Positions 1 to 64,000 of a stretch of 64,000 bases of DNA are shown here, in pieces. The position numbers and the translations under genes are program-made. The notes under the pieces are model-generated. The model was not told where the DNA came from. It was given only the letters and a program-made list of their open reading frames with translations, and searched no databases. How positions within the stretch are numbered: position 1 is the stretch's first letter; each line of letters begins with the position of its first letter. This DNA is from Streptomyces sp. CB02058 (GTDB lineage: Bacteria > Actinomycetota > Actinomycetes > Streptomycetales > Streptomycetaceae): assembly GCF_001905505.1 (NCBI RefSeq), contig NZ_LIPG01000003.1, positions 682,001-746,000 on the forward strand, given 5' to 3'.

Positions 1-575
1 ATGAGCAGGACCAGGATCGTGAAGGACGCCGTGCCGTTCGCGAACCACGGGTAGCGGTCGAAGGACCCGAATCCGAGGCCGGTGAGCGTCTGGTTGACGA
101 TGCCGAACTCCGAGTGGAACAGCCACTGGAAGACCGTCGTGGCCGCGACGACCGGCATCGCCCAGGCCAGCACCAGGGAGCAGAGCACGACGGTCCGCCC
201 CACGCGTCCGAGCCGCTCCGTCATCAGGGCCACGAGGGTCGAGACGACCATGATCAGCACGACGTTGACGGCCATGAAGACGAAGGTGCGGCCGGTGACC
301 TCCCAGAAGCGCTGGTCGGACAGGAGCGTCCGGTAGTTCCGCAGGCCCACGAACTCGGCGTCCCCGCGGATCAGCTGGCGGAGCCGGAAGTCCTGGAGGG
401 AGATCACCACGGCCCGCACCAGCGGGTAGACCAGCAGATAGAGCATCCCGCCGATCGCGGGGGCGATCAGGGCGTACGGCCAGAGCCCCTGCGGGGACCG
501 TCCCGGCCGCCGCCCCGGTGGTGCCTTCCGGGGAAGGGTGACGCGTGGAGCGGGCCGTTCGCGTACAGCCGGCAC
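1..575 (-). CDS. Sugar ABC transporter permease, MalF type (partial)
   Basis: Inner-membrane permease of a carbohydrate ABC importer; the 3' part lies beyond the left window edge. The GTG start at 573-575 follows AGGAGG by six bases. After a basic N-terminus of about 30 residues there is a hydrophobic segment at about residues 32-52, then FVGLRNY, a phrase typical of MalF-type permeases, and further membrane segments. It lies 39 bp downstream of the binding-protein gene on the same strand, so the two should be co-transcribed; a second permease probably follows outside the window. The family is clear but the substrate is not shown by the sequence. Confidence 0.88.
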   Translation of the reverse strand, partial: MPAVRERPAPRVTLPRKAPPGRRPGRSPQGLWPYALIAPAIGGMLYLLVYPLVRAVVISLQDFRLRQLIRGDAEFVGLRNYRTLLSDQRFWEVTGRTFVFMAVNVVLIMVVSTLVALMTERLGRVGRTVVLCSLVLAWAMPVVAATTVFQWLFHSEFGIVNQTLTGLGFGSFDRYPWFANGTASFTILVLL

Positions 576-614
576 GGCGGGCCTCCTCTCGGTGAAGGGC
601 ATCGGACGGGCGGG

Positions 615-1880
615 TCAGGAGCCGGCGTTCATGGCCCGGGTGATGTCGGCGGAGGCCTTGGCCGCCTCCTCGGCGGCGTCACCGCCGGTGAGGACGGCCG
701 TCATGTAGTCCTTGACGGGGTTCTCGGCCTCCACGGCCGCCCAGCCCGGGGTGTTCGGCGTCGCGTGCCCGTTGGCCGCGCCGACCGCCATCGCCGAGGC
801 GCCGGGGTCGCCCGCCACCGCCGAGGCGAGGGTGGTCCGGTTGGGCACGTAGCTCATGGCCACCGCGAGCTTCTTCTGCCAGGCGTCGCCCGTCAGTTCC
901 TTGATGAAGGTCACCGCCGCGTCCGGATGCCCGGCCGCCGCGGGCACGACCAGATCGGAACCACCGGTGAACACCGCACCCGGAGTGCCCGCCGTCTTCC
1001 CCGGGATCGGGAAGAATCCCAGCTTCCCCTTCAGCCCGGGGTTGTTCTCGACGACCACGTTCGCACCGCCCGGGGTGGAGATGACCTGGGCCACCTGCCC
1101 CTGCGCCATCACCTCGGCCTGCGGCGGATCGTCCTCGTCGGAGTCCTTGGGGCCCTTCCCGAGCGCCTGGAGCTGCGCGTAGAAGGCCATGCCCCGCTGC
1201 GCCTCGGGTGTGTCGAGCGCACCCTTCCACCGCCCGCCGGACTCGGTGGCGAGGTCCCCGCCCTCGTCCCAGACGAAGCCCGCCAGCGCGTACCAGAGCT
1301 GACCCGGCAGGTAGATGCCCTGGGTGCCGCCCTTGTTCAGCTTCGTGGTGGCGGCGATCCACTCCTCGCGCGTGGTGAGCTTCGCGGGGTCGACGCCGGC
1401 CTTCTCGAAGAGGTCCTTGCGGTAGATCACCACCCGGTTGGCGGCGTAGTACGGGATGCCGTACTGCTTGCCGTCGTACGAACCCGGCTCGGCCAGGCCC
1501 TTCAGCCAGTCGTCGCCGTTCAGTTCGTCCTTCTTGTCGCTGAGGTCCAGCAGTCCGCCGCTCTCCGCGAACTGTGCCACCTGGGTGTTGCCCGCCTCGA
1601 TCACGTCCGGGGCGTCGTTGCTGGCCAGGGCGGCGGTGATCTTCTGGCCGATGCCGTCCCACTCCTGGATCTGAATCTTCACGTCGATGTCCGGGTGCGC
1701 GGCCTCGAAACCCTCGGTGAACTCCTTCTGGAACGCGGCGGAGACGCTGTCCCGCATCAGCCAGACATCGACCGTCGTCACGCCCCCGGCCCCTTCGGCG
1801 TCGTCGGCGCCGGAGCTGCAGGCAGTGAGAGCGGCGGCCGTCACGAGCGCGGACACACCGGCAAGCAAGCGGTACTTCAC
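615..1880 (-). CDS. Sugar-binding lipoprotein of ABC importer (DasA-like)
   Basis: Extracellular solute-binding protein family 1, 421 residues, delivering a sugar to the neighbouring permease. The N-terminus is a lipoprotein signal with lipobox LTAC, the lipidated residue being Cys21. Phrases such as DAPDVIEAGNT, QYGIPYYAANRVVIYRKD and an aromatic LWYALAGFVWDEGGD stretch resemble amino-sugar binders like DasA. Two chitosanases about 9 kb away make chitosan or chitin oligomers a reasonable but unproven substrate. No ATPase gene is visible; Streptomyces sugar importers often share the MsiK ATPase. The gene is divergent from a GntR regulator across an intergenic region with matching palindromes. 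Confidence 0.88.
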   Translation of the reverse strand: MKYRLLAGVSALVTAAALTACSSGADDAEGAGGVTTVDVWLMRDSVSAAFQKEFTEGFEAAHPDIDVKIQIQEWDGIGQKITAALASNDAPDVIEAGNTQVAQFAESGGLLDLSDKKDELNGDDWLKGLAEPGSYDGKQYGIPYYAANRVVIYRKDLFEKAGVDPAKLTTREEWIAATTKLNKGGTQGIYLPGQLWYALAGFVWDEGGDLATESGGRWKGALDTPEAQRGMAFYAQLQALGKGPKDSDEDDPPQAEVMAQGQVAQVISTPGGANVVVENNPGLKGKLGFFPIPGKTAGTPGAVFTGGSDLVVPAAAGHPDAAVTFIKELTGDAWQKKLAVAMSYVPNRTTLASAVAGDPGASAMAVGAANGHATPNTPGWAAVEAENPVKDYMTAVLTGGDAAEEAAKASADITRAMNAGS

Positions 1881-1914
1881 GGTTCACCTCAACGGGAGCA
1901 GAGACCTGACCACC

Positions 1915-1937
1915 TGACCAGTGAAGCCCACTGGACA
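1915..1937. promoter_or_regulatory. Candidate GntR operator near the binding-protein promoter
   Basis: Inverted repeat with half-sites TGACCAGTG and CACTGGACA around a short spacer, 35 bp upstream of the binding-protein start (1880). The half-site TGACCAGTG recurs at 2070-2078 in front of the divergent GntR gene, which suggests a common regulator. ACCAGT/ACTGGT half-sites also occur in DasR-type operators. Function is inferred. Confidence 0.5.
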
Positions 1938-2069
1938 GCTCACCTCTTGGTGGTGGATGAAGGTGGCATAGACCAATGAGACCGTCAAGCCCCTTTGTAT
2001 AAAGGGATATTGGCCGATCCGGTTTCGCCGTCCCCCTGTTCATGCCGGGCGAGGTGGCTAGACTCTCCC

Positions 2070-2100
2070 TGACCAGTGGACATCGATTGCTCAACTGGTA
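2070..2100. promoter_or_regulatory. Candidate GntR autoregulatory operator
   Basis: TGACCAGTGGACA at 2070-2082 followed by AACTGGTA at 2093-2100 gives ACCAGT and ACTGGT half-sites in inverted orientation, 30 bp before the GntR start at 2130. It shares a half-site with the palindrome at 1915-1937. A separate near-perfect palindrome, CCCTTTGTATAAAGGG at 1991-2006, lies between the two and may mark promoter DNA; its role is unknown. Confidence 0.45.
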
Positions 2101-2129
2101 AAGGGAGCGGAACGCGCGGAGGGAAAAGC

Positions 2130-2969
2130 ATGAAAGCCGATGTGCCGGGGACGGTGCTCAAGCGGGAGCGGGCGCGTGACGCGGTCCTCGAGCTGATCGA
2201 GAGCCGGAGCCCCGGGGACGCCATCCCGTCCGAACGGGCCCTGTGCGCCCTGCTCGGCGTGTCCCGGCCCACCCTGCGCGCCGCCGTCGACGAACTGGTG
2301 GCGGCCGGGCTGCTCGTACGGGAGCACGGGCGCGGGATGTTCGTGGCGCCGGAGAAGATCACCCAGGAGCTGGTCTCCGCCGACCTCTCCCTGAGCCTGC
2401 CGCAGGCCGCCGGGGCGTGGTCGAGCAGGCTGCTGGAGTTCACGACCCTCCCGGCCGGCGCCCGGGTGGGCCGCAGGCTGCGGATGTCGCCCGCCGAGGA
2501 CATCGTGTACGTCGCGCGGCTGCGCCTGGTCGACGGTGCGCCCATGGCCATCGAGCACCTGCACATCAGGGCCGCCCTGGTCCCGGGCCTGTCGGCCGAG
2601 GAGCTGGAGGACGGCGATCTCTACGAGCATCTGCGCCACACCCACGGGGTCCACGTGCGCGAGGCGGTCCAGGCGATCGAGCCCACCGTCGTCACACGCG
2701 CGGAGGCCCAGCTCCTGGAGGTTCCCGAGCTGTCCCCCGCGCTGCTCTTCGAGCGCCTGACCTCGGACACCGCCGGGGTGCCCGTGGAGTACGTCCACTC
2801 GCTCTACCGGGGGGACCGCTACCGGATCGTCTCCCGGCTGGCACTCGGCCCCGCCGCCACCGCCCCGCTGGTCAGGGACGGGCACCACCCGGGGATCCCG
2901 CCCGGGGACTTCGCGCACGGGGACCCGATCGCGTCGTCCACCCGGGGGGACATCCAGGCCGGAGGCTGA
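2130..2969 (+). CDS. GntR/HutC-family regulator (UTRA domain, DasR-like)
   Basis: Transcription factor of 279 residues. The ATG at 2130 is preferred over one at 2076 because GGAGGGAAAA lies just upstream. The N-terminal winged helix (about residues 10-75) contains IPSERALCALLGVSRPTLR and a wing with HGRGMFVAP. The rest is a UTRA effector domain ending in VEYVHSLYRGDRYRIVSRL, very like the C-terminus of DasR, which senses amino-sugar phosphates. It is divergent from a sugar ABC operon and probably represses it and itself. The effector is not determined. Confidence 0.85.
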   Translation: MKADVPGTVLKRERARDAVLELIESRSPGDAIPSERALCALLGVSRPTLRAAVDELVAAGLLVREHGRGMFVAPEKITQELVSADLSLSLPQAAGAWSSRLLEFTTLPAGARVGRRLRMSPAEDIVYVARLRLVDGAPMAIEHLHIRAALVPGLSAEELEDGDLYEHLRHTHGVHVREAVQAIEPTVVTRAEAQLLEVPELSPALLFERLTSDTAGVPVEYVHSLYRGDRYRIVSRLALGPAATAPLVRDGHHPGIPPGDFAHGDPIASSTRGDIQAGG

Positions 2970-3059
2970 GGCGCGGGCCGCGGCGCCCGGAGGCCCGTGC
3001 CATAGGGTCGGGGCGAGCCGTGCGAGCCGACGGGCCCGGCGGGACATGAGGGAGGCAAC

Positions 3060-3311
3060 GTGCGCTTGAGGGTGGAATTCACCACCGAGCCCTTCGATCT
3101 CGACGAGGCACCCGCCCACGCGGTGGTGGCCCGCGAGGTCATCCAGACCGCCGATCTGGACGCCGTGGACGTGGGCCCCTTCGGGAACACGGCCGAAGGG
3201 GGCGCGGACCAGGTCCTCACCGCCGTGGACTCCCTGCTGCGCAAGGCCCTGGCCTCCGGCGCCACCCGGGTGTCCCTCCAGCTCAACGTCATCGGGGAGG
3301 ACACCCCGTGA
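3060..3311 (+). CDS. Small protein resembling the MTH1187/YkoF thiamine-binding fold
   Basis: 83 residues starting at GTG 3060 after GGGAGG. The segment GPFGNTAEGGADQVLTAV followed by an Ala/Leu-rich helix and SGATRVSLQLNVIGED fits the pattern of the small MTH1187 (DUF77) thiamine-binding family: a G-x-x-G-T-x-x-EG turn, a helix, then a strand. The resemblance is from memory of the family, so ligand and role are uncertain. Its stop overlaps the start of the next gene by four bases (GTGA), so the two are translationally coupled. Confidence 0.5.
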   Translation: MRLRVEFTTEPFDLDEAPAHAVVAREVIQTADLDAVDVGPFGNTAEGGADQVLTAVDSLLRKALASGATRVSLQLNVIGEDTP

Positions 3312-3685
3312 CCGAACCCGCCGATCACCCCCTGGTCGCGGCCGTGAAGCCGCTCGTCGACGCCATGGGGGCCGAGCTGCTGAGCCCCGAGCAGGCCGCG
3401 GCCGACGACGTCGTGCTCGCCTGGGAGGGCACGGACGTCATGGCCGTGCGGCTCCCGCAGCTCTCCGAGTCGCTCGACCACATCCTGGCCGCCATGGAGC
3501 GGCGGCACGGAATGCCGCTGTCCGACCTGGACCGCAAGGCCAAGCAGGGCGTGGTGCGGTCCCTGGAGGCACGCGGGGCCTTCGCCGTGCGGCACGGGGT
3601 GGAGACCGTGGCCGGCGCCCTCGGGGTCAGCCGCTTCACCGTGTACAACTACCTGAACAGGGACAATTCCGCCAAGGGGGAATAG
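3308..3685 (+). CDS. Helix-turn-helix protein upstream of the uricase operon
   Basis: 125 residues, GTG start overlapping the previous stop. The C-terminal part (about residues 75-120) has AVRHGVETVAGALGVSRFTVYNYLNR, a clear helix-turn-helix of the kind seen at the C-terminus of PucR-like regulators. The N-terminal half has no family I can name. Its position just before uraD, uraH and uricase makes it a candidate local regulator of urate degradation, but a DNA-binding role is inferred only from the motif. Confidence 0.6.
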   Translation: MTEPADHPLVAAVKPLVDAMGAELLSPEQAAADDVVLAWEGTDVMAVRLPQLSESLDHILAAMERRHGMPLSDLDRKAKQGVVRSLEARGAFAVRHGVETVAGALGVSRFTVYNYLNRDNSAKGE

Positions 3686-3751
3686 CCCCGCGCAAGTGGT
3701 TCAATGCCGTCGTCCGGGGGACCGGTCGGCGGCATTCTCTGTTCGTGGAAT

Positions 3752-3768
3752 TTCAACAAACTGTTGAC
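3752..3768. promoter_or_regulatory. 17-bp palindrome in the uraD promoter (purine regulon site A)
   Basis: TTCAACAAACTGTTGAC, a near-palindrome with TCAAC and GTTGA arms separated by five bases. Its right end forms a good -35 box (TTGACG, 3764-3769), and TTAGCT at about 3787-3792 could serve as -10, so a bound protein would block transcription. Similar 17-mers occur at 25181, 31400 and 46971. A TTCGTGGAA stretch directly upstream (3742-3750) recurs at 31304-31312 near allR. Confidence 0.55.
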
Positions 3769-3838
3769 GTCGTGTTGTGAAGGGCGTTAGCTATCCGCAG
3801 CCCGACAACGCACAGCGAAAACAGCCACGGAGGCTCCC

Positions 3839-4360
3839 GTGACTTCGAGCTCCACACCGGGCCTCGCCCGGTTCAACACCCTGGCGGCCGACGAGGCCGC
3901 AGCCGCGCTGCACGAGGTGTGTGCCAGTGCGAAGTGGGGAAGCCTCGTTCTCGCCCACCGGCCGTACGCCGGCACGGAAGCCCTCCTCTCGGCGAGTGAC
4001 GCCGCCGTGGCGGAGCTCTCCGCGCAGGACCTGGCCGAAGCGATGGCCGGCCACCCGCCGATCGGCCGCCCCAAGCCCGGGGACCCGGCCTCCGCCCGTG
4101 AGCAGCGGGGGATGGCCGGTGCGTCCGAGGAGCTCAGGGCCGAGATGCTCGAACTCAACCTGGCCTACCAGGAGCGGTTCGGACACGTCTTCCTGATCTG
4201 CGCCACCGGAGCCACCGGTGAGCAGATGCGCGACGCGGTGAAGTCCCGGACCGGGAACTCGCCCGAGCAGGAGCGCGAGATCGTGCGCACCGAACTGGGC
4301 AAGATCAACCGGATCCGGCTGACCCGGCTCGTACAGGACTCTCCAGAGCAAGGAGCGTGA
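3839..4360 (+). CDS. uraD: OHCU decarboxylase (urate pathway step 3)
   Basis: Decarboxylates 2-oxo-4-hydroxy-4-carboxy-5-ureidoimidazoline to (S)-allantoin, the last step from urate. 173 residues, GTG start with ACGGAGG upstream. AGHPPIG carries the catalytic histidine region of the family, and SAREQRGM contains the conserved acidic site. HIU hydrolase and uricase follow immediately, with a four-base overlap (GTGA) into the next gene, so the three enzymes of urate-to-allantoin conversion form one operon. Confidence 0.93.
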   Translation: MTSSSTPGLARFNTLAADEAAAALHEVCASAKWGSLVLAHRPYAGTEALLSASDAAVAELSAQDLAEAMAGHPPIGRPKPGDPASAREQRGMAGASEELRAEMLELNLAYQERFGHVFLICATGATGEQMRDAVKSRTGNSPEQEREIVRTELGKINRIRLTRLVQDSPEQGA

Positions 4361-4758
4361 CGGTCTTGAGCACCGACACCACCGCATCGGTGTCCACCCA
4401 CATCCTGGACACCAGCATCGGCCGCCCCGCGGCAGCCGTCACCGTCTCCCTCGCCGCACGCAGTGGTGCGGACGCGGACTACGTGACGCTCGGCGGTTCC
4501 GCGACCGACGCGGACGGGCGCTGCAAGGACCTGCCGGCCCTGCCGGAAGGCACCACCCATGTACGGCTCGCATTCGACACCGAGTCGTACTTCACCAGCA
4601 AGAAGCAAGCCGAGGCGCAGCAGGACGCCCCCCGCGTAAGGGACAGCGGCGCGTTCTTCCCGGAGGTGGCGATCGCGTTCGCCGTCACCCCGGGCGAGCA
4701 CTATCACGTACCGCTGCTGCTCAACCCGTTCGGCTACTCCGTTTACCGAGGGAGCTAG
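4357..4758 (+). CDS. uraH: 5-hydroxyisourate hydrolase (transthyretin-like)
   Basis: Hydrolyses 5-hydroxyisourate to OHCU. About 130 residues ending in the family's C-terminal YRGS signature; the N-terminal THILDTSIGRPA strand is also characteristic. Two starts are possible: GTG at 4357, which overlaps the uraD stop but is only one base from AGGAG, and TTG at 4366, ten bases from the same AGGAG. The TTG may be the true start; the longer form is listed. Central gene of the uraD-uraH-uricase operon. Confidence 0.93.
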   Translation: MTVLSTDTTASVSTHILDTSIGRPAAAVTVSLAARSGADADYVTLGGSATDADGRCKDLPALPEGTTHVRLAFDTESYFTSKKQAEAQQDAPRVRDSGAFFPEVAIAFAVTPGEHYHVPLLLNPFGYSVYRGS

Positions 4759-4764
4759 CAGACA

Positions 4765-5688
4765 ATGCCCACGATTCTCGGCCAGAACCAGTACGGCAAA
4801 GCAGAGAACCGCGTCGTCAGGATCACGCGGGACGGCGACACCCACCACATAAAGGACCTCAACGTCTCGGTCGCCCTCTCCGGCGACATGGACGACGTCC
4901 ACTACTCCGGCTCCAACGCCAACGTCCTGCCGACCGACACCACCAAGAACACGGTGTACGCCTTCGCCAAGGAACACGGCATAGAGTCCGCCGAGCAGTT
5001 CGGCATCCACCTGGCCCGGCACTTCGTGACCTCGCAGGAGCCGATCGAGGTGGCCCGCATCAGGATCGAGGAGTACGCCTGGGAGCGCATCGCGACCTCC
5101 GACGGCAACTCCCGGTTCATCGGCGCCGACGAGGTCAAGCACTCCTTCGTCCGCAAGGGCCAGGAGACGCGCACCACCCAGATCACCTACGACGGCGAGA
5201 AGTGGGAGGTCGTCTCCGGTCTCAAGGACCTCACGGTGATGAACTCCACCAACTCCGAGTTCTGGGGCTACGTCAAGGACAAGTACACGACGCTCAAGGA
5301 GGCGTACGACCGCATCCTGGCGACCGACGTCTCCGCCCGGTGGCGTTACAACTGGACCGACGACGAGCAGCGCATGCCGAACTGGGAGAAGTCCTACGAG
5401 CAGGCGCGCAAGCACATGCTCGAAGCCTTCGCCGAGACGTACTCGCTCTCGCTCCAGCAGACCCTGTACCAGATGGGTTCGCGCATCATCAACAGCCGGA
5501 GCGAGATCGACGAGATCCGCTTCTCGCTGCCCAACAACCACCACTTCCTCGTGGACTTGGAGCCCTTCGGCCTCAAGAACGACAACGAGGTCTACTTCGC
5601 GGCCGACCGCCCGTACGGCCTCATCGAGGCGACCGTGCTGCGCGACGGCGTCGAGCCGAAGATCCCGGTCGACATGACCAACCTCTGA
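4765..5688 (+). CDS. uox: Urate oxidase (cofactor-free uricase)
   Basis: Oxidises urate to 5-hydroxyisourate with oxygen, giving hydrogen peroxide. 307 residues, a normal length for the family. The N-terminal YGKAENRVVRI segment carries the catalytic lysine region, and LPTDTTKNTVY contains the conserved threonine. Both tandem T-fold halves are present. The gene starts six bases after uraH and is followed by a strong hairpin, so it probably ends the operon's main transcript. Confidence 0.95.
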   Translation: MPTILGQNQYGKAENRVVRITRDGDTHHIKDLNVSVALSGDMDDVHYSGSNANVLPTDTTKNTVYAFAKEHGIESAEQFGIHLARHFVTSQEPIEVARIRIEEYAWERIATSDGNSRFIGADEVKHSFVRKGQETRTTQITYDGEKWEVVSGLKDLTVMNSTNSEFWGYVKDKYTTLKEAYDRILATDVSARWRYNWTDDEQRMPNWEKSYEQARKHMLEAFAETYSLSLQQTLYQMGSRIINSRSEIDEIRFSLPNNHHFLVDLEPFGLKNDNEVYFAADRPYGLIEATVLRDGVEPKIPVDMTNL

Positions 5689-5700
5689 CGCGGTGCTGAA

Positions 5701-5732
5701 CCGGCCCCCGTCCCCAGCGGGACGGGGGCCGG
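5701..5732 (+). terminator. Strong hairpin after uricase
   Basis: Perfect 14-bp inverted repeat (5701-5714 with 5719-5732, arm CCGGCCCCCGTCCC) around the four-base loop CAGC, beginning 13 bp after the uricase stop. No U-tract follows, as is usual in Streptomyces. It ends only eight bases before the next gene's ribosome-binding site, so some read-through into the permease is likely. Confidence 0.75.
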
Positions 5733-5752
5733 TCATCCCGGAGGGAAATTCC

Positions 5753-7153
5753 ATGGCACAGCCTGCAACGGGGCCGGCGAAAGGCCCATGTACAACCCCA
5801 CCGGCCGCTGCCCGCAAGGCAGTTCACCCGGTGGACGAAAAGCTTCCGTCCTCGCGGCTCGTCCCCGCCGCACTCCAGCACATCGCCGCCATGTACGCGG
5901 GCGTCGTCACCCCTCCGCTCATCATCGGACAGGCCGTCGGACTCGACACGGCCGGCATGACCCGTCTGATCGCCGCGAGCCTCCTGATCGCCGGACTCGC
6001 CACCCTCCTCCAGACCCTCGGCGCCGGGCGCTTCGCGGGGAACCGGCTGCCGTTCGTCAACGCCGCGTCCTCCGCGGGTATCGCCCCGATGCTCGCCATC
6101 GCCGAGAACACCGCGCCCGGCCACCAACTCCCCGCCATCTACGGCGCGGTGATCGTCGCAGGTGTCTTCTGCCTCGCCGTGGGGCCCTTCTTCGGACGGC
6201 TGCTCCGCTTCTTCCCTCCGCTCGTCACCGGCGTCGTCATCACCCTCATCGGCGTCACCCTGATGCCCGTACCGGTCGGCTGGGCGCAGGGAGGCGACGC
6301 GACCGCCGACGACTTCGGCGCCATGAAGTACCTGGCGCTCGCCGCCTTCACCCTCGTCGTCATCCTGCTGATCCAGCGCTTCGGACGCGGCTTCGTCAAA
6401 CAGACGGCCCTGCTCGCGGGCATGTTCGCCGGCACCCTGGCCGCCGTCCCCTTCGGGCTCGCCGACTTCTCCGCGCTCGGCTCCGCCCCCGTCGCCGCCC
6501 TGCCCACGCCCTTCTCCTTCGGCGCGCCCGAGTTCCAGCCCGCCGCGATCCTCTCCCTCTGCATCGTGATGCTCGTGCTGATGACGGAGTCCTCGGCCGG
6601 CATGCTGGCGCTCGGCGAGATCTGCGAGCGGCGCACCGACGGCACCACCATCACCAGGGGACTGCGCACCGACGGCATCGCCACCCTGCTCGGACCGGTC
6701 TTCGGCGGATTCCCGACCAGCGCCTTCGCCCAGAACGTCGGCGTCGTGACGCTGACCAGGGTGCGCAGCCGCTACGTCGTCGCCGCCGCGGGCGGAGCCC
6801 TGCTCGTCCTGGGCGCCTTCCCCGTGCTCGGGGCCGTCGTCTCGCTCGTGCCGATGCCCGTGCTCGGCGGCGCCGGGATCGTCCTGTTCGGCTCGATCGC
6901 GGTGAGCGGCATCCGGACCCTGTCCGAGGCCGGACTCGACGACAGCTCCAACATCATCCTCGTGGCGGTGGCCCTCGGCGCGGGCATCATCCCCCTCGCG
7001 GCCCCCGGCTTCTACGCCGGATTCCCGTCCTGGGCACAGACCGTGCTCGGCTCCGGGATCAGTGCGGGAGCGCTCGTCGCGGTCCTGCTCAACCTGTTCT
7101 TCCATCATCTCGGCACCCACAGCCGCACCGCTGTGGCACTCAAATCCTCCTAG
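5753..7153 (+). CDS. NCS2 purine/urate permease (first copy)
   Basis: Polytopic nucleobase:cation symporter-2 family permease, 466 residues. ATG 5753 is chosen over an upstream GTG at 5693 because GGAGGGAAA precedes it. HPVDEKLPSSRLVPAALQHIAAMYAG is the usual entry into the first helix, and about 12-14 hydrophobic segments follow. VMTESS-type residues in the middle and GFPTSAFAQNVGVV later match the family's substrate-site region. It lies between uricase and 8-oxoguanine deaminase, so urate, xanthine or a related purine is the likely substrate. Confidence 0.9.
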   Translation: MAQPATGPAKGPCTTPPAAARKAVHPVDEKLPSSRLVPAALQHIAAMYAGVVTPPLIIGQAVGLDTAGMTRLIAASLLIAGLATLLQTLGAGRFAGNRLPFVNAASSAGIAPMLAIAENTAPGHQLPAIYGAVIVAGVFCLAVGPFFGRLLRFFPPLVTGVVITLIGVTLMPVPVGWAQGGDATADDFGAMKYLALAAFTLVVILLIQRFGRGFVKQTALLAGMFAGTLAAVPFGLADFSALGSAPVAALPTPFSFGAPEFQPAAILSLCIVMLVLMTESSAGMLALGEICERRTDGTTITRGLRTDGIATLLGPVFGGFPTSAFAQNVGVVTLTRVRSRYVVAAAGGALLVLGAFPVLGAVVSLVPMPVLGGAGIVLFGSIAVSGIRTLSEAGLDDSSNIILVAVALGAGIIPLAAPGFYAGFPSWAQTVLGSGISAGALVAVLLNLFFHHLGTHSRTAVALKSS

Positions 7154-7198
7154 GGTCCTGCCGTGCCCACATCGCCCGAGACAGAAGAGGGAAGCACC

Positions 7199-8596
7199 AT
7201 GGCAGCTTCGGCGGATCCCAGGACCACCCAGCGCATCGTCATCGAGAACTGCTCGATCGCCACCGTCGACGCCCACGACACCGAGTACGCCTCGGGCCAC
7301 GTCGTCGTGGCGGGCAACCGCATCGAGTCCGTCGGCGCCGGCAAGGCGCCGGAGAACCTCGAAGGCGTCGTCCGGCGCATCGACGGCACCGGCCACCTCG
7401 TCACGCCCGGCCTCGTCAACACCCACCACCACTTCTACCAGTGGATCACCCGGGGCCTCGCGACCGACCACAACCTCTTCGACTGGCTGGTCGCGCTCTA
7501 CCCGACCTGGGCACGCATCGACGAGCCGATGGCCCGGACCGCCGCGCAGGGCTCCCTCGCGATGATGGCCCGCGGCGGGGTCACCACCGCGATGGACCAC
7601 CACTACGTCTTCCCGCGCGGCTCCGGCGACCTGTCCGGCGCGATCACCGGGGCCGCCCGTGACATGGGCGTACGCTTCACCCTCGCCCGGGGCTCCATGG
7701 ACCGCAGCGAGAAGGACGGCGGACTGCCCCCGGACTTCGCGGTGGAGACGCTCGACGGAGCGCTCGCCGCGACCGAGGCGACCATCGACGAACACCACGA
7801 CGCCTCGTTCGACGCGATGACCCGGATCGCCGTCGCACCCTGCTCGCCCTTCTCCGTGTCGACCGAACTCCTCAAGCAGGGAGCGGAGCTGGCCCGCCGT
7901 CGCGGCGTACGGCTGCACACGCACGGCTCGGAGACCGTCGAGGAGGAGCAGTTCTGCAAGGAGCTGTTCGGGATGGGCCCGACCGACTACTTCGAGTCGA
8001 CGGGCTGGCTCGGCGACGACGTGTGGATGGCCCACTGCGTCCACATGAACGACTCCGACATCGCCGCCTTCGCCCGCACCGGCACCGGTGTCGCGCACTG
8101 CCCGTCCTCCAACGCCCGCCTCGCCGCGGGCATCGCACGCGTCCCCGACATGCTCGCCGCCGGTGTCCCGGTCGGGCTCGGTGTCGACGGCACCGCGTCC
8201 AACGAGTCCGGCGAACTCCACACCGAGCTGCGCAACGCCCTCCTCATCAACCGCCTCGGTGCCCACCGCGAGAAGGCCCTGAACGCGCGTCAGGCGCTGC
8301 GCCTGGGCACGTACGGCGGAGCCCGTGTGCTCGGCCGCGCCGACGAGATCGGCTCCCTGGAGCCGGGCAAGCTCGCCGACCTGGTGCTGTGGAAGCTGGA
8401 CACCCTCGCCCACGCCTCCATCGCCGACCCGGTGACCGCCCTGGTCTTCGGCGCGGCGGCCCCGGTCACCCTCTCCCTCGTCGACGGCAGGCCCGTCGTC
8501 GAGGACGGCCGCCTCATCACGGCCGACGAGGACGCCATCGCCCGCGCGACCCGCGACGAGGCCCGGCGCCTGGCGCAGATCGCCGCAGGAGCCTGA
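7199..8596 (+). CDS. 8-oxoguanine deaminase (amidohydrolase)
   Basis: Metal-dependent deaminase of the amidohydrolase superfamily, 465 residues. ATG 7199 is favoured over GTG 7163 by GAGGGAAGC upstream. Metal ligands are visible: HxH in VNTHHHFYQWITRG, a histidine in LHTHGSET, a histidine in WMAHCVHM, and the aspartate in GVDGTASNESGE. The MDHHYVFPRG and DGTASNE phrases fit the 8-oxoguanine deaminase / hydroxydechloroatrazine hydrolase subgroup. 8-Oxoguanine deamination yields urate, which feeds the upstream uricase. Other guanine-like substrates remain possible. Confidence 0.85.
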   Translation: MAASADPRTTQRIVIENCSIATVDAHDTEYASGHVVVAGNRIESVGAGKAPENLEGVVRRIDGTGHLVTPGLVNTHHHFYQWITRGLATDHNLFDWLVALYPTWARIDEPMARTAAQGSLAMMARGGVTTAMDHHYVFPRGSGDLSGAITGAARDMGVRFTLARGSMDRSEKDGGLPPDFAVETLDGALAATEATIDEHHDASFDAMTRIAVAPCSPFSVSTELLKQGAELARRRGVRLHTHGSETVEEEQFCKELFGMGPTDYFESTGWLGDDVWMAHCVHMNDSDIAAFARTGTGVAHCPSSNARLAAGIARVPDMLAAGVPVGLGVDGTASNESGELHTELRNALLINRLGAHREKALNARQALRLGTYGGARVLGRADEIGSLEPGKLADLVLWKLDTLAHASIADPVTALVFGAAAPVTLSLVDGRPVVEDGRLITADEDAIARATRDEARRLAQIAAGA

Positions 8597-8618
8597 CGCT
8601 CCGCACCCCCCCATGACA

Positions 8619-8650
8619 GGCCGGCCGAGGGGGACGGCCCTCGGCCGGCC
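8619..8650 (+). terminator. Hairpin terminator after the deaminase
   Basis: Perfect 13-bp inverted repeat (8619-8631 with 8638-8650, arm GGCCGGCCGAGGG) with a six-base loop, 23 bp after the deaminase stop. It separates the deaminase from the second permease unit. Confidence 0.75.
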
Positions 8651-8685
8651 GTAGTGGACCCAGCAGGGTTCACCGAAGCCTGCCC

Positions 8686-8714
8686 GGGTGCGCGTACGCC
8701 CTGTACGCGCACCC
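8686..8714. repeat. GGGTGCGCGTAC hairpin upstream of the second permease
   Basis: Perfect 12-bp inverted repeat (8686-8697 with 8703-8714) with loop GCCCT in the 5' region of the second NCS2 permease, 115 bp before its start. Nearly the same arm sequence forms the hairpin just after that gene at 10278-10321. It could be a leader structure, a second terminator arm or a mobile-repeat remnant. Confidence 0.55.
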
Positions 8715-8828
8715 GCGCAGGTGAGCTCCGAGCTGCCCGCACCAGCTGCACGACCTGCACCAACGCACCACTCAGCACCACCTCCCTGACACCCACGTCG
8801 CCCGATGTGTACCCGACCGGAGGAAGCC

Positions 8829-10271
8829 GTGGCAGCTACGCCCAGGTTTCGCAAGAACGCAGTCGAAGGAAGCACCCCGGAGGGAAGCGGACCGGAAGAG
8901 AAGCATCCGGTCGACGAGAGGCTTCCGCCCCTCAGGATGTTCACCAGCGGCCTCCAGCACGTGGCCGCGATGTACGCGGGTGTGGTGGCCCCGCCCATGA
9001 TCGTCGGCCCCGCCGTGGGCCTCAGCGCCAAGGAGACCGCCTTCCTCATGGGGGCGAGTCTCTTCACCGCGGGGATAGCCACCCTGCTCCAGACGCTCGG
9101 CTTCTGGCGCATAGGCGCCCGGCTGCCGTTCGTCAACGGCGTCTCGTTCGCCGGTGTCACCCCGATGATCGCGATAGGCAAGGACCGCGGCCACGACGGC
9201 ATCGCCGTCATCTTCGGAGCGATCATCGTCGCCGGTCTGCTCGGCTTCGTCCTCGCCCCGTACTTCTGCAAACTGGTGCGGTTCTTCCCGCCCGTCGTCA
9301 CCGGCACGGTGATCACCCTGATCGGTGTCTCGCTGCTGCCGGTCGCCTTCAACTGGTCCCAGGGCGGCAACGCGACCGCCGACGACTACGGTTCGACGAC
9401 GAACATCGCGATGGCCGCCGTTACCCTCGTCATCGTCCTGGCCCTGCGGAAACTGCTGCGGGGCTTCCTCCAGCAGATCGCGATCCTGCTCGGCCTCGTC
9501 GTCGGCACCCTGATCGCGATCCCCGCCGGCATCACCGACTTCGGGGCACTGGGCGACGCCGACCTGGTCGGCTTCCCGACGCCGTTCCACTTCGGCGCAC
9601 CGCAGTTCGAGGTCGCCGCCATCATCTCGATGTGCATCGTGATGCTGGTCTGCATGACCGAGTCCACCGCCGACATGCTGGCCCTCGGCAAGATCGTCGG
9701 ACGCCCCGCCGACGAGCGGACCATCGAGGGCGGGCTCCGCGCGGACACCCTGGGCAGCGCCGTCAGCCCGCTGTTCAACGGCTTCATGTGCAGCGCCTTC
9801 GCCCAGAACATCGGTCTGGTCGCCATGACCAAGGTCCGCAGCCGGTTCGTCGTCGCCGCGGGCGGTGTCATCCTCGTCCTGCTGGGGCTCGTCCCCGTGG
9901 CCGCGTCCGTCATCGCCCTCGTACCGCTCCCGGTGCTCGGCGGCGCCGGCATAGTCCTCTTCGGTTCGGTCGCGGCGAGCGGCATCCAGACGCTCGCCAC
10001 CGCCGCCCTGGAGAAGGGCGAGAACGCCCTGATCGTCGCGGCGGCCGTCGGCGTCGGCCTCATCCCGATCGCCGCGCCGGACTTCTACCACGCCTTCCCC
10101 GAGGACCTGCTCGTCGTCCTGGACTCGGGCATCTCCACGGGCTGTGTGGTGGCGATCGTGCTCAACCTGGCCTTCAACCACTGGGGCCGGAGGGCGGACG
10201 AGGACCCGGAGGCCGGTGCCCCGGCCGGCGAGCGGCCGAAGGACCCCATGGCGGTGCCCGTCGCCCACTGA
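8829..10271 (+). CDS. NCS2 purine permease (second copy)
   Basis: Second nucleobase:cation symporter-2, 480 residues, closely similar to the 5753 permease. GTG 8829 is selected because GGAGGAAG precedes it; an in-frame ATG at 8805 lacks a good site. HPVDERLPPLRMFTSGLQH starts the transmembrane domain; CMTESTADMLALG and NGFMCSAFAQNIGLV mark the substrate region. It has its own leader with a hairpin, so it is probably a separate transcription unit from the deaminase. Purine substrate inferred from family and context. Confidence 0.9.
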   Translation: MAATPRFRKNAVEGSTPEGSGPEEKHPVDERLPPLRMFTSGLQHVAAMYAGVVAPPMIVGPAVGLSAKETAFLMGASLFTAGIATLLQTLGFWRIGARLPFVNGVSFAGVTPMIAIGKDRGHDGIAVIFGAIIVAGLLGFVLAPYFCKLVRFFPPVVTGTVITLIGVSLLPVAFNWSQGGNATADDYGSTTNIAMAAVTLVIVLALRKLLRGFLQQIAILLGLVVGTLIAIPAGITDFGALGDADLVGFPTPFHFGAPQFEVAAIISMCIVMLVCMTESTADMLALGKIVGRPADERTIEGGLRADTLGSAVSPLFNGFMCSAFAQNIGLVAMTKVRSRFVVAAGGVILVLLGLVPVAASVIALVPLPVLGGAGIVLFGSVAASGIQTLATAALEKGENALIVAAAVGVGLIPIAAPDFYHAFPEDLLVVLDSGISTGCVVAIVLNLAFNHWGRRADEDPEAGAPAGERPKDPMAVPVAH

Positions 10272-10277
10272 ACCGCC

Positions 10278-10321
10278 GGTGCGCGTACGCGGCCCCCTCG
10301 CGGGGAGCGCGTACGCGCACC
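10278..10321. terminator. Bidirectional hairpin between permease and chitosanase
   Basis: 13-bp perfect arms (10278-10290 with 10309-10321, GGTGCGCGTACGC) around an 18-base loop that contains a smaller CCCC/GGGG pairing. It sits between convergent genes and can terminate both. The arm sequence repeats the hairpin at 8686-8714. Confidence 0.7.
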
Positions 10322-10338
10322 CGTGTGCGGCCGGGCGG

Positions 10339-11211
10339 TCAGCCGATGTGGAAGCTGTCGCCGTAGACCTTCCAGTCCAGCGGCGGGTCCAGGTCCATGT
10401 TGCGCTCGCGCAGGAACACCCGCTGGGCCGTGTCCACCCGGCTGGTGTCCGAGTGGGCCTCCTCCCGCTTCATGGCGCGGACCCGCACGTCCAGGAACGC
10501 GTTCAGATACGCGGCCTCGTCGCCGCCGAGCGACGGCGGCCGGGCCTTGTCCAGCGCCGCCCGCCGGATGCCGCCGAAACTGTCGGCGTCGTCGCCCTCG
10601 CCGTGCATGACGGCCGCGTCGTAGTACACGAACTGGCCGAGCGTGCCGAGACCGTCCTTCTTGGCGGCGCGTACCGCCGGATCGAAGTACACCCGGTCGC
10701 GCTCGTCGCGCTGTGCCTTGCGGAACGACGCCCCGGAGGCCGCCTTCACCCAGTCCCGGGTGAAACCGGGGTCGAGCCCCTCGTGGGAGTCGGTGCCGTC
10801 GACCTCCCGCAGCGCGGGCAGGTACTTCGCGAGTACGTTGCCCGGTTCGCGCCCGGTATGGTGCCGGACCAGCTCCAGCATGTCGCTCGTCCCGGAGCAG
10901 AAGCCGACGATCCCGGCGGTGTAGCCGCGGCCGTCGCCGATGTCCTCGATGTAGTCGTACTGGGCTTCCCAGTCCAGTGTGGAGTTCTCGGCGCTGGACA
11001 CCAGCTGCATCGCGATGTCCTTCTTCACGAGGTCGTCGAGCCCGGACGTGGCTGCCTCCAGGAGGTGAGCGGCCGGCACCGTGGGGACGCCGGCCTGTGC
11101 GGTGAGGGGCGCCGCGGCGAGCGCGAGCCCGATGATCGTCGAGGCGGTACGGATGAGGCGTTCGCGCCGGGCCGTGCGGCGGCGAGCGGTGCCGGTGTGG
11201 GGGTGGTGCAC
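10339..11211 (-). CDS. csn: GH46 chitosanase, secreted
   Basis: Endo-hydrolase of chitosan, 290 residues. GTG 11211 follows GGGAGG. The N-terminus has RRERLIR, possibly a twin-arginine motif, then a hydrophobic stretch ending near TAQA. The catalytic pair is present: Glu in SSAENSTLDW and Asp in EDIGDGRGYT. The C-terminus DWKVYGDSFHIG is typical. It lies 38 bp behind a second chitosanase on the same strand. Nearly identical DNA around the active site shows tandem duplication or conversion. Confidence 0.93.
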   Translation of the reverse strand: MHHPHTGTARRRTARRERLIRTASTIIGLALAAAPLTAQAGVPTVPAAHLLEAATSGLDDLVKKDIAMQLVSSAENSTLDWEAQYDYIEDIGDGRGYTAGIVGFCSGTSDMLELVRHHTGREPGNVLAKYLPALREVDGTDSHEGLDPGFTRDWVKAASGASFRKAQRDERDRVYFDPAVRAAKKDGLGTLGQFVYYDAAVMHGEGDDADSFGGIRRAALDKARPPSLGGDEAAYLNAFLDVRVRAMKREEAHSDTSRVDTAQRVFLRERNMDLDPPLDWKVYGDSFHIG

Positions 11212-11232
11212 CAGTCCTCCCGGAGATCTCTT

Positions 11233-11248
11233 CCCCGCCGTGGCGGGG
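11233..11248 (-). repeat. Small hairpin between the chitosanase genes
   Basis: CCCCGCC (11233-11239) and GGCGGGG (11242-11248) with a two-base spacer, just past the stop of the upstream chitosanase gene and before the ribosome-binding site of the downstream one. It could attenuate transcription or stabilise the 3' end. Confidence 0.4.
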
Positions 11249-11249
11249 T

Positions 11250-12053
11250 TCAGCCCCCGTCGATGCGGAAGCTCTCGCCGTACACCTTCCACGCCAGCGG
11301 TGTCTCCAGCTGCAGTTTCCCCTCGCGCACGAAGACGCGTTGCGCCGTTTCCACCCGGCTGGTGTCGCTGTGGGAGGGCTCCTCGCGGATCGCGGCCACC
11401 CGGGCGTCCAGGAAGGCGTTCAGATACGCCTCCTCGTCCCCGCCCCCGGACGGCGTGTCCGCCTCGGCCACGGCCTGGGCGCGGATCGTACGGAAGCCGA
11501 CGGTGCCCGGGGTGTCGGCGTAACCGTGCATCACATAGGCGTCGTAGTAGATGAACTGACCGAGCGCGCTCAGCCCGTCGGCCTCCGCCCGCGCGACCGC
11601 CGGATCGAAGTACGCCGAGTCGCGCTCCTCGTCCTGCGCCGACCGGAAGGCCGGGTCCGACGCCGCCTTCTTCCAGGCACCGGTGAAGGAGCTGCCCAGC
11701 CCTTCGTGCGAATCCGTGCCGTTCACCGCGCGCAGCGCCGGGAGGAACGCGGCGAGCGCGTTCCCCGGACGCTTCACCGTGTAGCGCTCCACGACCTTCA
11801 GCAGGTCGCCGGTGCCGGAGCAGAACCCGATGATCCCGGCGGTCCAGCCGCGGCCGTCGCCGATGTCCTCGATGTAGCCGTACTGGGCTTTCCAGTCCAG
11901 TGTGGAGTTCTCGGCGCTGGACACCAGCCGCATGGCGATGTCCTTCTTCGCGGGGTCGTCGAGCCCCTTCTCGGGGGCGCCGGAGCCCTCCCCGGAGCAG
12001 CCGGTCAGGACGAGGACCGCGACGGCGGCGAGGACGAGACATCTGTGCTTCAC
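11250..12053 (-). CDS. csn: GH46 chitosanase, lipoprotein form
   Basis: Second chitosanase, 267 residues. The GTG start at 12053 gives a short signal with lipobox LTGC, so this copy should stay anchored to the cell surface while its neighbour is released. Active-site Glu (SSAENSTLDW) and Asp (EDIGDGRGWT) are present, as is the GFCSGTGDLL segment. It is the first gene of the pair in transcription order and is divergent from an alpha/beta hydrolase 65 bp away. Retained catalytic residues suggest both copies are active. Confidence 0.92.
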   Translation of the reverse strand: MKHRCLVLAAVAVLVLTGCSGEGSGAPEKGLDDPAKKDIAMRLVSSAENSTLDWKAQYGYIEDIGDGRGWTAGIIGFCSGTGDLLKVVERYTVKRPGNALAAFLPALRAVNGTDSHEGLGSSFTGAWKKAASDPAFRSAQDEERDSAYFDPAVARAEADGLSALGQFIYYDAYVMHGYADTPGTVGFRTIRAQAVAEADTPSGGGDEEAYLNAFLDARVAAIREEPSHSDTSRVETAQRVFVREGKLQLETPLAWKVYGESFRIDGG

Positions 12054-12118
12054 GCACCAAGCCTGCCAGGCCGGGGGGCCGGGAACGGCAGCCGTCCGGC
12101 GCCTGTAGCGTTCGGGAC

Positions 12119-12802
12119 ATGGAAGATCAGTCTGTTGTGGATGTCGGCGATGTGCGGCTGGCGTACCGGACCTGGGGGGAGTCGCTCGGCTCCCCCGTCG
12201 TGCTGCTGCACGGCCTCGGCGGCTCGTCGGCGAACTGGGAGGCGGCCGGGAGCCTGCTCGGCGAGGACTGGCGGGTGTACGCCATCGACCTGCGCGGCCA
12301 CGGCGAGAGCGACTGGCCCGACGAGTACGGCTTCGAGCTGATGAGGGACGACGTCGCGGAGTTCCTGGAGGCCTGCGAGATCGACCGGGTCGGCGTCGTC
12401 GGCCACGGGATGGGCGGAGTCGTCGCCTGCATGCTCGCCGAGGAGCACCCGGACCGGGTGGAGCGGCTGGTGCTGGTCGAGACACCGCCGCCGTTCCGGC
12501 CCGAGGAGCCCGCCGAGTTCGTCCCGGAGGGCCCGGTCGACTACGACGAGAACGCCGTGCCCGCCGTCATGGCGCAGATCAACGACCCGGACCCGGGCCT
12601 GGAGGAGCAGCTCGGCCAGATCGTCGCCCCCACCCTGATCCTCGCCGGCGGCCCGGAGAGCACCATGGACCAGGGACGCCTGGCCGACATGGCCTCCCTG
12701 ATCCCGGACTGCCAGCTGGTCACCCTGGGCGGCGGCCACCGGCCGCACGAGCGGGACCCCGGTCAGATCGCGTCCCGCGTCTCGGAGTTCTTCACGAGCT
12801 GA
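12119..12802 (+). CDS. Alpha/beta-hydrolase fold protein lacking the nucleophile
   Basis: 227 residues, ATG 12119 without a clear ribosome-binding site, so possibly leaderless. VVLLHGLGGSSANW gives the oxyanion-hole region, and GGGHRPHE near the C-terminus gives the usual histidine. The nucleophile elbow reads GHGMGG instead of GHSMGG: the serine is glycine (codon GGG). The protein may be a non-catalytic member or use another chemistry. Its 3' end overlaps the convergent gene by 11 bp. Substrate unknown. Confidence 0.8.
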   Translation: MEDQSVVDVGDVRLAYRTWGESLGSPVVLLHGLGGSSANWEAAGSLLGEDWRVYAIDLRGHGESDWPDEYGFELMRDDVAEFLEACEIDRVGVVGHGMGGVVACMLAEEHPDRVERLVLVETPPPFRPEEPAEFVPEGPVDYDENAVPAVMAQINDPDPGLEEQLGQIVAPTLILAGGPESTMDQGRLADMASLIPDCQLVTLGGGHRPHERDPGQIASRVSEFFTS

Positions 12803-13442
12803 TCCCCGCGGTGCCGTCCCCGGGCGCCCCGGGCCCTCCGTCCGGCCGCCAGTCGGGCCGCCGTCCGCTCAGCGCGATCACCCGGTCGAGCAGCGGCGCC
12901 CCGGGCGGGACGGGGACCGGCGGGCCGAAGATCGCGTCCGGGCCCGACCTGTCGTCGTCGCCCGGGGCGAGCATCACCTCCGACGCGCGCAGACTCTCCT
13001 CGTCCGCCCGGAACTCCTGCCCGGTCGCCCTGGCCAGGTCCCAGCCGTGCACGAGCAGCTCGTTCCTCGCGACCGCCCCGGCGATCGGGCCCGGCAGATC
13101 GATCCCGCCCGCCTGGGTCATGCCCTCCAGGGAGTCCGGGGAGCGCCAGGCCGCCACCAGCTCGTCCAGCAGCGGCGGCATCGTCTCGCGCCAGTCGCCG
13201 GGCAGCACCGGGAGCGCCGAGCCGGGGGAGGTGCCGGTCGTCGGGCCCAGCTCCTTGCGCCCCGCGTCGCGGAAGGCGACGGTCAGCCCCAGCAGATGGC
13301 CGAGCAGCTCCCGCACCGAGTAGCCCGGGCAGGGCGTCGGGCCCGCCAGCTGCCGGTCGTCGACGGAGCCGACCAGCTCCCGGACCTGCCGCGCCACCGG
13401 TTCGAGGTCGAGTCCGGGCGCGGTGCCGTTTCGTGTGTCCAT
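12792..13442 (-). CDS. TIGR03086-type DinB/maleylpyruvate isomerase-fold protein
   Basis: 216 residues, ATG 13442 with GAAGGG close by; an alternative upstream ATG at 13484 has no better site. The sequence has the pattern of actinobacterial mycothiol-dependent isomerase-like proteins: a four-helix bundle opening with PTPCPGYSVRELLGHLLG and an ARNELLVHGWDLARATG helix. The histidines in LLGHLLG and VHGWDLA are the expected metal ligands. No substrate can be assigned. It ends inside the 3' end of the convergent hydrolase gene. Confidence 0.7.
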   Translation of the reverse strand: MDTRNGTAPGLDLEPVARQVRELVGSVDDRQLAGPTPCPGYSVRELLGHLLGLTVAFRDAGRKELGPTTGTSPGSALPVLPGDWRETMPPLLDELVAAWRSPDSLEGMTQAGGIDLPGPIAGAVARNELLVHGWDLARATGQEFRADEESLRASEVMLAPGDDDRSGPDAIFGPPVPVPPGAPLLDRVIALSGRRPDWRPDGGPGAPGDGTAGISS

Positions 13443-13574
13443 ACCCTTCAGACCGCTTTCGCGCCCGGAACTCATCGCGGACATTGCGGAACGTTCCGAT
13501 CCGCCCCCTTGTGGCGGGCCCCACCCGCATGGCATATAGGTCTGGACCATTGCTGTCGGATGGAAGGCATCACC

Positions 13575-14552
13575 GTGCAACGCCCCCACGCACGCACCGC
13601 GTTGGCCTGCTCCGCCACCCTGCTCCTCGCCGCACTCACCGCCTGCGGGGGTTCCGCCGAGGCGGACACCGGAAAACCGACGGTCCCCGAGGGGGTGACG
13701 GCCCAGGCGGGCAGCGCCACCTCCGTACACGTCATGTGGGAGCGCGCCTCGGACAATGAGGGGATCGCCGGTTACGACGTCTACCGGGAGGGGAAGAAGG
13801 CCGCCTCGGTCGACGCGGCGAAGCTGATGACCGACATCGACGGGCTCACCGCCTCCACGGCCTACTCCTTCACCGTCCGGGCCCGCGACGCCGCGGGAAA
13901 CGTCTCCGCGCCGAGCGCCGCCGTCCCCGTCACCACGCCCGCCGCCGCACCCGCCGACGAGGAACCGCCGACCGGGCCCACGAAACTGCGGGGCACGGCG
14001 GACAGCGGCCGGACGGTCTCCCTGTCCTGGGGCGGTTCCACGGACGACGTGGGCGTGACCTCGTACGACATCTACCAGGAGGACTCCAGGATCCACAGCG
14101 TCCCCGGCACGCGCACCACGGCCCGTATCGGCGGGCTGCGGCCCGGCACCGTCTACACCTTCACCGTCCGCGCCCGCGACGCCGCCGACCGCTCCTCACC
14201 GGACAGCAACGCCCTCGACCTCAGCACCCCGTCCGCCCCGGGCGACCCCGCGAGCACGGCGCCCACCGGGCTGCGGACGAAGCTGACGGCCGAGGGCCAG
14301 GAGTTCCTGGTCGACCTCTCGTGGGACCAGCCGGACACCGGCGGCACGATTCCCGCGTACCAGCTGTTCCTGAACGGGAAGGCGACCACCACGATCGTCT
14401 GGGGCGGTACGCCGCCCAAGGGCCGCGCGACGTACCGGCTCACCCTGAGCGACCCGCCGGGCACCCGCTACTCGCTCAAGATCCGGCCCAAGCTGCCCGA
14501 CGGGAAGTGGGGTGACTTCTCGGCCCAGCGCACGGTGGTGCTGGGCGGCTGA
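13575..14552 (+). CDS. Lipoprotein with fibronectin type III repeats
   Basis: 325 residues. GTG 13575 is preferred to ATG 13560 because GGAAGG ends seven bases before it. The signal has lipobox LTAC, then come two clear fibronectin III domains (about residues 35-125 and 130-225), each ending in the phrase FTVRARDAA, and a third more divergent one to the C-terminus (DLSWDQP, YSLKIRPK). Such domains occur as spacers in secreted chitinases, but here there is no catalytic domain, so it may be a surface adhesion or polymer-binding protein. Confidence 0.82.
   Translation: MQRPHARTALACSATLLLAALTACGGSAEADTGKPTVPEGVTAQAGSATSVHVMWERASDNEGIAGYDVYREGKKAASVDAAKLMTDIDGLTASTAYSFTVRARDAAGNVSAPSAAVPVTTPAAAPADEEPPTGPTKLRGTADSGRTVSLSWGGSTDDVGVTSYDIYQEDSRIHSVPGTRTTARIGGLRPGTVYTFTVRARDAADRSSPDSNALDLSTPSAPGDPASTAPTGLRTKLTAEGQEFLVDLSWDQPDTGGTIPAYQLFLNGKATTTIVWGGTPPKGRATYRLTLSDPPGTRYSLKIRPKLPDGKWGDFSAQRTVVLGG
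13869..14185 (+). repeat. Internal 26-bp direct repeat in the fibronectin gene
   Basis: Copies at 13869-13894 and 14160-14185 differ at a single base and encode FTVRARDAA in the first and second fibronectin domains. Such identity at DNA level suggests recent domain duplication or conversion. Confidence 0.8.
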
Positions 14553-14567
14553 CCGGAGGCCGGCCGT

Positions 14568-15173
14568 TCACGGGCCGCGCCAGAGGTTGGCGAAGGCGGA
14601 GTTCTCGATGTTCCGCCGCTGGCGTACGGCCTCCAGCTCCATCACCGCGTCGTGGACGGCGGCCACCACCGTCGCGACCGCCTCGTCGTCCAGGCCGCTC
14701 TCCTCGCCGGACCGGCCGTCGTCGATGCCCACGGCCGAGGCGAGGGCGGCCAGCACGGGTTCCCCCGCCTCCCGGCGCCCGGCCGCCCGGCGGCGGCCGG
14801 GCGTATCGGCCGGTTCGACCCGCTCCGGACCGAAGGGCGACCGGCCGCTCCGCTTCCGCGTCAGCTCGCCGTCCTTCTCCAGGCCGGCCTGGTACGCGGC
14901 CGAGAGGCCCTCGCCCCGGCGCCACAGCCAGTCGTCGATCCGCTCGTGGGGCGGCTGGCGGGTGAGCCCGGCCGCGGCATCGCCGAGGAGCGCGTCGTCC
15001 GGCGTCCGGGGCTCACCCGGCACGATGCGGTCACCGTCCACGGTGACGGCCCCCGCACCGATGAGATCGATCAGCTCGGCTCCCGCGAGCGCGAGCGACA
15101 GGTCACCCTGTCCCACGGCATGCTCGGGCCGCGGGTCCAGAGTGATGATGAACAGGTCCTTCGCCGTGGTCAT
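14568..15173 (-). CDS. GPP34-family phosphoprotein
   Basis: 201 residues, ATG 15173 with GAGGGGAG upstream. TTAKDLFIITLDP opening, GDLSLALAGAELIDLIGAGAVTVDGDRIV and ERIDDWLWRRGEGL match the bacterial GPP34 family, related to Golgi phosphoprotein 3 that binds phosphoinositides in eukaryotes. The role in Streptomyces is unknown; several paralogues per genome are common. It is divergent from a TetR gene 166 bp away and convergent with the fibronectin gene, whose stop is 15 bp off. Confidence 0.8.
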   Translation of the reverse strand: MTTAKDLFIITLDPRPEHAVGQGDLSLALAGAELIDLIGAGAVTVDGDRIVPGEPRTPDDALLGDAAAGLTRQPPHERIDDWLWRRGEGLSAAYQAGLEKDGELTRKRSGRSPFGPERVEPADTPGRRRAAGRREAGEPVLAALASAVGIDDGRSGEESGLDDEAVATVVAAVHDAVMELEAVRQRRNIENSAFANLWRGP

Positions 15174-15339
15174 GTACGGCTCCCCTCGCAGGCATCGACA
15201 GAAATGCGTCCCCACCGGTCCCGTGCGCAGCCGGTGCGGCGGGGCGACCGTCACGATCAGTATCGCCCCCGGGCGTGCCGGCGCGCTAAGGTACCGGCCC
15301 CCGGCGGCGGCGCCGGAGTCGTCACAGGAGGCGGTCGGC

Positions 15340-15933
15340 ATGCGGGACGCGCGGCCCTCCCGGCGTGTCGTCACCCGGGGCCATGTCGTGCGCGGGGCCT
15401 GCCGGTTCTTCCTGCGGCACGGCACCGTGGACATGGACGCGCTCGCGCAGGACCTCGCGGTCAGCCGGGCGACCCTGTACCGCGTGGTGGGCAGCCGCGA
15501 CGCGCTCCTGGCCGACGTGCTCTGGAAGCTGGCCGACCACCTGCTGGAACGGGCACGGCGGCGGCGCACCCGCGCGGGCGTGGACGGGGTCCTGGAGATC
15601 ACCCGGTACTTCGTCGGTGCGCTGCGCGGCTCCGCCCCCTTCGAGGACTTCCTGCGGGCCGAACCCGAGACGGCGCGGCGCCTGCTGACCGGCGGCTGCG
15701 TCCACCGGCGGGCGGTGCTGGCCCAGCGGAGCATCCTGCTGGAGGCGGGGGAGAGGGACCGACTGTGGCCCCGCGCGGGCATCGACGATCTGGCCTACCT
15801 CTACGTCAGGGTCGTCGAATCCGCCCTGTACGCCGAACTGCTGAGCAGCCGACGGCCGGACCTCGCCCTGGCCGAGCGCACTGCCCGCGCGGTGCTCCAG
15901 CAAACCCGCGGGACGTCGCCCCGCGCGAGCTGA
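15340..15933 (+). CDS. TetR-family regulator (QsdR-like)
   Basis: 197 residues, ATG 15340 with AGGAGG eight bases upstream. The N-terminal DNA-binding domain contains DMDALAQDLAVSRATLYRVVGSRDALLADVLW, a standard TetR helix-turn-helix. The C-terminal ligand domain (FLRAEPETARRLL, DDLAYLYVRVVESALYAELLSSRRPD) resembles the QsdR subgroup. The divergent GPP34 gene and the downstream lipase-like gene are possible targets. Ligand unknown. Confidence 0.82.
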   Translation: MRDARPSRRVVTRGHVVRGACRFFLRHGTVDMDALAQDLAVSRATLYRVVGSRDALLADVLWKLADHLLERARRRRTRAGVDGVLEITRYFVGALRGSAPFEDFLRAEPETARRLLTGGCVHRRAVLAQRSILLEAGERDRLWPRAGIDDLAYLYVRVVESALYAELLSSRRPDLALAERTARAVLQQTRGTSPRAS

Positions 15934-16023
15934 GACCGCCGTCTCAGCCTCGGTCCCGCGACTGGTGGGCCCCTCGGCACCGGCCGTAGCTTCCCCTCCG
16001 ACGACGGCAACTCGGAGGACACG

Positions 16024-17373
16024 ATGACCGGTTCCCAGCCGGCCCTGACGGGCCGGGCCACGCTGCTCGCTGTGTTTCTGGCACTCGTCGGAACACTCGC
16101 CGCCCTGGCGGCCCCGACCCGGGCCGCGACCGTGCCGCGCGCCACGGTCAACCCCGTGATCTTCGTCCATGGGCAGGAGGGCTCGGCCCAGCAGTGGCAG
16201 GCGCAGGCCAAGCGGTTCTCCAGCAACGGCTACCGCGACGACCTGCTGTACGTCCATGAGTACGACACATCCATCGCCACCGACGACCACGCGATCGCCG
16301 GACTCGAGACACTGGTCGACTCCGTCCGGGCGCGCACCGGCGCTTCCCGGGTCGACCTCCTGGCGCACTCGCGCGGGACACGGGTCGCGCAGGCGTACCT
16401 CTCCGTGCCGGAGCGCGCGGCGGAGGTCGCGAAGTACGTGAACCTGGACGGCCGCACCGCCGCCGCCCAGCCCGGCGGGGTGCCCACCCTGGCCATCTGG
16501 AGCAGCCTCCAGCCGAACGGGTCGATCGGCGGCGCGCTCAACGTCCACGAACCGCAGGCGGGCCACACGGAGAGTGCCACCTCCGCCGAGAGCTTCGGCC
16601 ACATCTACGCGTTCCTCCGGGGCAGGGAGCCGCTCACCACACGCGTCCTGCCCGAGCCTCCCGCCTCCGTCGTGATCGCGGGACGCGCCGTGCACTTCCC
16701 GCAGAACAAGGGGCTTCCGGGCCGGCTGGAGGTGTGGCGGCTGGACCCCGCCACCGGAGCCCGGGCGGGTCTCCTGCCGCAGCACGTGGTGAAGACCGGC
16801 GCGGACGGAGCCTTCGGCCCGCTCGCGGTCGGCGGACGCGGACACTACGAGCTCGCCCTCGTCCGCTCCGGCGAGCGCACCAACCACTTCTACTTCGAAC
16901 CCTTCGAGCGCGACGACCGTTTCGTCCGGCTGCTCGTCTCCCCGCCCGGCGGGGTCGCGGACTCCATCGACGCGTGCCCGGGACAGACGGCGCTCACCGT
17001 GGTCCGTGCGCGCGAGTGGCGGGCCGGCACGGCCGACGACGACCGGCTCCGGATCGGCGGGGCCGATGTGCTCAACCCCGCCGTGTCTCCGCAACTCCGG
17101 CAGATCCTCGGCCTGTTCGCCTTCGACAAGGGGTGCGACGGGGTCAGTCATCTGGATGCGGCACTGCCGCCCTTCGACCGCGTACCGTTCCTGACGGCGA
17201 CCGACCTGTCCCTCCCGGCCGACGAGCGGGGCAGGGGCCCGATCCCGGTCACGCAGACGATGCGCGGGACCGGCGGGGTGGACGAGACCGTCGTGGTGCC
17301 GAACTGGCCGTCCGACCGGCACACCGTGTCGTTGCTCTTCAAGGACTACGTGGACGTCCCGTCCGGTGGGTGA
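16024..17373 (+). CDS. Secreted lipase/esterase-like protein
   Basis: 449 residues, ATG 16024 with CGGAGGA upstream. A Sec signal ends near APTRA (about residue 34). The catalytic domain has VNPVIFVHGQEGSAQQW and the nucleophile elbow LLAHSRGTR, where AHSRG replaces the common GHSxG. After about residue 215 there is a beta-rich domain (VVIAGRAVHFPQNKGLPG and onward) like the accessory half of some actinobacterial alpha/beta-hydrolase lipases. Extracellular ester hydrolysis is likely; the substrate is not known. Confidence 0.78.
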   Translation: MTGSQPALTGRATLLAVFLALVGTLAALAAPTRAATVPRATVNPVIFVHGQEGSAQQWQAQAKRFSSNGYRDDLLYVHEYDTSIATDDHAIAGLETLVDSVRARTGASRVDLLAHSRGTRVAQAYLSVPERAAEVAKYVNLDGRTAAAQPGGVPTLAIWSSLQPNGSIGGALNVHEPQAGHTESATSAESFGHIYAFLRGREPLTTRVLPEPPASVVIAGRAVHFPQNKGLPGRLEVWRLDPATGARAGLLPQHVVKTGADGAFGPLAVGGRGHYELALVRSGERTNHFYFEPFERDDRFVRLLVSPPGGVADSIDACPGQTALTVVRAREWRAGTADDDRLRIGGADVLNPAVSPQLRQILGLFAFDKGCDGVSHLDAALPPFDRVPFLTATDLSLPADERGRGPIPVTQTMRGTGGVDETVVVPNWPSDRHTVSLLFKDYVDVPSGG

Positions 17374-17393
17374 GCCTCGACGACCGTACGACC

Positions 17394-17427
17394 GGTGCGC
17401 CGCTTCCAGGCACGGGAGCGGCGCACC
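17394..17427. terminator. Bidirectional hairpin between lipase and vWA genes
   Basis: 11-bp perfect arms GGTGCGCCGCT (17394-17404) and AGCGGCGCACC (17417-17427) around a 12-base loop, in the 59-bp gap between two convergent genes. Confidence 0.75.
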
Positions 17428-17432
17428 CGGGC

Positions 17433-18605
17433 TCAGTTCGTGACGCGCACCGTCTCGACCCACGCGGGAGCGGCGGGCGCGGACGGGCCGACGAGCGCGG
17501 CGACGATCCGGCAGGACGGGATCTCGTCCGGCCACGGGGTGAGGCCGTCCGTCAGGACGACCACGACGGAGGGGCGCTCGCGCACGGCCAGCGCCGCCGC
17601 GATCCCCACCCGCATGTCGGTGCCACCGCCGCCGGCGAGCGCGATCTGCTCGGCGGACGTCACTCGGGAGACGGCCCGGACATCGGCGTCGCAGGCGAGG
17701 ACGGTGACCCGGTTGCCCCGGATCCCCACCTCCCGCAGCACACCGGTCACCTCGGCGAGCGCGGCGGCGATCTCCTCGTCACCCATCGAGCCCGAGGTGT
17801 CGATGACGACCGCCACCCTGGGCAGGGGCCGGCGCAGGCTGGGCAGCACGACGCCGCGCAGGGCCGTGCTCCGGCGCGCGGGGCGGCGGTAGGTGTAGTC
17901 CACCGCCCCGGCCGCCCAGGCGGCTGCCTCCCGTACGGCCCCCGCGAGCACCTGCCGCCAGTCGACCGTGGGTTCGAGGACCTCGTCCGCCCACCGCTTC
18001 CAGCCACCCGGCAGGGTCCCTCTGGCCCGCACATGGGCGCGCATGGCCTCCGCGGTGTGATGGCGCAGCGACTCCGCCTCCACGCCGCCGACTCCCGGCG
18101 GCCCCGAGGTCGCGCCCGATTCCCAGGGGGACGGCTCGCCATGGGCGCCCGACCCGCAGTCGTGGATCCAGGTGGAGCGCGGCAGCTCCGTCAGATACGC
18201 CTCGAAGAGCTGCCCCTCCGGGAGACCGAAGAGGCGGGGCTCCAGCCGCCCGGCGGGCAGGGGCAGCCCGTCGGCGACCAGGTCGTCGTTGATCTCGCAG
18301 TCCTGGGCGACGTTCACCCGGTGCCTGTCACGCCGGTCCGCCGCCGGCAGCAGATCCGCGCGGCCGTGATGGTCGCGCAGCAGATGCGCGACCTCGTGCA
18401 CCCAGACCGCCGCCAGCTCCGCCACCGGGGTCCGGTCGACGAAGCCGGGCGAGACGTAGCAGCGCCAGTGACGGTCCACGCCCATGGTCGGCACCTCGTC
18501 GCTGGGCACCACCGTCAGGGCGTACAACGCCGAGGCGAGGTACGGACGGTCCGTCGCCGCCCGGTACCGCGCCGCGAGCAGCTTGGTGGTGTCCAGCTCA
18601 GCCAC
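17433..18605 (-). CDS. vWA-domain protein with HExxH metallopeptidase-like N-terminus
   Basis: 390 residues, GTG start at 18605, overlapping the upstream ATPase gene by eight bases. The N-terminal part has WVHEVAHLLRDHH, an HExxH zinc motif of the DUF2201 type. The C-terminal vWA domain starts at VAVVIDTSGSMGD, an intact MIDAS (DxSxS), with GGGGTDMRVGI and VVVLTDG supplying the remaining metal-site residues. MoxR ATPases and vWA proteins act together as metal-insertion or remodelling chaperones. Last gene of a four-gene operon. Confidence 0.85.
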   Translation of the reverse strand: MAELDTTKLLAARYRAATDRPYLASALYALTVVPSDEVPTMGVDRHWRCYVSPGFVDRTPVAELAAVWVHEVAHLLRDHHGRADLLPAADRRDRHRVNVAQDCEINDDLVADGLPLPAGRLEPRLFGLPEGQLFEAYLTELPRSTWIHDCGSGAHGEPSPWESGATSGPPGVGGVEAESLRHHTAEAMRAHVRARGTLPGGWKRWADEVLEPTVDWRQVLAGAVREAAAWAAGAVDYTYRRPARRSTALRGVVLPSLRRPLPRVAVVIDTSGSMGDEEIAAALAEVTGVLREVGIRGNRVTVLACDADVRAVSRVTSAEQIALAGGGGTDMRVGIAAALAVRERPSVVVVLTDGLTPWPDEIPSCRIVAALVGPSAPAAPAWVETVRVTN

Positions 18606-19806
18606 CCCGCGGCAGGGCGCCGGACTGCCGCAGCAGGTCCAGGAAACCGTCGATGCCCGGCGGCACCGGCCAGTCCAGGCTGCGCATGGCCGCCAGGTCG
18701 ACCGCGGCCCGGGCCGCCACGTCGGGCACCCCCGCGTCCACGGCCTTGGCCAGAACCGCCCACCCGGCCTCCCAGCGCTTCCGGGTCGGCTCGCCCTGCA
18801 CCGCGGCGACGACCGCGATCAGGAAGGCGAGCTGCCGGTCGCCCCGCTCGGGCAGCGCGAAGGCGTCCGGGTCCGCGAGCACACGGTCCGGGTCGGGCAG
18901 GTCGAGGTGGTCCAGGTACGACAGCAGCTCGATGCCCGCACCGTCCCCGACGGCGCCGGTGAGCGCCGCGGCGACCGCCTCCCGCCCGGTCCCCGCCGCG
19001 TAGCCGGTGGCCAGCAGCCGCAGGGCCATGTCCCAGGTCCTCGGGGACGGCCACGCGCGGCCCCGGCTCTCCGCGTCGGCCGGGATGTGGTGGACCAGCC
19101 CCGGACGTGCCGTCAGGAACCCGGAGACGGCACCCCGGGCCCGCGCCGCGGCGCCGGAGACCTTGGCCGGGTCGACCACCGGCACCCCCAGGGCCGGCCA
19201 GGTCCCCGCCATGCCGCGGGCGACGGTACGCGGGTCGTGCGTCCACCGGAGATGGACGAAGCGGTTGGCGAGCGGCGGGCTGAGGTGCCAGCCGTCCGCC
19301 GCGCTCGACGGAGGATTGGCCGCCGCGACGATGCGCACGCTCTCCGGCAGCCGCAGGCTGCCCACCCGCCGTTCCAGTACGACCCGCAGCAGCGCGGCCT
19401 GCACGGCGGGAGGCGCGGACGACAGCTCGTCGAAGAACAGCAGCCCCTGACCGGAGCGGGCGAGCCGGACCGCCCAGTCCGGGGGCGCCATCGGCACACC
19501 CGTCACCGCCGGATCGTCCCCCACGACCGGCAGCCCCGCGAAGTCCGACGGCTCGTGGACGCTCGCGATGACGGTCTCCAGCTCGAGCCCCAGGCCGGCG
19601 GCGAGCTGCTCCAGGCCGGCGGACTTGCCGATGCCGGGCTCGCCCCACAGCAGGACCGGCTGATTGGCCGTCACCGCCAGGGCGAGCGCCTCGAGCTGCG
19701 GGCTCTCGGCGGGCTCGGTGCGGGTGACGCGCAGGCGCCGGTTGAGCTCGTCGGCCGCTTCGAGGGGGCCGGAGGGGCGGGCCCGGTCCCCCGTGGTCGT
19801 GCTCAC
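18598..19806 (-). CDS. MoxR-type AAA+ ATPase
   Basis: 402 residues, GTG 19806 in a GTGA overlap with the preceding stop. Walker A is LLWGEPGIGKS, Walker B is LLFFDELSS, and RIVAAANPPS holds sensor 1; LANRF supplies the arginine-finger region. ATP-driven remodelling partner of the downstream vWA/HExxH protein. Overlapping coding on both sides means the four proteins are made together in similar amounts. Confidence 0.88.
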   Translation of the reverse strand: MSTTTGDRARPSGPLEAADELNRRLRVTRTEPAESPQLEALALAVTANQPVLLWGEPGIGKSAGLEQLAAGLGLELETVIASVHEPSDFAGLPVVGDDPAVTGVPMAPPDWAVRLARSGQGLLFFDELSSAPPAVQAALLRVVLERRVGSLRLPESVRIVAAANPPSSAADGWHLSPPLANRFVHLRWTHDPRTVARGMAGTWPALGVPVVDPAKVSGAAARARGAVSGFLTARPGLVHHIPADAESRGRAWPSPRTWDMALRLLATGYAAGTGREAVAAALTGAVGDGAGIELLSYLDHLDLPDPDRVLADPDAFALPERGDRQLAFLIAVVAAVQGEPTRKRWEAGWAVLAKAVDAGVPDVAARAAVDLAAMRSLDWPVPPGIDGFLDLLRQSGALPRGG

Positions 19807-21560
19807 TGCTGCCCGTCCTCCCCGTCCTTGTTCATGAACCACCGCTGGTACCAGTCGGCACCCGTGCCCGGGTGCTCCGCGGCCAGCCGCTCCCGGAGGA
19901 ACGCGAGGTCCTCGCGCTTGTACCGGTGGATCAGCTGGTCGAGGGAGAGTCCCTGCGTGTCCGTCACGTCGATCCTGGCCCCCGCGTCGATCAGCGCCCG
20001 TACGAGCGTGGGGGAACCCCGCTCGCTCACCGCGACGCTCAGCGGGGTCCGGCCGAGCTGGTCCCTGGCCTCCAGGTCGAGCCCTGCCGCCAGCAGCCGT
20101 GGCAGGACCGCCTCGTGGTCGAGCAGTGGCAGCACGTGCAGCAGTCCCCGGCGTCTGGCGTTGCGCACGCGGAGGTCGACCCCGGCGTCCAGCAGCTCCA
20201 GGACTCCGGCGGTGTTCCCGTGCTGGATGTGCAGGAACAGCTCCTTGCGCTGTGCACGCAGCGCCTTCGGGAGACGCCCCTGCCCCGTCGTGCAGGAGTG
20301 CTCCACCGCGAAGCAGCCCGAGACCGCTCCACCGAACGCCCGCATGGCGCTCTCGCGCTGCCGTTCCTCCTCGGTGTGCGGCGAACGCAGGGCACCGGCA
20401 CGGAAGGACACCTCGTGCCACTCGCCGCGGCAGCGCACGCGCACCGGAGCCGGCAGGGACGGCCCGGGCGGCCCGAAGGGCCCTTCGAGCGCGGGGAACA
20501 GGGCCCTGGCCACCAACGGGTGCAGCCACTGCGGCGGTACGACACCCGCCCGCAGCAGATCGAGGTCGCGCGGACGCCGCCAGGCCGTCTCCGGCAGGTA
20601 GGCGGCGGGAACGGTGGAGGAGGCCTCCACGATCGTGGCCCTGAGCCGGCCCCCCGCGCTGTGGTCCGTGAGCTCCAGCAGGATGTGCCTCCGCCAGTGG
20701 CCGGCGGCCAGGAAACCCTCGCTGCCGACGGCGGCCGTCGCCCGGCGCACGGCCGACTCGAGGCGGGGAAGGTCGATCGCGGACGCGCGGAGGATCGCCC
20801 CGGGGTCCATCCGGTACATCGACCGCTCGGAGGCGGGAGGCGTCGGATCCCACTCGATCCCCGCCGCGGCGAACGCCTCCGAGATCTCTCCCCGCTCGTA
20901 CAGCAGTGTCACCCGCTCCGCCCGGGCGGCGGCGTCACCGTCACCGGACGCCCCGAGCTCCTGGCGTGTGAGCGGGGTGCCGTCGTCGTGGAAGAAGGGG
21001 ACCCGGCCACCTGCTCCCACGGCCGCCCGCAGACCGTCCGTACGCCGGGAGTCCCACAGATGCCGGACCGAGCGCCAGTCCTCGGTGCCGAGGGCGAACA
21101 GACCGGGGGAGGACTCCCCGGGCACGGCACCGAAACGCAGCGAGAGCCGCTGGCTGCCCTCCACCATCGGGGGCGTACGCAGATGGAGGTACGGCGCGTG
21201 CGGCAGACCGGACCCGACCCGGTGCCCGGCGTATCCGGCGAGCACCACGGTCCGGTCGGGGGCGAGCGTCGAGCGCCCTCCGAGGACCCGGGGCAGGTGC
21301 CAGCGCACCAGGTCGGGCACCAGATGGAGCAGGTCGGCGACGAGGGCCTCCGCCACGGCCGTACTGTGCGTGGAGGCCACCTCGACGGGATCGAAGTCCA
21401 CGTCGACGTGGGCCGCGGCGAGCGCGCCCCGCCAGTCACCGGCGCGCCGACGCTCCGCGGAGCGCTCGATCATGCCGCGGGGCACGGCGTACCGCCGGAC
21501 CTGCCAGAGGCTGGTGGCCTCCTCCGCGGTGAGGAACCGGTCCTCCGGACGGAGCCTCAC
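19803..21560 (-). CDS. Ankyrin-repeat protein with uncharacterised N-terminal region
   Basis: 585 residues, GTG 21560 overlapping the LRR gene's stop (GTGA). The first 430 residues have no family I recognise. They include FDPVEVASTHSTAVAEALVAD and a segment with GHWRRHILLELTDH that might be globular enzyme-like or scaffold. Residues about 440-560 carry ankyrin repeats ([40 protein letters not shown]). It probably presents a target or partner to the MoxR-vWA pair; that is inference from operon structure only. Confidence 0.72.
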   Translation of the reverse strand: MRLRPEDRFLTAEEATSLWQVRRYAVPRGMIERSAERRRAGDWRGALAAAHVDVDFDPVEVASTHSTAVAEALVADLLHLVPDLVRWHLPRVLGGRSTLAPDRTVVLAGYAGHRVGSGLPHAPYLHLRTPPMVEGSQRLSLRFGAVPGESSPGLFALGTEDWRSVRHLWDSRRTDGLRAAVGAGGRVPFFHDDGTPLTRQELGASGDGDAAARAERVTLLYERGEISEAFAAAGIEWDPTPPASERSMYRMDPGAILRASAIDLPRLESAVRRATAAVGSEGFLAAGHWRRHILLELTDHSAGGRLRATIVEASSTVPAAYLPETAWRRPRDLDLLRAGVVPPQWLHPLVARALFPALEGPFGPPGPSLPAPVRVRCRGEWHEVSFRAGALRSPHTEEERQRESAMRAFGGAVSGCFAVEHSCTTGQGRLPKALRAQRKELFLHIQHGNTAGVLELLDAGVDLRVRNARRRGLLHVLPLLDHEAVLPRLLAAGLDLEARDQLGRTPLSVAVSERGSPTLVRALIDAGARIDVTDTQGLSLDQLIHRYKREDLAFLRERLAAEHPGTGADWYQRWFMNKDGEDGQQ

Positions 21561-22699
21561 CGGTAGACGCTCCGGATCGCGCGCAGGTCCGGGTGGGCGC
21601 CGTGGTCCGGGCGCAGCCGGGTGGCGAAGGACCGCTTCACCTTGCGGGGGAGCCCGGGGCCGAGCCCGACGTACTCCAGCCGGCAGTCCGCGCCGACCGC
21701 GCCCAGCAGGGCCTTCGCCCCTCGCCCCGTCAACCCGGTGTGGGCCAGTTCGAGGCGTCGCAGAGGGCTTCCGGGCAGGGCCGTGGCCAGCGCGTGGGCG
21801 CCCGCGTCGCCGGTCGTGTTGCCGGTCGCCCCGAGGCTGCGCTCCGACATGGGCCGCCCGAGGTCGAGGGACTCGATGCCGCCGAGCGCGTCGGCCAGGG
21901 CGCCGGCGCCGGCCGGCCCGATCCCGTTGCCGCCGAGCCCGAGCCGCACCGGGCGCTCCGGACCGGCCGCGGCACCGGCGAGCACGGCGGCCCCCGCGTC
22001 GCCGAGGTGGTTGGCCGACGCGTACAGCTCCCGCACCCCCGCGTCCCGGATCAGCGCGGCGAGGAGCGGAGCGTCGTCCGGGCCGAGCCCGTTGCCGCCG
22101 AGGAAGAGCCGCTCCAGCGGCTCTACCCGCGCGGTCAGCGCGTCGAGCAGTGCCTCCAGACCGGCGGTGGTGACCCCGGTGTTGACGAGGTCCAGCGTGC
22201 GCAGCGAGGTGGTGCGGGCCAGCATCGGCACGAGCGCCCGGACGCCCGCGTCGCCCAGCGGATTCCGCTTCAGCCACAGCGCCCTGACGGTGGAGTCCTC
22301 GCTCAGCGCGCCCGCGAGCGCGGCGGCGCCCTCGGCCCCGATGCGGTTGCAGCCGAGATAGACCGTCCGCAGCCCGTGTCCGCGTACGTCGCGCAGAGCG
22401 TCCGCCACCGAGCGCGCGCCCTCGTCGCCGAGGGAGTTGGTGCCGAGCAGGACGTGACCGGCGTGCGGCGACCGGGCGAGGGCAGGCATCAGCAGGGCGG
22501 CACCGGCCGCGCCGAGACCCTGCTTGCAGAGATCGACGCGCCCGTCGGCCCGCAGTGTCCCGACCGGGAACACCTCGTCGGACCCGACCGTTCGCTCAGC
22601 TCCGAGCCGCTCCACCAGCGGGTCCAGCGCGGCCGCATCGACGAGCGGAACGTCCGGGTGCTCGATCGCGGGGCAGCGCACGGGCATCGGCTGCGACAA
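21557..22699 (-). CDS. Leucine-rich-repeat protein (ribonuclease-inhibitor type)
   Basis: First gene of the operon. TTG 22699 lies five bases from GGGGGAG, whereas ATG 22687 is 17 bases away, so the TTG is preferred (380 residues; 376 from the ATG). From about residue 60 there are some eight to nine repeats of the LxxLxLxxNxLGDEGAxALAxAL type, of roughly 28 residues, as in ribonuclease inhibitor and NLR proteins. No signal peptide is seen, so it is cytoplasmic. Likely a protein-binding adaptor for the downstream ankyrin and MoxR-vWA proteins. Confidence 0.78.
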   Translation of the reverse strand: MSQPMPVRCPAIEHPDVPLVDAAALDPLVERLGAERTVGSDEVFPVGTLRADGRVDLCKQGLGAAGAALLMPALARSPHAGHVLLGTNSLGDEGARSVADALRDVRGHGLRTVYLGCNRIGAEGAAALAGALSEDSTVRALWLKRNPLGDAGVRALVPMLARTTSLRTLDLVNTGVTTAGLEALLDALTARVEPLERLFLGGNGLGPDDAPLLAALIRDAGVRELYASANHLGDAGAAVLAGAAAGPERPVRLGLGGNGIGPAGAGALADALGGIESLDLGRPMSERSLGATGNTTGDAGAHALATALPGSPLRRLELAHTGLTGRGAKALLGAVGADCRLEYVGLGPGLPRKVKRSFATRLRPDHGAHPDLRAIRSVYR

Positions 22700-22795
22700 C
22701 AGAACTCCCCCAGTCCCCTCGCCGGACGCCGGGCCGGACGGGGACCGTTCACGCCCACCACCCGCCCAGCGCGGGCGCGTTCCTCCACGAACAGG

Positions 22796-22871
22796 TGGCA
22801 AGACCGGCCGGATTCGAACCGGCGTCCTCCAGCTTGCTGCGTGGGCGCGACGACCTCTGCGCTACAGCCTT
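22796..22871 (-). tRNA. tRNA-like element without a usable anticodon loop (possible pseudogene)
   Basis: On the minus strand, 76 nt can be folded as a tRNA. A seven-base acceptor (AAGGCTG with CGGTCTT, two wobble pairs) is followed by TA, a D-stem GCGC/GCGC, a perfect five-pair T-arm with TTCGAAT loop, discriminator G and an encoded CCA. The part that should be the anticodon arm (CCACGCAGCAAGCTGG) has no normal five-pair stem with seven-base loop and no U33, so no anticodon can be read. It is either a degenerate tRNA gene or a structured tRNA-like RNA. Bases flanking the acceptor extend pairing to ten. Confidence 0.5.
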
Positions 22872-23006
22872 GCCGTGCGTGATCATAGCGGCCACCGGCT
22901 CGAAATCGCACTCCAGTACGTCGAACGACGTGGGGGTGCGTAGAGTTTCGAACATGTTCAATAATGGCCGGGTCCAGTCACCCCGTGCACCGAGAGGCCC
23001 GTCACG

Positions 23007-23357
23007 ATGAGCCGTACCCGTATTTCTCGCGCTGCCCGGATCACGGCCGTCGCCTATGTCGTTGCCATGGCGGCCGGTGGACTGATCGTGGGGGCCCAAG
23101 CCCCCTCGTCCGCGGAGTCGTTGCTCTTCGAGCTGTCCCAGCCCGGGCTGAACGTGCTGTACGTGTTCGTCCTCATGCCGCTCGTCGCGCTTCTCGGTGA
23201 CACCGGCGGGGGAGCGGGCGACGCCGGGAGCCTCGCTCTCGCCTGCGGGCTGGGGGCGGCCGTGAACGTCCTGCTCGTGCGGGCGGCCGTCTGCGCGGCC
23301 CGCGCGGTCGCGGCGGACCTCCCCGTGTGCAGGAAGCGCCGCACCCCCGCGCGGTGA
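23007..23357 (+). CDS. Small membrane protein of unknown function
   Basis: 116 residues, ATG 23007 after GAGAGG. Hydrophobic segments at about 12-30, 48-65 and 73-95, and a basic C-terminus (CRKRRTPAR). It resembles short Streptomyces membrane proteins annotated only as hypothetical (possibly the SCO4225 type). Its stop codon lies inside a large hairpin shared with malate synthase. No function can be inferred. Confidence 0.6.
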   Translation: MSRTRISRAARITAVAYVVAMAAGGLIVGAQAPSSAESLLFELSQPGLNVLYVFVLMPLVALLGDTGGGAGDAGSLALACGLGAAVNVLLVRAAVCAARAVAADLPVCRKRRTPAR

Positions 23358-23375
23358 GGCGCGGGGGTGCGGCGC
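23336..23375. terminator. 17-bp bidirectional hairpin
   Basis: Perfect 17-bp inverted repeat (23336-23352 with 23359-23375, arm GCGCCGCACCCCCGCGC) and a six-base loop, between the convergent small membrane protein and malate synthase genes. It overlaps the last codons and stop of the former (23355-23357). One of the most stable structures in the window. Confidence 0.85.
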
Positions 23376-23391
23376 TCGGGTCCGCGGAGGG

Positions 23392-25011
<1,620 letters not shown>

Positions 25012-25180
25012 GAGCTGTCACTCCTTCAGCGGGTGGTGCGGTGGCATCCCGTGGCCGCCGGGTCGCCCGGGGCGGCACGGGGTGCCAGGGCTCCGAGATA
25101 CGGCCACGGGGCGCCTCCGGGGACCGGAAGCGGAACCATGGGCTTCTGATCAGTGGATATTAGTTTCCTCATGGTGGAAG

Positions 25181-25197
25181 TTCAATGGTTTGTTGAT
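25181..25197. promoter_or_regulatory. Purine regulon palindrome (site C) upstream of malate synthase
   Basis: TTCAATGGTTTGTTGAT, which on the coding strand of malate synthase reads ATCAACAAACCATTGAA. It matches TCAAY-N5-RTTGA and shares the TCAACAAAC core with the uraD site. A TGGAA precedes it directly, as at uraD. It lies 170 bp before the malate synthase start. The rest of the 298-bp gap (25012-25309) shows no gene. Confidence 0.55.
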
Positions 25198-25309
25198 ATC
25201 GAGATTCTCCGGGTCGAGGCACGTGCGGCCGCGGTGGCGCGGCGTGCCGCCCCCGGCACGGACCGTCTTCCCCCGGGGGCGCCGTCCACCCGGCCGCCTC
25301 GCCCGGCCG

Positions 25310-25915
25310 TCACTCCAGGTGCGTCAGGTCCTCCGCCGTGTCGATGTCGTACGCCTGAGCCACATCGGAACACTCGACGAGCGTGATCGCATCGCGGTGC
25401 GCCCGCAGATACGCCCGCGCCCCCTGGTCGCCGACCGCGCCCGCCGCGATGTCCGCCCAGCGGTCGGCCCCGAACAGCACGGGGTGCCCCCGTTCACCGG
25501 CGTACGAGGCCGCCGCGAGGCTCGCCCGGGAGCGGTACGCCGAGCGGACCCGCGCCACCGCCTCCGCCCCGATGCCCGGCTGGTCGACCAGGAGCACGAG
25601 CACCGCGTCCGCGTCCGAACCGGCGAGGGCGCCGAGACCGGCCCGGAGCGAGGAGCCCATGCCCTCCTCCCACAGCGGGTTCACGGTCACCGCGCACCCC
25701 GGCAGTTCCGCCCGCGCCCGCACCTCGTCGGCCGCGGCGCCCAGGACGACATGGACGGGGCCGCAGCCGCCGTTGCGCAGGGTCCGCACCGCGTGTTCGA
25801 CCAGAGGGCGGCCGCGATGCTCCAGGAGCGCCTTCGGCCTGCCGCCGAGGCGACGGCCGCCGCCCGCGGCGAGGAGGAGCCCGGCGACCACGGGGTTTCG
25901 TTCTGAGTGATCCAT
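25310..25915 (-). CDS. MobA/MocA-like nucleotidyltransferase
   Basis: 201 residues from ATG 25915, with only a weak upstream ribosome-binding site. VVAGLLLAAGGGRRLGGRPKALL is the NTP-binding loop of MobA-like transferases, and LVLLVDQPGI supplies the metal-binding aspartate. CTP transfer to molybdopterin (MocA) is plausible because xanthine dehydrogenase, a molybdenum enzyme, acts just before urate. However, no dehydrogenase gene is in the window, so the assignment stays at superfamily level. Confidence 0.78.
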   Translation of the reverse strand: MDHSERNPVVAGLLLAAGGGRRLGGRPKALLEHRGRPLVEHAVRTLRNGGCGPVHVVLGAAADEVRARAELPGCAVTVNPLWEEGMGSSLRAGLGALAGSDADAVLVLLVDQPGIGAEAVARVRSAYRSRASLAAASYAGERGHPVLFGADRWADIAAGAVGDQGARAYLRAHRDAITLVECSDVAQAYDIDTAEDLTHLE

Positions 25916-26106
25916 GCGCCCTGGATACCACTGCCCCGCTCGGACCGGCGGAAGGAATGTCACCCCCCGGAGGTACGCTCGTTCTGTGTCCGCACGGTGG
26001 CGCACGCCACCTTTCATGGCGTTAACTTGCGGACGAACCCAGGCGTTTGACCGCCGCCCGGGGGTCGTTCGACACACCGGCACAATGACGTGCGAGGGGG
26101 AGTGCT

Positions 26107-26424
26107 TTGTTGCGAAGCGTGGGGCAGGAGCGGTTGGCCGGCAGCGGTGAGGACCCGAGAGTGGCGGAGCTGCGCACGGCGGTCTCCCGGCTCCGCCGGG
26201 AACTGGCCGGTCATCCCGTCGAGTTCCCCGACCGGGGCATAGCCGAGGACGAGCTCGCGGCGCTGGACGCCATGGCGGCCGGCGGCATGCCCGAGATCCC
26301 CCGGCTGCGGCGCTCCCTGCTGCTGGTCGCCGGAGCGATCGGCTCGGTCAGCGCGCTGGCCCCGCGCCTCCGCGAGGTCAGGATCGCGATCGAGCTGTTC
26401 GGGGAGCCCCCGCGCCACCCGTGA
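26107..26424 (+). CDS. DUF5955-like conserved Streptomyces protein
   Basis: 105 residues. Two adjacent TTG codons (26107 and 26110) can start it, with GAGGGGGAG just upstream. EDPRVAELRTAVSRLRRELA and RSLLLVAGAIGSVSALAPRLREVR are predicted helices; the pattern fits a small conserved actinomycete family recalled as DUF5955. No enzymatic motif or signal peptide. Its tail overlaps one copy of a short repeat at the convergent end with the response regulator. Confidence 0.6.
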   Translation: MLRSVGQERLAGSGEDPRVAELRTAVSRLRRELAGHPVEFPDRGIAEDELAALDAMAAGGMPEIPRLRRSLLLVAGAIGSVSALAPRLREVRIAIELFGEPPRHP

Positions 26425-26473
26425 GGTCAGCGGTGGGTCAGGCGGGGGCCCCGCGCCACCCGTGAAGTCAGCG
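26408..26473. repeat. 25-bp imperfect direct repeat spanning two gene ends
   Basis: Copies at 26408-26432 and 26449-26473 (period 41) differ at one base. The first contains the stop of the forward DUF5955 gene, the second the stop of the reverse response regulator. Probably a small tandem duplication that reset both gene ends. Confidence 0.75.
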
Positions 26474-27100
26474 CCGGATCAGGCGGCGGGCGGTCGCGGC
26501 GGCCACCGCCGACGTGCGTGAGTCGACGCCGAGCTTGGCGTAGATGTGCACCAGATGGGACTTCACCGTCGCCTGGCTCAGAAAGAGCCGCTTGCTGATC
26601 TGCTGGTTCGACAGGCCCTCACCCACCAGCTGGAGCACCTCCAGCTCCCGCTTGGTCAAGGCCTGGGCCGGTGTCCGCATGCGGTCCATCAGCCGGTGCG
26701 CCACCGCCGGAGCCAGCGCCGAGCGTCCGGAGGCCGCCGTGCGCACGGCGGCCGCCAGCTCCTCGGGCGGGGCGTCCTTGAGCAGATAGCCCCCGGCGCC
26801 CGCCTCGACGGCGGCCAGGATGTCGGCGTCCGAGTCGTACGTGGTGAGGATCAGCACGCGCGGGGCGTCCGCGGCGGCGGTGATCGCCGCGGTGGCCTCC
26901 GCCCCGTGCATGCCCGGGCCGAACTGCAGGTCCATCAGGACCACGTCGCACACGCCGGTCGCGGCCAGCGCGACGGCCCGTTCCGCGGTGGGGGCCTCGG
27001 CGACGACCTGGAAGTCCGGCTCGGTGTCCAGGACCGCGCGCAGGCCCGCCCGCACCACCGGGTGGTCGTCGGCGAGGAGCAGCCGGATCGGCCCGGTCAT
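26468..27100 (-). CDS. NarL/LuxR-type response regulator
   Basis: 210 residues, ATG 27100 overlapping the kinase stop (ATGA). Receiver domain: [14 protein letters not shown] acidic pocket, phospho-acceptor Asp in [15 protein letters not shown], and switch lysine in [11 protein letters not shown]. The C-terminal LuxR helix-turn-helix reads [21 protein letters not shown] and [19 protein letters not shown]. It pairs with the kinase encoded just upstream and most likely controls the divergent ABC exporter genes. Confidence 0.92.
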
Positions 27101-28332
27101 GCCGCCCTGCCCTTCCGGTCCTCCGCGCTCTCCGCACCCTCCGGGCCATGGCCCTCGGCGGCCGGGAGCGGCAGGGTGACGGCGACGGCGGTGCCCTGGC
27201 CCGGCCCCGACTCCACACTCAGCGTCCCGCCCAGCGACCGGGCCCGCGCACGCATCGCGAGCAGCCCGAAGCCACCGCCGGAGGCGCGCGCGGGTTCGGC
27301 GGCCGTGTCGAAGCCGTGGCCGTCGTCCACGACGTCCAGGGAGACCGACGTCTCCATGAAGCTGAGGGTGATCTCCGTCCGGCGCGCCCCGGAGTGCTGG
27401 ACCGCGTTGGCCAGCGCCGACTGCGCGGCGCGCAGCAGCGCCACCTCGTACGGGGTGGGCAGCTCGACCGGTCTGCCGCTGACGGCGAACTGCACCGTGA
27501 GGTCCGGCGCCGAGCTGCGGGAGGAGAGGCGGGACAGGGCCGCCGCCAGGGAGCCCTGCTGCAGGTCCGGCGGGGTCAGGGCCCGGACGAAGCGGCGCGC
27601 CTCGGCCAGATTGTCCTGGGCGGCCTCGCGGGCGCGCCGGACATGGGGGGCCGCCGGCGCGTCCCCGGGGAGCGAGCGCTCGGCGGCCCGCAGCAGGAGC
27701 TGGATGCTCGACAGCCCCTGGGCGAGGGTGTCGTGGATCTCCCGGGCCAGCCGCTCCCGCTCGGCCAGCGTGCCCGCGGCGCGCTCCGCGTCGGCGAGCT
27801 CCGCCCGGGTGGAGACGAGCTCGTCGATGAGCTCGCGGCGACGCTCGCTCTCGCGGAACAGCACGTCGTACCCCTGTACGGTCGCGACGGCCACCGCCGC
27901 GCCGAGCAGCGGACCGATGAAGGCGCCCGGGGTGACCTCCTGCTCGTGCAGCAGGAAACTGCTGATCGCGGCCGCGGCCGTGACCGCGACGGCGGGCAGC
28001 CCCCACCGCAGCGGCAGCAGGTGCAGCTGAAGGAAATAGAGGGGGAACGCCACCCACAGCGCTTCGGGCGACAGGGCGAGCAGCGCCAGCCACGCCGCCC
28101 CCAGCGCGGTGAGCCAGAGGGACGCGGCGCGGGTGTGCGGCTGGACGACGGGAGCGAGCGCGCCCGCCATGTACAGGGCGGCCATCGCTCCCGCCACCAC
28201 GACGACGGCCGTGGCGTGCGGTGTGCCGTCGCCGGTCGCGCGCAGCGCGGCGAGCATCAGCAGCCCCACCAGCAGCGCGTGCAGACAGAGCCGCAGTGCG
28301 GTGGTGACGGGAGTGGGGGCACGCAGATCCAT
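27097..28332 (-). CDS. Two-component sensor histidine kinase (HisKA_3)
   Basis: 411 residues from ATG 28332. The N-terminal half holds about five to six membrane segments with little extracellular loop, so the signal may be sensed in or at the membrane. A coiled linker leads to the HisKA_3 motif [19 protein letters not shown] with phospho-accepting His, then the HATPase domain ([26 protein letters not shown]). Intramembrane sensors of this kind next to ABC exporters often respond to cell-wall-active compounds; that is an inference. Confidence 0.9.
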
Positions 28333-28368
28333 GGTCGTTCCAGCGTAGACGCGCCGGGCGCCGGGCCG

Positions 28369-28386
28369 GTCAACCGAAAGGTTGAC
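28369..28386. promoter_or_regulatory. 18-bp perfect palindrome between kinase and exporter genes
   Basis: GTCAACCGAAAGGTTGAC: seven-base perfect arms around GAAA. It lies 37 bp upstream of the kinase start and 57 bp upstream of the divergent ABC permease start. This is the expected place for the response regulator to bind and control both. TTGACG at its right edge could be a -35 box. Confidence 0.5.
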
Positions 28387-28442
28387 GTGGGCCCCGTCCG
28401 GCGCGCGATGTCTCCGGCGGCCCGGAACCCGAGTCTGGAGCC

Positions 28443-29522
28443 ATGTTTGTCGCATGGAGAGATCTACGGTTCGCCCGGGGCCGCTTCGCCCTCATGGGCA
28501 CGGTCGTCGTGCTGATCACGCTGCTCGTCGGGCTGCTGTCGGGCCTCACGGCGGGGCTGGGCAGGGAGAACACCTCGGCCGTCACGGGGCTGGACGCCGA
28601 CCGTGTCGCGTTCGCCGCGCCGCCGGACGGCCGGTCGGTGTCCTTCTCCGACTCGGCCGTCGAGGAGAGCGCATGGCGCGCCTGGGCGGAGCAGCCGGGG
28701 ATCCCGGCCGCCCGGCCACTGGGCATCCGGACGCTGAACGCCTCGGCCGACGAGGGGAGGCGTACGGCCGCCGTGTCGGCGTTCGGAGCCGAACCGGGCG
28801 GTGGGCTCGCGCCCTCCGGCGTGGGGGCGGGCCGGATCGTGCTGTCGGAGCAGGCCGCCGCCGAACTCGGCGCACGGACCGGTGACACGCTCGGACTCGG
28901 CGGCCGGCGGCTGACCGTGTCGGCGATCGGCGGCGACGCCTCGTACAGCCACACCCCGGTGGTGTGGACCTCGCTCGCCGACTGGCAGCGCATCACGGGC
29001 ACCGGTGGGCGGGCGACCGTGATCGCCCTGACCACGAGCGCGGGCGCCGACCTCGCCGCCGGGGACGAGGCGGCGGGCACCAGCACGCTGACCCTGGAGG
29101 ACTCCCTCACGGCGATCGGCTCCTATCAGGCCGAGAACGGCTCGCTCCAGCTGATGCGCGGCTTCCTCTTCGCGATCTCCGCGCTCGTCATCGGCGCCTT
29201 CTTCACGGTCTGGACGATCCAGCGCAGTGGCGACGTGGCCGTGCTCAAGGCGCTGGGCGCCTCCACCCCGTATCTGCTGAGGGACGCGCTCGGGCAGGCC
29301 GTGGTGATGCTGGCCGCGGGTACCGGCCTCGGTGCCGGGCTCGCGGCGGCGATCGGTGCCCTGCTCGGCGGGGACGGCGGCGCCGTGCCGTTCGTCCTCG
29401 ACGCGTCGACCGTGCTCGTCCCGTCCGGCGTGATGATCGTCCTCGGCGCGCTCGGGGCAGCCCTGTCCGTCCGGCGGATCACCGCTGTCGACCCCCTCAC
29501 CGCACTCGGGAGCGCCCGATGA
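28443..29522 (+). CDS. ABC exporter permease (FtsX/MacB-type)
   Basis: 359 residues, ATG 28443 with GGAG just upstream. One N-terminal membrane segment (about 18-38), a large extracellular domain, then three segments (about 235-345) including FTVWTIQRSGDVAVLKALGAS, the conserved FtsX-type cytoplasmic loop. Exporters of this layout act as dimers with one ATPase, here encoded directly downstream (ATGA overlap). The adjacent two-component system is probably its regulator. Confidence 0.88.
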   Translation: MFVAWRDLRFARGRFALMGTVVVLITLLVGLLSGLTAGLGRENTSAVTGLDADRVAFAAPPDGRSVSFSDSAVEESAWRAWAEQPGIPAARPLGIRTLNASADEGRRTAAVSAFGAEPGGGLAPSGVGAGRIVLSEQAAAELGARTGDTLGLGGRRLTVSAIGGDASYSHTPVVWTSLADWQRITGTGGRATVIALTTSAGADLAAGDEAAGTSTLTLEDSLTAIGSYQAENGSLQLMRGFLFAISALVIGAFFTVWTIQRSGDVAVLKALGASTPYLLRDALGQAVVMLAAGTGLGAGLAAAIGALLGGDGGAVPFVLDASTVLVPSGVMIVLGALGAALSVRRITAVDPLTALGSAR

Positions 29523-30199
29523 CCCTCACCCTCACCGACGTCACACTTACCTACCCCGACGGTGACACCCGGCTCACCGCCCTCGACCGGGTCTCCCTGG
29601 ACGTGCCGGCGGGCACACTCACAGCGGTCGTCGGACCGTCCGGATCGGGGAAGTCCAGCCTCCTCGCCGTGGCGGCCACGCTCGTCACCCCGGACCACGG
29701 GAGGATCACCGTCGCGGGTACCGAGACCGCGGGGCTCAGCCGCGCCGACAAGGCCGCCCTGCGCCGGGACCGCATCGGCGTCGTCTTCCAGCAGCCCCAT
29801 CTGCTGCCGTCCCTCACCGCCGTCGAGCAGCTCCAGGTGATGGCGCATCTGTCGCGGCGCTCCGCGCGCGCGGCCCGGGGCCGGGCCATGGATCTCCTGG
29901 ACGCGGTCGGGCTTGCCGACGGGGCGGGCCGCAGGCCGCATCAGATGTCGGGGGGCCAGCGTCAGCGGATCAACATCGCCCGGGCCCTGATGAACGAACC
30001 GGCGGTGCTGCTCGTCGACGAGCCGACCAGCGCCCTCGACCACGAACGGGGCGCGGCGGTCCTCGACCTGCTGATCGGCCTGACCCGGGAACGCTCCACG
30101 GCCACGATCATGGTCACCCACGACCGGGCCCACCTCGACCGGGTGGACAGGACGGTGAGCATGGAGGACGGGCGTCTGTCGGTGCCCGCCCCGGCCTGA
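29519..30199 (+). CDS. ABC exporter ATPase (LolD/MacB-type)
   Basis: 226 residues. Walker A VVGPSGSGKSSLL, Q-loop VVFQQPHLLPSL, signature QMSGGQRQRINIARAL, Walker B AVLLVDEPTSALD, and switch histidine in MVTHDR are all intact. Its ATG overlaps the permease stop. Together they form a two-gene exporter probably acting on lipids, peptides or antibiotics. No periplasmic adaptor is encoded, as is normal in actinobacteria. Confidence 0.92.
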   Translation: MTLTLTDVTLTYPDGDTRLTALDRVSLDVPAGTLTAVVGPSGSGKSSLLAVAATLVTPDHGRITVAGTETAGLSRADKAALRRDRIGVVFQQPHLLPSLTAVEQLQVMAHLSRRSARAARGRAMDLLDAVGLADGAGRRPHQMSGGQRQRINIARALMNEPAVLLVDEPTSALDHERGAAVLDLLIGLTRERSTATIMVTHDRAHLDRVDRTVSMEDGRLSVPAPA

Positions 30200-30224
30200 G
30201 GGACCGGCCGGGGGAGAACCGGCG

Positions 30225-30272
30225 CCGGGCGCCGGAGAGGCCGGCCAGGGGGAACCGGGCGCCGGAGAGGCC
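30225..30272. repeat. Short tandem repeat after the exporter genes
   Basis: The 18-mer CCGGGCGCCGGAGAGGCC occurs at 30225-30242 and 30255-30272 (period 30) in the gap between the ATPase gene and the convergent allR. It can form GC-rich stems and may help terminate transcription. Confidence 0.6.
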
Positions 30273-30301
30273 TGCCGGTGAGTGCCCGTGGTCCCCGTGA
30301 C

Positions 30302-31102
30302 TCAGGCCGCCGGGCCGCTGCTCGCCAGCGCCTCGGAGAGTTCCTTCGCGATCTGCTGGAGGATCGGCACGATCCGCTCCGTCGCCGTCTCCGTCACCCG
30401 GCCCGCCGGCCCCGAGATGGAGATGGCGGCCGAGGTCGGGGAGTCGGGCACCGAGACCGCGAGGCAGCGGACCCCGATCTCCTGCTCGTTGTCGTCCACC
30501 GCGTAGCCGGCCCTGCGCACCTGTTCCAGCGCGTCGAGGAAGCCGTCGGGGGTGGTGATCGTCTTCTCGGTGGCCGCGGGCATGCCCGTACGGGCGAGCA
30601 GCGCGCGCACCTCGTCGGCCGGGGTGTTCGCGAGGAGGGCCTTGCCGACGCCCGTGGAGTGGGGCAGCACCCGGCGGCCCACCTCGGTGAACATCCGCAT
30701 CGAGTGCTTCGACGGCACCTGGGCGACATACACGATCTCATCGCCGTCGAGCAGCGCCATGTTCGCCGTCTCGCCCGTCTCCTCGACCAGCCGCTGGAGA
30801 TACGGCCGCGCCCAGGTGCCCAGCAGCCGGGACGCGGACTCGCCGAGGCGGATCAGGCGGGGGCCGAGCGCGTAACGCCGGTTGGGCTGCTGGCGCACAT
30901 AACCGCACACGACCAGGGTGCGCATCAGGCGGTGGATCGTCGGCAGGGGCAGTCCGCTGCTCGCGGAGAGTTCGCTGAGACCGACCTCGCCCCCGGCGTC
31001 CGCCATGCGCTCCAGCAGATCGAAGGCGCGCTCGAGGGACTGGACGCCGCCGCTGGGACCGGCGGGCTTGGAGTCGGAAGTGCTGGCGTGGGACGGCGGC
31101 AC
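30302..31102 (-). CDS. allR: IclR-family regulator of allantoin use (AllR-like)
   Basis: 266 residues, GTG 31102 with AAAGGA upstream. The N-terminal winged helix (about 20-85) contains VGLSELSASSGLPLPTIHRLMRTL. The C-terminal IclR effector domain includes LPHSTGVGKALLAN and GYAVDDNEQEIGVRCLAV. It is divergent from allantoinase and allantoicase; the S. coelicolor homologue AllR is known to repress allantoin genes until a pathway metabolite binds. Candidate sites are the palindromes at 31400 and the related ones elsewhere in the window. Confidence 0.87.
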   Translation of the reverse strand: MPPSHASTSDSKPAGPSGGVQSLERAFDLLERMADAGGEVGLSELSASSGLPLPTIHRLMRTLVVCGYVRQQPNRRYALGPRLIRLGESASRLLGTWARPYLQRLVEETGETANMALLDGDEIVYVAQVPSKHSMRMFTEVGRRVLPHSTGVGKALLANTPADEVRALLARTGMPAATEKTITTPDGFLDALEQVRRAGYAVDDNEQEIGVRCLAVSVPDSPTSAAISISGPAGRVTETATERIVPILQQIAKELSEALASSGPAA

Positions 31103-31436
31103 GTCAACGGTCCTTTCGAAGCGGAGGCAAGGCAGCAGCCTACCGGGCTGTTCCCGATCGGCCCACTGCTCCCGGTGCGGCGTCCTTGCCGGTCAGGACC
31201 TGTTTTGTCCTGGTGTCGACGGTCCGGCCCGCCTTCGGCCCGGTGTCCGGCGAGGCCGCCCCTGACTCATTCTACGTTCCGCCTGCCGAAAATGAACTTT
31301 TACTTCGTGGAAATCTACAAACCTTGCCTTCCATGATCCTCCGGGGGTTCCATGGAAGAGGTGAGGCCTTGACGGGTCGCCTCCCCGAGTGAAGACTCCT
31401 TCAACAGTTCGTTGAAATCTGCCCTGAGGAGCACAG
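31103..31436. promoter_or_regulatory. allR-allB divergent regulatory region
   Basis: 334 bp with no gene, less GC-rich than its surroundings. Besides the 31400-31416 palindrome it has TTCGTGGAA at 31304-31312 (also upstream of uraD). It also has CTTCCATG (31328-31335) and CATGGAAG (31351-31358) in inverted orientation, the second forming the perfect palindrome TTCCATGGAA (31348-31357). IclR-family sites often contain TTCC/GGAA arms, so this second element may be the real AllR site. Confidence 0.55.
31400..31416. promoter_or_regulatory. Purine regulon palindrome (site B) before allantoinase
   Basis: TTCAACAGTTCGTTGAA, a perfect palindrome in its six-base arms with a five-base centre, ending 20 bp before the allantoinase start and eight bases before its ribosome-binding site. 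Best-formed member of the four-site set (3752, 25181, 31400, 46971). Confidence 0.6.
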
Positions 31437-32780
31437 GTGCCCGGTGTGGACTTGAAGCTGGTGCTGCGCTCGACGCGCGTCGTCACCCCGGAGGGGACCC
31501 GTGCCGCCGCGGTCCTCGTCGCCGACGGGGCGATCGAGGCGGTCCTGCCGTACGACGCCGAGGCGCCCGACGGTGCCCGGGTCGAGGACTTCGGCGACGA
31601 CGTCCTGCTGCCGGGCCTCGTCGACACCCACGTCCATGTGAACGACCCCGGCCGCACCGAGTGGGAGGGCTTCTGGACCGCCACCCGCGCCGCGGCCGCC
31701 GGCGGCATCACGACCCTGCTCGACATGCCGCTCAACTCCCTCCCGCCGACGACCACGGTCGAGAACCTGCGCGTCAAGCAGCAGGTGGCCGCCCCCAAGG
31801 CGCACATCGACACCGGCTTCTGGGGCGGTGCGATCCCCTCCAACACCAAGGATCTGCGTCCGCTGTACGAGGCCGGGGTCTTCGGCTTCAAGTGCTTCCT
31901 CTCGCCCTCCGGCGTCGAGGAGTTCCCCGAGCTGGACCAGGAGCAGCTGGCCCGCTCCATGGCCGAGATCGCGGGCTTCGGCGGACTGCTGATCGTGCAC
32001 GCCGAGGATCCCCACGAGCTGGCGTCCGCGCCGCAGCGCAGCGGTGGGAAGTACGCCGACTTCCTCGCCTCCCGGCCCCGCGACGCCGAGAACAACGCGA
32101 TCGAGGGCCTCATCGCCCACGCCAAGCGGCTGAACGCGCGCGTCCACGTCCTGCACCTCTCCTCCAGCGACGCCCTGCCGCTGATCGCCGCCGCCAAGCG
32201 CGAGGGCGTCCGGATCACCGTCGAGTCGTGCCCGCACTTCCTCACGCTCACCGCCGAGGAGGTCCCGGACGGGGCGACCGAGTTCAAGTGCTGTCCGCCG
32301 ATCCGCGAGGCCGCCAACCAGGACACGCTCTGGGCCGGGCTCGCCGACGGGACGATCGACTGCGTCGTCTCCGACCACTCGCCCTGCACGACCGACCTCA
32401 AGACCCCCGACTTCGCCTCCGCCTGGGGCGGCATCTCCTCCCTCCAGCTGGGTCTGCCCGCCATCTGGACCGAGGCCCGCCGGCGCGGTCACACCCTCGA
32501 CGACGTCGCCCGCTGGATGTCCGCCGCGCCGGCGGAGCTCGCCGGGCTCACCCGCAAGGGCGCCATCGAGGCCGGACGGGACGCCGACTTCGCCGTCCTC
32601 GCGCCCGACGAGACCTTCACCGTCGACCCCGCCGGACTCTTCCACCGCAACCAGGTCACCGCCTACGCCGGGAAGACCCTGCACGGCGTGGTGAAGTCCA
32701 CCTGGCTGCGCGGCACGCGGATCGCGGCCGACGGCGTACTCGCCGAGCCCACCGGCCGCCTCCTCGAAAGGAACCACTGA
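31437..32780 (+). CDS. allB: Allantoinase
   Basis: Hydrolyses allantoin to allantoate. 447 residues, GTG 31437 with GAGGAG six bases before. Dinuclear zinc site of the cyclic amidohydrolases: HVH in [18 protein letters not shown], the bridging lysine in [10 protein letters not shown], histidines in LLIVHAED and VLHLSSSD, and the aspartate in CVVSDHSPC. Directly followed by allantoicase; the order fits one allB-alc transcript. Confidence 0.95.
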
Positions 32781-32782
32781 CC

Positions 32783-33898
32783 ATGACGGCGACCCCGCAC
32801 TTCACCGGTGACGCGAGCCCGTACGGAGGCGGCGACCCGTACGCCGACTACCGCACCGCCGACTTCCCCTTCACCCACCTCGTCGACCTCGCCGACCGGC
32901 GTCTCGGCGCCGGTGTCATCGCCGCCAACGACGAGTTCTTCGCCGAGCGCGAGAACCTCCTGAAGCCCGGGCCCGCGGAGTTCGACCCAGAGCACTTCGG
33001 GCACAAGGGCAAGATCATGGACGGCTGGGAGACCCGCCGCCGACGGGGCGTGAGCGCCGACGAGCCGCACCCCGCCGACGAGGACCACGACTGGGCGCTC
33101 GTACGCCTCGGAGCACCCGGTGTGATCCGCGGACTGGTCGTCGACACCGCCCACTTCCGCGGCAACTACCCGCAGTCGGTCTCCGTCGAGGCGGCCTCGC
33201 TGCCCGGCTCCCCGTCCCCCGAGGACCTCCTCGCGCCCGACGTGAAGTGGACGACCCTCGTGCCCCGCACGGCCGTCGGCGGTCACGCGGCCAACGGCTT
33301 CGCGGTGGACGCCGGGCAGCGCTTCACCCATCTGCGGGTCAACCAGCACCCCGACGGCGGCATAGCGCGCCTGCGGGTCCACGGAGAGGTCGCCCCCGAC
33401 CCCGCCTGGCTGGCCGCACTCGGCACGTTCGACCTCGTGGCCCTGGAGAACGGCGGCGAGGTCGAGGACGCGTCCGACCGCTTCTACTCCCCGGCCACCA
33501 ACACCATCGCCCCCGGCCGTTCCCGCAAGATGGACGACGGCTGGGAGACCCGCCGCCGCCGCGACAAGGGCAACGACTGGATCCGCTACCGGCTGGTGGA
33601 GCAGTCGGAGATCCGGGCCGTCGAGATCGACACCGCCTACCTCAAGGGCAACGCGGCGGGCTGGGCGCGGATCTCGGTGAGCGACGGGGAGGCCGGCGAG
33701 CCCGCCGAGCTCCTGCCCCGCACCCGGCTGCAGCCCGACACCAGTCACCGTTTCGTCCTGCCGGAGCCCGTACGCGGCACGCATGTGCGGATCGACATCT
33801 TCCCGGACGGCGGGATCTCCCGGCTGCGGCTCTTCGGCTCGCTCACCGAGCAGGGCGTGGCACGGCTGGCGGACCGTCACGAGGCACTCGGAGGCTAG
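32783..33898 (+). CDS. alc: Allantoicase
   Basis: Converts allantoate to ureidoglycolate and urea. 371 residues, ATG 32783, two bases after the allantoinase stop, with AAAGGAACC upstream. Two homologous halves are clear: KIMDGWETRRRR and, in the second half, KMDDGWETRRRR, each followed by a DTAHFRGNYP or DTAYLKGNAA strand, as in known bicupin allantoicases. Ureidoglycolate lyase, the next enzyme, is not in this window. Confidence 0.95.
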   Translation: MTATPHFTGDASPYGGGDPYADYRTADFPFTHLVDLADRRLGAGVIAANDEFFAERENLLKPGPAEFDPEHFGHKGKIMDGWETRRRRGVSADEPHPADEDHDWALVRLGAPGVIRGLVVDTAHFRGNYPQSVSVEAASLPGSPSPEDLLAPDVKWTTLVPRTAVGGHAANGFAVDAGQRFTHLRVNQHPDGGIARLRVHGEVAPDPAWLAALGTFDLVALENGGEVEDASDRFYSPATNTIAPGRSRKMDDGWETRRRRDKGNDWIRYRLVEQSEIRAVEIDTAYLKGNAAGWARISVSDGEAGEPAELLPRTRLQPDTSHRFVLPEPVRGTHVRIDIFPDGGISRLRLFGSLTEQGVARLADRHEALGG

Positions 33899-34019
33899 GG
33901 CCTCTCGTTTGCATCCTGGCGGGCTCGCGACGTGGCGGGCGCACGCCGGCCAGGGAATGCGGGGCAGCCCCGGAGGCCGCCGGGTGTGCCGGTTCCTGTC
34001 CGGTCTGCGGCATATGGGA

Positions 34020-34051
34020 CCCTGGTCGGGACGCTGCCGTCCCGACCAGGG
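34020..34051 (+). promoter_or_regulatory. Hairpin that covers a ribosome-binding site
   Basis: Perfect 14-bp arms (34020-34033 with 34038-34051, CCCTGGTCGGGACG) and a CTGC loop. The right arm ends in AGGG, which is part of the AGGGAG Shine-Dalgarno (34048-34053) of the gene starting at 34059. The structure could silence translation or be an ordinary terminator moved close to the gene. Confidence 0.55.
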
Positions 34052-34058
34052 AGTCACC

Positions 34059-34388
34059 ATGATCTTCATCGCCGTCAAGTTCACCGTGCGTACCGCCGAG
34101 CGCGACAACTGGATGCCGGCCGTCGAGGACTTCACCCTCGCCACCCGCCAGGAGCCGGGGAACCTCTTCTTCGACTGGTCCTACAGCGTCGAGAACCCGG
34201 ACCAGTTCGTGCTGCTCGAAGCGTTCGCCTCGCAGGAGGCGGGCGTGGAGCATGTGAACTCCGATCACTTCAAGGCGGCGATCGAGACCATGTCCGAGCT
34301 CGTCAGCGAGGTGCCGGAGATCATCAACGTCGAGGTGCCCGGGGACGACTGGTCCCGGATGTCGGAGGTCACCCCGCGCAACCGGTGA
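34059..34388 (+). CDS. Antibiotic-biosynthesis-monooxygenase-fold protein
   Basis: 109 residues, ATG 34059. IFIAVKFTVR, a helix with DNWMPAVEDFTLATRQEPGNLFFDW, FVLLEAFASQEAGVEHVNSDHFKAAI and a closing strand match the dimeric ferredoxin-like ABM fold (YgiN/LsrG type). Many members oxidise quinol-like or aldehyde compounds without cofactor, but several have no known substrate. It stands alone, with a strong hairpin over its ribosome-binding site. Confidence 0.8.
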   Translation: MIFIAVKFTVRTAERDNWMPAVEDFTLATRQEPGNLFFDWSYSVENPDQFVLLEAFASQEAGVEHVNSDHFKAAIETMSELVSEVPEIINVEVPGDDWSRMSEVTPRNR

Positions 34389-34467
34389 GAACCGCCCCGC
34401 GACCGGTGGGCCGCGGCCGGTGGGAACCACCGGCCCGGCCGGGTGACCGCCTGTCCGACGGCCGCGG

Positions 34468-35304
34468 TCAGAACTCCTCGTGCGTATCGGGGTCCCCGCC
34501 GAAGCGGTGCGGCGGCCGTGCCCCGATCCGGTCCAGCTCCTGCCGCGTCAGTTCGAAGCCGAACAGGTCGAGATTCTCCCGCTGCCGGCCCGGATCGGCG
34601 GACTTCGGGATCGGTACGGCACCCAGCTGGGTGTGCCACCGCAGGACGACCTGGCCCGGCGTCACCCCGTGCGCCTCGGCCGCGGCGACGACCTCCGGGG
34701 CCTCCAGCACCCGACGCCCCCGGGCCAGGGGACTCCAGCTCTCGGTGACGATGCCCTTGGCGGTGTGCACCGCGCGCAGCTCCTCCTGCGGGAGCAGTGG
34801 ATGCATCTCGATCTGGTTCACCACGGGCAGCACGCCCGTCTCACGCTCCAGCCGGTCCAGGTGTTCCGCCGTGAAGTTGGAGACGCCGATGGAGCGTACG
34901 AGACCGTCCTCGCGGAGTTTGATCATCGCCTTCCAGGTGTCGACGTACTTGTCCACCCGGGGCAGCGGCCAGTGGATGAGATACAGGTCGACGTAGTCCA
35001 GGCCCAGATTGCTCCGCGACTCCTCGAAGGAGGCGAGCGTCTCCGCGTAGCCGTGGTGCCGGCCGGGCACCTTCGTCGTGACGAAGAGCTCCTGGCGGGG
35101 CACCCCCGAGCGGGCGATCCCGCGGCCGGTTCCGGTCTCGTTCCCGTAGTTCAGCGCGGTGTCCACGAGCCGGTAGCCGAGCTCCAGCGCGCTCGCGACG
35201 GCCTTCTCCGCGGCCTCGTCGTCGAGCGGCCAGGTGCCGAGGCCCACCGCTGGGACCGTGCTGCCGTCGTGGAGGTTGCGGACGGGGGTCGGTGTCCGGT
35301 GCAT
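34468..35304 (-). CDS. Aldo/keto reductase
   Basis: NADPH-dependent carbonyl reductase, 278 residues, ATG 35304 with GGGAG. The catalytic tetrad is visible: Asp and Tyr in RLVDTALNYGNE, Lys in FVTTKVPG and His in LYLIHWPLP. IGVSNFTAEHL and VPIPKSADPGRQRENL form the cofactor pocket. Similar to 2,5-diketo-gluconate reductase-like AKR5 members. Convergent with the ABM gene and divergent from the DHFR-like gene. Physiological substrate unknown. Confidence 0.9.
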   Translation of the reverse strand: MHRTPTPVRNLHDGSTVPAVGLGTWPLDDEAAEKAVASALELGYRLVDTALNYGNETGTGRGIARSGVPRQELFVTTKVPGRHHGYAETLASFEESRSNLGLDYVDLYLIHWPLPRVDKYVDTWKAMIKLREDGLVRSIGVSNFTAEHLDRLERETGVLPVVNQIEMHPLLPQEELRAVHTAKGIVTESWSPLARGRRVLEAPEVVAAAEAHGVTPGQVVLRWHTQLGAVPIPKSADPGRQRENLDLFGFELTRQELDRIGARPPHRFGGDPDTHEEF

Positions 35305-35488
35305 GGTCTCCCGTTTCGTTTCGTGTGCCGTCCCCGCCAGCGTAGGACGCGCCGCCGGGCGGGGCGCGACGCGGCGGGGCCGCGCGGTCCACCGGGCGCA
35401 CCGGCGGAATACGCCGGAAGGTGGGGTCGGAAGGGTGGAACCACAGGGGCCGCCGGGAGCCACGGCGGCGATGCGGAGGAGCGGGACC

Positions 35489-36106
35489 ATGACGAAGCTG
35501 ACCCTTACCACGTTCGTGTCCCTCGACGGCGTGACGCAGGCCCCCGGCGGGCCCGAGGAGGACACCTCCGGCGGGTTCCGCCACGGCGGCTGGGTGGCGC
35601 CGTACGCGGACGAGGGCATGGGGGCCTTCATGGTCGAGGTCTTCGACCGTGCGGGCGCCTTTCTCCTCGGGCGGCGTACATACGACATCTTCTCGTCCTA
35701 CTGGCCCAGGGTCACCGATCCGGAGGACCCGATCGCCTCACGCCTCAACACGCTGCCCAAGCACGTCGTCTCCACCACGCTGACGGACCCGGAGTGGGAG
35801 AACACCACCGTCGTCCGGGGCGACGTGCCCGCCGAGGTGGCCCTGATCGAGGAGCGGACGGCGGAGGGCGAGCTGCAGATCCACGGCAGCGGCACCCTGG
35901 CCCGGTCACTCCTGGAGCACGGGCTGATCGACGAGCTCAACCTGCTCGTCTTCCCGGTCTGCCTGGGCAGCGGCAGACGGCTCTTCCCGGAGGGCGGACA
36001 GCCGACGGCCTTCGAACCGACCGGCGAGCGGACCACCGGCAGCGGCATCGCGATCCACACCTACCGGACCGCGGGGCCCGCCCGCTTCGGAACCGTCGGC
36101 GAGTGA
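35489..36106 (+). CDS. DHFR/RibD C-terminal-domain-like reductase
   Basis: 205 residues, ATG 35489 with GGAGGAG seven bases upstream. KLTLTTFVSLDGV opening, LLGRRTYDIFSSYWP and ELQIHGSGTLARSLLEHGLIDELNLLVFPVCLGSGRRLF are typical of the YyaP/YwjB family related to the RibD reductase domain. Probably an NADPH-dependent reductase; not a housekeeping dihydrofolate reductase. Function in Streptomyces not established. Confidence 0.85.
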   Translation: MTKLTLTTFVSLDGVTQAPGGPEEDTSGGFRHGGWVAPYADEGMGAFMVEVFDRAGAFLLGRRTYDIFSSYWPRVTDPEDPIASRLNTLPKHVVSTTLTDPEWENTTVVRGDVPAEVALIEERTAEGELQIHGSGTLARSLLEHGLIDELNLLVFPVCLGSGRRLFPEGGQPTAFEPTGERTTGSGIAIHTYRTAGPARFGTVGE

Positions 36107-36124
36107 GCGGGCTCCGGACGCCCC

Positions 36125-36138
36125 GGGCACCTGTGCCC
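36125..36138. terminator. Short hairpin between convergent genes
   Basis: GGGCAC and GTGCCC (36125-36130, 36133-36138) with a two-base spacer in the 33-bp gap between the DHFR-like and TetR genes. Weak on its own. Confidence 0.4.
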
Positions 36139-36139
36139 C

Positions 36140-36784
36140 TCAGGGAGCCGGGGGCAGCGCCGAGCGGCCGGTGGACGCGGCGCGCAGCCGCCCCAGGATG
36201 GCCCGGGCCGCCTTGGTGTAGCCGGGGTTGTTGTTGTGCAGCACGGACTCCGCGTTGGCCAGCTCCATGAACGCGATGAGTTCGAACGCCAGTTGCGAGA
36301 CATCCGTGTCCGCCGCGAGCTCGCCCCGCACCCGGGCCTCCTCGACGGTCTCCTCGACGAAGGTGACCCAGCCGGTCTGCGTGGAGGCCAGGGCGTCGTG
36401 CACCTTGCCCTCCCTGGAGTCGAACTCGGCGATCGTCGCGTAGAAGAAGCAGCCGCCGCTGAACACCCGGCGCTGTGAATAGGAGAGCCAGCTCTCGCAC
36501 ATCCGCCAGACGCGGTCCAGCCCCGGCGGCGCCGCTCTGGTCGGGGTCAGCACGTGCTCCACGAACACCGTCACGGCGGCACGCACCGTGGCGAGCTGCA
36601 ACTCCTCCTTGGAGCCGAACAGGGCGAACACCCCGCTCTTGCTCAGCTTCAGCTCCGTCGCCAGCCGGCCGAGCGACAGCCCCTCCAGCCCTTCGGTCGA
36701 GGCGACCTGGACCGCGCGCCCCAGCACCAGCTGCCTGGTCTGGTTCCCCCGCTCGATCCGTCCGTCCAGCCGCGCTCCACCCAT
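36140..36784 (-). CDS. TetR-family regulator
   Basis: 214 residues, ATG 36784 with GGAG upstream. DNA-binding part: LSLGRLATELKLSKSGVFALFGSKEELQLATV. The C-terminal half has RVFSGGCFFYATIAEFDSREGKVHDAL, typical of a YcdC/AcrR-type TetR_C subgroup. Divergent from the EamA transporter gene 223 bp away, which is its most likely target. Confidence 0.85.
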   Translation of the reverse strand: MGGARLDGRIERGNQTRQLVLGRAVQVASTEGLEGLSLGRLATELKLSKSGVFALFGSKEELQLATVRAAVTVFVEHVLTPTRAAPPGLDRVWRMCESWLSYSQRRVFSGGCFFYATIAEFDSREGKVHDALASTQTGWVTFVEETVEEARVRGELAADTDVSQLAFELIAFMELANAESVLHNNNPGYTKAARAILGRLRAASTGRSALPPAP

Positions 36785-37007
36785 GTGCCAACTCCGTGTT
36801 CCCGAGCGTCCCAAGACCGACATTCTAGGAGGAGCCGGCGCCCCCGGAGGACCGCTTCGGGCCGGGACGACCCCTGGGGGCGGACGGCCGGCCCAGCCTG
36901 CGGACAGAGGTTCCCGAGGGGGGTGTCCGTTCGGTACCGTGACCGCTTCCCGTGTGAGCCGGCGAGGTCTCCACATCGTTCCCGTTGTGGAGAACCAGGA
37001 GCACCAG

Positions 37008-37952
37008 ATGTCCGCTGCCGTCGTGCCCGCCCTCGCCCCGCCCCGCCGCGTGTGGGTCACCGATCTGCCGCTGCTGCTCGTCGCGGCCGTCTGGGGTGCC
37101 AGCTATCTCGCGGCCAAGGGCATCACCACCACGCACACCGTGATCGCCGTCCTCGTGCTCCGCTTCGCGATCGTGCTGCCCGCCCTGGCCGTCGCGGGGT
37201 GGCGCGGACTCCGGGCGCTCAGCGGGGCGCAGTGGCGGGGCGCGGGCCTGCTGGGGCTCGTACTCAGCGGGATCTTCCTGCTGGAGACGTACGGCGTCGT
37301 GCACACCTCGGCGACCAACGCCGGACTCATCATCAGCCTCACGATGATCTTCACCCCGCTGGCCGAGGCCGCCGTGACCCGGGTCCGGCCGTCCGGGGCC
37401 TTCCTCGCCGCCGCCGGGCTCTCCGTCCTCGGTGTGGTGCTCCTGACACAGGGCGGCGGATTCACCAGCCCTTCCGGCGGCGACCTCCTGATGCTGCTCG
37501 CGGCCCTCGCGCGCACGGTCCACGTCCTGGCGATGGCCCGTATCAAGGCGGTCCAGGACGCGGACTCGCTCTCCCTGACCACGGTGCAGCTCGGCAGCGC
37601 CGTCGCGGTCTTCGCCGTACTGGCCGCCGCCCCCGGCACCGGGCCCGCGCCCTGGAGGGTGGCGGCGGACTTCGGCGCCGCCGAGTGGGCCGGGCTGATC
37701 TTCCTCTCCGTCTTCTGCACGCTGTTCGCCTTCTTCGTGCAGATGTGGTCCGTGCGCCGCACCTCGCCCTCCCGGGTCAGCCTGCTCCTCGGCACGGAAC
37801 CGCTCTGGGCCGCAGCCGTCGGCATCGCGATCGGGGGTGAACGCCTCGGCGTCCTGGGGGTGGTGGGCGCGGTGCTGGTGCTGGCGGGCACCGCGTGGGG
37901 GCGCCGCCGTGCCGATGCCGAGCCGGGCCCCGACCGTCCTGCCTCCGCATGA
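37008..37952 (+). CDS. EamA/DMT-superfamily transporter
   Basis: 314 residues, ATG 37008 after CAGGAGC. Ten hydrophobic segments in two repeats of five; first segment includes LLLVAAVWGASYLAAKG, and the second repeat has FLSVFCTLFAFFVQMWSVRRTSPSRVSLLLGTEPLW, both classic for RhaT/EamA transporters. Probably a metabolite or drug efflux carrier. May be repressed by the divergent TetR. Confidence 0.88.
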   Translation: MSAAVVPALAPPRRVWVTDLPLLLVAAVWGASYLAAKGITTTHTVIAVLVLRFAIVLPALAVAGWRGLRALSGAQWRGAGLLGLVLSGIFLLETYGVVHTSATNAGLIISLTMIFTPLAEAAVTRVRPSGAFLAAAGLSVLGVVLLTQGGGFTSPSGGDLLMLLAALARTVHVLAMARIKAVQDADSLSLTTVQLGSAVAVFAVLAAAPGTGPAPWRVAADFGAAEWAGLIFLSVFCTLFAFFVQMWSVRRTSPSRVSLLLGTEPLWAAAVGIAIGGERLGVLGVVGAVLVLAGTAWGRRRADAEPGPDRPASA

Positions 37953-37995
37953 CAGCTGTCTCCTCCACGAGGACGAGGCCCGGACGTGAAGGGGC

Positions 37996-38022
37996 CCCTA
38001 GGCTGAAGCGGTCAGCCTAGGG
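37996..38022 (+). promoter_or_regulatory. Inverted repeat in the P450 leader
   Basis: CCCTAGGCTG (37996-38005) and CAGCCTAGGG (38013-38022), perfect 10-bp arms with a seven-base spacer, ending 14 bp before the P450 start. Could be a regulator-binding site or an upstream terminator for the EamA transcript. Confidence 0.45.
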
Positions 38023-38036
38023 ATGGGGGCGGGAGC

Positions 38037-39209
38037 ATGTCCGTGGTCGATCTGCGCGGAGCGGAGGACTTCAGCGCGAATCCGTACCCGTACTACGCGA
38101 AGATGCGCGCCGAGGGGCCCGTGCACGCGGTCCGCACCGACGACTTCGAGCGGATCTGGATGGTCGTCGGCTACGAGGAGGCCCGCGCCGCCCTCGCCGA
38201 CCAGCGGTTCAGCAAGGACTGGCGGACGACCGACCTCTGGTCGGCGCGGAGCAATCCGATCAACGCCAACATGCTGGAGATGGACGCCCCGCACCACACC
38301 CGGCTGCGCAAGCTCGTCGCACGCGAGTTCACCGCCCGGCGGATCGAGGCGCTCCGCCCGCGCGTCGAGGAGATCACCGCGGGCCTCCTCGACGCGATGG
38401 TGCCCGAGGGGAGCGCCGACCTCGTCGACGCGTTCGCCTTCCCGCTGCCGATGACGGTGATCTGCGAGCTCCTCGGCGTACCAGACATCGACCGTGAGGC
38501 CTTCCGCCTGCTGTCCAACGCGATCGTCGCCCCCGTCTCCCAGGAGGAGGAGGACGACGCGGTGCACAGGATGGGCGCCTATCTCGTCGAGCTGATCGAG
38601 GACAAGCGCCGCGCCCCGGGCGACGACCTGATGAGCGCCCTGATCCAGGCACGTGACGACGACGGCGACCGGCTCTCCCCGGACGAACTCATCGGCATGG
38701 CCTTCCTGCTCCTGGTCGCGGGCCACGAGACGACCGTGAACCTGATCGCCAACGGCGTCCGCGCGCTGCTCGACCACCCGGAGCAGCTGGCCCTGCTCCG
38801 CTCCCGGCCGGAGCTGATCGACGGCGCGGTCGAGGAGATGCTCCGCTACGACGGGCCCGTCGGGACGGCGACCTTCCGTTTCGCCCGTGAGTCCGTGGCC
38901 TTCGGCTCGGCCGTCATCCCCCGGGGCGAGGCCGTACTGGTCGCCCTCGGCTCGGGGGACCGCGACCCCGGTCGCTACCCGGACCCGGACACCTTCGACA
39001 TCCGGCGCGAGGCCCGGGGCCATCTGGCGTTCGGCCACGGCATCCACTTCTGCCTGGGCGCGCCACTGGCCCGCATGGAGGGCCGCATCGCGGTCCAGGC
39101 GCTGCTGGAGCGGTGCCCCGGCCTGGAGCGGGACCCGGACGGCGGCGAGCCCGACTGGCTGCCCGGCCTGCTGCTGCGGGGCGTCCGGCATCTGCCGGTG
39201 CGCTGGTGA
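38037..39209 (+). CDS. Cytochrome P450
   Basis: Haem monooxygenase, 390 residues, soluble actinobacterial class I size. ATG 38037 after GGGAGC. I-helix oxygen-binding motif AGHETT, ExxR in VEEMLRYDGP, and haem-cysteine loop FGHGIHFCLGAPLAR are complete. LEMDAPHHTRLRKLVAREFT is the common N-terminal block. A hotdog thioesterase gene follows after 15 bp, so the two are probably co-transcribed. No ferredoxin is encoded nearby. Substrate unknown. Confidence 0.93.
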   Translation: MSVVDLRGAEDFSANPYPYYAKMRAEGPVHAVRTDDFERIWMVVGYEEARAALADQRFSKDWRTTDLWSARSNPINANMLEMDAPHHTRLRKLVAREFTARRIEALRPRVEEITAGLLDAMVPEGSADLVDAFAFPLPMTVICELLGVPDIDREAFRLLSNAIVAPVSQEEEDDAVHRMGAYLVELIEDKRRAPGDDLMSALIQARDDDGDRLSPDELIGMAFLLLVAGHETTVNLIANGVRALLDHPEQLALLRSRPELIDGAVEEMLRYDGPVGTATFRFARESVAFGSAVIPRGEAVLVALGSGDRDPGRYPDPDTFDIRREARGHLAFGHGIHFCLGAPLARMEGRIAVQALLERCPGLERDPDGGEPDWLPGLLLRGVRHLPVRW

Positions 39210-39224
39210 GGTGGGACGGGCATC

Positions 39225-39644
39225 ATGAGCGACCTCTCCATCGACCAGGCACAGCAGGTCCTCGACAGCCAGCCCTTCAGCCGGCTCGTCGGCGCGCGGA
39301 TCACGGAATTCGGGGACGGCACGGCCGTACTCGAAGTCGGCGTACGCGAGGAGCTGACCCAGCAGAACGGCTTCCTGCACGGCGGTGTGCTGTCCTACGC
39401 CGCCGACAACGCGCTCACCTTCGCCGCCGGGACGACGCTCGGTCCGGCGGTCCTGACCGGCGGCTTCTCCATCCAGTACGTCCGCCCGGCGAGCGGCCGC
39501 ACCCTCACCGCCCGGGCCGAGGTGGTCCACACCGGCCGCAGGCAGGCGGTGGTGCGCTGCGAGCTGTTCACCGCCGACGACGAGGGCGCCGAGACCCTGT
39601 GCGCGGTGGCGCAGGGGACGGTGCTCTCCGCCCGGCCGGCCTGA
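39225..39644 (+). CDS. PaaI-like hotdog thioesterase
   Basis: 139 residues. LTQQNGFLHGGVLSYAADNALTFAAG carries the HGG motif of PaaI-type acyl-CoA thioesterases, and GGFSIQYVRPASGRTLTARAEVVHTGRRQAVVRCEL forms the hotdog sheet. Fifteen bases after the P450, suggesting that the P450 product or a byproduct is a CoA thioester. Convergent with the Gfo/Idh gene 22 bp away. Confidence 0.88.
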   Translation: MSDLSIDQAQQVLDSQPFSRLVGARITEFGDGTAVLEVGVREELTQQNGFLHGGVLSYAADNALTFAAGTTLGPAVLTGGFSIQYVRPASGRTLTARAEVVHTGRRQAVVRCELFTADDEGAETLCAVAQGTVLSARPA

Positions 39645-39666
39645 CGCCCCGTCCGGCGTACGGCGG

Positions 39667-40671
39667 TCAGGCCTCGGCGATCTCCGTGAGCCGCACCGGG
39701 CGTCGTTCCGCGCGCGACAGCTCGCACGCCTCGGCGATGCGCAGCGCGTGCAGCGCCTCCCGGCCGTCGCACGGGTTCGCCCGCTCGCCGCGTACGACGC
39801 CGAGGAACGCGTCCAGTTCGGCCTCGTACGCCGGGGCGAACCGCTCCAGGAACCCGGGCCACGGCTTGGCCGGCGCGGGCGGGCCCTGCGGTTCGGCGGA
39901 GGTGAGCGGCGTACGGTCGTCGAGGCCCACGGCGATCTGGTCGCGCTCACCCGCGAGCTCCATGCGTACGTCGTACCCCGCCCCGTTGCACCGGGTCGCC
40001 GTCGCCGTGGCGAGCGTGCCGTCGTCCAGGGTCAGCAGCGCGGCGGCCGTGTCCACGTCCCCGGCCGCCCGGAAGATCGCGGGGCCGGCGTCCGATCCGG
40101 TGGCGTACACCTCGCTCACCTCACGGCCCGTCACCCAGCGCAGGATGTCGAAGTCGTGCACGAGGCAGTCCCTGAACAGGCCGCCGGAGAGCGGCAGATA
40201 GGCGGCGGGCGGGGGAGCGGGGTCGGACGTCGCCGCCCGTACGGTGTGCAGCCGGCCCAGCGCTCCGCCGCGCACGGCGGCGCGCGCCGCGGCGTAACCG
40301 GCGTCGAACCGTCGCATGAACCCGAGCTGGAGTACCCCGCCCGCCCGCTCGACCTCGCGCAGCGCGCCGAGCGTGCCCGGCAGGTCCAGCGCGATCGGCT
40401 TCTCGCAGAAGACGGGCAGACCGGCCCCTGCCGCGCGGCCGATGAGCTCCGCGTGCGCCGAGGTCGCCGAGGCGATCACCACCGCGTCCACCCCTGCGGC
40501 GAGGACCTCGTCGGCGGAGGCGAGGGCGACGGCTCCCGTCCGCGCCGCGACCTGGGAGGCGCGGCCGGCGTCGGGGTCGGTCACCACCAGGGAATCGACT
40601 CCCGGATGGTGTGCCAGGACGCCCGCGTGGAAGGAACCGATCCGGCCCGTGCCGATGAGTCCGATGCGCAT
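39667..40671 (-). CDS. Gfo/Idh/MocA-family oxidoreductase (inositol dehydrogenase-like)
   Basis: 334 residues. ATG 40671 is chosen because the coding begins with the dinucleotide-binding MRIGLIGTGRIGSFHAGVL; the open frame extends further upstream but without homology. VFCEKPIALDLPGTL holds the catalytic lysine, and FRDCLVHDFDILRWVTG is the usual active-site helix. NAD(P)-dependent oxidation of a sugar or cyclitol is likely. It is divergent from a GntR gene whose operator lies in the shared promoter, so it may belong to the same sugar regulon. Confidence 0.88.
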   Translation of the reverse strand: MRIGLIGTGRIGSFHAGVLAHHPGVDSLVVTDPDAGRASQVAARTGAVALASADEVLAAGVDAVVIASATSAHAELIGRAAGAGLPVFCEKPIALDLPGTLGALREVERAGGVLQLGFMRRFDAGYAAARAAVRGGALGRLHTVRAATSDPAPPPAAYLPLSGGLFRDCLVHDFDILRWVTGREVSEVYATGSDAGPAIFRAAGDVDTAAALLTLDDGTLATATATRCNGAGYDVRMELAGERDQIAVGLDDRTPLTSAEPQGPPAPAKPWPGFLERFAPAYEAELDAFLGVVRGERANPCDGREALHALRIAEACELSRAERRPVRLTEIAEA

Positions 40672-40711
40672 GGACCCAACGTGCCGCCCTCCCGGCGCAC
40701 TGTCAACTATA

Positions 40712-40721
40712 TGTCCTGACA
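40712..40721. promoter_or_regulatory. TGTCCTGACA operator candidate (GntR/Gfo-Idh promoter)
   Basis: Near-perfect palindrome between divergent genes, 44 bp before the GntR start. Similar TGTTCGGACA lies before the sugar ABC operon (41557). The TATATG just upstream could be part of a -10 element. Confidence 0.5.
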
Positions 40722-40764
40722 AAGTGCAGGGTGCGGCGCGCCCGTACGCGGTACGCTCCCTGCC

Positions 40765-41526
40765 GTGCCCAAACCCGCCGCCGACTCCGCTGCCCTGGGG
40801 CTGGGCGTGGACCGCACCAGTCCTGTCCCGCTCTACTACCAGCTGGCCCAGCAGCTGGAGGCGGCCATCGAGCAGGGGCGGCTGGCGCCCGGCAGCCTCC
40901 TCGGCAACGAACTGGAGCTCGCCGCGCGGCTCGGACTCTCCCGGCCCACCGTCCGCCAGGCCATCCAGTCGCTGGTCGACAAGGGGCTGATGGTGCGCCG
41001 CAGGGGCGTCGGCACCCAGGTCGTGCACAGCCGCATCAAGCGGCCGCTCGAACTGAGCAGCCTCTACGACGATCTGGAGGCGGCCGGCCGGCACCCCGCC
41101 ACCCGGGTCCTGCGCAACACGCTCGAACCCGCCACGCCCGAGGTCGCCGCCGCGCTCGGCGTCGAGGAGGGCGCCGACGTCCATCTGGTGGAGCGCGTGC
41201 GGTACGCGCACGACGAGCCCATGGCGCTCCTGCGCAACCACCTCCCGCTCCAGCTGCTCGACCTCGGCACCGAGCGGCTGGAGACGACCGGCCTGTACCG
41301 GATGATGCGCGCCTCGGGGATCACCCTGCACAGCGCCCGCCAGTCCGTGGGGGCCAGGGCCGCGACCGCGGAGGAGGGCGAGCTGCTCGCCGAGCCCCCG
41401 GGAGCCCCGCTGCTGACGATGGAGCGGACCACCTTCGACGACGGCGGCCGGGCGGTCGAATTCGGCTCGCACGTCTACCGGGCCTCGCGGTACGCCTTCG
41501 AGTTCCAGCTGCTCGTGCGGCCCTGA
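40765..41526 (+). CDS. GntR/HutC-family regulator of the sugar ABC operon
   Basis: 253 residues, GTG 40765 without a clear Shine-Dalgarno. N-terminal winged helix contains LGNELELAARLGLSRPTVRQAIQSLVDKGLMVRRRG; the C-terminal UTRA domain ends RASRYAFEFQLLVRP. It lies between the divergent Gfo/Idh gene and the ABC importer operon, with matching palindromes at both promoters, and probably represses both in the absence of a sugar or sugar phosphate. Confidence 0.88.
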   Translation: MPKPAADSAALGLGVDRTSPVPLYYQLAQQLEAAIEQGRLAPGSLLGNELELAARLGLSRPTVRQAIQSLVDKGLMVRRRGVGTQVVHSRIKRPLELSSLYDDLEAAGRHPATRVLRNTLEPATPEVAAALGVEEGADVHLVERVRYAHDEPMALLRNHLPLQLLDLGTERLETTGLYRMMRASGITLHSARQSVGARAATAEEGELLAEPPGAPLLTMERTTFDDGGRAVEFGSHVYRASRYAFEFQLLVRP

Positions 41527-41556
41527 GGAAACCGGATGGCGAGCCTCCGGTCCGTA

Positions 41557-41600
41557 TGTTCGGACAAAAGTGTTGACGCGGTCATGCTAGGTCGTTAGAA
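41557..41600 (+). promoter_or_regulatory. Operator and promoter of the sugar ABC operon
   Basis: TGTTCGGACA (41557-41566) is related to the TGTCCTGACA site at 40712. Seven bases later TTGACG (41573-41578) and, after 16 bases, TTAGAA (41595-41600) make a plausible vegetative promoter. The binding-protein start is at 41739, giving a leader of about 130 nt with no other feature seen. Confidence 0.5.
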
Positions 41601-41738
41601 CGACGGAAGGGCGCGGCCCGCGCCCCTGCCGGGCATGGCGGGACCGGGCTCGGGGATACTTGGCCCGCCGGGCGGCGAGTCCGCTCCCCCCGGCCTCACC
41701 AGGCAGCACAACGAGCAGCACTAGAAGGGCACGGCGTC

Positions 41739-42752
41739 GTGGCAAGGGTTCGGACAGGGGTACGCGCGATGGGCGCCGTGCTGGCAGCGGTACTGGCGGC
41801 CTCCCTCGCGGGATGCAGCAGCACCGGCGGCAAGCGGGCGGAGGAGCGCGCCGCCCAGCAGGCCGCCGAGGGCCGGTCCGCGGTGAACACGCCCCGCTGG
41901 ACGTTCGCCATGGTCACCCACTCGGGTGATGGCGACACCTTCTGGGACATCGTCCAGAAGGGTGCCAAGCAGGCGGCCCAGAAGGACAACATCAACTTCC
42001 TGTACTCGCACAACGACGAGGGCCAGCAGCAGGCCGAGCTCGTCCAGACCGCGATCGACAAGAAGGTCGACGGCCTGATCGTCTCCCTCGCCAAGCCCGA
42101 CTCGATGAAGGCCGTCGTGGCCAAGGCCGTCAAGGCCGGCATCCCCGTCATCACGGTGAACTCCGGCTCCGCCGAGTCCAAGGCGTTCGGCGCGCTCACC
42201 CACATCGGCCAGGACGAGTCCATCGCGGGCGAGGCCGTCGGCGACGAGCTGAACGCGCGGAAGCGCGAGAAGGTGCTCTGCGTCCTGCACGAGCAGGGCA
42301 ACGTCGGCCACGAGCAGCGCTGCGCCGGGGCGAAGAAGACCTTCGAGGGGACGATGCAGAACCTCTACGTCGACGGCACCAACATGCCCGACGTCCAGGC
42401 GTCCATCGAGGCCAAGCTCGACTCGGACAAGAGCATCGACGCGGTCGTCACCCTCGGCGCCCCCTTCGCCGCCGCCGCGGTCAAGGCGAAGAAGACCGCG
42501 GGGAGCAAGGCCGAGATCGACACCTTCGACCTCAACGCGAGCGTCGCCACCCAGCTCCAGGACAAGACCCTCGGCTTCGCCGTCGACCAGCAGCCCTACC
42601 TCCAGGGGTACGAGGCCGTCGACCTGCTCTGGCTCTACCGCTACAACCAGAACGTGCTCGGCGGCGGCCTGCCCGTCCTGACCGGACCGCAGGTCATCAC
42701 CGCCGACGACGCCGAAGCGCTCGCCGAGTACACGCAGCGGGGGACCCGATGA
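41739..42752 (+). CDS. Sugar-binding lipoprotein (RbsB-type)
   Basis: 337 residues, GTG 41739 after GAAGGG. Lipobox SLAGC, then a periplasmic-binding-protein fold of the ribose/galactose family: FAMVTHSGDGDTFWDIVQKGAKQAA, VDGLIVSLAKPDSMKAVVAKA, GIPVITVNSG and GFAVDQQPYLQGYEAVDLLWLYRYNQN. First gene of a three-gene importer operon with four-base overlaps. Substrate is probably a monosaccharide or cyclitol; the divergent dehydrogenase fits inositol-like sugars but is not proof. Confidence 0.9.
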   Translation: MARVRTGVRAMGAVLAAVLAASLAGCSSTGGKRAEERAAQQAAEGRSAVNTPRWTFAMVTHSGDGDTFWDIVQKGAKQAAQKDNINFLYSHNDEGQQQAELVQTAIDKKVDGLIVSLAKPDSMKAVVAKAVKAGIPVITVNSGSAESKAFGALTHIGQDESIAGEAVGDELNARKREKVLCVLHEQGNVGHEQRCAGAKKTFEGTMQNLYVDGTNMPDVQASIEAKLDSDKSIDAVVTLGAPFAAAAVKAKKTAGSKAEIDTFDLNASVATQLQDKTLGFAVDQQPYLQGYEAVDLLWLYRYNQNVLGGGLPVLTGPQVITADDAEALAEYTQRGTR

Positions 42753-43798
42753 CGGCGACCGGGCAACCGGTGGCGCCCCGCACCGACGAACGCCTGATGC
42801 GCACCTCCCCGCTGCGCAAGCTGCTCGGCCGCCCCGAGCTGGGTTCCGTCGTCGGGGCGGTGGCGGTCTTCCTCTTCTTCGCGATCGCCGCCGACAGCTT
42901 CCTCCAGGCCTCCAGCCTGGGCACGGTGCTCTACGCGGCCTCCACGATCGGGATCATGGCGGCGCCGGTCGCGCTGCTGATGATCGGCGGCGAGTTCGAC
43001 CTCTCCGCCGGTGTGATGGTGACCAGCTCCGCGCTGATCTCCTCGATGTTCAGCTACCAGATGACCGCCAACGTCTGGGTCGGCGTCTTCGTGTCGCTGC
43101 TGGTCACGCTGGGTTTCGGCGCGTTCAACGGCTTCATGCTGACCCGCACCAAGCTGCCCAGCTTCATCATCACGCTCGGCACGTTCCTGATGCTGACGGG
43201 CCTGAACCTCGGCTTCACCAAGCTGATCAGCGGCACCGTGTCGACCAAGACCATCGGCAACATGGAGGGCTTCGAGTCCGCCCGCAAGGTCTTCGCCTCG
43301 TACCTCACCATCGGTGACGTCGAGCTGAAGGTCACCATCCTGTGGTGGGCCGCGCTGGTCGCGGTCGCCACCTGGATCCTGATCCGCACCCGCTTCGGCA
43401 ACTGGATCTTCGCCGTCGGCGGCGAGGCCGACGCGGCCCGCGCGGTCGGCGTCCCGGTCATCCGCACCAGGATCGGCCTCTACCTCGGCGTCGCCTTCGC
43501 CGCCTGGGTCTCCGGGCAGCACCTGCTCTTCTCGTACGACGTGGTGCAGTCGGGCGAGGGCGTGGGCAACGAGCTGATCTACATCATCGCCGCCGTCATC
43601 GGCGGCTGCCTGATCACCGGGGGCTACGGCTCCGCGATCGGCTCGGCGGTCGGCGCGATCATCTTCGGCATGACCAGCAAGGGCATCGTGTACGCGGAGT
43701 GGAACCCCGACTGGTTCAAGTTCTTCCTCGGAGCGATGCTGCTCCTGGCCACCCTGCTCAACGCATGGGTACGCAAGCGCGCGGAGGCGACGAAATGA
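42749..43798 (+). CDS. Sugar ABC transporter permease (RbsC-type)
   Basis: 349 residues, ATG overlapping the previous stop (ATGA). Eight to ten hydrophobic segments with the RbsC landmarks [41 protein letters not shown], and near the end [21 protein letters not shown]. Forms the membrane pore for the adjacent binding protein and ATPase. Confidence 0.92.
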
Positions 43799-44655
43799 CG
43801 GCCACCCAGGCTCCGGCCCCCAGGGACACGGCCGGTCCGGCGCTCGTCGAGCTCGACGGCGTAGCCAAGTACTACGGCAACATCAAGGCCCTGGAGAACG
43901 TCTCGCTCGAGGTCCGCGCGGGGGAGATCTCCTGTGTCCTCGGCGACAACGGCGCCGGCAAGTCCACCCTCATCAAGATCATCGCGGGGTTGCACCGGCA
44001 CGACGCCGGTACCTTCCTGATCGAGGGCGAGGAGACCACGCTCGCCAATCCGCGCGACGCGCTCGACCGGGGCATCGCCACCGTCTACCAGGACCTGGCC
44101 GTCGTCCCGCTCATGCCGGTCTGGCGCAACTTCTTCCTCGGCTCGGAGCCGACGAAGGGAAGCGGCCCGTTCAAGCGGCTCGACGTACGGCTGATGCGGG
44201 AGACGACCCGTGCGGAGCTGCTGCGCATGGGCATCGACCTGCGCGACGTGGACCAGCCCATCGGCACCCTCTCCGGCGGTGAGCGCCAGTGCGTGGCCAT
44301 CGCCCGCGCCGTGTACTTCGGCGCCAAGGTCCTCGTCCTGGACGAGCCGACCGCGGCGCTCGGCGTCAAGCAGTCGGGCGTCGTGCTCAAGTACGTCGCC
44401 GCCGCCAGGGACGCCGGGCTGGGCGTGGTCCTCATCACGCACAATCCTCATCACGCCTATCTCGTGGGAGACCGTTTCGTGCTGCTGAAGCGTGGCGCGA
44501 TGTCCGGCAGCCACACCAAGGACGACGTCACCCTGGACGAACTGACGCGTCAGATGGCCGGTGGGAGCGAGCTCGACGAGCTCAGCCACGAGCTCGAACG
44601 AGCCCCGTCGCCGGACCACCTCGGTGGCCGTCCGGTCGGGGACGACACACCATAA
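43795..44655 (+). CDS. Sugar ABC transporter ATPase (single-domain)
   Basis: 286 residues with one nucleotide-binding domain, unlike the two-domain RbsA. Walker [14 protein letters not shown]-loop [15 protein letters not shown], signature [16 protein letters not shown], Walker [13 protein letters not shown] and H-loop ITHNP are complete; the protein presumably works as a homodimer. ATG overlaps the permease stop. A stable hairpin 17 bp after its stop ends the operon. Confidence 0.92.
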
Positions 44656-44671
44656 GTCACGGTTTGTCCAC

Positions 44672-44707
44672 CGCGCCCCCGACCCGGAGACCGGTTCCGG
44701 GGGCGCG
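44672..44707 (+). terminator. Terminator of the sugar ABC operon
   Basis: 10-bp arms CGCGCCCCCG (44672-44681) and CGGGGGCGCG (44698-44707), with an inner CCGG/CCGG pairing in the 16-base loop. A second hairpin, CGGCGGAC / GTCCGCCG at 44727-44745, follows in the leader of the ROK gene. Confidence 0.7.
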
Positions 44708-44787
44708 GGAGTGGCAGAATCGTGCACGGCGGACGCCGTCCGCCGCCGGACCGACGACCGCCCGGCCCCCCGACCTGCGCAGGGACG

Positions 44788-45954
44788 ATGAGCACGTACC
44801 GCGACTTCACACACCGCGGCTCCGCCCGCGCCACGGTCCTGCGGACCGTCGGCACCAGGGAGCGGCGCTCGCACCTCACGGCGCCCCGGGTGCCCACCGT
44901 CGGCATCGACATCGGCGGCACGAAGGTGATGGCCGGGGTCGTCGACGCCGACGGCAACATCCTGGAGACCCTGCGCACCGAGACGCCGGACAAGTCCAAG
45001 AGCCCCAAGGTCGTCGAGGACACCATCGTCGAGCTGGTCCTGGACCTCTCCGACCGGCACGATGTGCACGCCGTGGGCATCGGCGCGGCCGGCTGGGTCG
45101 ACGCGGACCGCTCCAAGGTGCTGTTCGCCCCGCACCTCGCCTGGCGCGACGAACCTCTCCGTGACGCCATCGCCTCCCGCCTCGTGGTCCCCGTGATGGT
45201 CGACAACGACGCCAACACGGCGGCCTGGGCGGAATGGCGCTTCGGCGCCGGGCGCGGCGAGGACCACCTGGTCATGATCACGCTGGGTACGGGCATCGGC
45301 GGCGCGATCCTGGAGGACGGGCACGTCAAGCGCGGCAAGTACGGCGTCGCGGGTGAGTTCGGGCACATGCAGGTCGTGCCCGGCGGGCACCGCTGCCCGT
45401 GCGGCAACCGCGGCTGCTGGGAGCAGTACAGCTCCGGCAACGCCCTGGTGCGCGAGGCCCGGGAGCTGGCCGCGGCGGACTCCCCGGTGGCGCACGGCAT
45501 CATCGAGCGGGTCAAGGGCAACATCCCCGAGATCACCGGACCGCTCATCACGGAGCTGGCCCGCGAGGGCGACGCGATGTGCGTCGAGCTCCTCCAGGAC
45601 ATCGGCCAGTGGCTCGGGGTCGGCATCGCCAATCTCGCCGCCGCCCTGGACCCTTCCTGCTTCGTCATCGGCGGCGGCGTCAGCGCGGCGGACGACCTGC
45701 TGATCGGCCCGGCCAGGGACGCCTTCAAGCGCCACCTCACCGGCCGCGGCTACCGCCCCGAGGCCCGCATCGCGAAGGCCCAGCTCGGCCCCGAGGCCGG
45801 CATGGTCGGCGCCGCCGACCTGGCCCGTCTCGTCGCCCGGAGGTTCCGCCGGACCAACCGCCGCCGGGTCGAGCGCTACGAGCGGTACGCGCAGTTCTAC
45901 GACCAGGCCGCGAGCACCATCCGCAGCACGCGCAGCACCCGGGCCGTCGACTGA
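44788..45954 (+). CDS. ROK-family sugar kinase
   Basis: 388 residues, ATG 44788 after CAGGGA. ATP-binding VPTVGIDIGGTKVMAGVVD, catalytic aspartate in VMVDNDANTAAWAEWRFG, GTGIGGAILEDGHVKRGKYGVAGEFGHMQV and the ROK zinc motif CPCGNRGCWEQY are present. There is no N-terminal winged helix, so it is an enzyme rather than a NagC-type repressor. Probably phosphorylates the sugar taken up by the adjacent ABC importer. The 40-residue basic C-terminal tail is unusual. Confidence 0.9.
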   Translation: MSTYRDFTHRGSARATVLRTVGTRERRSHLTAPRVPTVGIDIGGTKVMAGVVDADGNILETLRTETPDKSKSPKVVEDTIVELVLDLSDRHDVHAVGIGAAGWVDADRSKVLFAPHLAWRDEPLRDAIASRLVVPVMVDNDANTAAWAEWRFGAGRGEDHLVMITLGTGIGGAILEDGHVKRGKYGVAGEFGHMQVVPGGHRCPCGNRGCWEQYSSGNALVREARELAAADSPVAHGIIERVKGNIPEITGPLITELAREGDAMCVELLQDIGQWLGVGIANLAAALDPSCFVIGGGVSAADDLLIGPARDAFKRHLTGRGYRPEARIAKAQLGPEAGMVGAADLARLVARRFRRTNRRRVERYERYAQFYDQAASTIRSTRSTRAVD

Positions 45955-46019
45955 CCCGCTGCCGCCAGGCGGCACCCGGCCACCCGCACTCCGAACCGCA
46001 GCTTCGAGGGACCACGACC

Positions 46020-46661
46020 ATGACCGCAGCCGAGCACCACATCGTGCCGCGCCAGCCCCCTTCGTCCGGCTCTTCGGGCTCCGCCGGCTCCTCGGACTCC
46101 ACGGGTGCGCCCGGCGACGGCGGGGGAACGCCCCCTCAGGACCGGCGCAGGGTGATCCGCCGGCGCCTGATCACGCTGACCATCATCGTGCTGCTCATCG
46201 GCATCCCGGCCGGCTACCTGGTGATCTCCGCGGGCCAGAGCCGTCGCTCCGGCAAGGACAAGGAGGCCGAGGCCGCGGCCCAGGGGCTGCGTGAGGACTG
46301 GCCGTCCGGGATGCAGCGCCGGATCTTCGAGCTGCCCATCCCGGGCAACGCGATCGGGGTCCAGTACTACGAGACGAACAACTGGAAAGCCAGCCGGATG
46401 TACGTGAAGTTCCGCACGACATCCGCCGGGCTCGACCGCTTCCTGAGCGGCATGGGCACCGGCCGGGCCGCGCTGGAGACCGGCAAGGTCACCATCGGCG
46501 AGCGGGACATCAAGATCACCGGTTGGTACTTCGGGCCCGGGGTCGACTGGGCCGGCACGGTCCACAAGAACAAGGACCCGCGCCCCACCCAGAACATCAC
46601 CGTCAACATGACCGACCCGGCCGCACCCGTCGTCTACGTGGTCTCGGCCGCCACCCCCTGA
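46020..46661 (+). CDS. Single-pass membrane protein of unknown function
   Basis: 213 residues, ATG 46020 after GAGGGA. A Ser/Gly-rich cytoplasmic N-terminus (about 1-45) is followed by one transmembrane helix (about 50-70: LITLTIIVLLIGIPAGYLVI) and a 140-residue extracellular domain (RRIFELPIPGNAIGVQYYE, ITGWYFGPGVDWAG). The outside domain may bind a ligand or the cell wall, but no family is recognised. It follows the ROK gene by 65 bp. Confidence 0.7.
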   Translation: MTAAEHHIVPRQPPSSGSSGSAGSSDSTGAPGDGGGTPPQDRRRVIRRRLITLTIIVLLIGIPAGYLVISAGQSRRSGKDKEAEAAAQGLREDWPSGMQRRIFELPIPGNAIGVQYYETNNWKASRMYVKFRTTSAGLDRFLSGMGTGRAALETGKVTIGERDIKITGWYFGPGVDWAGTVHKNKDPRPTQNITVNMTDPAAPVVYVVSAATP

Positions 46662-47073
46662 GGCCGTCGGGGGACCGGCCGGTGATCCGGGCCGCGACCG
46701 GGCCGTATACGGCCCTGCGGGCCGCGCGGAGCTGAGGGGCGCGCGGCCCGCGGAGCCTGAGGAAGGCCGTCGGGCGCGGGGCGTCCGCCTCTCGGGATGC
46801 GGACGGTGTCCAGGGGCACCGGCTCCGGGAACAGACGGTGACGTATCGCCCTATCGGGGCCGTACCGCACCTGCCGGCAGGGGATGTCCGGAGGCGCGGA
46901 AGACCGTCGCAGGACCGGCGACAGCAAAAGCAACACCGCTGTGCGTCCGGGGAAACGCGAGTGAAACAGCGTCAACAAAAAGTTGACCCGCTGCTCGGGC
47001 CGGTGGGCCCGGACCGTCCCGCTCGTGTTCCTTCCCCGTTCCGCTGCTCCGCTTCGCCTCCCGGAGGCCCGCC
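46662..47073. other. 412-bp intergenic region before the third permease
   Basis: No gene found. It contains the perfect palindrome GGGCCGTATACGGCCC (46700-46715) and a 12-bp hairpin (46717-46728 with 46740-46751, arm GCGGGCCGCGCG), likely the terminator of the upstream gene. The regulon palindrome lies at 46971-46987. Confidence 0.65.
46971..46987. promoter_or_regulatory. Purine regulon palindrome (site D) upstream of the third NCS2 permease
   Basis: GTCAACAAAAAGTTGAC, six-base perfect arms with an A5 centre, 86 bp before the permease start. Its right end TTGACC could act as a -35. Same TCAAC-N5-GTTGA pattern as the sites before uraD, malate synthase and allantoinase. Confidence 0.55.
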
Positions 47074-48504
47074 GTGTCCCAGTCCCCCGACGCATCCGCG
47101 TCCGCCACCACCGCACCACCCCGACACCCGGTCGACGAGGTCCTGCCACCCGCCCGGCTGGGGCTGCTCGGTCTCCAGCACGTGCTGGTGATGTACACCG
47201 GCTGCGTCACCGTGCCGCTCGTCTTCGGTGCCGCGGCCGGCCTCGACACCTCCACCATCGGTCTGCTCATCAACGCCGACCTGCTGGTGGCGGGACTGAT
47301 CACCCTGCTCCAGGCACTCGGCATCGGCAACGTGCTCGGCGTACGGCTGCCGGTCGTGGCGGGGGCGACCTTCGCCGCCGTCACCCCGATGATCCTCATA
47401 GCCGGCGAGTACGGTCTGCAGGCGGTGTACGGCTCCATGATCGCCGCCGGTGTCTTCGGACTGCTGGTCGCGATACCGTTCGCCCGCGCGGTGCGGTTCT
47501 TCCCGCCGCTGGTCAGCGGATCCGTCATCACCGTGATCGGACTCTCCCTGATCGGCGTCGCGGCCGGGCTGATCGCCGGCCAGGATCCCGCCGCCAAGGA
47601 CTACGCGGCACCCAGCCATCTCGCCCTGGCCGGCGGCATCGTCCTGCTCATCGTCCTGGTCAACCGCTTCACCAGCGGCTTCCTCTCCCAGCTCGGCGTG
47701 CTGCTCGGGCTGATCGTCGGTACGGCGATCGCCGTACCCATGGGCCTGACCGACTTCTCGTCCGTGGGCGGGGCCGACTGGTTCGGCCTGGCCTCCCCGT
47801 TCCACTTCGGTGCCCCGCAGTTCCCCGTCGCCGCCGTCATCTCCATGTGCGTCGTCATGCTGGTGATCTTCACCGAGTCCACCGCGGACATGCTCGCCGT
47901 CGGCGAGATGACCGGCCGTCCCGTCACCCGCAAGGACCTGGCGCGAGGACTCGCCGCCGACGGCCTCTCCGGCGTCCTCGGGGGTGTCATGAACGGCTTC
48001 CTCGACACCGTGTTCGCGCAGAACGTCGGCCTGGTCGGCATGACCAAGGTGCGCAGCCGTTACGTCGCCGCCGTCGCCGGCGCGATCCTCGTGGTCCTCG
48101 CCCTCATCCCGAAGCTCGGAGAGATCGTCGCCTCCCTGCCGGGCCCGGTCGTCGGCGGCGCCGGGCTCGTCATGTTCGCCACGGTCACCGCCGTCGGCAT
48201 CGGCACCCTGCGCAAGGTGGAGTTCGAGGGCACCAGCAACCTGCTCATCGTCGCCGTCGCCATCGGTGTCGGCATGCTTCCGGTGGTGGCGCCGGACTTC
48301 TACCACGCCTTCCCGACCTGGGTGCAGATCATCGGCGGCAGCGCGATCACCAGCGCCACCGTCGCGGCGTTCCTGCTGAACCTGCTGTTCAACCACACGC
48401 CCGGACGGAAGAAGCCCGCAGGTCAGGGGTCGGAAGCGGCCCTCGAGCCCGCCCCGGAAGCGGCCCTCGACCCCGCCCCGGAACCGGCACCCGGCCGTCC
48501 CTGA
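47074..48504 (+). CDS. Uracil-xanthine (NCS2) permease, third copy
   Basis: 476 residues, GTG 47074 after GGAGG. HPVDEVLPPARLGLLGLQHVLVMYTG opens the transmembrane domain; FTESTADMLAVGE and DTVFAQNVGLVGMTKVRS mark the substrate region. The C-terminus ends in a short acidic-proline repeat (AALEPAPEAALDPAPEPAP). The upstream palindrome shared with urate and allantoin genes suggests purine or allantoin-pathway regulation. It is the last gene before the peptide cluster. Confidence 0.92.
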   Translation: MSQSPDASASATTAPPRHPVDEVLPPARLGLLGLQHVLVMYTGCVTVPLVFGAAAGLDTSTIGLLINADLLVAGLITLLQALGIGNVLGVRLPVVAGATFAAVTPMILIAGEYGLQAVYGSMIAAGVFGLLVAIPFARAVRFFPPLVSGSVITVIGLSLIGVAAGLIAGQDPAAKDYAAPSHLALAGGIVLLIVLVNRFTSGFLSQLGVLLGLIVGTAIAVPMGLTDFSSVGGADWFGLASPFHFGAPQFPVAAVISMCVVMLVIFTESTADMLAVGEMTGRPVTRKDLARGLAADGLSGVLGGVMNGFLDTVFAQNVGLVGMTKVRSRYVAAVAGAILVVLALIPKLGEIVASLPGPVVGGAGLVMFATVTAVGIGTLRKVEFEGTSNLLIVAVAIGVGMLPVVAPDFYHAFPTWVQIIGGSAITSATVAAFLLNLLFNHTPGRKKPAGQGSEAALEPAPEAALDPAPEPAPGRP

Positions 48505-48520
48505 GGCACCCCGGTGCGGA

Positions 48521-48550
48521 GTCCCGGTGCGCGCAACCGCGCACCGGGAC
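48521..48550. terminator. Bidirectional terminator at the peptide-cluster boundary
   Basis: Perfect 13-bp arms GTCCCGGTGCGCG (48521-48533) and its complement (48538-48550) with loop CAAC, between the convergent permease and type II thioesterase genes. Confidence 0.8.
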
Positions 48551-48591
48551 ACGGGAGTTGTGCGGCCGGCTCGCGGAGCGGCCGTCCCGGG

Positions 48592-49389
48592 TCAGGAATC
48601 GGGAGCGAGTGCCCGTCCCGTTCCGGGGCGGTGGCCCGCCGTCAGACGCTCCGAGACGTGCGCCAGCAGGTCCTCCTCCTGCTCCATGAGGTAGAAGTGG
48701 CCCCCGGGGAAGGTCCGGACGTCCAGTTCGTGTGAGGTCGTCCGGGCCCAGGACAGCAGTTCCTCCCGGGTGCACACCGGGTCCGACTCGCCTCCGAACG
48801 CCGTGACCGGTGCGCTCAGCGCCACCGGGTCGGACGGCCGGTAGTCGTGCAGCAGCTGGAAGTCGCCGCGCAGCGCGGGCATGATCAACGGCGCCAGGGT
48901 CGGCTCGTCGTACGCCGCCGCGTGCCGCCCGCCCAGTCCTCGTGCGTAGCCGATCAGCGTCCTGTCGTCCAGCGGCCCGCGGAAACGACCGCGGACGGAG
49001 TACGGGGCACCCCGGCCGGAGACGAAGAGATGGTCGACCACGAAGCCGTGCTTCTGTTCGAGTGCCTTGGCCGTCTCGTACGCCGCCGAACTGCCCATGC
49101 TGTGCCCGAAGACCGCCAGCGGCAGATCGAGGAGTGGCCGCACCGCCGCGGTGATGTGGCCGACGAGCTCGTCCATGTCCGTCACGCACGGCTCCGCGAG
49201 GCGGTCCTGCCGTCCCGGGTACTGCACGGCGACCACTTCGACATCCGGGGGCAGCCGCTTCTGCCAGCTGTGGAAGAGCACGGCGGACCCGCCGGCGTGC
49301 GGCAGGCACAGCAGCCGGATCCGGGCACCGTCGACGGGGTGGCGGCGGAACCACGCCGTGCCCAGGTCTCCGGAGTCAGCGCGTGGCAC
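48592..49389 (-). CDS. Type II thioesterase (NRPS editing)
   Basis: 265 residues. RLLCLPHAGGSAVLFHSWQ, nucleophile FGHSMGSSAAYE and PGGHFYLMEQEEDLLAHV (active-site His) define the GrsT/TEII family that removes wrong acyl groups from carrier domains. GTG 49389 overlaps the aldehyde dehydrogenase gene by 14 bp. A left-hand marker for the cluster. Confidence 0.93.
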   Translation of the reverse strand: MPRADSGDLGTAWFRRHPVDGARIRLLCLPHAGGSAVLFHSWQKRLPPDVEVVAVQYPGRQDRLAEPCVTDMDELVGHITAAVRPLLDLPLAVFGHSMGSSAAYETAKALEQKHGFVVDHLFVSGRGAPYSVRGRFRGPLDDRTLIGYARGLGGRHAAAYDEPTLAPLIMPALRGDFQLLHDYRPSDPVALSAPVTAFGGESDPVCTREELLSWARTTSHELDVRTFPGGHFYLMEQEEDLLAHVSERLTAGHRPGTGRALAPDS

Positions 49390-50791
49390 GGTTCAGCACC
49401 TTGATACGGGTGTATTCGAGCAGGCCCCAGTGCCCGTACTCGACGCCCACCCCGGAGCTGCGGGCACCGCCGAACGGCACGTTGTGCCTGAGGTCGCCGT
49501 GGGTGTCGGTCCACACGGTGCCGCAGTCCAGCGAGCCGGCGAGCGAACGGGCCGTCTCGGGGTCGCCCCAGAGAGAGGCTCCGAGGCCGAAGCGGGTGCC
49601 GTTCGCCCGGTCGACGGCCTCGCTCACGTCGTCGTACGCGATGACGGGGATGGCCGGCCCGAACTGCTCCTCCTGTTCGAGGGCGGTCCCCCCAGGCAGG
49701 CCGGTGACGACGGTCGGCCGGTAGAAGTGGCCCTCGCCGTCGAGCGGTTGTCCGCCGGCGACCACCCTGGCCCCGGCCGCCACCGCGGCGTCCACCAGCC
49801 CGGCGACGCGATCGCGCTGGGCCCGGCTGATCAGGGGGCCGAAGTCGGTGGCGGGGTCCATGCCGTCCCCCACGGTGACGGACCCGGCCAGGTCCGCCAG
49901 GGCGTCCACGAAGGCGGGGCCGCTCTCACGCGGCACGTAGATCCGCTTGACCGCCGCGCAGAACTGGCCGTTGTTCGCCATCGCGGCGAAGAAGAGCGAC
50001 CGGGCGACCGACGCCGGGTCACTGCCCCGCAGCACGATCGCAGGGTCGTTCCCGCCCAGTTCGAGGACGACCCTCCGGAAGTCCCCCGCGGCCTGCTGGG
50101 CTATGGCGCGTCCGGTCTCCACCGATCCGGTGAAGGAGATCATCCGCACCCCGGGGTGCGTGCAGAGCGCCGCTCCGAGGTCGTTGTCGCCGGAGACGAC
50201 GTTGAGCACCCCGGGTGGCAGACAGTCCTGGAGGATCTCGCCCACCCGCAGGGTCGAGAGCGGAGTCTGCGGCGACGGCTTGAGCACGACGGTGTTCCCC
50301 GCGAGCAGAGCCGGTGCCACCTTGCACATGGAGAGGATGATGGGGAAGTTCGACGGGGCGATGGCCGCCACGACGCCGTGCGGCACCCGGGCCATGTCGA
50401 TCCGGGACGCCTCGTCGGCGACGAGGCTCTCCGGCTCCAGGGTGAGTGCCGCCGTGTCGGCGAACCAGCCCGCGGCCAGCTGTACTTCCGCCCGTGCGTC
50501 GCCCAGCGGTTTGCCCTGTTCACGGGTGAGGAGTCCGGCGACCTCGTCCACCCGGTCGGCGAGCGCCTTCCCGCAGGCGAGCAGATGGCCCCTGCGCACG
50601 TCCTCGGTCGCCGCAGCCCAGTCGTGGCCGGCGGAGCGAGCGGCCGCCACGGCTTCGTCGAGCTGATCCGGGGTGCAGAGCGGAGCGTGGGCGAACGTGC
50701 GGCCGAGGGCGGGATTCTCGACGGGCGCCAGGCCTGTGCCGCCGTGCGGCCGGCCTCCGATGGACATGGCGATGGTCGTGCTGACAGACAC
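49376..50791 (-). CDS. NAD(P)-dependent aldehyde dehydrogenase
   Basis: 471 residues, GTG 50791. Catalytic Cys in NNGQFCAAVKRIYV, general base Glu in VVLELGGNDPAIV, and cofactor stretch SNFPIILSMCKVAPALLAGNTVVLKPSPQTP are intact. It lies between MbtH and TEII genes on the same strand, so it probably makes or modifies a building block of the peptide, for example an acid from an amino aldehyde. Substrate unknown. Confidence 0.9.
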   Translation of the reverse strand: MSVSTTIAMSIGGRPHGGTGLAPVENPALGRTFAHAPLCTPDQLDEAVAAARSAGHDWAAATEDVRRGHLLACGKALADRVDEVAGLLTREQGKPLGDARAEVQLAAGWFADTAALTLEPESLVADEASRIDMARVPHGVVAAIAPSNFPIILSMCKVAPALLAGNTVVLKPSPQTPLSTLRVGEILQDCLPPGVLNVVSGDNDLGAALCTHPGVRMISFTGSVETGRAIAQQAAGDFRRVVLELGGNDPAIVLRGSDPASVARSLFFAAMANNGQFCAAVKRIYVPRESGPAFVDALADLAGSVTVGDGMDPATDFGPLISRAQRDRVAGLVDAAVAAGARVVAGGQPLDGEGHFYRPTVVTGLPGGTALEQEEQFGPAIPVIAYDDVSEAVDRANGTRFGLGASLWGDPETARSLAGSLDCGTVWTDTHGDLRHNVPFGGARSSGVGVEYGHWGLLEYTRIKVLNRATR

Positions 50792-50856
50792 GAGACAGTT
50801 CCCCTGTGGTGTGTGCTGGACACGTGGTGCTGCGCTGCGCGGTGGAGGCCGGGCGG

Positions 50857-51075
50857 CTACGAGGTGGTGCCGTTCTCCATGTGGAGCCGCAGGCTCAGAG
50901 GCCTCATGTCGGTCCAGATCCGGTCCACATGGGCGAGGCAGTCCGCCTTCGGTCCCCGCGTCCCCTCGTCGCTCCAGCCTGCGGGAAGGTCGCGTCCCAA
51001 CGGCCAGATGGAGAACTGCTGTTCATGGTTCACTACGACCCGGAAAAGCGTCGTGTCCTGGGCTTCGTCGCTCAT
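50857..51075 (-). CDS. MbtH-like protein
   Basis: 72 residues with the family signature: NHEQQFSIWP, LPAGW, then CLAHVDRIWTDMRPLSLR. MbtH proteins bind adenylation domains and are needed for folding or activity of many of them. First gene of the minus-strand trio MbtH-ALDH-TEII, divergent from the deacetylase-like gene. Confidence 0.95.
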   Translation of the reverse strand: MSDEAQDTTLFRVVVNHEQQFSIWPLGRDLPAGWSDEGTRGPKADCLAHVDRIWTDMRPLSLRLHMENGTTS

Positions 51076-51157
51076 GGCTGATCCCCCCGTTGCTGTCGTC
51101 CGAGCGGTCGTCTCGGTCCGTGGGCAGGCGCGCTTCGAACAAGTGGAGGCATGCTAC

Positions 51158-52081
51158 ATGACGAACGATCACTGTCCAGGGGACGCTTCGACGACCGAGG
51201 GCATCCCCGGAACCGGGGTGCTGGACTATCCCGAACGGCTCCCGTCCGGTGAGTGGTTGCAGGGTGCCTCGGCCGTGGTGGTGCTGTCGTTCGACGTGGA
51301 CGCGGAGTCGCCCGTGCTGGCACGGGGCGAGCACTACGCGAACCATCTGACCACCATGACCCACCAGGCGTACGGGCCGCGGGTGGGCGTCGGCAGGATC
51401 CTCGACCTGCTCGACCGCTACGACCTTCCGTCCAGCTTCTTCATCCCCGGTGTGAGCGCCGAACGCTGGCCGTCCGTGGTGGAGTCGGTGCGGGAGCGGG
51501 GCCACGAGATCGCCCTGCACGGGTACACGCACCGGCACCCCGTGCATCTGACACCGGACGAGCAGCGCGAGGAACTGGAGCTCGCCCTCAAGGCGCTGGG
51601 CCGCTTCGGTGTGGAGCCGACCGGATACAGGGCTCCCAACTGGGAGATGACCCGGTGCACTCTGGACATGCTGGGCGAGTTCGGTCTGCGCTACGACTCG
51701 TCGCTGATGGACGACGACCGGCCGTACACGCTCCGCGCGGGTGGTCACCGGATCGCCGAACTCCCGCCGCACTGGCTGCTGGACGACTGGGAGCAGTACG
51801 CGTTCCTCCCCGAGCCGAACATAGGCCAGCTGATCGAGGCCCCCTCGAAGGTCCTCGATCTGTGGAGCTCGGAGCTCGACGCGATGCGGCAGCACGGTTC
51901 GCTGTGCATGCTGACCATGCATCCGTTCCTGAGCGGGCGGCCCTCGCGACTGCACGCGCTCGAACAGTTCATCCAGTTCGCCCTGGGGAGGGGGGACGTC
52001 AGGTTCGCGAGCGCCGCCGATGTCGCGGATCTCGTGCTCGACGCCCCGCCCGTACCCCCCGGGACCGGCGACGGTTCCTGA
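51158..52081 (+). CDS. Polysaccharide deacetylase-fold hydrolase (HpPgdA/PuuE-like)
   Basis: 307 residues, ATG 51158 eight bases after GGAGG. CE4 motifs: VVVLSFDVDAES (metal Asp), LHGYTHRHP (HxxxH) and GYRAPNWEMT. The segment after them (THQAYGPRVGVGRILDLLDRYDLP) resembles the HpPgdA/PuuE subgroup, which includes cyclic imide and allantoin hydrolases rather than sugar deacetylases. In a peptide cluster it could hydrolyse a cyclic amide or N-acyl group; this is inferred. No signal peptide, so cytoplasmic. Ends one base before the convergent racemase. Confidence 0.82.
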   Translation: MTNDHCPGDASTTEGIPGTGVLDYPERLPSGEWLQGASAVVVLSFDVDAESPVLARGEHYANHLTTMTHQAYGPRVGVGRILDLLDRYDLPSSFFIPGVSAERWPSVVESVRERGHEIALHGYTHRHPVHLTPDEQREELELALKALGRFGVEPTGYRAPNWEMTRCTLDMLGEFGLRYDSSLMDDDRPYTLRAGGHRIAELPPHWLLDDWEQYAFLPEPNIGQLIEAPSKVLDLWSSELDAMRQHGSLCMLTMHPFLSGRPSRLHALEQFIQFALGRGDVRFASAADVADLVLDAPPVPPGTGDGS

Positions 52082-52082
52082 G

Positions 52083-52784
52083 TCACCCCCGGTACAGCTC
52101 CTCGGCGCAGGCCATGGCGAGGGCGTCCAGGCTGGACACCGTCATGTCCGGGGGGAGACCGGTCGCGGCGTAGGCGATCGGCAGCTCCGTGCAGGCTGCC
52201 AGGACCGGCAGCTCCTCGCGCTGCCACAGCGACCGGATCGCGCGCTCGTAGCGGTCGCCGGCCTCGTCCGTGCGGTTCGCCTTCACCAGCACGCTGGTCT
52301 CGTGGATCTCCTTCTGCTCGGTGTCCTGCGGTACCAGCAGCCGGTAGCCGACCCGCCGGGCGTACTCCTGGTACAGCCCGCCGACCAGAGTGCCGGTGGT
52401 GGCGGCGAGCCAGCCGCCCCGGGGTGACACGCGCATCGCCTCGCGCATCGTGGCGTCCACGATGTGCACGACGGGGACGGGCAGTTGGGTGCGGACACGG
52501 TCCACGAAGGCATGGGCGGTGTTGCACGGCACGGCCAGCAGATCGGCCCCCCAGCCGGCGAGGCTCAGCAGCCCGTCCCTGATGTGCGGCAGCGGTGCGT
52601 CGCTTCCGGTCAGGATGGCGTCCGTCCGCTCCGGTATGGCCGGGTCGGAGAGCATGATGATGCGCGGATGCTCCTGATCGGTCCGTGCCGGTACCCGTAC
52701 GGCGAGTGAGGCGAGAAACTCCGCCGTCGCGGCGGGTCCCATCCCGCCGAGGACTCCGAGTGTTCGATGGGGCGACATCGGCAC
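52083..52784 (-). CDS. Aspartate/glutamate racemase family protein
   Basis: 233 residues. GTG 52784 is six bases from AGGAG; an ATG at 52778 is an alternative. RTLGVLGGMGPAATAEF opening, first catalytic Cys in LLAVPCNTAH and second Cys in VLAACTELPI are both present, so it should be active. Probably supplies D-Asp, D-Glu or a related D-amino acid to the peptide synthetase. Standing next to an asparagine synthetase, aspartate is the favourite. Confidence 0.88.
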   Translation of the reverse strand: MPMSPHRTLGVLGGMGPAATAEFLASLAVRVPARTDQEHPRIIMLSDPAIPERTDAILTGSDAPLPHIRDGLLSLAGWGADLLAVPCNTAHAFVDRVRTQLPVPVVHIVDATMREAMRVSPRGGWLAATTGTLVGGLYQEYARRVGYRLLVPQDTEQKEIHETSVLVKANRTDEAGDRYERAIRSLWQREELPVLAACTELPIAYAATGLPPDMTVSSLDALAMACAEELYRG

Positions 52785-53154
52785 AGCCGACTCCTATTCA
52801 TCCGAAAGTTCCCGGCGATTGAGGTCCGGGGGACGTCAGGGTCACTCCGATGCGGCAGGCCGTCTCTGCGGGCCGGGGCCGGGCGGGAGGAACCGTACAG
52901 CGAATTCGGCGGCCGGATCCAGCATTCCGCTGGTTCCCGGTGTTGCTTCACCATCTGACCGGTTTGGGCAGTATGACGCTCCGTCAAATGGCTTTTTCAT
53001 GATCCCACTTGTGGACGCTCTGGCGGTGTGGTTCGATTCGGAGCATCTCAGAGGGCCATGCCGGCGAGGGACCACGACCGCAAGATGCTTGCCATGGCAT
53101 TCCACTGCACCAGGTTCAGCGAAGCCGAGTACACGCACGGGGGGTTGGAATCAG
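52785..53154. other. Intergenic region before the biosynthetic operon
   Basis: 370 bp with no convincing gene, lower in GC than the average here. It must hold promoters for the divergent racemase and the long forward operon. I see no clear palindrome or hairpin. Confidence 0.5.
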
Positions 53155-53517
53155 TTGACTGAGGAACGCGCGGACCAGGGACCGATATCGGAGAACGGTG
53201 GAACGGACTATTCCGCCGAGGCGGCCCCTGTCGCCGAAATCGTGGCGGACGTCTGGGCCGAGACCCTGGAGCGACCGCGGGCGGACATCGACCCGCAGAA
53301 GAGCGACTTCTTCGAGCTCGGGGGCTACTCGCTGCTCGCGCTGCAGGTCATCGCCCGGGTCCTGGAGCTTTCCGAGGTGACCGAGGACCAGTCCCTCGAG
53401 CTGGAAGGCCTGCTGCTCAACAGGCTCTTCGAGGAGGCCACGCCGCTGGCGCAGGCCCGGTGCCTCGTCGAGAACGGGGTCAGCCCCAGCCGCTTCGAGG
53501 GTGTCACCTCCCCCTGA
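53155..53517 (+). CDS. Free-standing peptidyl carrier protein
   Basis: About 120 residues. TTG near 53155 is taken as start because no better in-frame start is close; the exact start is uncertain. VAEIVADVWAETLER, DFFELGGYSLLALQVIARV (phosphopantetheine Ser in GGYS) and LLLNRLFEEAT define a thiolation domain. As a single carrier, it probably holds one amino or fatty acid for the desaturase encoded next or for transfer by the free condensation protein. Confidence 0.85.
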   Translation: MTEERADQGPISENGGTDYSAEAAPVAEIVADVWAETLERPRADIDPQKSDFFELGGYSLLALQVIARVLELSEVTEDQSLELEGLLLNRLFEEATPLAQARCLVENGVSPSRFEGVTSP

Positions 53518-53702
53518 AGCCCCTGCGGGTCCGGCGTCCGTGACGCCGTTGTGGTCGATTCCTCATGTGGTGTGCACGGGCCCTGTCGTCCGCCGTCGCG
53601 GGCAGCGAAGTCATTGACGAGCCCGGCCGCCTCTTACGCATGCATTTTCTTGCGGTCCTTGTCTCTGAACCTTTGCGAATGTTCGTCGAGGGGGTACCAG
53701 TC

Positions 53703-54647
53703 ATGGCTGTAGATCCGGATGCCACTGCTTCTCATCTGCTTTTCCGTCGGGACAAAGTGGCGCCGCAGGACCAGTTCAACTTCATCCTCAAACTTATTGT
53801 CGCGTTAATACTCGGCGCCGCCGCCGTGCTACTCATTCTCTTTACGGGGTGGCCGGGGCAGACCGTAGGAATTATTCTGCTGGCTGCTGTCTACGTTCAT
53901 ATGGTGGAACTCCAGCACCAGTGTCTTCATCATTCTGCTTTCAGATCGGCGCGTCCGCACCGCCCCGTAGGTTTCCTTCTCGGTCTGCCGATGCTGGTTT
54001 CCTACAGCCATTACCGTGTGCTTCATCTCCAGCATCACCGTTTCCTGGGAACCGCCCAGGACACCGAATTCTTCGGGTTCGACACCCGTCAGCCCCTCAC
54101 CTGGGGCGTGCTGTTCCGCGAGTCGTTCAACTACGGGCGGCTGCTCTCACCGCTCGCCACCATCGGCCGCTGCTGGGCCGGCCGCTGGGAGTACACCGCC
54201 GGGCAGATCTCCCGGCGGCGCCGGGCCGACGTGATCAACGAGTACCGGGCCCTCGCCGTGCCGGTCGTGGCCGCTCTCGCGGTGACGATCATGGGTCATG
54301 GAGAACTGGTGCTGAAGTTGTGGCTGCTCCCCCTGGTGATCGCGGTACCCATGCACTTCTGGCTGGAGCTGCCCGAACACATCCTGTGCGATAACGACAG
54401 CACGGACGTTTTGCGGAACACGCGCACGATCACCGGAAGTTGGCTCAGCCGCTGGTTCACCAATGGCAATAATCTTCACGTGGAGCACCACGCCGCGATG
54501 ATGGTGCCGATCAACCGGCTCCCGGAGCGTCACGCCGTCGCCAGGGAGCTCGCACTTCATGTAGAGCGCAGCTATCCGGCGTTCTTTCTGGCCGTCGGGC
54601 GCGAGGTGCGTCGCAATGCGCTGAAGAAGCGCCACGAGCGTAGTTGA
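53703..54647 (+). CDS. Membrane fatty acid desaturase/hydroxylase-like protein
   Basis: Di-iron membrane enzyme, 314 residues, ATG 53703 with GAGGGGGT upstream. Three histidine boxes: HQCLHH (72-77), HLQHH (108-112) and HVEHH near residue 270, with membrane segments around 28-68 and 88-104 and later. It may desaturate or hydroxylate an acyl chain or a carrier-bound amino acid, since a free carrier protein precedes it. The first third of the gene is clearly lower in GC than its neighbours and contains a TTA codon. Confidence 0.85.
   Translation: MAVDPDATASHLLFRRDKVAPQDQFNFILKLIVALILGAAAVLLILFTGWPGQTVGIILLAAVYVHMVELQHQCLHHSAFRSARPHRPVGFLLGLPMLVSYSHYRVLHLQHHRFLGTAQDTEFFGFDTRQPLTWGVLFRESFNYGRLLSPLATIGRCWAGRWEYTAGQISRRRRADVINEYRALAVPVVAALAVTIMGHGELVLKLWLLPLVIAVPMHFWLELPEHILCDNDSTDVLRNTRTITGSWLSRWFTNGNNLHVEHHAAMMVPINRLPERHAVARELALHVERSYPAFFLAVGREVRRNALKKRHERS
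53805..53807 (+). promoter_or_regulatory. TTA codon (Leu35) in the desaturase gene
   Basis: In-frame TTA, read in Streptomyces only by the bldA tRNA, which appears late in growth. It would make desaturase synthesis, and possibly the whole product, dependent on developmental stage. It lies in the low-GC first third of the gene. A full TTA scan of the window was not made. Confidence 0.8.
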
Positions 54648-54660
54648 GGTGCCCCCCATC

Positions 54661-56037
54661 ATGGCCAGTAACCGTGTGCCACTGTCCGTCACCCAAGAGC
54701 AACTGTGGATACTCGACCGCCTCGCGCCGGACAGCCCTTTCTACAACACCGTCGTCATGGGCCGGCTGGACGGAGCGCTCGATCCCGAAGCGCTGAATGC
54801 CGCCTTCCGCGGCGTCATGGCCCGTCAGGAGATGCTGCGTTCCTCGGTGGGCGACTCGGGCGGTGAGCCGTTCCAGGAGATACACGCCGAGGTCGGGCTG
54901 CCGCTCGAACGGACGGACCTCACGGACCTCGACCCGGACGAGCGTCAGGCCGAGGCCGACCGCATCGTCGACGCCGAGGTGCACCGGCCGTTCGACCTGA
55001 CGAGCCCTCCGCTCTTCCGGCTCCAGCTGATCAGGCTCGCCGACCAGGAGCACCTGCTGCTCCTGGTCGTGCACCACATCGTCTGCGACGGCTGGTCGGT
55101 GCAGGTGATGTTCCAGGAGGTCGGTGACCTCTACAGCGGCTTCGTCGCCGAGCAGCCGGTGGAACTCCCGCCACTTCGCGCCCAGTTCGCCCAGTACGCA
55201 CAGGAGCAGCGCCGCCAGCTGGCCGGACCCCGGCGCGACGCGCTCGTGTCGTACTGGAAGAGGCAACTGGCGGGCGCCCCCGGCACCTTGGAGCTGCGCA
55301 CCGACCGGCCGCGCCCCGCGGAGGCGTCCTACCGGGGGGACCGTCATCTCTTCCCCGTGCCGGACGAGCTGTACGAGAAACTGAAGGAGTTCAGCAGGAA
55401 GTCCCGGGCCAGTCTCTTCATGACCTGCCTGGCCGGCTTCGACGTGCTCCTCGCCCGCGCCTCGGGGCAGTACGACATCCTCGTCGGCACCCCCGTCGGC
55501 AACCGCGACCGGGCCGAATGGGGCCCCGTGGTCGGCTACTTCGCCGACACGCTCGTGATGCGGGCCCGGCTCGAGGACGATCCGACCTTCCAGGAGCTGC
55601 TGAACCGGGTGCGGACCACCACCCTCCAGGGGTTCGTCCACCGCGGACTTCCGTTCAGGTCCCTGGTCGAGGAGCTGACCCCGGAGCGCCGGCCCGACCG
55701 CAACCCGTTCTTCCAGGTGATGTTCATCCTGCAGAACATCCCGCCGCGCCCCCGGCAGACCGAGCTTCCGGGCTTGACGATGACCCGACTCGACGACGTG
55801 CGGAAGACCTCCATCTTCGATCTGCGGCTCGACCTGTTCGAGTTCGGCGGGGCTCTGCACGCACAACTGGAGTACAGCACCGACCTGTTCGACCGGTCCA
55901 CGGCCGAACGCCTCGCCGATCAGTACGTGCAACTGCTGGCCGACGTCTGCGCCCACCCGGACCGCCGGGTGTCGGCCCTGTCGCTCGCCGCGGCGGGTTC
56001 GGCAGCGGGCTTCAACGACGACCTGGAAGGGGCCTGA
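54661..56037 (+). CDS. Free-standing condensation-domain protein
   Basis: 458 residues, one NRPS condensation domain only. ATG 54661 is preferred to GTG 54649, which touches the likely Shine-Dalgarno. LSVTQEQLWILDRLAPDSPFYN (C1-like), catalytic HHIVCDG (138-144) and GTPVGNRDRAEWGPVVGYFADTLVMR are intact. It probably joins a carrier-bound donor (possibly on the free carrier protein) to an acceptor on the A-PCP protein. Followed after two bases by asnB. Confidence 0.93.
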   Translation: MASNRVPLSVTQEQLWILDRLAPDSPFYNTVVMGRLDGALDPEALNAAFRGVMARQEMLRSSVGDSGGEPFQEIHAEVGLPLERTDLTDLDPDERQAEADRIVDAEVHRPFDLTSPPLFRLQLIRLADQEHLLLLVVHHIVCDGWSVQVMFQEVGDLYSGFVAEQPVELPPLRAQFAQYAQEQRRQLAGPRRDALVSYWKRQLAGAPGTLELRTDRPRPAEASYRGDRHLFPVPDELYEKLKEFSRKSRASLFMTCLAGFDVLLARASGQYDILVGTPVGNRDRAEWGPVVGYFADTLVMRARLEDDPTFQELLNRVRTTTLQGFVHRGLPFRSLVEELTPERRPDRNPFFQVMFILQNIPPRPRQTELPGLTMTRLDDVRKTSIFDLRLDLFEFGGALHAQLEYSTDLFDRSTAERLADQYVQLLADVCAHPDRRVSALSLAAAGSAAGFNDDLEGA

Positions 56038-56039
56038 CC

Positions 56040-57911
56040 ATGTGCGGCCTCACTGGATACGTCTCCGTGCCGGGCGCCCCCGCGACCGAGGAGCGCCATC
56101 TCGACGCGATGACCGCGACCCTGGTCCACCGGGGACCCGACTCGGGCGGCCGGTTCGTGGACGAGGGCGTGGGCATCGGCTTCCGCCGGCTGTCCATCAT
56201 CGACCTGGCAGGCGGTGACCAGCCGATCTACAACGAGGACGGCTCGGTCGTCCTCGCCTGCAACGGCGAGATCTTCAACTACCGCGAGCTGCGCGCCGAA
56301 CTCGTCGCCAAGGGCCACACGTTCCGCACGGAGTGCGATGTCGAGGTCCTCGTGCACCTCTACGAGGAGGAGGGCACCGGCTTCCTCGACCGCATCAACG
56401 GGCAGTTCGCCTTCGCGATCTACGACCGGCGCAGGCGGCGGCTCTTCCTCGCCCGCGACCACGCCGGCATCCTGCCGATGTACTACGCGCGTACACCCAC
56501 GGCCTTCGTCTTCGGCTCGGAGATCAAGGCGGTCCTCGAGCACCCGGCCGTCGAACGCGCCGTCGATCTCACCGGTCTCGACCAAGTGCTGACCTTCCCC
56601 GGACTGGTGAGCCCCCGGACCATGTTCCGCGGCGTGCGGAGCCTGGAGAACGGCCACTACCTGACCGTCGAGGACGGCGTCGTACGCGATGTCACCTACT
56701 GGGACCTGGACTTCCCCGTGGAGGGCGAGGAGCCGCCCGCGCGCTCGGAGGGGAGCTACGTCGAGGAGCTGCGGGCCCTGCTGGACCAGTCCGTGGCCCG
56801 CCGGCTGCGGGCCGACGTGCCCGTCGGCTACTACCTCAGCGGCGGCCTCGACTCGTCCCTGATCGCGGCGCTGGTCCACGCGCAGCGGCCGGCGGCCCGG
56901 CCCCACTCCTTCTCCATCTCGTTCGGCCAGGCCGGTATCGACGAGTCGGGCTATCAGCGGCTCATGGCCCGGCAGGTCTCCTCCGTCCACCACGAGACCG
57001 AGTTCGACCCCGCCGACGCGGAGGCCGAGCTGTCCCGCATGGTGCGCCACGCGGAGTGCCCGGTGAAGGAGACGTACAACACCTGCTCCCTCGCGCTGTC
57101 GGCGTCGGCCCGGCGCTCGGGCACGCGGGTGATCCTCACCGGCGAGGGCGCCGACGAACTCTTCGGCGGATACCTCGGCTACCGCTTCGACCGGGCCGGG
57201 AACCGTGCCGCGAACCGCGCGGGCGACCTGGAGACCCAGCTGGAGGACGAGGTCCGCCGGCAGCTCTGGGGCGATCCGGGGATCTTCTACGAGCGCGACT
57301 ACCACGCCTGGCGCGAGGCCAAGCTCGATCTGTTCTCGGACGAGCTGGCCGACGCGCACGCGGACTTCGACACGCTGGCGGCTCCGCTGGTCGACCCCGA
57401 GCGACTGCGCGGCCGCAGCCCTCTCCACCAGCGCTCCTACCTCGACTTCAAGCTCCGGCTCAGCGACCACCTGCTCTCCGACCACGGGGACCGGATGGCG
57501 CTCGCCAACTCGATCGAGGCCCGGTACCCCTTCCTCGACATCGACGTGGTGCGCTTCGCGGCGAGGCTTCCCGCGCGGTTCAAGGTCACGGAGAAGACCG
57601 AGAAGTACGTGCTCAAAGAGGTCGCGAAGGGCCTCGTCCCGGACGAGATCGTGCGCCGGGAGAAGTTCGGGTTCCGCGCTCCGGGCAGTCCCGAGCTGCT
57701 GCGCCGCAACGCCGAGTGGGTGCAGGACATGCTGTCGCCCGCCCGGATCAAGCGGCAGGGCTACTTCAACCCGGCGGTCGTGGAGCGCCTCGCCGAGCAG
57801 TACCGCCGGCCCGGTTACGAAGTCCACCCGCATCTCGGCGACGACCTGCTGCTCGTCGTGCTCACCTTCGGCCTGTTGCTCGACCTTTTCGATCTGCCCG
57901 ACCACGCATGA
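56040..57911 (+). CDS. asnB: Asparagine synthetase B-type amidotransferase
   Basis: 623 residues, ATG 56040. N-terminal class II glutaminase begins MCGLTGY with nucleophile Cys2, followed by VHRGPDS and CNGEIFNYREL. The synthetase half has PP-loop YYLSGGLDSSLIAALV and LTGEGADELFGGYLGYRF. Amidates a carboxylate with ATP and Gln-derived ammonia. In this cluster it may make Asn, amidate the peptide, or provide ammonia to the chimeric PP-loop protein downstream. The full glutaminase rules out a beta-lactam synthetase. Confidence 0.93.
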   Translation: MCGLTGYVSVPGAPATEERHLDAMTATLVHRGPDSGGRFVDEGVGIGFRRLSIIDLAGGDQPIYNEDGSVVLACNGEIFNYRELRAELVAKGHTFRTECDVEVLVHLYEEEGTGFLDRINGQFAFAIYDRRRRRLFLARDHAGILPMYYARTPTAFVFGSEIKAVLEHPAVERAVDLTGLDQVLTFPGLVSPRTMFRGVRSLENGHYLTVEDGVVRDVTYWDLDFPVEGEEPPARSEGSYVEELRALLDQSVARRLRADVPVGYYLSGGLDSSLIAALVHAQRPAARPHSFSISFGQAGIDESGYQRLMARQVSSVHHETEFDPADAEAELSRMVRHAECPVKETYNTCSLALSASARRSGTRVILTGEGADELFGGYLGYRFDRAGNRAANRAGDLETQLEDEVRRQLWGDPGIFYERDYHAWREAKLDLFSDELADAHADFDTLAAPLVDPERLRGRSPLHQRSYLDFKLRLSDHLLSDHGDRMALANSIEARYPFLDIDVVRFAARLPARFKVTEKTEKYVLKEVAKGLVPDEIVRREKFGFRAPGSPELLRRNAEWVQDMLSPARIKRQGYFNPAVVERLAEQYRRPGYEVHPHLGDDLLLVVLTFGLLLDLFDLPDHA

Positions 57912-57955
57912 ACCGCAGGAACGGCACGAGCCGTTCCAGTCAGGGAGGAAGCACG

Positions 57956-59845
57956 ATGGCGTTCGAACCCATTCAGTCACTCGTCCGCGCGGCGGCGGAG
58001 CGGTTCGCGACACGGGTGGCCATCGAATGTCCCCAGGGTGACCTCACCTATGGAGAGCTCGAGGCCCGGTCCGACCAGGTGGCCGCCGACCTGAGAGCGG
58101 CCGGTGCCGGACCGAGCTGCATCGTCCCCGTGCTGGCGGACGACCGTCGGGAGCTGGTCGCCGCCCTGCTCGGCGTCCTGAAGATCGGCGGAGTCTTCGT
58201 ACCCCTCGATCTCTCCGCCCCCGCACTCCGCCTGCGCTCCATGCTCGCCACGACGGCGGCCGAGTGGATGGTCGTCGGTGCCGGGGTCCGCGAACGGGCC
58301 GGGCAGCTCGCCGACGAGGCGCTGCCCGCGGCCCGCCGCCTGGAGGTCGATCTGAGCCTCCCCGCCGTCGGCGGGAAGCCGGACGAGGACTACGTACCGC
58401 ACGGCGACGACGCCGCCTACATCTTCTTCACCTCCGGCTCCACCGGTGAACCGAAGGCCATCGTCGGCCGGCTGAAGAGCCTCGACCACTACATCACGTG
58501 GGAGAGGGACCTCCTCGGCACCGACTCGGGATGGCGCGTCAGCCAGCTCGCGTCACCGGCGTTCGACGCGATGCTGCGCGATGTCTTCGTGCCGCTGGTC
58601 TCCGGCGGCACCGTCTGTGTGCCGCCCGCCGGCATCACCCTGGACGGGGCGGCGCTGACCCGGTGGATCGACGAACAGCGCATCGAGCTGGTGCACTGCG
58701 TCCCCTCGGTGTTCCGGGGGATCGCGGCGGCGGTGGCCTCCGACCCGACGACCGGGCTGGCCGCGCTGCGCTGCGTCGCGACGGCGGGCGAGCCGCTCTC
58801 CCCGGCGGACGCGGCGCTCTGGTTCGACCGGTTCGACGGGCGCGTCCCGTTGCTGAACCTGTACGGACCGTCCGAGACGACCATGACCAAGACCTTCCAC
58901 TTCGTCACCCGGCAGGACACCACGCGCGCGTCCGTGCCGGTGGGGAAGGCCATGGACGGGGCCCGCGTCGTGGTCCTCGACGGGCGTGGCAAGCCGTGCC
59001 CGGAGGGCATCATCGGCGAGGTCTACATCCGCACGCCGTACCTGTCGCTGGGGTACTACCAGCAGCCCGACGCCACACTGCGGGCGTTCGTGCCCAACCC
59101 GCTCGGCTCCGACCCGGACGACATCGTCTACCGGACGGGGGACTACGGGCGCACCCTCCCGGACGGATCGCTGGAGTTCGCCGGCCGGCGCGACAACCAG
59201 GTCAAGATCGGCGGGGTGCGCGTAGAGCTCGGCGAGGTCGAGAGCGTACTGCGGTCCCACCCCGCGGTCCGCGAGGCGGCCGTCGTCGTCGCCGACGCGG
59301 GAGGCGAACTCCCGTACCTGTGCGCCTTCGTGGAGCTCGAGCGGGAGATCGAGCCGGACGAGGTCCGCGGGCATCTCGCACCCCGGCTCGCCGACTCCGT
59401 GATCCCGCAGGTCTTCGTGCCCGTCGAGGCCATGCCCCGGACCATCAGCGGCAAGATCGACCGCCGCGCCCTGCCGGCGCCGGTGCTCACCCAGGCCAGG
59501 TCGGCGCGCGAGTACGTGGCCCCCAGCACCTCCACGCAGGAGGCCCTGACCAGGATCTGGGCGGAACTGCTGCCCGTCGAGAAGATCGGCATCCGGCACG
59601 AGTTCTTCGAGGTGGGCGGGCACTCCCTGCTGGTCATGAGGCTGCTGTCGCGGATCACCGAGGAGTTCGGCGTCGAGGTCCGGCTCCAGGAGTTCATCGG
59701 CGCACCGACCATCGAGGCGCTCGCCGACCGGGTCGAGACCGCCATCCTCGCCGACAGCGCGGAGTTCGACGACCTGCTCGAATCGGTCGCGGATCTGGAC
59801 GAAGAAGAGGCCGAGCGGCTGCTCGCCCAGGGAGAGGGCAACTGA
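57956..59845 (+). CDS. NRPS adenylation-carrier protein (A-PCP)
   Basis: 629 residues, ATG 57956 after AGGGAGGAAG. Complete adenylation domain: A3 YIFFTSGSTGEPKAI, LNLYGPSETT, YRTGDYGR, and A10 ISGKIDRRALP with catalytic Lys. Carrier domain FFEVGGHSLLVMRL (Ser) at about 550-600, then an acidic tail. Specificity residues aligned by eye to GrsA give D-A-R-H-A-A-L-M-T-K: aspartate at 235 shows an alpha-amino acid is likely, and arginine at 239 suggests an acidic or polar side chain. No confident substrate. Confidence 0.93.
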   Translation: MAFEPIQSLVRAAAERFATRVAIECPQGDLTYGELEARSDQVAADLRAAGAGPSCIVPVLADDRRELVAALLGVLKIGGVFVPLDLSAPALRLRSMLATTAAEWMVVGAGVRERAGQLADEALPAARRLEVDLSLPAVGGKPDEDYVPHGDDAAYIFFTSGSTGEPKAIVGRLKSLDHYITWERDLLGTDSGWRVSQLASPAFDAMLRDVFVPLVSGGTVCVPPAGITLDGAALTRWIDEQRIELVHCVPSVFRGIAAAVASDPTTGLAALRCVATAGEPLSPADAALWFDRFDGRVPLLNLYGPSETTMTKTFHFVTRQDTTRASVPVGKAMDGARVVVLDGRGKPCPEGIIGEVYIRTPYLSLGYYQQPDATLRAFVPNPLGSDPDDIVYRTGDYGRTLPDGSLEFAGRRDNQVKIGGVRVELGEVESVLRSHPAVREAAVVVADAGGELPYLCAFVELEREIEPDEVRGHLAPRLADSVIPQVFVPVEAMPRTISGKIDRRALPAPVLTQARSAREYVAPSTSTQEALTRIWAELLPVEKIGIRHEFFEVGGHSLLVMRLLSRITEEFGVEVRLQEFIGAPTIEALADRVETAILADSAEFDDLLESVADLDEEEAERLLAQGEGN

Positions 59846-59846
59846 C

Positions 59847-62405
59847 ATGGACGCCATAGGCCCCTCGGCCGATCAGGCCCGCGTCATCGAACGCGACGTC
59901 GAGACCGCCGTGCTCAGGCTCGACGCGGTCACCGACTGCGCGGTCGTCCTCCAGGGACAGCGCGAGGACGACGCCCCGCCCGCCGTCTGCGCCCGCTGCG
60001 GCATGGACGAGAACTACCCGGGCATCACGCTGGACGGCGCGGGGGTGTGCAGCCTCTGCACGCTCTACGCCGAGCACGGCGACGACGTCCACGCCTACTT
60101 CGGACGGGGTGTCGACGGTCTCGAGGACCATCTGCGGACACGTGCCGCGGCCGCCCCCGACGCCCCGTTCGACTGTCTGCTCCTCTACAGCGGCGGCAAG
60201 GACAGCACCTATGTGCTGTACAAGCTCGTCGCCATGGGGCTGCGGGTGATGACGTTCACCTTCGACAACGGGTTCATCTCGCGGACCGCGCTGGACAACG
60301 TCGACCGCATCACGGGCGCCCTCGGCATCGAGCACGTGACCGCGACCCGCGCGGACCAGAAGAAGATCTTCGTGGAGAGCCTGACGCAGCACAAGAGCGT
60401 CTGCAACGGCTGCTTCCGCTCGCTCCTCGACCTCAGCAACCAGCTGGCGCAGGAGCGCGGGATCCCCAGCATCGTCACGGGCCTCTCGCGCGGCCAGATC
60501 ATCGACGAGCGGCTCCAGTGGTTCTACCAGCAGGGCCAGTTCGACCCGGTGGAGATCGAGCGGCAGCTCGCCGTCGGCCGGCAGGTCTACCACCGCAACG
60601 AGGACGCCGCGGGGCTCGACGCCGTCGAGGTCGTCGACTACTACCGCTACTCCGACGTGACCAAGGACGAGATCCGGTCCTTCCTGAACAGCGGCGACAC
60701 CCTGTGGTCCGAGCCCCGCGACACCGGCTTCTGCAGCTCGAACTGCCTGATCAACGACGTCGGTGTCTACGTCCACAAGATCGAGCGCGGCTTCCACAAC
60801 TACGAGGCGCCGACCCGCTGGGAGGTCAGGCTCGGCCATCTCGCGCGGGCGGAGGCCGACGCGGAGCTGCGTACCCCGGTGAACATCCCCCGGGTCAAGT
60901 CGATGCTCGCCAGGATCGGCTACAACGACCCCGGCGCGCGTGAGCAGCTGGGGAAGCGGCTCGCGGTGTACTACGTGCCCCGCGAGGCCGCGGCGAACGG
61001 GGACACCGCCCGGGCGCGCGAGGAGCTGCGCGCCGCGCTGAACAGCACCCTCCCCGACTTCCTCGTGCCGGAGCACTGGATTCCACTGGACCGGATACCC
61101 CGGTCCGGTGCCTCGGTGGAGCGGCGCCTGCTGCCCAGCCCCGCCGCGAAGGCGGAGTCCCGCTTCGAGTGGCGCACCTCGCAGGAGGACGGCGAGGCGG
61201 GCGAGGCGGCGGATGCCGCCCCGCTGACCACGGCGCAAGGGCTCGCGCTGAACGGCCGTACGGCACAGGCCGACGGTGGACGGGCCCTGCTGCTCGAGCT
61301 CGGAGCCGGGACGGACGCGGTGACGGTCCGCAAGGCCGTCCTGCGGCTCATCCTCCACCACGAGGCGCTGCGCCTCAGGTTCACCCAGGACGAATCCGGC
61401 GCATGGCGCCAGGAGGTCGGCGGGCTGGCCGGCTCGGTGCCGGTGGCCCGGCTCGACCTGTCGGGCCAGGACCCGGCGAAGGAGGCCGCCGTCGTCCGCA
61501 GGGTCACCGAGCGGCTGCGCACCCGGCTGGACCCGGCCGCCGGATCACCGGTCCAGGCGGCCCTGCTCGACCGGGGCGACCGGCCGTCCGGGCTGCTGCT
61601 GGTGATCGACGAGTCGGCGGCCGACGGACGCTCCTGGAAGATCCTTCTGGAGGACCTCGCGACGGCCCTGGGCGCCGGCGAGCAGGCACGGCTGCCACAG
61701 GCGCCTTCCTTCACCGAATGGGCGGCATCGGCGTCCCGCCCGGCGGCCGGGGGCGCCCCGCGCACCGTGCCGTCGGACGCCTCCCGGCTGCCGGTGGGTC
61801 CGCGTGGCGGCACCCGGCGGGTGCTCCGTACCGGCTGGGACGCCCCGTCGGCGGCGCCGGGCGAGGTCGCCTCCGCGGTCGCGACGGCGATCGGCGCGTG
61901 GCTGGACGGCGCTCCGCTGGCCCTCGACGTCACCGACCACGCCCCGGACGCGGGCGTGGCGGTACCGGAGCGGCTCGTCGGAGCGCTCGCCACCCCGGCC
62001 ACCGTGCTCCTCGCCCCGGCGGGCGAGGGCTTCGAGGACCTGCGGGCGGGAGAGGCCGCGGCCCAGCTGGCCGAGCGGCTCCCCTGGGAGGAGCCGCAGC
62101 CGGACGGCGCCGACGGCGCCCCGCCCCGGCAGATCCGGCTCAGCCACTTCGGCGACCCGGCCGCCCTGCTGCCTGCCGGCGGACCGTTCACCCTGGCGCC
62201 GTCCGCCGATCCGGCCGCCTTCGCGGTGCCCGGCGCCGGGCCCTACGACCTGGAGCTCGTCGCCTACGTCCACGAGGGCCGCGCCCATCTCGACTGGTGG
62301 TGCGACGAGGTCCTCGCCGACCGGCTGTCCGCCGCCGCGGTGCCCGAGCGCGTCGCGGCGAAGCTGGCGCGCTCGGCCCGCGAAGCACAGGAGGCGGCGG
62401 CGTGA
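59847..62405 (+). CDS. Chimeric protein: split adenylation C-subdomain / PP-loop ATP pyrophosphatase / degenerate epimerization domain
   Basis: 852 residues, one base after the previous stop. Residues 1-38 look like the start of an adenylation C-terminal subdomain (VIERDVETAVLRLDAVTDCAVV). About 45-362 are a PP-loop pyrophosphatase: paired CxxC (48/51, 68/71), LLYSGGKDST (115-121), C186xxC189, C296 and C300. At 368-432 the adenylation subdomain resumes (RLAVYYVP, LPDFLVPEHWIPLDRIP), but the A10 lysine is absent (SGASVERRLLP). About 455-845 match an epimerization domain (LLLVI....SWKILLEDL), with catalytic HHxxxDG changed to DESAADG. PP-loop enzymes of this kind make thioamides (TtuA-type) or amidines/amides (WbpG-type) via adenylation. 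Nothing like this is familiar to me. Confidence 0.85.
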   Translation: MDAIGPSADQARVIERDVETAVLRLDAVTDCAVVLQGQREDDAPPAVCARCGMDENYPGITLDGAGVCSLCTLYAEHGDDVHAYFGRGVDGLEDHLRTRAAAAPDAPFDCLLLYSGGKDSTYVLYKLVAMGLRVMTFTFDNGFISRTALDNVDRITGALGIEHVTATRADQKKIFVESLTQHKSVCNGCFRSLLDLSNQLAQERGIPSIVTGLSRGQIIDERLQWFYQQGQFDPVEIERQLAVGRQVYHRNEDAAGLDAVEVVDYYRYSDVTKDEIRSFLNSGDTLWSEPRDTGFCSSNCLINDVGVYVHKIERGFHNYEAPTRWEVRLGHLARAEADAELRTPVNIPRVKSMLARIGYNDPGAREQLGKRLAVYYVPREAAANGDTARAREELRAALNSTLPDFLVPEHWIPLDRIPRSGASVERRLLPSPAAKAESRFEWRTSQEDGEAGEAADAAPLTTAQGLALNGRTAQADGGRALLLELGAGTDAVTVRKAVLRLILHHEALRLRFTQDESGAWRQEVGGLAGSVPVARLDLSGQDPAKEAAVVRRVTERLRTRLDPAAGSPVQAALLDRGDRPSGLLLVIDESAADGRSWKILLEDLATALGAGEQARLPQAPSFTEWAASASRPAAGGAPRTVPSDASRLPVGPRGGTRRVLRTGWDAPSAAPGEVASAVATAIGAWLDGAPLALDVTDHAPDAGVAVPERLVGALATPATVLLAPAGEGFEDLRAGEAAAQLAERLPWEEPQPDGADGAPPRQIRLSHFGDPAALLPAGGPFTLAPSADPAAFAVPGAGPYDLELVAYVHEGRAHLDWWCDEVLADRLSAAAVPERVAAKLARSAREAQEAAA

Positions 62406-64000
62406 GCGATACGTCACCCAAGGCCGGGATGCTGCGCGAACTCTCGCCGGCCAAGTACGAGTTGCTGCTGCGGGCCCGCAAGGCACGGCAGCAGCGGAGC
62501 GCGGCACCGGCGTCGGTGCCCCGCCCCCGGCCGTCCGGCGCCGACACCCCGCTGTCGTACCCGCAGGAACGCCTCTGGTTCCTGGACGGCCTGGCCCCCG
62601 GCGACCCGGTGTACAACATGCCGTTCGCCATCGAGCTGCACGGCGTACTCGACGTCCCGACCGTGGAGCGGGTGCTCGGCGCCCTGGTGGAGCGGCACGA
62701 GACCCTGCGTACGACGTTCGGGACCGTCCGCGGTGTGCCCGCGCAGCTGGTCGGCCCCGCCGCCCCGGTGCCGGTGCGGGTCGTCGACCTGCGGGGCACG
62801 CCCGAGGCCGGGCAGGAGGCCGAGACCAGGCGGCTGGCCGCCGAGCACGCCGCCGCGCCGTTCGACCTCGCGGCCGGGCCGCTGATCAGGATGACGCTGG
62901 TCAGGCGGGCCGACGCACACACCGTCGCGCTGCTCTGCCTGCACCACATCATCTCGGACGACTGGTCGATGGGCGTCCTGACCGAGGAGTTCGGGCAGCT
63001 CTACGCGGCCTTCCGGGCCGGCCTGCCCAGCCCGCTGGCGCCGCTCCCCGTCCAGTACGCCGACTACGCGCTCTGGCAGCGCCGGGAGCTCTCCGGCGGC
63101 GAGCTGGAACGGGGACTCGACCACTGGCGGTCCAGGCTCGGCGGCGAACTGCCCAGCCTCGAACTGCCCCTGGACCGGCCGAGGCCGCCCGCACAGACCT
63201 ACGCGGGCCGTACCCACTCCGTCCTGCTGCCCGAGGAACTCGTCGAGAGGACCGCCGAGCTGGCGAAGTCGTCCGGCTCGACGATGTTCATGACGCTGCT
63301 CGCCACCTACACCGTGCTGCTCCACCGCTACACCGGGCAGGACGACATCGTCGTGGGGACCACGGTCGCGAACCGGGCCCGGCCGGAGACCCAGAAGCTC
63401 ATCGGCTTCCTCATCAACATCCTGCCGCTGCGCGCCGACCTGAGCGGCGCGCCCACCTTCCGCGACGTGCTGCGGGCCACCCGGGACATGAGCCTGGAGG
63501 CGTTCGCACACCAGGAGGTCCCCTTCTACAAGATCGTCGAAGAGGTGCTGCCGGACCGCGATCCGAGCCGCTCCCCGCTCGTCGAGACCATGTTCACCCT
63601 GCACAACGCGCCCCAGGGTTCCCTCGAACTCCCGGAGCTCCGCATCACGACCTATCCCGCTCCGGACAAGGAGAGTTCGCCGTTCGACCTCAGCCTCGAC
63701 GTGGTCGAGGCCGGTGGCCGGCTGCGCTGCGACTGGGAGTACAACACCGGGCTCTTCGACGCCGCGACCGTCGAGCGCATGATGACGCACTTCACCCGGC
63801 TGCTCGAGGCGGTCGTCGCCGACCCGGACCAGCGCATCGGCGAGCTCTCCATGCTCTCCGTCGAGGAGCGCGACGACGTCCTCACCCGGGACAACGAGGT
63901 CACCGTCACGGTCGGACCGCACGAATGCGTGCAGGGACTGTTCGAGGAGCACGTCCGGCGCACCCCCGACGCCGTCGCGGTCGTCGACGCGGGCGTGCGG
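62402..64000 (+). CDS. NRPS with N-terminal condensation domain (partial, runs off the window)
   Basis: GTG 62402 overlaps the previous stop (GTGA); the frame stays open for 533 codons to the window end. A helical N-terminal segment (about 10-32) may be a docking region. Condensation domain about 48-470: LSYPQERLWFLDGLAPGDPVYN, catalytic HHIISDD (181-187), GTTVANRARPETQKLIGFLINILPLR. HHxxxD is intact, but the usual Gly after Asp is Asp. From about 505 an adenylation domain begins (VQGLFEEHVRRTPDAVAVVD). Likely the main elongation synthetase. Confidence 0.92.
   Translation, partial: MSDTSPKAGMLRELSPAKYELLLRARKARQQRSAAPASVPRPRPSGADTPLSYPQERLWFLDGLAPGDPVYNMPFAIELHGVLDVPTVERVLGALVERHETLRTTFGTVRGVPAQLVGPAAPVPVRVVDLRGTPEAGQEAETRRLAAEHAAAPFDLAAGPLIRMTLVRRADAHTVALLCLHHIISDDWSMGVLTEEFGQLYAAFRAGLPSPLAPLPVQYADYALWQRRELSGGELERGLDHWRSRLGGELPSLELPLDRPRPPAQTYAGRTHSVLLPEELVERTAELAKSSGSTMFMTLLATYTVLLHRYTGQDDIVVGTTVANRARPETQKLIGFLINILPLRADLSGAPTFRDVLRATRDMSLEAFAHQEVPFYKIVEEVLPDRDPSRSPLVETMFTLHNAPQGSLELPELRITTYPAPDKESSPFDLSLDVVEAGGRLRCDWEYNTGLFDAATVERMMTHFTRLLEAVVADPDQRIGELSMLSVEERDDVLTRDNEVTVTVGPHECVQGLFEEHVRRTPDAVAVVDAGVR

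Follow-up and report, generated by a model that had tools for sequence, protein, structure and literature searches.

A tRNA-like RNA gene with a base-paired end precedes a patchily distributed LRR-ankyrin-MoxR-vWA operon of Streptomyces and tracks its ankyrin gene

The locus described here raises the question whether four overlapping genes, which join two repeat proteins to a MoxR-type ATPase and a putative metallopeptidase, form a complete unit or belong to a larger one. The window, i.e., the whole stretch of 64,000 nucleotides from Streptomyces sp. CB02058 that was analysed (contig NZ_LIPG01000003.1, positions 682,001 to 746,000), carries the genes for an LRR protein, an ankyrin protein, a MoxR-type ATPase and a vWA/HExxH protein on the minus strand, and the successive overlaps of 4, 4 and 8 bp agree with the four-gene operon with overlaps of 4-8 bp that the first-pass annotation had placed here (Table 1). 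The span given there, 17433-22699, holds all four genes but omits a conserved tRNA-like RNA upstream of them.

Table 1. Features of the locus, in coordinates of the window.
Feature	Coordinates	Strand	Description
DUF2201 putative metallopeptidase (HEVAH) with VWA-like domain (DTSGS)	17433..18605	-	390 aa
MoxR-type AAA+ ATPase	18598..19806	-	402 aa
Ankyrin protein	19803..21560	-	585 aa; N-terminal domain about 1-430, then C-terminal ankyrin repeats
LRR protein	21557..22699	-	380 aa; TTG start; ribonuclease-inhibitor-like repeats
tRNA-like RNA	22797..22874	-	10-bp extended acceptor stem, D arm, altered anticodon-position arm, T arm, intact elbow
-10-like promoter box TATGAT	22882..22887	-	7 nt before first RNA base

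The proposed pairing of a MoxR ATPase with a vWA metalloprotease-like partner was borne out by Pfam domains and motifs. The MoxR protein matches AAA_5 (E=8e-8), and Walker A (GEPGIGKS) and Walker B (LLFFDE) motifs are seen in its sequence. The vWA protein matches DUF2201_N (E=2e-30; 106.9 bits, cut-off 23.2) and VWA-like DUF2201 (E=1e-19; 71.1 bits, cut-off 26.4), and its sequence contains an HExxH motif, HEVAH, and DTSGS; by sequence it has the DUF2201 metallopeptidase-VWA architecture of a putative protease. The LRR protein matches LRR_6 in Pfam (E=8e-18), and the best hit of a profile search against the PDB is the ribonuclease inhibitor 1dfj (E=2e-36), i.e., judged by its profile the protein is similar to solved ribonuclease inhibitor structures; it shares 69-84% identity with 19 aligned relatives. 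In the ankyrin protein Pfam places the repeats at about residues 441-540. The AlphaFold model has a mean pLDDT of 90.9 for the full-length protein and of 87.5 for the N-terminal domain, and a comparison of this domain with PDB chains (Foldseek) and with viral models returned no fold match at E<=0.001, consistent with the earlier view that the 430-residue region lacks a known counterpart. Comparisons with the full-length model were dominated by the ankyrin repeats. A RelE/ParE-type fold of the N-terminal domain was considered; five structural rows reach Z>=2, namely RegB (2.6), ParE2 (2.1 and 2.0), HigB2 (2.1) and an unrelated LAMTOR-Rag chain (2.0). As modelled, residues 1-430 are a real domain without recognised relative. 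The ankyrin protein had no match in plasmids at E<=1e-30 and a single one in phages, to a generic ankyrin stretch.

The co-occurrence of the four genes elsewhere, which had been anticipated, was confirmed in the best 80 of 201 relatives retrieved with the vWA protein (hereafter the related loci): the genes overlap or are at most 30 nt apart at 65 of 69 measurable LRR-ankyrin junctions, 63 of 74 ankyrin-MoxR junctions and 71 of 75 MoxR-vWA junctions. An operon-type MoxR (at least 83% identity, full length) is present in 11/121 sampled genomes of the genus; the genomes of this draw and of the class draw share ancestry, and their counts and co-occurrences are not phylogenetically independent. One further genome, G070, with a MoxR fragment (77% identity, 154 residues) and no RNA in view, was left out of the operon-genome count. 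The operon genes are one conserved, patchily distributed unit, and a universal housekeeping operon in Streptomyces is ruled out by these numbers. Among the neighbouring called genes no obvious defence genes were seen when the first 60 residues were judged by eye, and the called neighbours look metabolic.

Neighbouring MoxR and vWA genes are also found in RavA-ViaA, an adjacent pair that acts as a chaperone; ViaA is not known to be a DUF2201 metallopeptidase, nor is RavA-ViaA known to have an associated RNA. A housekeeping or cofactor-handling MoxR-vWA chaperone, with the RNA as leader or relic, would accord with such pairs and with the metabolic-looking neighbours. However, this reading leaves the RNA unexplained and only a minority of the genus carries the operon, making it quite improbable.

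The RNA itself is named 'tRNA-Ala AGC' by ARAGORN and matches the Rfam tRNA family (RF00005) with 36.9 bits at a gathering score of 29, the alignment passing over the anticodon arm as a local end. A cloverleaf fold is predicted for the window RNA, energy-only folding is not decisive (z -1.5 versus shuffles), and the elbow residues of a tRNA are invariant in the RNA copies. The acceptor stem departs from that of a tRNA: it is lengthened to ten covarying pairs and thereby takes in what is the free end of a tRNA, and the 7-bp stem with an unpaired N73-CCA end typical of RF00005 is absent. The extra pairs -1:73, -2:74 and -3:75 are formed in 86, 88 and 79 of 93 distinct RNA copies (duplicates were removed for all copy numbers of 93, 59 and 37), compared with 8, 11 and 12 of 46 genuine tRNAs of this genome, these being the distinct ones retrieved of 71 hits with most long-arm tRNAs left out. 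All three of these pairs are present in the window copy. Over the whole helix changes on both sides occur at 8/10 pairs, and 92.6% of the cells are paired. Moreover, the 5-bp anticodon stem with 7-nt loop of RF00005 is not found in the window RNA, for which the canonical register gives 3/5 pairs. In 59 operon copies (including L073, which was counted there only since its sister was a duplicate) all five canonical pairs form in 5 and a shifted register with a 5-nt loop is complete in 18; for the stand-alone copies described below the respective numbers are 17/26 and 7/26. This arm varies between copies, and an ARAGORN anticodon label on an operon copy does not make a true anticodon.

The position of the RNA is fixed as well. 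It lies upstream of the operon on the same strand in 69/80 related loci, and of the 11 loci without it ten run into a contig border or the edge of the retrieved stretch and one has a truncated operon. It adjoins the operon in 18/19 distinct operon genomes from two genome draws; in G388 the RNA and the MoxR gene are on different contigs. Two tandem copies are present in 7/80 loci. In 24 loci, none of them labelled Streptomyces, an SDR gene is located directly upstream of the LRR gene, and in 22 of these the retrieved stretch shows the RNA, which then precedes the SDR gene. In the alignment of 37 loci in which the LRR gene begins at most 400 nt from the RNA, mean column conservation is 0.96 for the RNA, 0.60 for the 60 nt upstream and 0.73 for the gap to the LRR start, and the RNA is conserved in several genera and at least two families (f1, f17). 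Conserved and fixed in position, the RNA gene belongs to the locus; the end at which a tRNA carries a free NCCA is closed by base pairs, and the RNA is very probably a real component. That both ARAGORN and Rfam call a tRNA would fit the chance presence here of a normal or decaying tRNA, or of an integration site. This is highly improbable and was rejected in view of the sealed covarying end, the fixed position and the conservation across genera; furthermore, the window RNA scores third lowest among the 71 tRNA hits of the genome, the two lower ones being sister copies.

The RNA tracks the ankyrin protein. All 13 of 13 ankyrin-type genes examined have the RNA upstream, whereas in the 63 genomes with the ankyrin-less paralog the nearest RNA is at least 56 kb away, and a family-level RNA is absent from all 18 paralog loci retrieved. 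Two orphan ankyrin genes (L118, L122) retain the RNA, forming RNA-ankyrin pairs beside which LRR, MoxR and vWA genes are not found, and in L079 the RNA is retained and the LRR gene is missing. Conversely, L070 has MoxR and vWA genes, a truncated ankyrin gene and no RNA. One orphan ankyrin gene, in G053, carries an in-frame stop.

Could the proteins alone be a conflict system? Conflict systems predicted for multicellular bacteria include MoxR-vWA pairs, and four ternary classes were distinguished by their third component, VMAP, iSTAND, FtsH or a beta-propeller (Kaur et al., 2020; PMC7159879). The likeness of the operon to these systems, which are found in actinobacteria, consists in a MoxR ATPase beside a vWA protein with extra components (PMC7159879). 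Among the models that Pfam offers, the four proteins gave no match for VMAP, iSTAND, FtsH or beta-propeller at E<=0.1, the sole exception being bpMoxR on the MoxR protein itself with 20.4 bits, below the cut-off of 27. As far as Pfam recognises these third components, membership in the four published classes is not supported, and the earlier likening to proposed vWA-MoxR conflict systems is the less supported part of that reading. In the paper on these classes 'leucine-rich' and 'ankyrin' are absent and 'tRNA' appears once (PMC7159879). For known anti-phage systems, PADLOC matches in the operon proteins did not go beyond one ankyrin stretch (PDC-M72A) and weak stretches of RtcR AAA.

A conflict system with the two repeat proteins as invader sensors, MoxR and the vWA protease as the response and an incidental RNA would be in line with the published pairs, with the patchy distribution and with the variability of the ankyrin protein. 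Compared with the window proteins over full-length matches, the latter is the most variable operon part with 43-71% identity, against 67-85% for the LRR and 72-88% for the vWA protein. The LRR protein, with a range close to that of the vWA protein, does not look like a sensor in an arms race. Of the proposal that the repeat proteins are sensors, the LRR half is less supported, and the ankyrin protein could be one, as far as its divergence indicates. An incidental RNA, moreover, would not persist upstream of so many operons and with orphan ankyrin genes, and the reading is improbable.

A -10-like box is conserved in the alignment of the 37 loci. In 72 of all 93 distinct copies a TANNNT precedes the RNA by 4-8 nt, compared with 3.3% of shuffles, and 4/93 copies have no TANNNT within the 31 nt examined; a -35 box was not identified. 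A scan of 22600-23010 for the sigma-70 consensus and for terminators found neither, and a lone -10 box fails the two-hexamer rule of that scan. The box suggests that transcription starts at the RNA. This arrangement also fits the RNA as a cis-acting leader only, i.e., as 5' end of the operon mRNA that mimics a tRNA towards a regulator or processing enzyme, for which the E. coli thrS operator is a precedent. The shared strand, the promoter-like box directly before the RNA and the spacing of 25-108 nt between RNA and LRR start in the 37 aligned loci, with no terminator-like site between, speak for a leader. Tandem RNA pairs and copies far from any operon gene speak against it, and a role as leader only is rather unlikely.

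These stand-alone relatives lie far from operon genes, including in the same genomes, and most have their own -10-like box, in keeping with a role in trans. Copies with a tRNA-Trp-like loop are enriched in operon genomes (9/11 versus 8/110 others), a hint at such action. In the genus draw 14/26 RNA-bearing genomes have no ankyrin-type gene and in the class draw 3/13 have no operon MoxR, the whole-genome RNA pattern being an exact match that diverged copies escape. As stand-alone RNAs occur in genomes without an ankyrin-type gene, the RNA family is independent of these proteins. Genuine tRNAs, too, are scored by the covariance model R1, which had matches in 296/296 genomes of a phylum search; members of at least 81 bits were found in only 2/296 among the matches listed. 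The exact RNA 20-mer had 0 matches in viral contigs, and the RNA gave no match to phage sequences.

Since the RNA nearly always precedes the operon and lacks the free end, the system seems to be an RNA-protein one with a tRNA mimic. We put the view that the tRNA-mimic RNA forms one system with the ankyrin, LRR, MoxR and vWA-metalloprotease proteins at slightly less than an even chance. Transcription would start at the acceptor stem and may continue into the operon, as no terminator was found. The RNA would be uncharged and outside translation, a tRNA look-alike that could be bound by the N-terminal domain of the ankyrin protein and perhaps by the LRR protein; binding by the ankyrin protein is an evenly balanced possibility. 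The mimic may be bound, cut or displaced, e.g., by a tRNA-attacking enzyme, upon which MoxR and the vWA-HExxH protein would remodel or cleave a target. That the RNA senses or baits a tRNA-directed attack is doubtful, and the same caution applies to a new class of system in which an end-sealed, uncharged mimic with a variable anticodon-position arm baits tRNA attackers, the ankyrin protein, with its domain of unrecognised fold, reads the state of the mimic and a MoxR-driven vWA metalloprotease responds. If the RNA were a bait or decoy, the attackers could be competitor toxins or phage nucleases, and the dispersed stand-alone mimics, many with the anticodon loop of tRNA-Trp, would add to the range of baits.

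Rsr contains a vWA domain and, as vWA protein, binds an RNA encoded with it. The rsr-yrlBA-rtcBA RNA repair operon combines Rsr (Ro60) with the tRNA-like Y RNA YrlA, and a role of the tRNA-like domain as competitive anticodon nuclease inhibitor is named by its authors as a possibility (PMC7790460). The likeness is a tRNA-like RNA encoded in an operon with proteins (PMC7790460). However, the window vWA domain is part of a DUF2201 metallopeptidase, the RNA tracks the ankyrin protein instead, and none of TROVE (Pfam, E<=0.1), RtcB and RtcA is among the four window proteins. The Bacillus cereus pseudo-tRNA tRNA-Other is likewise tRNA-shaped, non-translational and contained within larger RNAs; it flanks a genomic island, and its abstract names neither a protein operon nor a sealed extended acceptor stem (PMC3399842). 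No description of the present RNA or operon was recognised in open-licence PMC literature.

Standard tools, here ARAGORN and Rfam, report tRNA genes for these RNAs, which therefore probably go unnoticed under an ordinary tRNA annotation. Should the RNA be a functional part, the locus represents a new MoxR-vWA design built with a tRNA-mimicking RNA, and what MoxR-vWA metalloprotease systems answer to becomes testable, because an 80-nt RNA is simple to delete. The occurrence of stand-alone copies hints at a larger family of actinobacterial tRNA mimics. These copies have no general conserved neighbour in the 20 retrieved stretches and L093; as exceptions, two of them precede ankyrin genes, and L113, L114 and L116 share synteny.

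The operon is preceded by a conserved RNA gene that has the elbow of a tRNA, a sealed end and a variable arm and that is tied to the ankyrin gene. This tRNA-like RNA was absent from the first-pass annotation, which had described an LRR-ankyrin-MoxR-vWA/HExxH operon; that layout was borne out, all genes lying on the minus strand and overlapping their neighbours by 4, 4 and 8 bp, and its domain calls for the four proteins were reproduced by Pfam. The vWA gene is the last of the operon and the next gene downstream is convergent. ARAGORN reported a sole tRNA-like gene in the whole window, located in the space that separates the LRR gene from the next gene upstream, and Rfam classified it as tRNA at 36.9 bits with the anticodon arm skipped. 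It ranks third lowest among the 71 tRNA hits of its own genome, which carries three further copies: two sister copies on contig C14, which are the two hits scoring lower, and a fourth copy on contig C12 scoring 52.8.

Coordinates of the operon, the tRNA-like RNA and the loci discussed
Feature	Location	Strand
vWA/HExxH (DUF2201) gene	window, 17433-18605	-
MoxR gene	window, 18598-19806	-
Ankyrin gene	window, 19803-21560	-
LRR gene	window, 21557-22699	-
tRNA-like RNA gene	window, 22797-22874	-
tRNA-like gene reported by ARAGORN	window, 22796-22871	-
Next gene downstream of the operon	window, 16024-17373	
Own-genome paralog locus L083	C8:184000-202000	
Orphan RNA and ankyrin locus	L118:4044-6510	
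SDR gene with zinc-ribbon-like stretch	L034:1301-2836	
SDR gene with zinc-ribbon-like stretch	L037:1615-3018	

Relatives of the operon were collected with the vWA protein as query in a collection with one genome per species (84,980 species), and the best 80 of 201 were kept. Of these 80 loci, 69 have the RNA core (at most 4 mismatches) upstream and in the operon's orientation, and seven of the 80 carry a tandem pair of copies. Ten of the eleven loci without a match are truncated, at a contig end or at the edge of the stretch examined; in the eleventh, L070, the ankyrin gene consists of the C-terminal repeats only and there is no LRR gene. Genomes were counted as having the operon when they encode a MoxR at least 80% identical along its length. 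On this count the RNA adjoins the operon in the same orientation in 11/11 operon genomes of a genus draw (121 genomes) and in 9/10 of a class draw (345 genomes), i.e., in 18 of 19 distinct genomes, the exception (G388) having the RNA on another contig than the operon. Genome G070 was left out of the operon genomes, its MoxR being a 77% fragment only with no RNA in view beside it. In three loci (L057, L064, L066) the operon start falls outside the stretch examined, because additional coding stretches separate MoxR from the LRR or ankyrin gene, the one in L064 being a second ankyrin-type gene.

The genus draw contained 13 ankyrin-type genes in 12 of the 121 genomes, and the RNA lies upstream of all 13. 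Two of them are orphans, their fetched surroundings containing no relatives of the LRR, MoxR or vWA genes: one genome (G082) has no MoxR match anywhere, and in the other (G053) the orphan gene has an in-frame stop and the full operon is present elsewhere. A paralog of the ankyrin protein, alignable only to about residue 460 and thus without ankyrin repeats, occurs in 63/121 genus genomes; that of the own genome adjoins a second MoxR-vWA pair with neither LRR gene nor tRNA-like RNA. The distance from paralog to nearest RNA is at least 56 kb (coordinates compared by hand, exact RNA pattern), and a covariance model found no family-level RNA in 18 fetched paralog loci, the best score, 42.5 bits, being one that genuine tRNAs also reach. 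Locus L079 lacks the LRR gene, and its RNA stands directly ahead of the ankyrin gene. Because of the complete linkage, the orphans, the RNA-less paralog and L079, the smallest recurring unit is the RNA together with the ankyrin protein. In locus L118 the orphan RNA and ankyrin protein are followed by what we take, by eye, to be a TerD-family-like protein.

The cloverleaf is supported over 43 diverse copies, with 90.9% of cells paired and 14 pairs in which both sides change; its covariation score is 0.353, and shifting it by 1-3 columns leaves no more than 0.127. The minimum-energy fold predicted for the window RNA is a four-arm cloverleaf with a 10-bp stem, its stability being not significantly above that of shuffles. 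The three added pairs of the 10-bp acceptor helix occupy the tRNA positions N73, C74 and C75. Of 93 distinct copies, 86, 88 and 79 have the respective pair, compared with 8, 11 and 12 of the 46 distinct genuine tRNAs retrieved from the own genome. At the elbow, T8, G15, G18, G19, C48, T54, T55, C56 and A58 are the same in all aligned copies, and A14 in nearly all (tRNA numbering assigned by hand from the alignment). A functional tRNA was set aside on structure. Among genuine tRNAs, a tRNA-Pro has the most similar body (D and T arms). The arm at the anticodon position is variable: of 59 distinct operon copies, 5 complete the canonical 5-bp stem and 18 a register shifted to a 5-nt loop, the corresponding numbers for stand-alone copies being 17 and 7 of 26. 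Nine of these 26 share GGTCTCCAAAACC (13 nt) with the anticodon arm of the genuine tRNA-Trp of the own genome, and a further eight match 11-12 nt of this string. The own genome has two different genuine tRNA-Trp (CCA) genes with differing anticodon stems.

A TANNNT box lies 4-8 nt ahead of the acceptor stem in 72/93 copies vs 3.3% of shuffles; it is absent from the 31 nt examined in four copies, three of them stand-alone. Across 37 loci where the LRR gene is near, the RNA reaches a mean column conservation of 0.96; the corresponding values are 0.60 for the preceding 60 nt (0.81 for the final 15 of these) and 0.73 for the stretch between RNA and LRR start. A search for a terminator-like site between RNA and LRR gene found none. 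Based on these features, the acceptor stem is the probable transcription start of the RNA, and read-through into the operon may occur.

Relatives of the RNA also occur away from the operon: an ankyrin-type gene is lacking from 14 of the 26 genus genomes that carry the RNA, and stretches of 74-85% similarity are present in 17 Streptomyces plasmid records (six inspected). Counted regardless of shared ancestry, copies with a Trp-like loop are found in 9/11 operon genomes vs 8/110 others, G070 among the latter, and another stand-alone type in 2/11 vs 7/110. The main rival explanation, by which the RNA is a cis-acting leader of the operon, is made less likely, though not improbable, by these stand-alone copies and the tandem copies. 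Genes around stand-alone copies are mostly unrelated. Downstream of the stand-alone Trp-loop RNA in L113, L114 and L116, proteins of 210 and 267 aa recur in 3/3; two of these loci also have a ROK-family-like gene upstream. In the plasmid loci L097 (NZ_CP108523.1), L098 (NZ_CP108839.1) and L099 (NZ_CP102516.1) the locus-tag numbers jump at the RNA, which may have been annotated in the original records and omitted from the plasmid table; tags also jump at other places in some of these stretches.

By profile, the LRR protein is ribonuclease-inhibitor-like (1dfj, E=2e-36). Its full-length matches are 67-85% identical to the window protein (69-84% in 19 aligned relatives), about equal to the vWA protein (72-88%) and below MoxR (79-93%). 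Such conservation would fit a fixed partner better than an invader that changes quickly. Of the four proteins, the ankyrin protein varies most (44-70% in 45 aligned relatives), and its predicted model is confident. Its N-terminal region, previously called unknown, is indeed an N-domain without PDB match at E<=0.001; second-look rows at Z 2.0-2.6 (RegB, ParE2 twice, HigB2 and an unrelated LAMTOR-Rag chain) are too weak to claim. The two halves of the modelled N-domain appear to repeat a beta-alpha-alpha-beta-beta-beta order, read from secondary structure and taken as a lead only.

Mechanistically, the RNA would stay uncharged and be bound by the ankyrin protein and possibly the LRR protein, while MoxR would act as remodeller and vWA-HExxH as protease. 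We conjecture that the tRNA mimic might act as a bait or decoy in attacks on tRNA, or as a gauge of them. The passages on YrlA and its RNA repair operon in PMC7790460 name a competitive-inhibitor role as a possibility and describe YrlA itself as uncut by the nuclease. DUF2201, MoxR, ribonuclease-inhibitor-like LRR and ankyrin repeats are known families. The TROVE protein of Rsr-Y RNA has no counterpart among the four window proteins, Pfam recognises in these proteins none of the third components of the published MoxR-vWA ternary classes, at least among those for which it has models, and no published description of operon or RNA was recognised in the open-licence PMC literature. For these reasons and because of the RNA structure, we call the combined RNA-protein system, as read from sequence, categorically new with a putative function.

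Finally, in 24 loci whose titles do not name Streptomyces, the LRR gene has an SDR oxidoreductase gene as its immediate upstream neighbour; the tRNA-like RNA is in view in 22 of them, there upstream of the SDR gene. A CxxC...CxxC zinc-ribbon-like stretch, with a below-threshold Pfam row in L034 and none in L037, was seen by eye ahead of the SDR part in both loci.
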